Assembly: GCA_016793585.1 (NCBI GenBank)
Contig: JAEUJR010001100.1
Location: 1-12,347 of the forward strand
Direction of reading: 5' to 3'
DNA: 12,347 bases
Origin: Archangium sp.
Lineage (GTDB): Bacteria > Myxococcota > Myxococcia > Myxococcales > Myxococcaceae
Below the pieces are notes generated by a model, which saw only the letters and a list, made by a program, of their open reading frames with translations, was not told the origin of the DNA and made no database searches. Shown piece after piece: positions 1 to 12,347 of this stretch. The position numbers and the translations under genes are program-made. Position 1 is the first letter of the stretch. Each line of letters starts with the position of its first letter.

Positions 1-247
1 TAGGGGGCGCGCGTTGGAAAAAGTCACCTTTTGATGTTGCAAAAGGTGCAATCAGAATTGAGGTGTCCGCAGGCCTGATGAGGCCGACGATCGTTGCTGT
101 GGAGGCCCGAACGCTCTGTCTCTTCGTTGTTTTGACTGAAGTCCAGGACAAGTAGAGGTCCGAGAATTGTCGCGCTTCGAGTTCCTCGACACGGCGTCGG
201 TCGCTGGAGATATTCTTGCCGTAGTAGATACAGAGCGGTAGCGCCAT
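1..247 (-). CDS. Possible partial hypothetical protein, 3' end beyond left edge
   Basis: An open frame of 82 codons runs from an ATG at 247-245 leftward off the window without a stop. It begins MALPLCIYYGKNISSDRRR and includes VEELEARQFSDLYLSW and TIVGLIRPADTSILIAPF. The mix of charged N-terminal residues and later hydrophobic strands looks protein-like, and GC-ending codons are favoured in the first two thirds, but less than in the genes further right. Frame openness extends upstream to a TGA near position 284, so TTG or GTG starts around 256-262 are also possible. No convincing Shine-Dalgarno sequence is seen. I do not recognise the family. Another minus-strand frame (24-368) is also open but less protein-like. 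It may be a chance frame. Confidence 0.35.
   Translation of the reverse strand, partial: MALPLCIYYGKNISSDRRRVEELEARQFSDLYLSWTSVKTTKRQSVRASTATIVGLIRPADTSILIAPFATSKGDFFQRAPP
25..48 (-). terminator. Stem-loop with 9-bp perfect stem followed by a T-run on the minus strand
   Basis: CACCTTTTG (25-33) and CAAAAGGTG (40-48) are perfect inverted repeats around a 6-nt loop. On the minus strand the stem is followed by ACTTTTTCC, which resembles a weak intrinsic terminator for leftward transcription. The stem is AT-rich in its inner half, so it would be weak. If the partial minus-strand ORF across it is real, this hairpin would be inside that gene, which counts against one of the two calls. Confidence 0.3.
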
Positions 248-595
248 AGCGCACACTGCCAAACGGGAATTGAAGTGGAATCCTGCTGATCATGATCCGC
301 TTCAGCTTCTGGTGTATCCGTTGGGCGATCACCGTCGGCTGAGCGCTTGACGAGCGGGGCGTGAGCATGTGTCTGGCTGGTGACGGCTTTCAGGCCACGC
401 TCAAAGTCTGCCTGATGCAAGATCGGTCAGGCCGGAGACGAGTGAGTGAGCGAACCGGACACCAAGTGGCACGTTTGACCGAAGTTCGGACTCGGTGGCG
501 AGAAGCTCGACGGCGGCTGGGGCAGTTTGAAGGCAGAAACCACGATAGAATGAATGAGCATGGTTGCAGGACGCCGCTGAGAGAGACACCCACAA
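248..595. other. Gene-poor, lower-GC stretch containing only a gene fragment
   Basis: No convincing complete gene is seen. The recognisable content is the DUF2236 fragment at 365-419. Short open frames exist on both strands, for example a 64-codon minus frame at 401-595, but none has a recognisable motif or a good ribosome-binding site. Base composition is noticeably less GC-rich than after about 1200. It looks like degenerate or recently acquired DNA. Confidence 0.5.
365..419 (+). pseudogene. Fragment of a DUF2236 (MpaB-like) gene
   Basis: This 55-bp segment aligns without gaps to 1571-1625 inside the intact DUF2236 gene, with 47 of 55 identities by eye and a 27-bp perfect core (382-408 versus 1588-1614). 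It is in the same reading frame: the fragment encodes MCLAGDGFQATLKVCLMQ where the intact gene encodes MRPGGDGFQATLKVRLMH. Homology stops abruptly on both sides. The histidine after the methionine, a candidate haem-ligand position in the family, is replaced by glutamine, and six of the eight differences are C in the intact gene and T here. It is best read as the relic of a duplicated or recombined paralogue. It could instead be the scar of a partial duplication. Confidence 0.6.
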
Positions 596-1084
596 ATGAT
601 CTCGAGACTGCAGGCTTCGTTTCTCTGGACGGAGCCCGAGAGTGCGTCGTTTGCAGAGGCGATCGAGGTGACCCGGCGTTCAGGTCGGAGCAGTCGAGCG
701 CGCCGCGACAATCTGACGCTGGCGAACGAGGAGATTCAGTCCTGGCGAATCGGTATGCAGTCGGTTGAGTTGCTGTTGTCGAGCGGGCGCGTGCTTCGGA
801 TTCACGTTGCTGGCGACGTTGTCGACTGGGAGTTCGATCAGGCGGCCGTTCTTCCAGAGCAACCACGGTTCTACGCTGAGGAGGTTCAGCTCGAACTTCC
901 CGGTGGGCAGCTGATCGTCTGGCGCCCAGATCTGCTGATTGCAGGCCTGCAATCGGCTGGGAGGCTGGGGTTGGCGCCATCAACAACCCTCGTCACGCTG
1001 GAAGGACGCCACCACTTTGACATCAGTTTTGGGCAGATGGTCGACCACCTCGGCCAGCGAATGCTCTGGTTTGAGGAGGAATAG
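596..1084 (+). CDS. Hypothetical protein, 162 aa
   Basis: I do not recognise this gene. The frame opens at ATG 596 just after an in-frame TGA at about 578, with a GA-rich stretch (GAGAGAGA) as a possible weak ribosome-binding site, and stops with TAG at 1082-1084. A second candidate start is ATG 755 (MQSVELLLSSG), where the sequence begins to look like a compact alternating strand/helix domain: SGRVLRIHVAGDVVDWEF, then QLELPGGQLIVWRPDLLIAG, and an acidic end (MLWFEEE). No signal peptide or membrane segment is present. Codons show a moderate GC-ending preference, lower than in the downstream genes, which fits an accessory origin. It ends 32 bases before the DUF2236 gene on the same strand, so the two could be cotranscribed. 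A perfect 18-bp palindrome lies within the coding sequence. Function is unknown; a small accessory or immunity-type protein is speculation only. Confidence 0.55.
   Translation: MISRLQASFLWTEPESASFAEAIEVTRRSGRSSRARRDNLTLANEEIQSWRIGMQSVELLLSSGRVLRIHVAGDVVDWEFDQAAVLPEQPRFYAEEVQLELPGGQLIVWRPDLLIAGLQSAGRLGLAPSTTLVTLEGRHHFDISFGQMVDHLGQRMLWFEEE
937..954. repeat. Perfect 18-bp palindrome
   Basis: GATTGCAGGCCTGCAATC is its own reverse complement (9-bp arms, no spacer). It sits inside the coding sequence of the orphan ORF and encodes part of LLIAGLQSA. It could be a protein-binding site; with no loop it is unlikely to act as an RNA hairpin without opening its centre. Confidence 0.6.
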
Positions 1085-1116
1085 AACACGAGTTCACCTG
1101 CTGCGATGATGAACGC

Positions 1117-2277
1117 ATGACGCCTTCGCGGTACCTCGTCACGCCTCAGGTCCGTGCGCTCCATGGTTCGCGGGTGGACGACTTCGGAGCCGCGTTGCTG
1201 CGCTCCGACGAACTCGCTGACGACGTCGTGCTCGCCTTCCGCGCGCTCCCGCACGGGCAGGGCTGGGCGCAACTGCAACGCGCGCTCACCGGAGACCGCA
1301 GCGCACCGCACCCCGCGATCGCCACCTTCGTCGACTCCGCTTCCACCACGCCGACGTGGGCCGATCGCGAGACGGTCGCCGCCGCCGGAGCGCTCCTGCT
1401 TCGTGCCGGCCCGCTCGGTGGCATCGTGCTCGGCCTCTCGTCGCTCCCCACCGGCTACGCCTCGCCCGCCGGCAACAAGCCGCTCGCCTTCTCAGGCCGC
1501 CTTCAAGAACAAGCGCCGCGCCGCCTCATGGAGACCGCGCGCTTCGTGCACGCCGTCTGCTCCCCCGACGGCATGCGCCCGGGCGGCGACGGCTTTCAGG
1601 CCACGCTCAAAGTCCGCCTCATGCACGCGCAGGTGCGCCGCCTGCTCTGGGACTCGGGCCGCTGGAACGCCGACGCCTGGGGCCTGCCCATCAACCAGCA
1701 CGACCTCGTCGCCACCACGCTCCTCTTCTCCATCGTGCTGCTCAACGGCCTGCGCACCTTCGGCCTCGAGATCTCCACCCGCGAAGCCGAGGCGTACATT
1801 CACCTCTGGCGCTACGTCGGCTGGCTCATGGGCGCAGAGCCCGCGCTGCTGCCCGCGACCGAAGCCGACGCGTTTCGCATCGGCGATCTCATTCAGCTCA
1901 CGCAGGGCGAACCCGACGCCGACTCGCGCGCCCTCACCGACGCGTTGCTGCACTGGCGCCTCAAGGCCGCGAAGACGCCGTGGGAGCGACGCATGGCCGA
2001 GGCCTCGCTCCCGTTCGCCCGCGCCGGTGCGCACCTGTTGCTCGGCAAACGCCTGGCCACGCAGCTTGGCATCGAGCGCTCCATCGCCGAGCTCGGCATG
2101 CCGATGCTGCGACGAACCTTGAGCGGCCTGGAGCGCGTGCGCCTCGTCTCATCTCGCGCCCACGCCTTCGCCATTCAACGCGGTGACGACGCCTGGCGCC
2201 GCGTGGTGGAGGAGGGCCTTCAAGGCGTGCCCGCCGAGTTCCGCCCGCCGTCGTCCCTCAGCGATCGCCGCGCCTGA
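1117..2277 (+). CDS. DUF2236 / MpaB-like oxygenase family protein
   Basis: The 386-aa protein carries the hallmarks of the DUF2236 family, which includes fungal MpaB and the haem-b latex-clearing rubber oxygenase Lcp. Seen in order: FQATLKVRLMHAQVRR with His170 at the position expected for the haem axial ligand, WGLPINQHDLVATTLLF (about residues 188-204), and YIHLWRYVGWLMG (about 227-239). The rest is predicted helical. No signal peptide is evident, so it is probably cytoplasmic or membrane-associated; several hydrophobic helices could contact a membrane. The family oxidises hydrophobic or isoprenoid-like compounds, but the substrate here cannot be read from sequence. The ATG at 1117 has no strong Shine-Dalgarno sequence. 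The gene lies 32 bp after the orphan ORF and its last 20 bp overlap the convergent marR gene. A broken piece of the same family lies about 1.2 kb upstream. Confidence 0.88.
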   Translation: MTPSRYLVTPQVRALHGSRVDDFGAALLRSDELADDVVLAFRALPHGQGWAQLQRALTGDRSAPHPAIATFVDSASTTPTWADRETVAAAGALLLRAGPLGGIVLGLSSLPTGYASPAGNKPLAFSGRLQEQAPRRLMETARFVHAVCSPDGMRPGGDGFQATLKVRLMHAQVRRLLWDSGRWNADAWGLPINQHDLVATTLLFSIVLLNGLRTFGLEISTREAEAYIHLWRYVGWLMGAEPALLPATEADAFRIGDLIQLTQGEPDADSRALTDALLHWRLKAAKTPWERRMAEASLPFARAGAHLLLGKRLATQLGIERSIAELGMPMLRRTLSGLERVRLVSSRAHAFAIQRGDDAWRRVVEEGLQGVPAEFRPPSSLSDRRA

Positions 2278-2755
2278 CGCGACGCCGGGGCGGCGGCATC
2301 GGCTCGTCCTCCAACGCGGGCAACCCTTCGGCGAGCGAGCGCAGTGACGTGAGCAGCGAGCCCAGCTCGCGGGTCTTCACGCCCTTCAGCCACCGGCGAA
2401 TCGCGGCTTCATCGCTCTCGTTTCGTGACGCGAACAGCTTCGCCACCGCAGGCGTCGTCACCAGCCGGCACGCCCGGCCATCATCTTCATCAGGCAGCTC
2501 GCGGATGAGCCCCTTGCCCTCGAGTGCGTCGAGCAGCTGCCGCACGTTCTGGTGACTCGAGCCCAACGCCTCGGCGATCTCCCGCTGCCGTGGAGGCGCC
2601 TCCGCCAGCTCGATGATCGTCAGCACTGCCGCCTGCTGGGTCGTCAGCCCGATGTCCGACAGCCGCCGATCCATCAGCGCCCGCAGCCGCAGGCCGAGCA
2701 CGATCAACAACCGGAACACGTTCACTTCCTCGCTCGGACCCTTGTCTCGCGACAT
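2258..2755 (-). CDS. MarR-family transcriptional regulator
   Basis: The 165-aa product is a winged-helix DNA-binding protein of MarR type and is expected to act as a dimer. Helical dimerisation segment: residues about 10-35 (VNVFRLLIVLGLRLRALMD). Helix-turn-helix: about 58-82 (REIAEALGSSHQNVRQLLDALEGKGL). Acidic wing with DEDDGRACRLVTT at about 89-101, close to the MarR wing motif. The C terminus is proline/arginine-rich (PPPRRRVRRGDR), which could add DNA affinity. The chosen start is ATG 2755 (MSRDKGPSEE). A GTG at 2791 would add 12 residues but would place the promoter-side dyad inside the gene and has no ribosome-binding site; with ATG 2755 an AAGG lies 12 nt upstream, which is long. The gene is divergent from the glycosyltransferase and probably represses it and itself. 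It overlaps the DUF2236 3' end by 20 bp in convergent orientation. Confidence 0.88.
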   Translation of the reverse strand: MSRDKGPSEEVNVFRLLIVLGLRLRALMDRRLSDIGLTTQQAAVLTIIELAEAPPRQREIAEALGSSHQNVRQLLDALEGKGLIRELPDEDDGRACRLVTTPAVAKLFASRNESDEAAIRRWLKGVKTRELGSLLTSLRSLAEGLPALEDEPMPPPRRRVRRGDR

Positions 2756-2772
2756 AGGGTATATGTTACCTT
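2756..2772. promoter_or_regulatory. Putative MarR operator between divergent genes
   Basis: AGGGTA (2756-2761) and TACCTT (2767-2772) form an imperfect dyad (five of six positions complementary) around the 5-bp spacer TATGT, giving AGGGTATATGTTACCTT. It abuts the marR ATG and lies 28 bp before the glycosyltransferase start, in the only intergenic gap between the two. The size and AT-rich centre fit MarR-type operators. No confident -35/-10 pair could be assigned, although TATATG/TATGTT inside the dyad could act as a -10 element. Confidence 0.45.
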
Positions 2773-2791
2773 GTTTCGAATCTCCCGCCAC

Positions 2792-2795
2792 GGAG
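2792..2795 (+). promoter_or_regulatory. Ribosome-binding site deciding the glycosyltransferase start
   Basis: GGAG lies 5 nt before the GTG at 2801. It supports a GTG start there and argues against the frame's extension upstream, which only reads antisense through marR. Confidence 0.6.
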
Positions 2796-2800
2796 CGTTC

Positions 2801-4084
2801 GTGATCGCCTTCCTTCCCAACTGCGGTTTCATCTCAGAGGTCTCGCGCGCCACCGCGATCGCGAAGGCGTTGAAGGACCGTGGAGTGCCGGTCTGCTTCG
2901 CCTCGCGAGGTGGGCCCTACGTCTCGCTCATCGGCGCAGCCGGGTTCGAGTGCACGACGCTGACTCCAACGTTGGGGGCTGAAGGCTCGGCGGACTTCCT
3001 CGCGGCGCTGCTCGACATGGGCAAAGGCGATCGCCCGTTCTTCGCGCCTGGTGAGCTCGAAGCGAGTGTGACTGCCGAAGTCGCGTGGCTGCGAGAGGTG
3101 AAGGCGACCGCGGCAGTGACTGGCTTCACCCTGTCGGCAGCGCTCTCAACCCGCGTCGTTGGCATTCCGCTGGTGACCGACCATGGCGGCTCCTTCCTGC
3201 CTCCGGTCCTCTCGCGTGGGCTGTGTCCCGTACCGGTCAACCCACCCAAGGCCGAGATGTCGCGACTGCCGCAGGTCGTGCAGCGGTGGATGGCGAATCG
3301 AATGCCGGCGCTGCTCAAGGCGCCGGTGAGGCAGCTCAACGCCCACGCAGACACGCTCGGCGTGGAGCGCGTGCCGTCATTGCTGTCGATGATGTGTGGC
3401 GACCTCACGCTCGTGACCGAGCTCGCCGAGGTGTTGGGAACCAGCGCCGAGTCGATCGAACGCTGGAAGCCGAGCTGGCCGTTTCGCGTGCGCCGCGGCA
3501 CCACGTTCGTCTGCACGGGACCGCTCTACGCGAAGCTCGATGCGCCGATTCCGCCCGAGGTCGAGGCGTTTCTCTCGCAGCCGGAACCGGTCGTGTACCT
3601 TGCTCCCACGAGCGTGCAGACCGGGTTTCTGCGTGAGCTCATTCTGTCGGCGAAGCCCGCTGGAGCCCGGCTGCTCGTCGCCTCGACCGTTCACGACGTG
3701 AAGGACCTCGGTGATGACCGAACGCTGATCGCGGGCGTGTTGCCGAACCACCTCGTGTTCCCGCGCATCGCCGCTGCGGTGATCATGGGCGGGCAGGGGA
3801 GCGTGCAGTGCGCGATGGCCTCGGGCACGCCGTTCATCGGGCTTCCGCATCACGGAGAGCAGGAGCTCAACGTCGCTGTCGCCGAGCGGCTGGGCGTCGC
3901 GATTCGCATGGCGCCGCATTCGCTCGACTCGCTTGCCCCGGCGATTCGCCGGCTGCTCGACGAGCCTTCGTTCGCGACGTCAGCGAAGGCCGCCGCTCAG
4001 CGCTACGCCGGTATCGACGGAGCTGCCCGCGCTGCCCAGGCCATCGTCGACCATCTCGAACGGCGCACCCGCGCTGCTGCCTGA
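2801..4084 (+). CDS. GT1 (UGT/MGT-like) glycosyltransferase
   Basis: The 427-aa protein has a GT-B two-domain layout. The N-terminal Rossmann half opens with VIAFLPNCGFISEVSRATA and AKALKDRGVPVCFASRGG, typical of acceptor-binding domains of UDP-glycosyltransferases. The C-terminal half contains the nucleotide-sugar signature in variant form: IMGGQGSVQCAMASGTPFIG (about residues 328-347), then LPHHGEQELN with Glu353-Gln354 and Asn357 where family members usually have D/E-Q..N. The usual His of the HGG signature is Met here. The length matches the family. No signal peptide or transmembrane helix is obvious, so it is cytosolic. Such enzymes move a sugar from a nucleotide donor to small lipophilic acceptors such as macrolides, sterols or pigments; the acceptor cannot be predicted. 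The start is GTG 2801, set by the GGAG upstream. Divergent MarR and the shared 45-bp gap suggest ligand-induced expression. It converges on the reductase-like gene with an 8-bp gap. Confidence 0.85.
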   Translation: MIAFLPNCGFISEVSRATAIAKALKDRGVPVCFASRGGPYVSLIGAAGFECTTLTPTLGAEGSADFLAALLDMGKGDRPFFAPGELEASVTAEVAWLREVKATAAVTGFTLSAALSTRVVGIPLVTDHGGSFLPPVLSRGLCPVPVNPPKAEMSRLPQVVQRWMANRMPALLKAPVRQLNAHADTLGVERVPSLLSMMCGDLTLVTELAEVLGTSAESIERWKPSWPFRVRRGTTFVCTGPLYAKLDAPIPPEVEAFLSQPEPVVYLAPTSVQTGFLRELILSAKPAGARLLVASTVHDVKDLGDDRTLIAGVLPNHLVFPRIAAAVIMGGQGSVQCAMASGTPFIGLPHHGEQELNVAVAERLGVAIRMAPHSLDSLAPAIRRLLDEPSFATSAKAAAQRYAGIDGAARAAQAIVDHLERRTRAAA

Positions 4085-4092
4085 ATTGAACC

Positions 4093-5016
4093 TCAGCTCC
4101 GCTTCGTCGAGTGTCCGGCGCCACGCTGGCTCGAGAGCTCGTCGCTCGTGAGCAAGCGCTGAACGCCAGCGAGCTGAGCGCCCGGTTCGCGAGCCATCGC
4201 CTCGAGCAGAAAGCGTGGCTCTTCAGCGCCGTTGTCAGCCAATGAGGACAACGCACCGAACTTCGCCGCCAGCCACAACGCGAACGTCAGCAACCATGCC
4301 GGCGTCCGCACGAGTCCATCGACCGACACGGGAGTCACCTCGAGCCCGCGCGCGCGCACGAGCCGAACACCCTCACGCCACGCGTGAACGACCGCCTTGG
4401 CGTCGCTCCACGTCAGTCGCGTCTGCGCACGAACACCAGCCGCCATCAAAGGCGCCATCACCGCGGCATGCGTCGACAGCCACGCCTCCATGTCGGAGCA
4501 CTCGACCGTGGGAATTCCGGCCTCCGTGAAGTTCTTCGCCCAGCCATCGAGCCACGCCGGCCTGAAGTCGTTCAGCGCTCCGATGGTGGTGATCTGCACC
4601 CGCTCGAGGGCGCGCGGAACGACCTGCGCCTCCAGCTTGCCGTCCCGCAGCGCGGCCACGATCGCCGGAAAGCCCCACGCGAACCGTTCACGCCCAACCG
4701 CCTCGCGCAATGCTTGTACACCGCGCCATTCATTGAACATGAACATCACCGGAGCGCCGCACGCCTTCAGCATCGGCACCACCGCGTCGACCTGCCACGG
4801 CTTCACCGGTACGATCACCAGGTCACACGCCGGAATCGCATCAGAGACTCGCACGGGAATTCGCTGGCCCGTCACGGTCACGATCGCGCAATCAGCCCGC
4901 AGCGCCTCGAGTCTCGACCCGCGCGCCACCACCGTCACGTCATGCCCGGCGAGCGCCAATCGCATCGCCACCGTGCTCCCGATGGCACCCGCTCCGAGAA
5001 CGACGACGCGCTTCAT
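4093..5016 (-). CDS. Ketopantoate reductase (PanE/ApbA)-like NAD(P) oxidoreductase, atypical
   Basis: The 307-aa protein begins MKRVVVLGAGAIGSTVAMRL, a clear dinucleotide-binding GxGxxG (Gly8-Gly13) as in ApbA/PanE. It continues with GHDVTVVARG (24-33), where Arg32 suits NADP binding, then DLVIVPVKPWQVDAVV (65-80) and MFNEWRGV (93-100), matching the family's VK and NG landmarks with Asn95. The helical C-terminal domain is present, and length is normal. Odd: where PanE has a conserved W-x-K with the catalytic lysine, this protein has W179-L-S-T, so bona fide ketopantoate reductase activity is doubtful. Start ATG 5016 overlaps by one base the TGA of the CHAT gene (TGATG), a strong sign of translational coupling and of a role tied to that operon. 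The stop is 8 bp from the convergent glycosyltransferase end. Confidence 0.82.
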   Translation of the reverse strand: MKRVVVLGAGAIGSTVAMRLALAGHDVTVVARGSRLEALRADCAIVTVTGQRIPVRVSDAIPACDLVIVPVKPWQVDAVVPMLKACGAPVMFMFNEWRGVQALREAVGRERFAWGFPAIVAALRDGKLEAQVVPRALERVQITTIGALNDFRPAWLDGWAKNFTEAGIPTVECSDMEAWLSTHAAVMAPLMAAGVRAQTRLTWSDAKAVVHAWREGVRLVRARGLEVTPVSVDGLVRTPAWLLTFALWLAAKFGALSSLADNGAEEPRFLLEAMAREPGAQLAGVQRLLTSDELSSQRGAGHSTKRS

Positions 5017-8000
5017 CACCCGCCGTATAGGACGAACCCTGCCCAGTAGTACGGCGACTTGTACCGCTCCTGCGAAGCGAGCTCTTTCTGTGCACGGGCC
5101 AGCGCCTTGTCTGGCGGAAGGCCCATTTGCAGAACACCGACGTAGAACGACTTCATCAGCTCCGACGTCGCCTTGTCGTTCACCTTCCACAAGCTCGCCA
5201 CGACTGACCGCGCGCCAGCGTGCAGGAATCCACGCGCCAGGCCGATGAACCCCTCTCCGCGCACCTCTTCGCCCAGCGCCGTCTCACACGCGCTCAGCGT
5301 CACGAGATCGGCCGGCAGCTTCAATCCATACACTTCCGCGAGCGAGAGAAACCCATCGACGCTCTTTCCGTCGGGTGATCGCCGCGAGAGCACGAGCCCC
5401 GATCGCTCGGGGTGTTCGGTATCCAACACGCCGTGCGTCGCGATGTGCACGATGCGCGGCTTCCCCGATGCGTTCAGCTTCTCTTTCGAAGCATCGAAGT
5501 CGAGCAGCACCTTGCGCCTCGGCTCCGGCACGAGGGAGCCCAGCGCCTCACACTCCGCGCGGCTCGAGATCAGGCGCTGGTAGTGCGCTTTCTCGCCAGC
5601 CCGCAATTCCGCCACGCCAGCGTCGACGATCTCCTTGCCGCTGAGCCGCGGGTCATCGGCTTCGAAGACGGGATCACCGACCGCGACCAATTCTCCCGTC
5701 GGAGGCGGGCGCTTCAACGCTCGCTGCGCCTTCAGCACGCTCAGCGACGGCGTCGACTGCACAGGAACCTCGGGAACGAGCGCGGCCCACGGCAGGAGGT
5801 GCAGTGTTCCATCAGCCACGATGACGAGCCGGCGTTTGCCGGCCAGCAGCGGCTCGAAGGGACTGATGAGCCCCTTGCGCAGCGACGCCTTCAGCTCCTC
5901 CGCCTTCGCATCGGCCGCTGCGACTCGTGCCGCACGCGCGGCCGCGTTCTCACCTGCGACATCTTCATTCCGCGCCGAGTACAGCTTGTGGAGCGTCTCG
6001 GCCTGCCCCGCGAGGTCCTTCGCCTCGAGCAAATACGCGCCGGGCGTCTTGCCACCCAGCACCAGCGCATAGTTGCCATTGCGGCCCAGGTAGTACTCGA
6101 CGACGAGCGAATCAGCGCCCACCAGCGAGTCGACCTCGGCCAGCGTCACCAATGGCAATGATTGCAAACTCGCCACGCGTGGGTCCGCCGACTGCAACTT
6201 CCCGTGAATCGCCTCGTACTCGGCCAGCTTCAGCTCGAGCGTCGCTTCCTGCGGAGGCGTTCCCGCATCGGCTCCAGCGGTCGCCTTGAACCGCCGCGCC
6301 GCGTTCTCGAGATCACGAATCTCGGCGCGCAGCTTGTCCTCTTCGGCGACGAGGCCCTGCTGGTCTGCCGGGCGATCGAGATCGACCAGCATCAGGAAGT
6401 CGAGCAGTGATCGCGCGCGCGCGCGCTCACTCGCCTCCACCGCCTTCTCGAGCCACTTCAGGTCCTTCTTTTCCATCGACTGCAGCGCCGCCGCCGCGAC
6501 CCACAGGTCGTAGAACTTGCGAACGCCCGCCGTGTAATACGCGCGGCGATCTTCACTCGCGATGCGCTCCCGCAACGAGTCGGTCATCGCCAGCGACTTC
6601 TCGGCCCACGCCACTGCTTCGGGGTAGTGCTTCGCCATCAGCTCCGCGCGACCCAGGCGGTAATACGTGTAGGCCTCCCAGGTCAGGTCGCCGAGCTGCG
6701 CGAACAGCTTCGCGGCCTGATGGAGCGGCTCCATCGCCTCTGCAGGCCGGTTGAGTCGACCCAGCGCGCTCCCGAGCGAACAGAGCGTCTGTGCTTCACC
6801 GCGCACCGACTTGATCTCCCGCCGCAGAATCAACGCCTCGGCATGGTGCTTCAGCGCGACGTCATCGAGCAGCGTCGACTCCATCTCTCCCGCTGCGTCG
6901 AGGCTGAACGCGAGGCCCTGACGATCTCCCGAGATGCGGCGCACCTCGACCGCCTTCAAATAGAACGGCAGCGCGCCCGCCCAGTCGGAGTGCACGTCTG
7001 ACCTCATGCCGCCGAGATCGTGCAGGGCATGCCCAATCGCCCGCCCGTCCTTCGTGAGCAACGCCGCCGCGTGACCGCGCTCGAAGTGCTGCAGCCCCTT
7101 GTCCTTGTCGCCCAGCGATTTGTAGCCCCAGCCGATCGCGCTCTCGTACGCCGCAATCAATTGCGGGTCGCCTTCACGTCGCACGAGCTCCAGCCGTGGC
7201 ACGAGCTTGCCAACGCTCTGCGCATGTTCGGCGCGCTCGGCGAGACTGTCTGACTCGGCAATGTCGATACGCGCGTGAAGGAGCTCGTCGGTTCCAGCAA
7301 TCGCCCGCGCATCCGCCACGTGCTCGGCCGCGACCTCGAGCCGACCCTGCTCATGATCGATGGCCGCGATGCCGAGGTGTGCCGACGCCACCGTCTCGTA
7401 CACGGGGCTCGCCATCGCCTCGACGAAGCGCTGTGTCGCTTCGGGCTCGCTCACGCGCAGCAGAAACTCCGCGGCCGTCACCAGGTGCTCACCCGCCCGC
7501 TCCCTGTCGCCGAGCGCGTTCGCCTTCGTGGCCCCCTCGATCAACGTCGCTGCCGCCTTGCGCAGCCCTTCGCCCGTCGAAGGAATCGTCGACGCCACCG
7601 CCGCCATGAACGACTCGTCGAGCGCGGCCAATTCCTTCACGTTTGCAGGTGCAGACACCGTCAACGTGAACGCCTTCACGGCACGCAGCGGCTCGGGAGG
7701 CGCGATCTCCAGCTCGAGCCCTTCCGTCGAGGCGAGCGCGATGCGTTCAGGCGCATCACCCGGCCGGCGATCGACCACGGTGCGCGTCTCACCCTTCACG
7801 ATGATCAGCTGGGCGCCGCTGCGGCCACCTTCGAGCACCAGCTCGACCGGCGTCTCCGGCAGGCGAAACCGCTGCGGCGTCGACGTGAGCGCTCCTTCGA
7901 CGCGCTGGCTCGACTGCAGCCTTGCCGTCGACGGAGAACAGGAAACGAGAACGGCGAGAAAGAGAATGGAAGTCGGCTTCACCACGCCAGACCTCAGCAC
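5016..8000 (-). CDS. TPR-CHAT lipoprotein, putative caspase-like protease
   Basis: 994 aa. A lipoprotein signal peptide (KPTSILFLAVLVSC, lipobox LVSC, Cys21) predicts export and membrane anchoring. Residues about 40-120 form a strand-rich domain. Residues about 165-480 are helical and contain degenerate tetratricopeptide repeats, for example around 283-312, 363-392, 402-432 and 443-472. About 545-605 is probable coiled coil. The C-terminal CHAT domain covers about 620-994, with the dyad His856 in IVHIATHGVL and Cys905 in LVTLSACETALGEEVRGEGF, followed by ARSVVASLWKVND. CHAT domains are clan CD caspase/separase-like proteases. The start GTG 8000 has GGAG 7 nt upstream; GTG 7985 or 7982 with GAGG upstream would also keep the signal peptide. 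It begins 4 bp after the anti-sigma-like gene and overlaps the reductase-like gene by 1 base. A periplasmic or surface CHAT protein in a sigma-factor operon suggests a role in envelope signalling. Confidence 0.9.
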   Translation of the reverse strand: MLRSGVVKPTSILFLAVLVSCSPSTARLQSSQRVEGALTSTPQRFRLPETPVELVLEGGRSGAQLIIVKGETRTVVDRRPGDAPERIALASTEGLELEIAPPEPLRAVKAFTLTVSAPANVKELAALDESFMAAVASTIPSTGEGLRKAAATLIEGATKANALGDRERAGEHLVTAAEFLLRVSEPEATQRFVEAMASPVYETVASAHLGIAAIDHEQGRLEVAAEHVADARAIAGTDELLHARIDIAESDSLAERAEHAQSVGKLVPRLELVRREGDPQLIAAYESAIGWGYKSLGDKDKGLQHFERGHAAALLTKDGRAIGHALHDLGGMRSDVHSDWAGALPFYLKAVEVRRISGDRQGLAFSLDAAGEMESTLLDDVALKHHAEALILRREIKSVRGEAQTLCSLGSALGRLNRPAEAMEPLHQAAKLFAQLGDLTWEAYTYYRLGRAELMAKHYPEAVAWAEKSLAMTDSLRERIASEDRRAYYTAGVRKFYDLWVAAAALQSMEKKDLKWLEKAVEASERARARSLLDFLMLVDLDRPADQQGLVAEEDKLRAEIRDLENAARRFKATAGADAGTPPQEATLELKLAEYEAIHGKLQSADPRVASLQSLPLVTLAEVDSLVGADSLVVEYYLGRNGNYALVLGGKTPGAYLLEAKDLAGQAETLHKLYSARNEDVAGENAAARAARVAAADAKAEELKASLRKGLISPFEPLLAGKRRLVIVADGTLHLLPWAALVPEVPVQSTPSLSVLKAQRALKRPPPTGELVAVGDPVFEADDPRLSGKEIVDAGVAELRAGEKAHYQRLISSRAECEALGSLVPEPRRKVLLDFDASKEKLNASGKPRIVHIATHGVLDTEHPERSGLVLSRRSPDGKSVDGFLSLAEVYGLKLPADLVTLSACETALGEEVRGEGFIGLARGFLHAGARSVVASLWKVNDKATSELMKSFYVGVLQMGLPPDKALARAQKELASQERYKSPYYWAGFVLYGG

Positions 8001-8004
8001 AAAC

Positions 8005-8742
8005 TCACTCCGGTTCGATCGTCAGCTCGTATTCGGTGACCGTCGCGCCGTTGCTCTGCAGCACGATGGAGTGCCGCCCGCTCGTGAACACCGACCCGGG
8101 CACCTCGGCCTCTACCGCCACCGCGTCGGCCTTCACGGGAGCGCCGTGCCACACCTCGCCCGACGGCCCCGACACCACCACGTTCCACGCGCCGCGCGCC
8201 GGCTCTCCGTCGAGGCTCAGCTCGAGCTTCACCGTGCGAGTGCTCTTGCCGACCTTCAACGTTCGCGCAGCGGCCTCGGCACGAACCGCGAGCGGGCGCA
8301 GCGACACTTCGGAGTCGGTCATCGGGCGCGGCAACAACACCATCACCGTCGCTCCAGCGACCGCGAGGCCCGTGGCGAACGCGAGCGGCAAGCGGCGAGT
8401 GGTGAACAGCGTGGCGAACCACGACGCCTTCTTCACCGGCTGCGCCAACACCTTCGCCTTGAACGCGCGGGCCGTGTTCAGTCGCGCCCGCAGCTCGGGG
8501 TCGGCCTTCAGCTTCGTGTCGAACCGGTCACGCCGTTCCTTCGACAGCTCGCCCGACAGGTATGCGTCCATCAGCTCGACCTCGTACGCTCGCAGTTCTT
8601 CGAAGCGCTCGTCGCTGTCGAAAGCCTCGTCTTCGAGCTGGCTGGCTCGATCGTCGGGCAGCTCCCCGAGCAGGTACGCAAAGGCGATGTCGACGTCGAT
8701 CGGCCGCATCTCACCAGCGGGTGTCGTCGGGCCCGTTTTCAT
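8005..8742 (-). CDS. Anti-sigma-factor-like single-pass membrane protein
   Basis: 245 aa, from ATG 8742 to TGA 8005. N-terminal region (about 15-90) has two tandem helical units: FAYLLGELPDDRASQLEDEA (21-40) and DAYLSGELSKERRDRF (59-74), each followed by an acidic D-x-E segment. This resembles the Y-x-x-GEL-x-x-x-x motif of sigma-binding anti-sigma domains but with no Cys/His zinc ligands. A hydrophobic helix at about 118-138 (LPLAFATGLAVAGATVMVLLP) preceded by KK and RR is a single transmembrane segment with the N terminus inside. The outer part (about 140-245) is predicted strand-rich (VKLELSLDGEPARGAWNVVV), likely a periplasmic sensor domain. The start overlaps the sigma stop (ATGA), indicating coupling. 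A role as cognate inhibitor of the upstream sigma factor is inferred from position and architecture. Confidence 0.75.
   Translation of the reverse strand: MKTGPTTPAGEMRPIDVDIAFAYLLGELPDDRASQLEDEAFDSDERFEELRAYEVELMDAYLSGELSKERRDRFDTKLKADPELRARLNTARAFKAKVLAQPVKKASWFATLFTTRRLPLAFATGLAVAGATVMVLLPRPMTDSEVSLRPLAVRAEAAARTLKVGKSTRTVKLELSLDGEPARGAWNVVVSGPSGEVWHGAPVKADAVAVEAEVPGSVFTSGRHSIVLQSNGATVTEYELTIEPE
8008..8011 (-). promoter_or_regulatory. Ribosome-binding site for the TPR-CHAT gene
   Basis: GGAG on the minus strand lies just before the anti-sigma stop codon and 7 nt before GTG 8000. It supports the longest start for the TPR-CHAT protein and reinitiation after the upstream gene. Confidence 0.5.
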
Positions 8743-9386
8743 TTCTGGCCACTTTCCAGCTTCGATTGCACACACGTCTCGAGGCGGGCCCGAATGCGAA
8801 ACGCCCGCACGCGCAGCGCCCCCACCGTCGTGCCCAGCGAGTCTGCAAGCCGTTGACGTCCTTCGATTCTCGTCGAGCCCTCGTCGCGGTAGTACGTGAA
8901 GACCAGCTCTCGCTCGGCAGGCAGCAGTCCTTCGAGACACCCGTCGAGCGCCTTCAATCGAACTTCAACGTCGTCGTCGTTCGCGGGCGTGGGCGTCGAG
9001 GCGTGCTCCTCGAGCGGCACCTCTCGGCGGTCACGGCGCGCGGCCTCGAGCGCCACCATGCGAGCGACACCCAGAATGAAGGCGTGCGGCTGGGCGGTTC
9101 GAACCTCGTTGGCCTCCACGCGGCGCGCGACCCGGTCGAACGTCTCGTCAGCGAGCCCCGCGGGATCGACGAGGCCCTTCCAGCGAAAGAACGACTCGAC
9201 CTTCTCGCGAAGCAGTCGATATCGCTCTGCACGGCGCGCTGGCTGATCAGCGCCCACGAAGTCGAGCAGGCGCTCGAACGTCGCCGCGTCTGGCTGAAAC
9301 CGCTCTCTGGCCTGACGGGGAGCCGCCTGCGTCACGAGCGGCACACAATCGCAGTCGATGCAGACAGACAAGCGGTTCTGTCCCAC
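8739..9386 (-). CDS. ECF-like RNA polymerase sigma factor
   Basis: 215 aa if started at GTG 9386. Sigma region 2 spans about 36-118: DETFDRVARRV then AFILGVARMVALEAARRDRR, the usual ECF W/F-L-x-x-x-A-R-x-x-A-L motif in divergent form. After an acidic linker (130-143), region 4 spans about 145-206: LKALDGCLEGLLPAERELVF, YYRDEGSTRIEGRQRLADSL and TTVGALRVRAFRIRARL, the helix-turn-helix that would read the -35 element. The start is uncertain: GTG at 9344 or 9335 would remove an odd N-terminal cluster SVCIDCDC, and no start has a strong ribosome-binding site. It is first in the operon and overlaps the anti-sigma-like gene by 4 bases (ATGA). It probably directs transcription of its own operon and targets elsewhere. 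Confidence 0.82.
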   Translation of the reverse strand: MGQNRLSVCIDCDCVPLVTQAAPRQARERFQPDAATFERLLDFVGADQPARRAERYRLLREKVESFFRWKGLVDPAGLADETFDRVARRVEANEVRTAQPHAFILGVARMVALEAARRDRREVPLEEHASTPTPANDDDVEVRLKALDGCLEGLLPAERELVFTYYRDEGSTRIEGRQRLADSLGTTVGALRVRAFRIRARLETCVQSKLESGQK

Positions 9387-9441
9387 TTTCGTTTCACACG
9401 GGTCGACAGCGGCGGGTCATTGCCCACGTTGCAGGCAGGTG

Positions 9442-9455
9442 TGGCACGGGTGCCA
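9442..9455. promoter_or_regulatory. Perfect dyad upstream of the sigma gene (1)
   Basis: TGGCACGGGTGCCA has perfect 6-bp arms around a 2-bp centre. It lies about 56-69 bp before the presumed sigma start on the minus strand, a location suited to a regulator-binding site in the operon promoter. Confidence 0.4.
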
Positions 9456-9466
9456 TGATTGTCACA

Positions 9467-9490
9467 GAGCGTCGGACTGGAACGACGCTC
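9467..9490. promoter_or_regulatory. Perfect dyad upstream of the sigma gene (2)
   Basis: GAGCGTCG (9467-9474) and CGACGCTC (9483-9490) are perfect 8-bp inverted repeats with an 8-bp spacer. The geometry fits a dimeric regulator site or a GC-rich RNA hairpin. No T-run follows on either strand, so it is not a standard intrinsic terminator. Confidence 0.45.
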
Positions 9491-9577
9491 CAACCATTTG
9501 AATCGACGAGACCAGGCTGACGGGCATGTCCCTTGCTGACTGGCTGCGTCATGCCGACTGAGGCCGGTCGGTGCGTG

Positions 9578-9583
9578 AAGGAG
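9578..9583 (+). promoter_or_regulatory. Strong ribosome-binding site before a small ORF
   Basis: AAGGAG is separated by 6 nt from ATG 9590. This is among the best Shine-Dalgarno matches in the window and is the main argument for the short ORF that follows. Confidence 0.4.
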
Positions 9584-9589
9584 CAGGTG

Positions 9590-9739
9590 ATGGAAACCAC
9601 GACGTTCATGAAGCCCAGGTTCGTGATCTCGGCGCTGCCGGGAACCGGCGTCATGCAGGTCCAGGTGAAGGCCAGCGCCGAGAAGCCGTCGCCGCGAACC
9701 GTCGTGCTGCAGACTGCCGCCGTGTCGTCGCTGAGCTGA
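9590..9739 (+). CDS. Possible small protein, 49 aa
   Basis: The frame reads METTTFMKPRFVISALPGTG and ends AVSSLS. It has an AAGGAG 6 nt upstream and about nine tenths of its codons end in G or C. No signal peptide, membrane helix or known motif is evident. It ends 58 bp before glmU on the same strand and could be cotranscribed as a leader ORF. A competing minus-strand frame over the same bases also has strongly GC-ending codons, so the call is tentative. I do not recognise it. Confidence 0.35.
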   Translation: METTTFMKPRFVISALPGTGVMQVQVKASAEKPSPRTVVLQTAAVSSLS

Positions 9740-9769
9740 GTGTCGCTTCCCTCGCTCCCGTTGACCCCT

Positions 9770-9794
9770 GGCCCTGCTGTCTGACAGACGGGCC
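9770..9794 (+). promoter_or_regulatory. Interrupted inverted repeat next to the glmU start
   Basis: GGCCC-TG-CTGTC-T-GACAG-AC-GGGCC is symmetric around 9782, with one 2x2 mismatch between the outer 5-bp and inner 5-bp arms. It ends 3 bases before the glmU ATG and covers the place where a ribosome-binding site would be; no clear Shine-Dalgarno sequence is seen there. It may be an operator or a translation-masking hairpin. Confidence 0.4.
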
Positions 9795-9797
9795 CAC

Positions 9798-11207
9798 ATG
9801 AACCCACCGCTCGCAGCCGTCGTGCTCTGTGCTGGCAAAGGCACGCGCATGAAGTCTGAGCTGGCCAAGGTGCTGCACCCGATGCTCGGGCGCCCGTTGG
9901 CCTGGTACCCCATCACCCGCGCGTTCGAGACCGGCTGCCAGCAGGTGGTCTCGGTCATCGGTCACCAGGGTGAGCAGGTGAAGGCGTCTCTGGCGAAGGC
10001 GTTCGAAGGCCAGGCGCTCTCGTTCGCCGTGCAGGAGCAGCAGCGCGGCACGGGTCACGCCGTCGCCTGCGCGCGCCAGTCGCTCACAGGCTTCACGGGC
10101 GCGGTGCTCATTCTCTATGGCGACGTTCCGCTGCTCACCGCCGAGACGCTGACGAAGCTGGTCGCGGCCTACCGCGCCGGCAAAGGGCCGCTCGCGATGG
10201 TCACCTGCCGGCCGCCGAACCCCACCGGCTACGGCCGCATCGTGCGGGGCGCGGGCAACAAGGTCGAAGGCATCGTCGAGCACAAAGACGCCACCGAGGC
10301 GCAGCGGCAGATCGGCGAGATCAACGCAGGCATCTACGTGGCCGACGCGCGATTCCTCTGGGGCGCGCTCGAGACGCTCACGCCCGCCAACGCGCAGGGC
10401 GAGCTGTACCTCACCGACATCGTCGCGAAGGCGGCGCAGCAGGGAGAGATTGCGGTCGTCGAAGCCGATGCGCGTGAAGTCGAAGGCGTGAACGACCTCG
10501 CCGAGCTGGCCGAGCGTGCGGAGCTGCTGCGCGCGCGCATCAACCGTCGCCACCTGCTGGCAGGGGTGACGCTGCAGCACCCGGCCTCGACCTTCATCGA
10601 CGAAGGCGTCGAGATCGGCCCCGACACCGTCATCGGCCCCAACGTCACCATCTCGGGCGACTGTGAGATCGGCTCGCGCGTCACCATCGGCCAGGGCTCG
10701 GTGCTGAACCACTCGACGGTCGGAGACGGCACCACCGTGAAGCCGTACTCGGTGCTCGAAGACGCGGTCGTCGGTCCCCTCTGTCACGTCGGCCCGTTCG
10801 CGCGGCTGCGACCCGAGACGGTGCTCGATGAAGGCGTGCACGTCGGCAACTTCGTCGAGACCAAGAAGACCCGCCTCAAGAAGGGCAGCAAGGCCAACCA
10901 CCTCGCGTACCTCGGTGACGCGGAGATCGGCTCGGGCTGCAACATCGGCGCGGGCACCATCACCTGCAACTACGACGGCGTGAACAAGCACAAGACGGTG
11001 CTGGGCGATGGGGTCTTCGTGGGCTCCGACACGCAGCTGGTCGCGCCCGTGAAGGTCGGAGACGGCGCGTTCATCGCGGCCGGCAGCACCATCACCGAGC
11101 ACGTACCCGCCAACGCGCTGGGCATGTCTCGCGTGCCGCAGACGAACAAAGAGGGCTGGGCCGAACGGCGCCGCAAGGTGCTGGCGGGCATGAAGTCGAA
11201 GGAATGA
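9798..11207 (+). CDS. glmU: Bifunctional GlmU: GlcN-1-P acetyltransferase / GlcNAc-1-P uridylyltransferase
   Basis: 469 aa, close to the usual 450-470. GlmU makes UDP-GlcNAc, the precursor of peptidoglycan and lipopolysaccharide, in the cytosol as a trimer. The N-terminal pyrophosphorylase domain (about 1-235) has the nucleotide loop [20 protein letters not shown] (10-29; Cys and Ala replace the commoner Ala and Pro), QQRGTGHA (81-88), the metal-binding Asp109 in YGDVPLL, GYGRI and INAGIY. The C-terminal part (about 255-469) is a left-handed beta helix with hexapeptides such as [15 protein letters not shown], and the acetyltransferase residues [15 protein letters not shown] with His368 and CNYDG with Tyr392. 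No frameshift is seen. The ATG lies directly after an interrupted inverted repeat and lacks a clear ribosome-binding site. It is followed 66 bp later by glmS, the same order as in many proteobacteria. Confidence 0.97.
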
Positions 11208-11262
11208 ACCGGGAATTCCCCCGCGGGCACGAGGTTCGAGCCGCGGGAACCCAGCAGTCGTC

Positions 11263-11267
11263 AGGAG
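11263..11267 (+). promoter_or_regulatory. Ribosome-binding site of glmS
   Basis: AGGAG lies 6 nt before ATG 11274. The 66-bp gap between glmU and glmS is too short for a glmS ribozyme, and none is seen. Confidence 0.7.
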
Positions 11268-11273
11268 TCGTCC

Positions 11274-12347
11274 ATGTGCGGAATCGTTGGCTACGTCGGT
11301 GACAAGCAGGCGGCAGGCGTGCTCGTGGGCGGTCTCAAGCGCCTCGAGTATCGCGGCTATGACTCCGCTGGCGTGGCTGTGCTCGATGGCAGTCAGCTCA
11401 CCGTGCTGCGCGCGACCGGCAAGCTGAAGCACCTCGAGGGCAAGGTGTCGACCGAGCAGCCGAAGGGCACCGTCGGCATCGGCCACACCCGCTGGGCCAC
11501 GCACGGCCGCCCTTCGGACGACAACGCGCACCCACACACCTTCGAAGGCGTCAGCGTGGTGCACAACGGCATCATCGAGAACCACCTCGCGCTCAAGGCC
11601 GAGCTCAAGGGCAGAGGCCACGTGTTCTCGAGCGAGACCGACTCCGAGGTCTTCGCGCACCTGATCAGCGACGCGCTGAAGGCCGGCAAGGCCCTGCCCG
11701 ACGCGGTGCGCGCCTCGACGAAGCAGGTCAAAGGCACCTACGCGCTGGTGGTGGTGACCGGAGCGGATCCCACGCGCATCGTCGCGACCCGCGAAGCGCA
11801 GCCGATGGTGCTCGGCCTGTCGGAAGGGCAGAACTTCGTCGCCTCCGACGTGCCCGCGCTGCTCGATCACACGCGCGACGTCATCTTCATGGAGGACGGC
11901 GATCTGGCCGTCATCGAGAAGAGCGGCATCACGTTGACCGATCGCTCCGCCGCGCCCGTGAAGCGCAAGGTGACGCGCATCGACTGGACGCCGGGCATGG
12001 CCGAGAAGGGCGGCCACAAGCACTTCATGCACAAGGAGATCATCGAGCAGCCTCGAGCGATCGCCGACACCCTGCGTGGGCGTGTGCTGCGCAGCGAAGG
12101 TGACGTGCACTTCGACGGCTGGAACCTCTCCGAGGCCCAGGTGAAGTCGATGGAGCGCGTGTGGATTCTCGCCTGCGGCACCTCGTTCCACTCCGGCCTC
12201 GCGGGCAAGTGGATGATCGAGTCGCTCGCGCGCATTCCCGTCGAGGTCGAGCTCGCCAGCGAGTTCCGCTACCGCGACCCCATCGTGCAGAAGGGCCAGC
12301 TCGCCGTCGCCATCAGCCAGTCGGGTGAGACGCTCGACACGCTCGCG
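11274..12347 (+). CDS. glmS: GlmS, glutamine--fructose-6-phosphate aminotransferase, 3' truncated by window
   Basis: 358 codons are present without a stop; the usual length is about 610, so the rest lies beyond the right edge. GlmS converts fructose-6-phosphate and glutamine to glucosamine-6-phosphate, the committed hexosamine step. Met1 is followed by Cys2-Gly-Ile-Val-Gly, so processing exposes the N-terminal nucleophile cysteine of the class II glutaminase domain (about 2-220). Landmarks: RLEYRGYDSAGVA, IGHTRWATHGRPS, NAHPH, VVHNGIIEN and SETDSEV. The linker KHFMHKEIIEQPRAIADTLRGR leads into the first SIS isomerase domain, with ILACGTSFHSG and AISQSGETLDT as sugar-phosphate-binding loops. 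Base use and strand match glmU upstream, and the two form a likely operon supplying UDP-GlcNAc. Confidence 0.97.
   Translation, partial: MCGIVGYVGDKQAAGVLVGGLKRLEYRGYDSAGVAVLDGSQLTVLRATGKLKHLEGKVSTEQPKGTVGIGHTRWATHGRPSDDNAHPHTFEGVSVVHNGIIENHLALKAELKGRGHVFSSETDSEVFAHLISDALKAGKALPDAVRASTKQVKGTYALVVVTGADPTRIVATREAQPMVLGLSEGQNFVASDVPALLDHTRDVIFMEDGDLAVIEKSGITLTDRSAAPVKRKVTRIDWTPGMAEKGGHKHFMHKEIIEQPRAIADTLRGRVLRSEGDVHFDGWNLSEAQVKSMERVWILACGTSFHSGLAGKWMIESLARIPVEVELASEFRYRDPIVQKGQLAVAISQSGETLDTLA

Follow-up and report, generated by a model that had tools for sequence, protein, structure and literature searches.

The TPR-CHAT protease Csx29 of type III-E CRISPR systems cleaves Csx30, a protein which PMC10028731 links to the inhibition of an RpoE-like sigma factor, and the account of these three components given in an earlier note on the DNA analysed here is correct against that paper. 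DdvA is the anti-sigma factor of DdvS and, according to PMC4374960, its inactivator was not known in 2015; the depositors of structures 8rot and 8rw5 name DdvA a CHAT domain-containing protein. CHAT proteins are also found in the genetic context of ECF54 sigma factors, which a review describes as having no anti-sigma (PMC8999054, section 3.3).

The sigma/anti-sigma/CHAT operon of Archangium

The window, which is the whole stretch of DNA under analysis, comprises positions 1 to 12,347 of contig JAEUJR010001100.1 from Archangium sp. (GCA_016793585.1). The minus-strand order of sigma, anti-sigma, TPR-CHAT and ApbA-like genes that the earlier note had read from it is borne out by the coordinates. 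The sigma gene (8739-9386) and the anti-sigma gene (8005-8742) overlap by 4 bases (ATGA), a gap of 4 bases (8001-8004) separates the latter from the TPR-CHAT gene (5016-8000), and this in turn overlaps the ApbA-like gene (4093-5016) by a single base. The sigma factor, the anti-sigma and the CHAT protein almost certainly form a joint module. The ApbA/PanE-like reductase (PF02558; minus strand), which had been proposed as the fourth member of a conserved four-gene order, is a neighbour outside this module; the linkage of the first three genes is kept, whereas the reductase-like gene adjoins CHAT in three of six genomes. The roughly 10 kb searched downstream in G002 and in G003, and the 1.5 kb in G134, contain no match to the reductase-like gene. 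The range that the earlier note gave for the operon (5016 to 9386) leaves out this gene, although its text counts it as the fourth. The note had inferred control without CRISPR, and none lies in the window: no Cas family was detected among the 10 window proteins scanned, and there is no direct-repeat array. A 55-base direct repeat (365-419 and 1571-1625, 85% identical) lies elsewhere in the window. Divergent from the operon are GlmU-like (9798-11207, plus strand) and GlmS-like (11274-12347, plus strand) genes for UDP-GlcNAc supply, neighbours which are shared with loci L001, L078 and L080, the GlmU-like gene occurring in L079 as well. A conserved small open reading frame for 49 aa (METTTF...AVSSLS; 9590-9739, plus strand) separates the GlmU-like gene from the sigma operon and has close relatives in all four of these loci. 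Genes in high-GC loci were called by codon-position GC scoring.

The ECF-type sigma factor (P0001, 215 aa; 8739-9386, minus strand) was assigned from its family profile together with NCBIfam and Pfam comparisons. It is a divergent protein that on its own stays under the Pfam cut-offs, as in its region 4 match, and its best NCBIfam match (TIGR02989) scores 45 bits where the cut-off is 125. The family profile A3 nevertheless matches the solved ECF sigma RpoE (2q1z_A, 1.3e-7) and the solved SigK (4nqw_A, 2.8e-7), in both cases over most of the profile length, which ties the family, across regions 2 and 4, to ECF sigmas already known. Translation may not begin at the GTG at 9386, because the N-terminal extension is mostly missing from the relative in L078, and the GTG near 9334 would be a suitable start. 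Upstream of the gene a non-coding block (9411-9468) that is alike in the window, L078, L079 and L080 is a possible promoter or regulatory site. The block contains an inverted repeat, TGGCA-N4-TGCCA.

The anti-sigma (P0002, 245 aa; 8005-8742, minus strand) was identified by its family profile, a zf-HC2 match and an AlphaFold2 model, and it is predicted to cross the membrane once. A helical anti-sigma part (approximately residues 17-100) is followed by a transmembrane segment predicted from hydrophobicity (approximately residues 117-137; 8332-8394, minus strand; low pLDDT in the model) and then by an outer domain modelled as an Ig-like beta-sandwich (residues 142-245; 8008-8319, minus strand). 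The zf-HC2 match is barely above its cut-off (23.2 versus 22.2 bits), and the usual His and Cys residues are absent. Its assignment as a membrane anti-sigma comes from the hydrophobicity together with the family profile A2, which matches chain 3hug_B (E 1.4e-5), a protein that we take to be RslA. The database record of this chain names it a conserved membrane protein in complex with a sigma factor. Just beyond the membrane lies a stalk motif, SLRPLAVRA (residues 147-155; 8278-8304, minus strand), which stands out by its conservation in alignment A4 (16 sequences), where S147, L148, R149, P150 and R154 are invariant and the window clade follows the pattern SLRP..(V/L)RA. Distant group I anti-sigmas carry TRG(G/S/A) at a similar place, and in group II an invariant Arg164 is followed by G or A (alignment A7, nine sequences), the correspondence between the groups (R-[GA]) having been matched by eye. 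The motif may be a site of contact or of cutting, or it may form the edge of a strand.

The TPR-CHAT lipoprotein and its His-Cys pair

The TPR-CHAT protein (P0003, 994 aa; 5016-8000, minus strand) begins with a hydrophobic stretch and a lipobox-like LVSC (residues 18-21; 7938-7949), which make it a putative lipoprotein, and is 97% identical to the CHAT protein of an Archangiaceae metagenome-assembled genome (L001), an identity that marks the window as myxobacterial. According to Pfam and the structure model it continues with a TPR superhelix (approximately residues 121-540; 6381-7640) and ends in a CHAT domain with a separase-like fold (residues 707-993; 5022-5882), all on the minus strand. 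The CHAT assignment is certain (PF12770, E 7e-67, 226 bits against a cut-off of 24), and the structure model of the protein matches DdvA, Csx29 and separase, while its score against the Csx29 family model remains below the cut-off (30.2 bits versus 300). The His-Cys pair expected of CHAT proteins with the caspase/separase fold, and claimed for this one in the earlier note, is present as His856 (5433-5435, minus strand) and Cys905 (5286-5288, minus strand), identified by alignment and presumed to be catalytic.

Both residues, and likewise Asp942, are kept in all 60 CHATs compared (11 of group I, 31 of group II, 11 DdvA-like, three of other groups and four database fusions), of which three (L002, L096 and L147) have no visible adjoining sigma. 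Among CHATs at large (alignment A5, 59 sequences) Cys905 is invariant and His856 is kept in at least 90%, so that the pair is common to CHATs generally and its presence is not special to those linked to sigma factors. The DdvA-like proteins retain His and Cys while other marks have gone, Trp938 being absent and position 915 a gap in 11 of 11, and this retention argues, at the level of sequence, for enzymatic use. In separase an Asp reads the P1 Arg, and the counterpart of this Asp in Csx29 is K670 (PMC9729208). By our mapping from the alignment this position falls on Ser946 in the window protein; separase-like Arg-specific cutting is hence not supported, and no cut site can be predicted for this reason. 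The conserved Arg of the anti-sigma stalk is a place to look rather than a predicted cut site, and it may be structural.

Conservation and arrangement across Myxococcota

The CHAT protein was matched in 10 of 145 genomes of the order (E <1e-40), six of them above 750 bits and the other four below 300 bits, and the anti-sigma (E <0.001) matched only the same six genomes that hold the close CHAT orthologues. Sigma, anti-sigma and CHAT genes are contiguous in five of the six, and in G002 they are divided between the ends of two contigs; G001, G002 and G003 have a single CHAT gene each. A search of 195 Myxococcota genomes with the CHAT alignment A1 yielded 46 best places in 42 genomes at E <1e-60, four candidates per genome having been scored and the best places being close to A1 rows by construction. 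Inspection of the surroundings of all 46 revealed an ECF sigma within 3 kb of CHAT at 38, including a sigma in G011 also found by Pfam (63 bits). The eight places without a sigma are G002, which lies at a contig end, G126:C264, G011:C644 and G011:C361, which run off their contigs, G061, where the contig ends 1.1 kb upstream, and G154, G155 and G098:C122. CHATs which belong to the sigma-linked groups and have no sigma nearby include those of L073 (G126), L096 (G098), L091 and L092.

Across Myxococcota the sigma and CHAT genes occur in at least four arrangements. The order sigma, anti-sigma, CHAT is that of the window clade and, with a small transmembrane open reading frame in between, of G126; the sigma/anti-sigma pair is divergent from CHAT in G127 and follows it in G013 and G011; and in 29 loci the sigma lies on the same strand approximately 1.0-1.4 kb upstream of CHAT. 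The anti-sigma profile A2 matched 123 of the 195 genomes at 1e-5, nearly always on the short anti-sigma part. Among the matches listed, only the ten best places also cover the outer domain and all ten adjoin a CHAT gene (in G002 across a split contig), nine of them being A2 rows or their near kin and only G011:C801 being independent.

In this last, Myxococcaceae type of 29 loci, which occurs in Corallococcus, Myxococcus, Pyxidicoccus and Stigmatella, the order sigma, transmembrane protein, small exported protein, CHAT was found in the three loci read gene by gene (L094, L097 and L103), and the CHAT carries a C-terminal hydrophobic segment in the four checked. A possible start of the transmembrane protein overlaps the end of the sigma gene by 4 bases in all 16 loci parsed. 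These transmembrane proteins, some of which are named anti-sigma factor in UniRef, gave no Pfam match in the two scanned and are here called anti-sigmas on their position, the transmembrane segment and a short A2 profile match (58 columns, E 1.1e-6, probability 91%). A relationship between the two groups is seen for the sigmas as well (2e-5). A scan of the small exported protein of L103 against Pfam gave no match. A protein of this kind could be a CHAT substrate if CHAT were the output of the system, with the sigma activating its own operon and CHAT cutting another envelope protein, for instance in envelope repair, development or killing. Autoregulation is common in ECF operons. The position of CHAT after sigma and anti-sigma in the window, this common autoregulation and the small exported protein of the three loci would all agree with such an output, as would the dependence of PddvS on DdvS reported in PMC4374960; the proteins in which anti-sigma and TPR-CHAT are fused, described below, point instead to an input role, and an output function is considered improbable.

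Control loci and occurrence outside Myxococcota

As controls we used 30 further CHAT loci with 35 CHAT genes between them, chosen by their top Pfam scores. A sigma-like match lies within 3 kb of nine of these 35 genes, a count that includes long open reading frames in L085 and L088 which are probably spurious matches of the retrained sigma profile. The four control matches scanned are 319 to 371 aa long and contain sigma region 4, which exceeds the Pfam cut-off in three of them. In L162, L168, L169, L178 and L179 other TPR-CHAT genes have upstream of them a protein of approximately 320-370 aa, sigma region 4 being present in the four of these five that were scanned. In the two control loci read, L162 and L168, the neighbour of the region 4 protein is a large, divergent protein whose start resembles zf-HC2, and CHAT is not preceded by a sigma/anti-sigma pair.

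Sigma region 4 matches number 19 to 85 per genome, these being lower bounds in some genomes, and by our arithmetic a sigma would be expected within 3 kb of about 2-6% of random genes. The abundance of sigma genes would make it conceivable that the genes are neighbours by chance, or only loosely, and have no joint function, and so would the control figure, which is well above what sigma density alone predicts. Against it, the linkage recurs in several different orders, the 4-base overlap at the start codon recurs throughout the Myxococcaceae-type loci parsed and fusions of anti-sigma and CHAT exist, so that coincidence is very hard to credit. The 38 sigma-linked loci are themselves related, and the independent evidence therefore amounts to a handful of arrangements rather than 38 events. 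In a tree of CHAT domains two groups are linked to sigma factors, and an expansion with good support mostly lacks them. This tree of 70 rows, with group II thinned to 15 of 31 and one CHAT per control locus (30), is unrooted with long branches and leaves out three long-branch proteins (P0058, P0064 and P0041); its count of four changes scores five control loci with a sigma-like neighbour as unlinked.

Outside Myxococcota a sigma-like gene lies within 3 kb of CHAT in four of 13 loci (L004-L016), namely L004, L008, L013 and L016. In L013 (Bacteroidetes) a sigma above the Pfam cut-offs, a transmembrane protein and CHAT overlap in that order. L004 (unplaced) combines sigma and CHAT with a divergent, zf-HC2-looking transmembrane protein, and in L016 (Prevotella) CHAT and sigma are accompanied by another protein, in which no transmembrane segment was called, the sigmas of these two loci being below the Pfam cut-offs. 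The partners in L013, L004 and L016 are possible anti-sigmas by position and look only. The sigma-like gene of L008 sits on the strand opposite to CHAT.

Fused relatives

Zf-HC2 and CHAT occur in one chain in four database proteins (P0060, P0083, P0093 and P0114), three of which have a TPR family too. Of the 14 Myxococcota matches listed with open frames of at least 980 aa, 11 were taken for comparison; all 11 frames directly follow an ECF sigma and end in a CHAT-like part, and zf-HC2 and CHAT were both above the Pfam cut-off in the four fused proteins scanned. One fused protein is homologous over its whole length to the DdvA of structures 8rot and 8rw5. In L190 (5681-7501), as in L180, L182 and L185, a CHAT-like gene is divergent from a DdvS/DdvA-like pair; that of L190, the one scanned, encodes CHAT plus nSTAND1.

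Since TPR-CHAT is covalently part of the anti-sigma in DdvA, CHAT could work without cutting, as a sensor or scaffold whose binding to the outer domain alters the hold of the anti-sigma on sigma, the CHAT fold serving as a receptor. The drift of the DdvA-like CHAT sequences, visible at positions 938 and 915, would suit such a role, but the His and Cys that all 60 CHATs keep, DdvA-like proteins included, do not, and this possibility is regarded as unlikely.

A tentative model for sigma release

The best available explanation, to which we assign a probability of about 0.48, is that the locus is an envelope signalling operon in which CHAT would be the site-1 protease that cuts the anti-sigma. It builds on linkage, model fold, retained His-Cys pair and fusion in relatives as observed, and on a topology that rests on sequence, from which, with the model, the outer domain of the anti-sigma and the CHAT lipoprotein presumably share the compartment outside the inner membrane. 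The anti-sigma would hold the ECF sigma at the inner membrane until a signal such as envelope trouble reached the CHAT protein at its TPR part or its N-terminal beta domain. This signal would turn on the separase-like His-Cys site, CHAT would then cut the outer stalk of the anti-sigma, and by analogy with RseA and RsiW a general site-2 protease and cytoplasmic proteases would free the sigma. In other lineages the same functions would be fused, as in the DdvA type, or differently arranged. Several points weigh against this explanation: the His-Cys pair is common to CHATs generally, Ser946 allows no cut site to be predicted, some CHATs of the sigma-linked groups have no sigma nearby, the lipoprotein may be located in the outer membrane or on the cell surface and so be distant from the stalk, and the tie between CHAT and anti-sigma in DdvA also fits a purely sensory role. 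The CRISPR-free, CHAT-controlled sigma switch suggested by the earlier note is supported in part, by the conserved linkage, export signal, intact His-Cys pair and Csx29-like fold, and loses the reductase-like gene as a member.

Should CHAT indeed cut the anti-sigma, bacteria would use an enzyme of the caspase/separase type as a general envelope-stress switch, and a likely source could be named for the unusual sigma output of Craspase. A broader proposal, that exported TPR-CHAT proteins are an unrecognised class of site-1 protease for ECF anti-sigmas over several phyla and that the type III-E Csx29-Csx30-CASP-sigma system is a captured cytoplasmic offshoot of a CRISPR-free switch, is speculative and considered improbable.

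Comparison with known systems

The general kind of system is known from DdvA and Craspase, and the window holds a split version of it. The open-access literature searched, subscription papers being outside its scope, yielded no description of an operon with the lipoprotein CHAT and the Ig-like anti-sigma on separate genes, of its several arrangements or of its likely occurrence outside Myxococcota, and PMC7159879 contains no occurrence of CHAT and sigma. The module links three things known separately, namely the fused DdvA, the CRISPR-guided Craspase and the stand-alone CHATs near ECF sigmas.

Like the window, the DdvS/DdvA system of Myxococcus xanthus (8rot, 8rw5 and 8rlz) consists of an ECF sigma and an anti-sigma with a transmembrane segment and a TPR-CHAT fold past the membrane, and in the alignment DdvA keeps His and Cys as the window CHAT does. 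DdvA, the nearest precedent and one that the earlier note does not mention, unites zf-HC2, transmembrane segment, TPR and CHAT in a single polypeptide, whereas in the window a short Ig-like anti-sigma and a TPR-CHAT lipoprotein are encoded by separate genes. With the protease-like part on a gene of its own, the question of DdvA inactivation becomes testable by single-residue changes in soil bacteria. The type III-E Craspase (Csx29, Csx30 and CASP-sigma) comes with Cas7-11 and a CRISPR array, neither of which lies within the 12-kb window; Csx29 acts with Cas7-11 and RNA and would hence be cytoplasmic, while the window CHAT carries a predicted export signal and the inhibitor of the sigma is membrane-bound. 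ECF54 resembles the window in having CHAT near an ECF sigma and differs, by the definition in the review text, in having no anti-sigma, a partner that is present in the window. RseA/DegS and RsiW share with the window a membrane anti-sigma with an outer part and a presumed proteolytic release, the site-1 protease being DegS or the RsiW protease in those systems and, as proposed here, the CHAT lipoprotein in the window.
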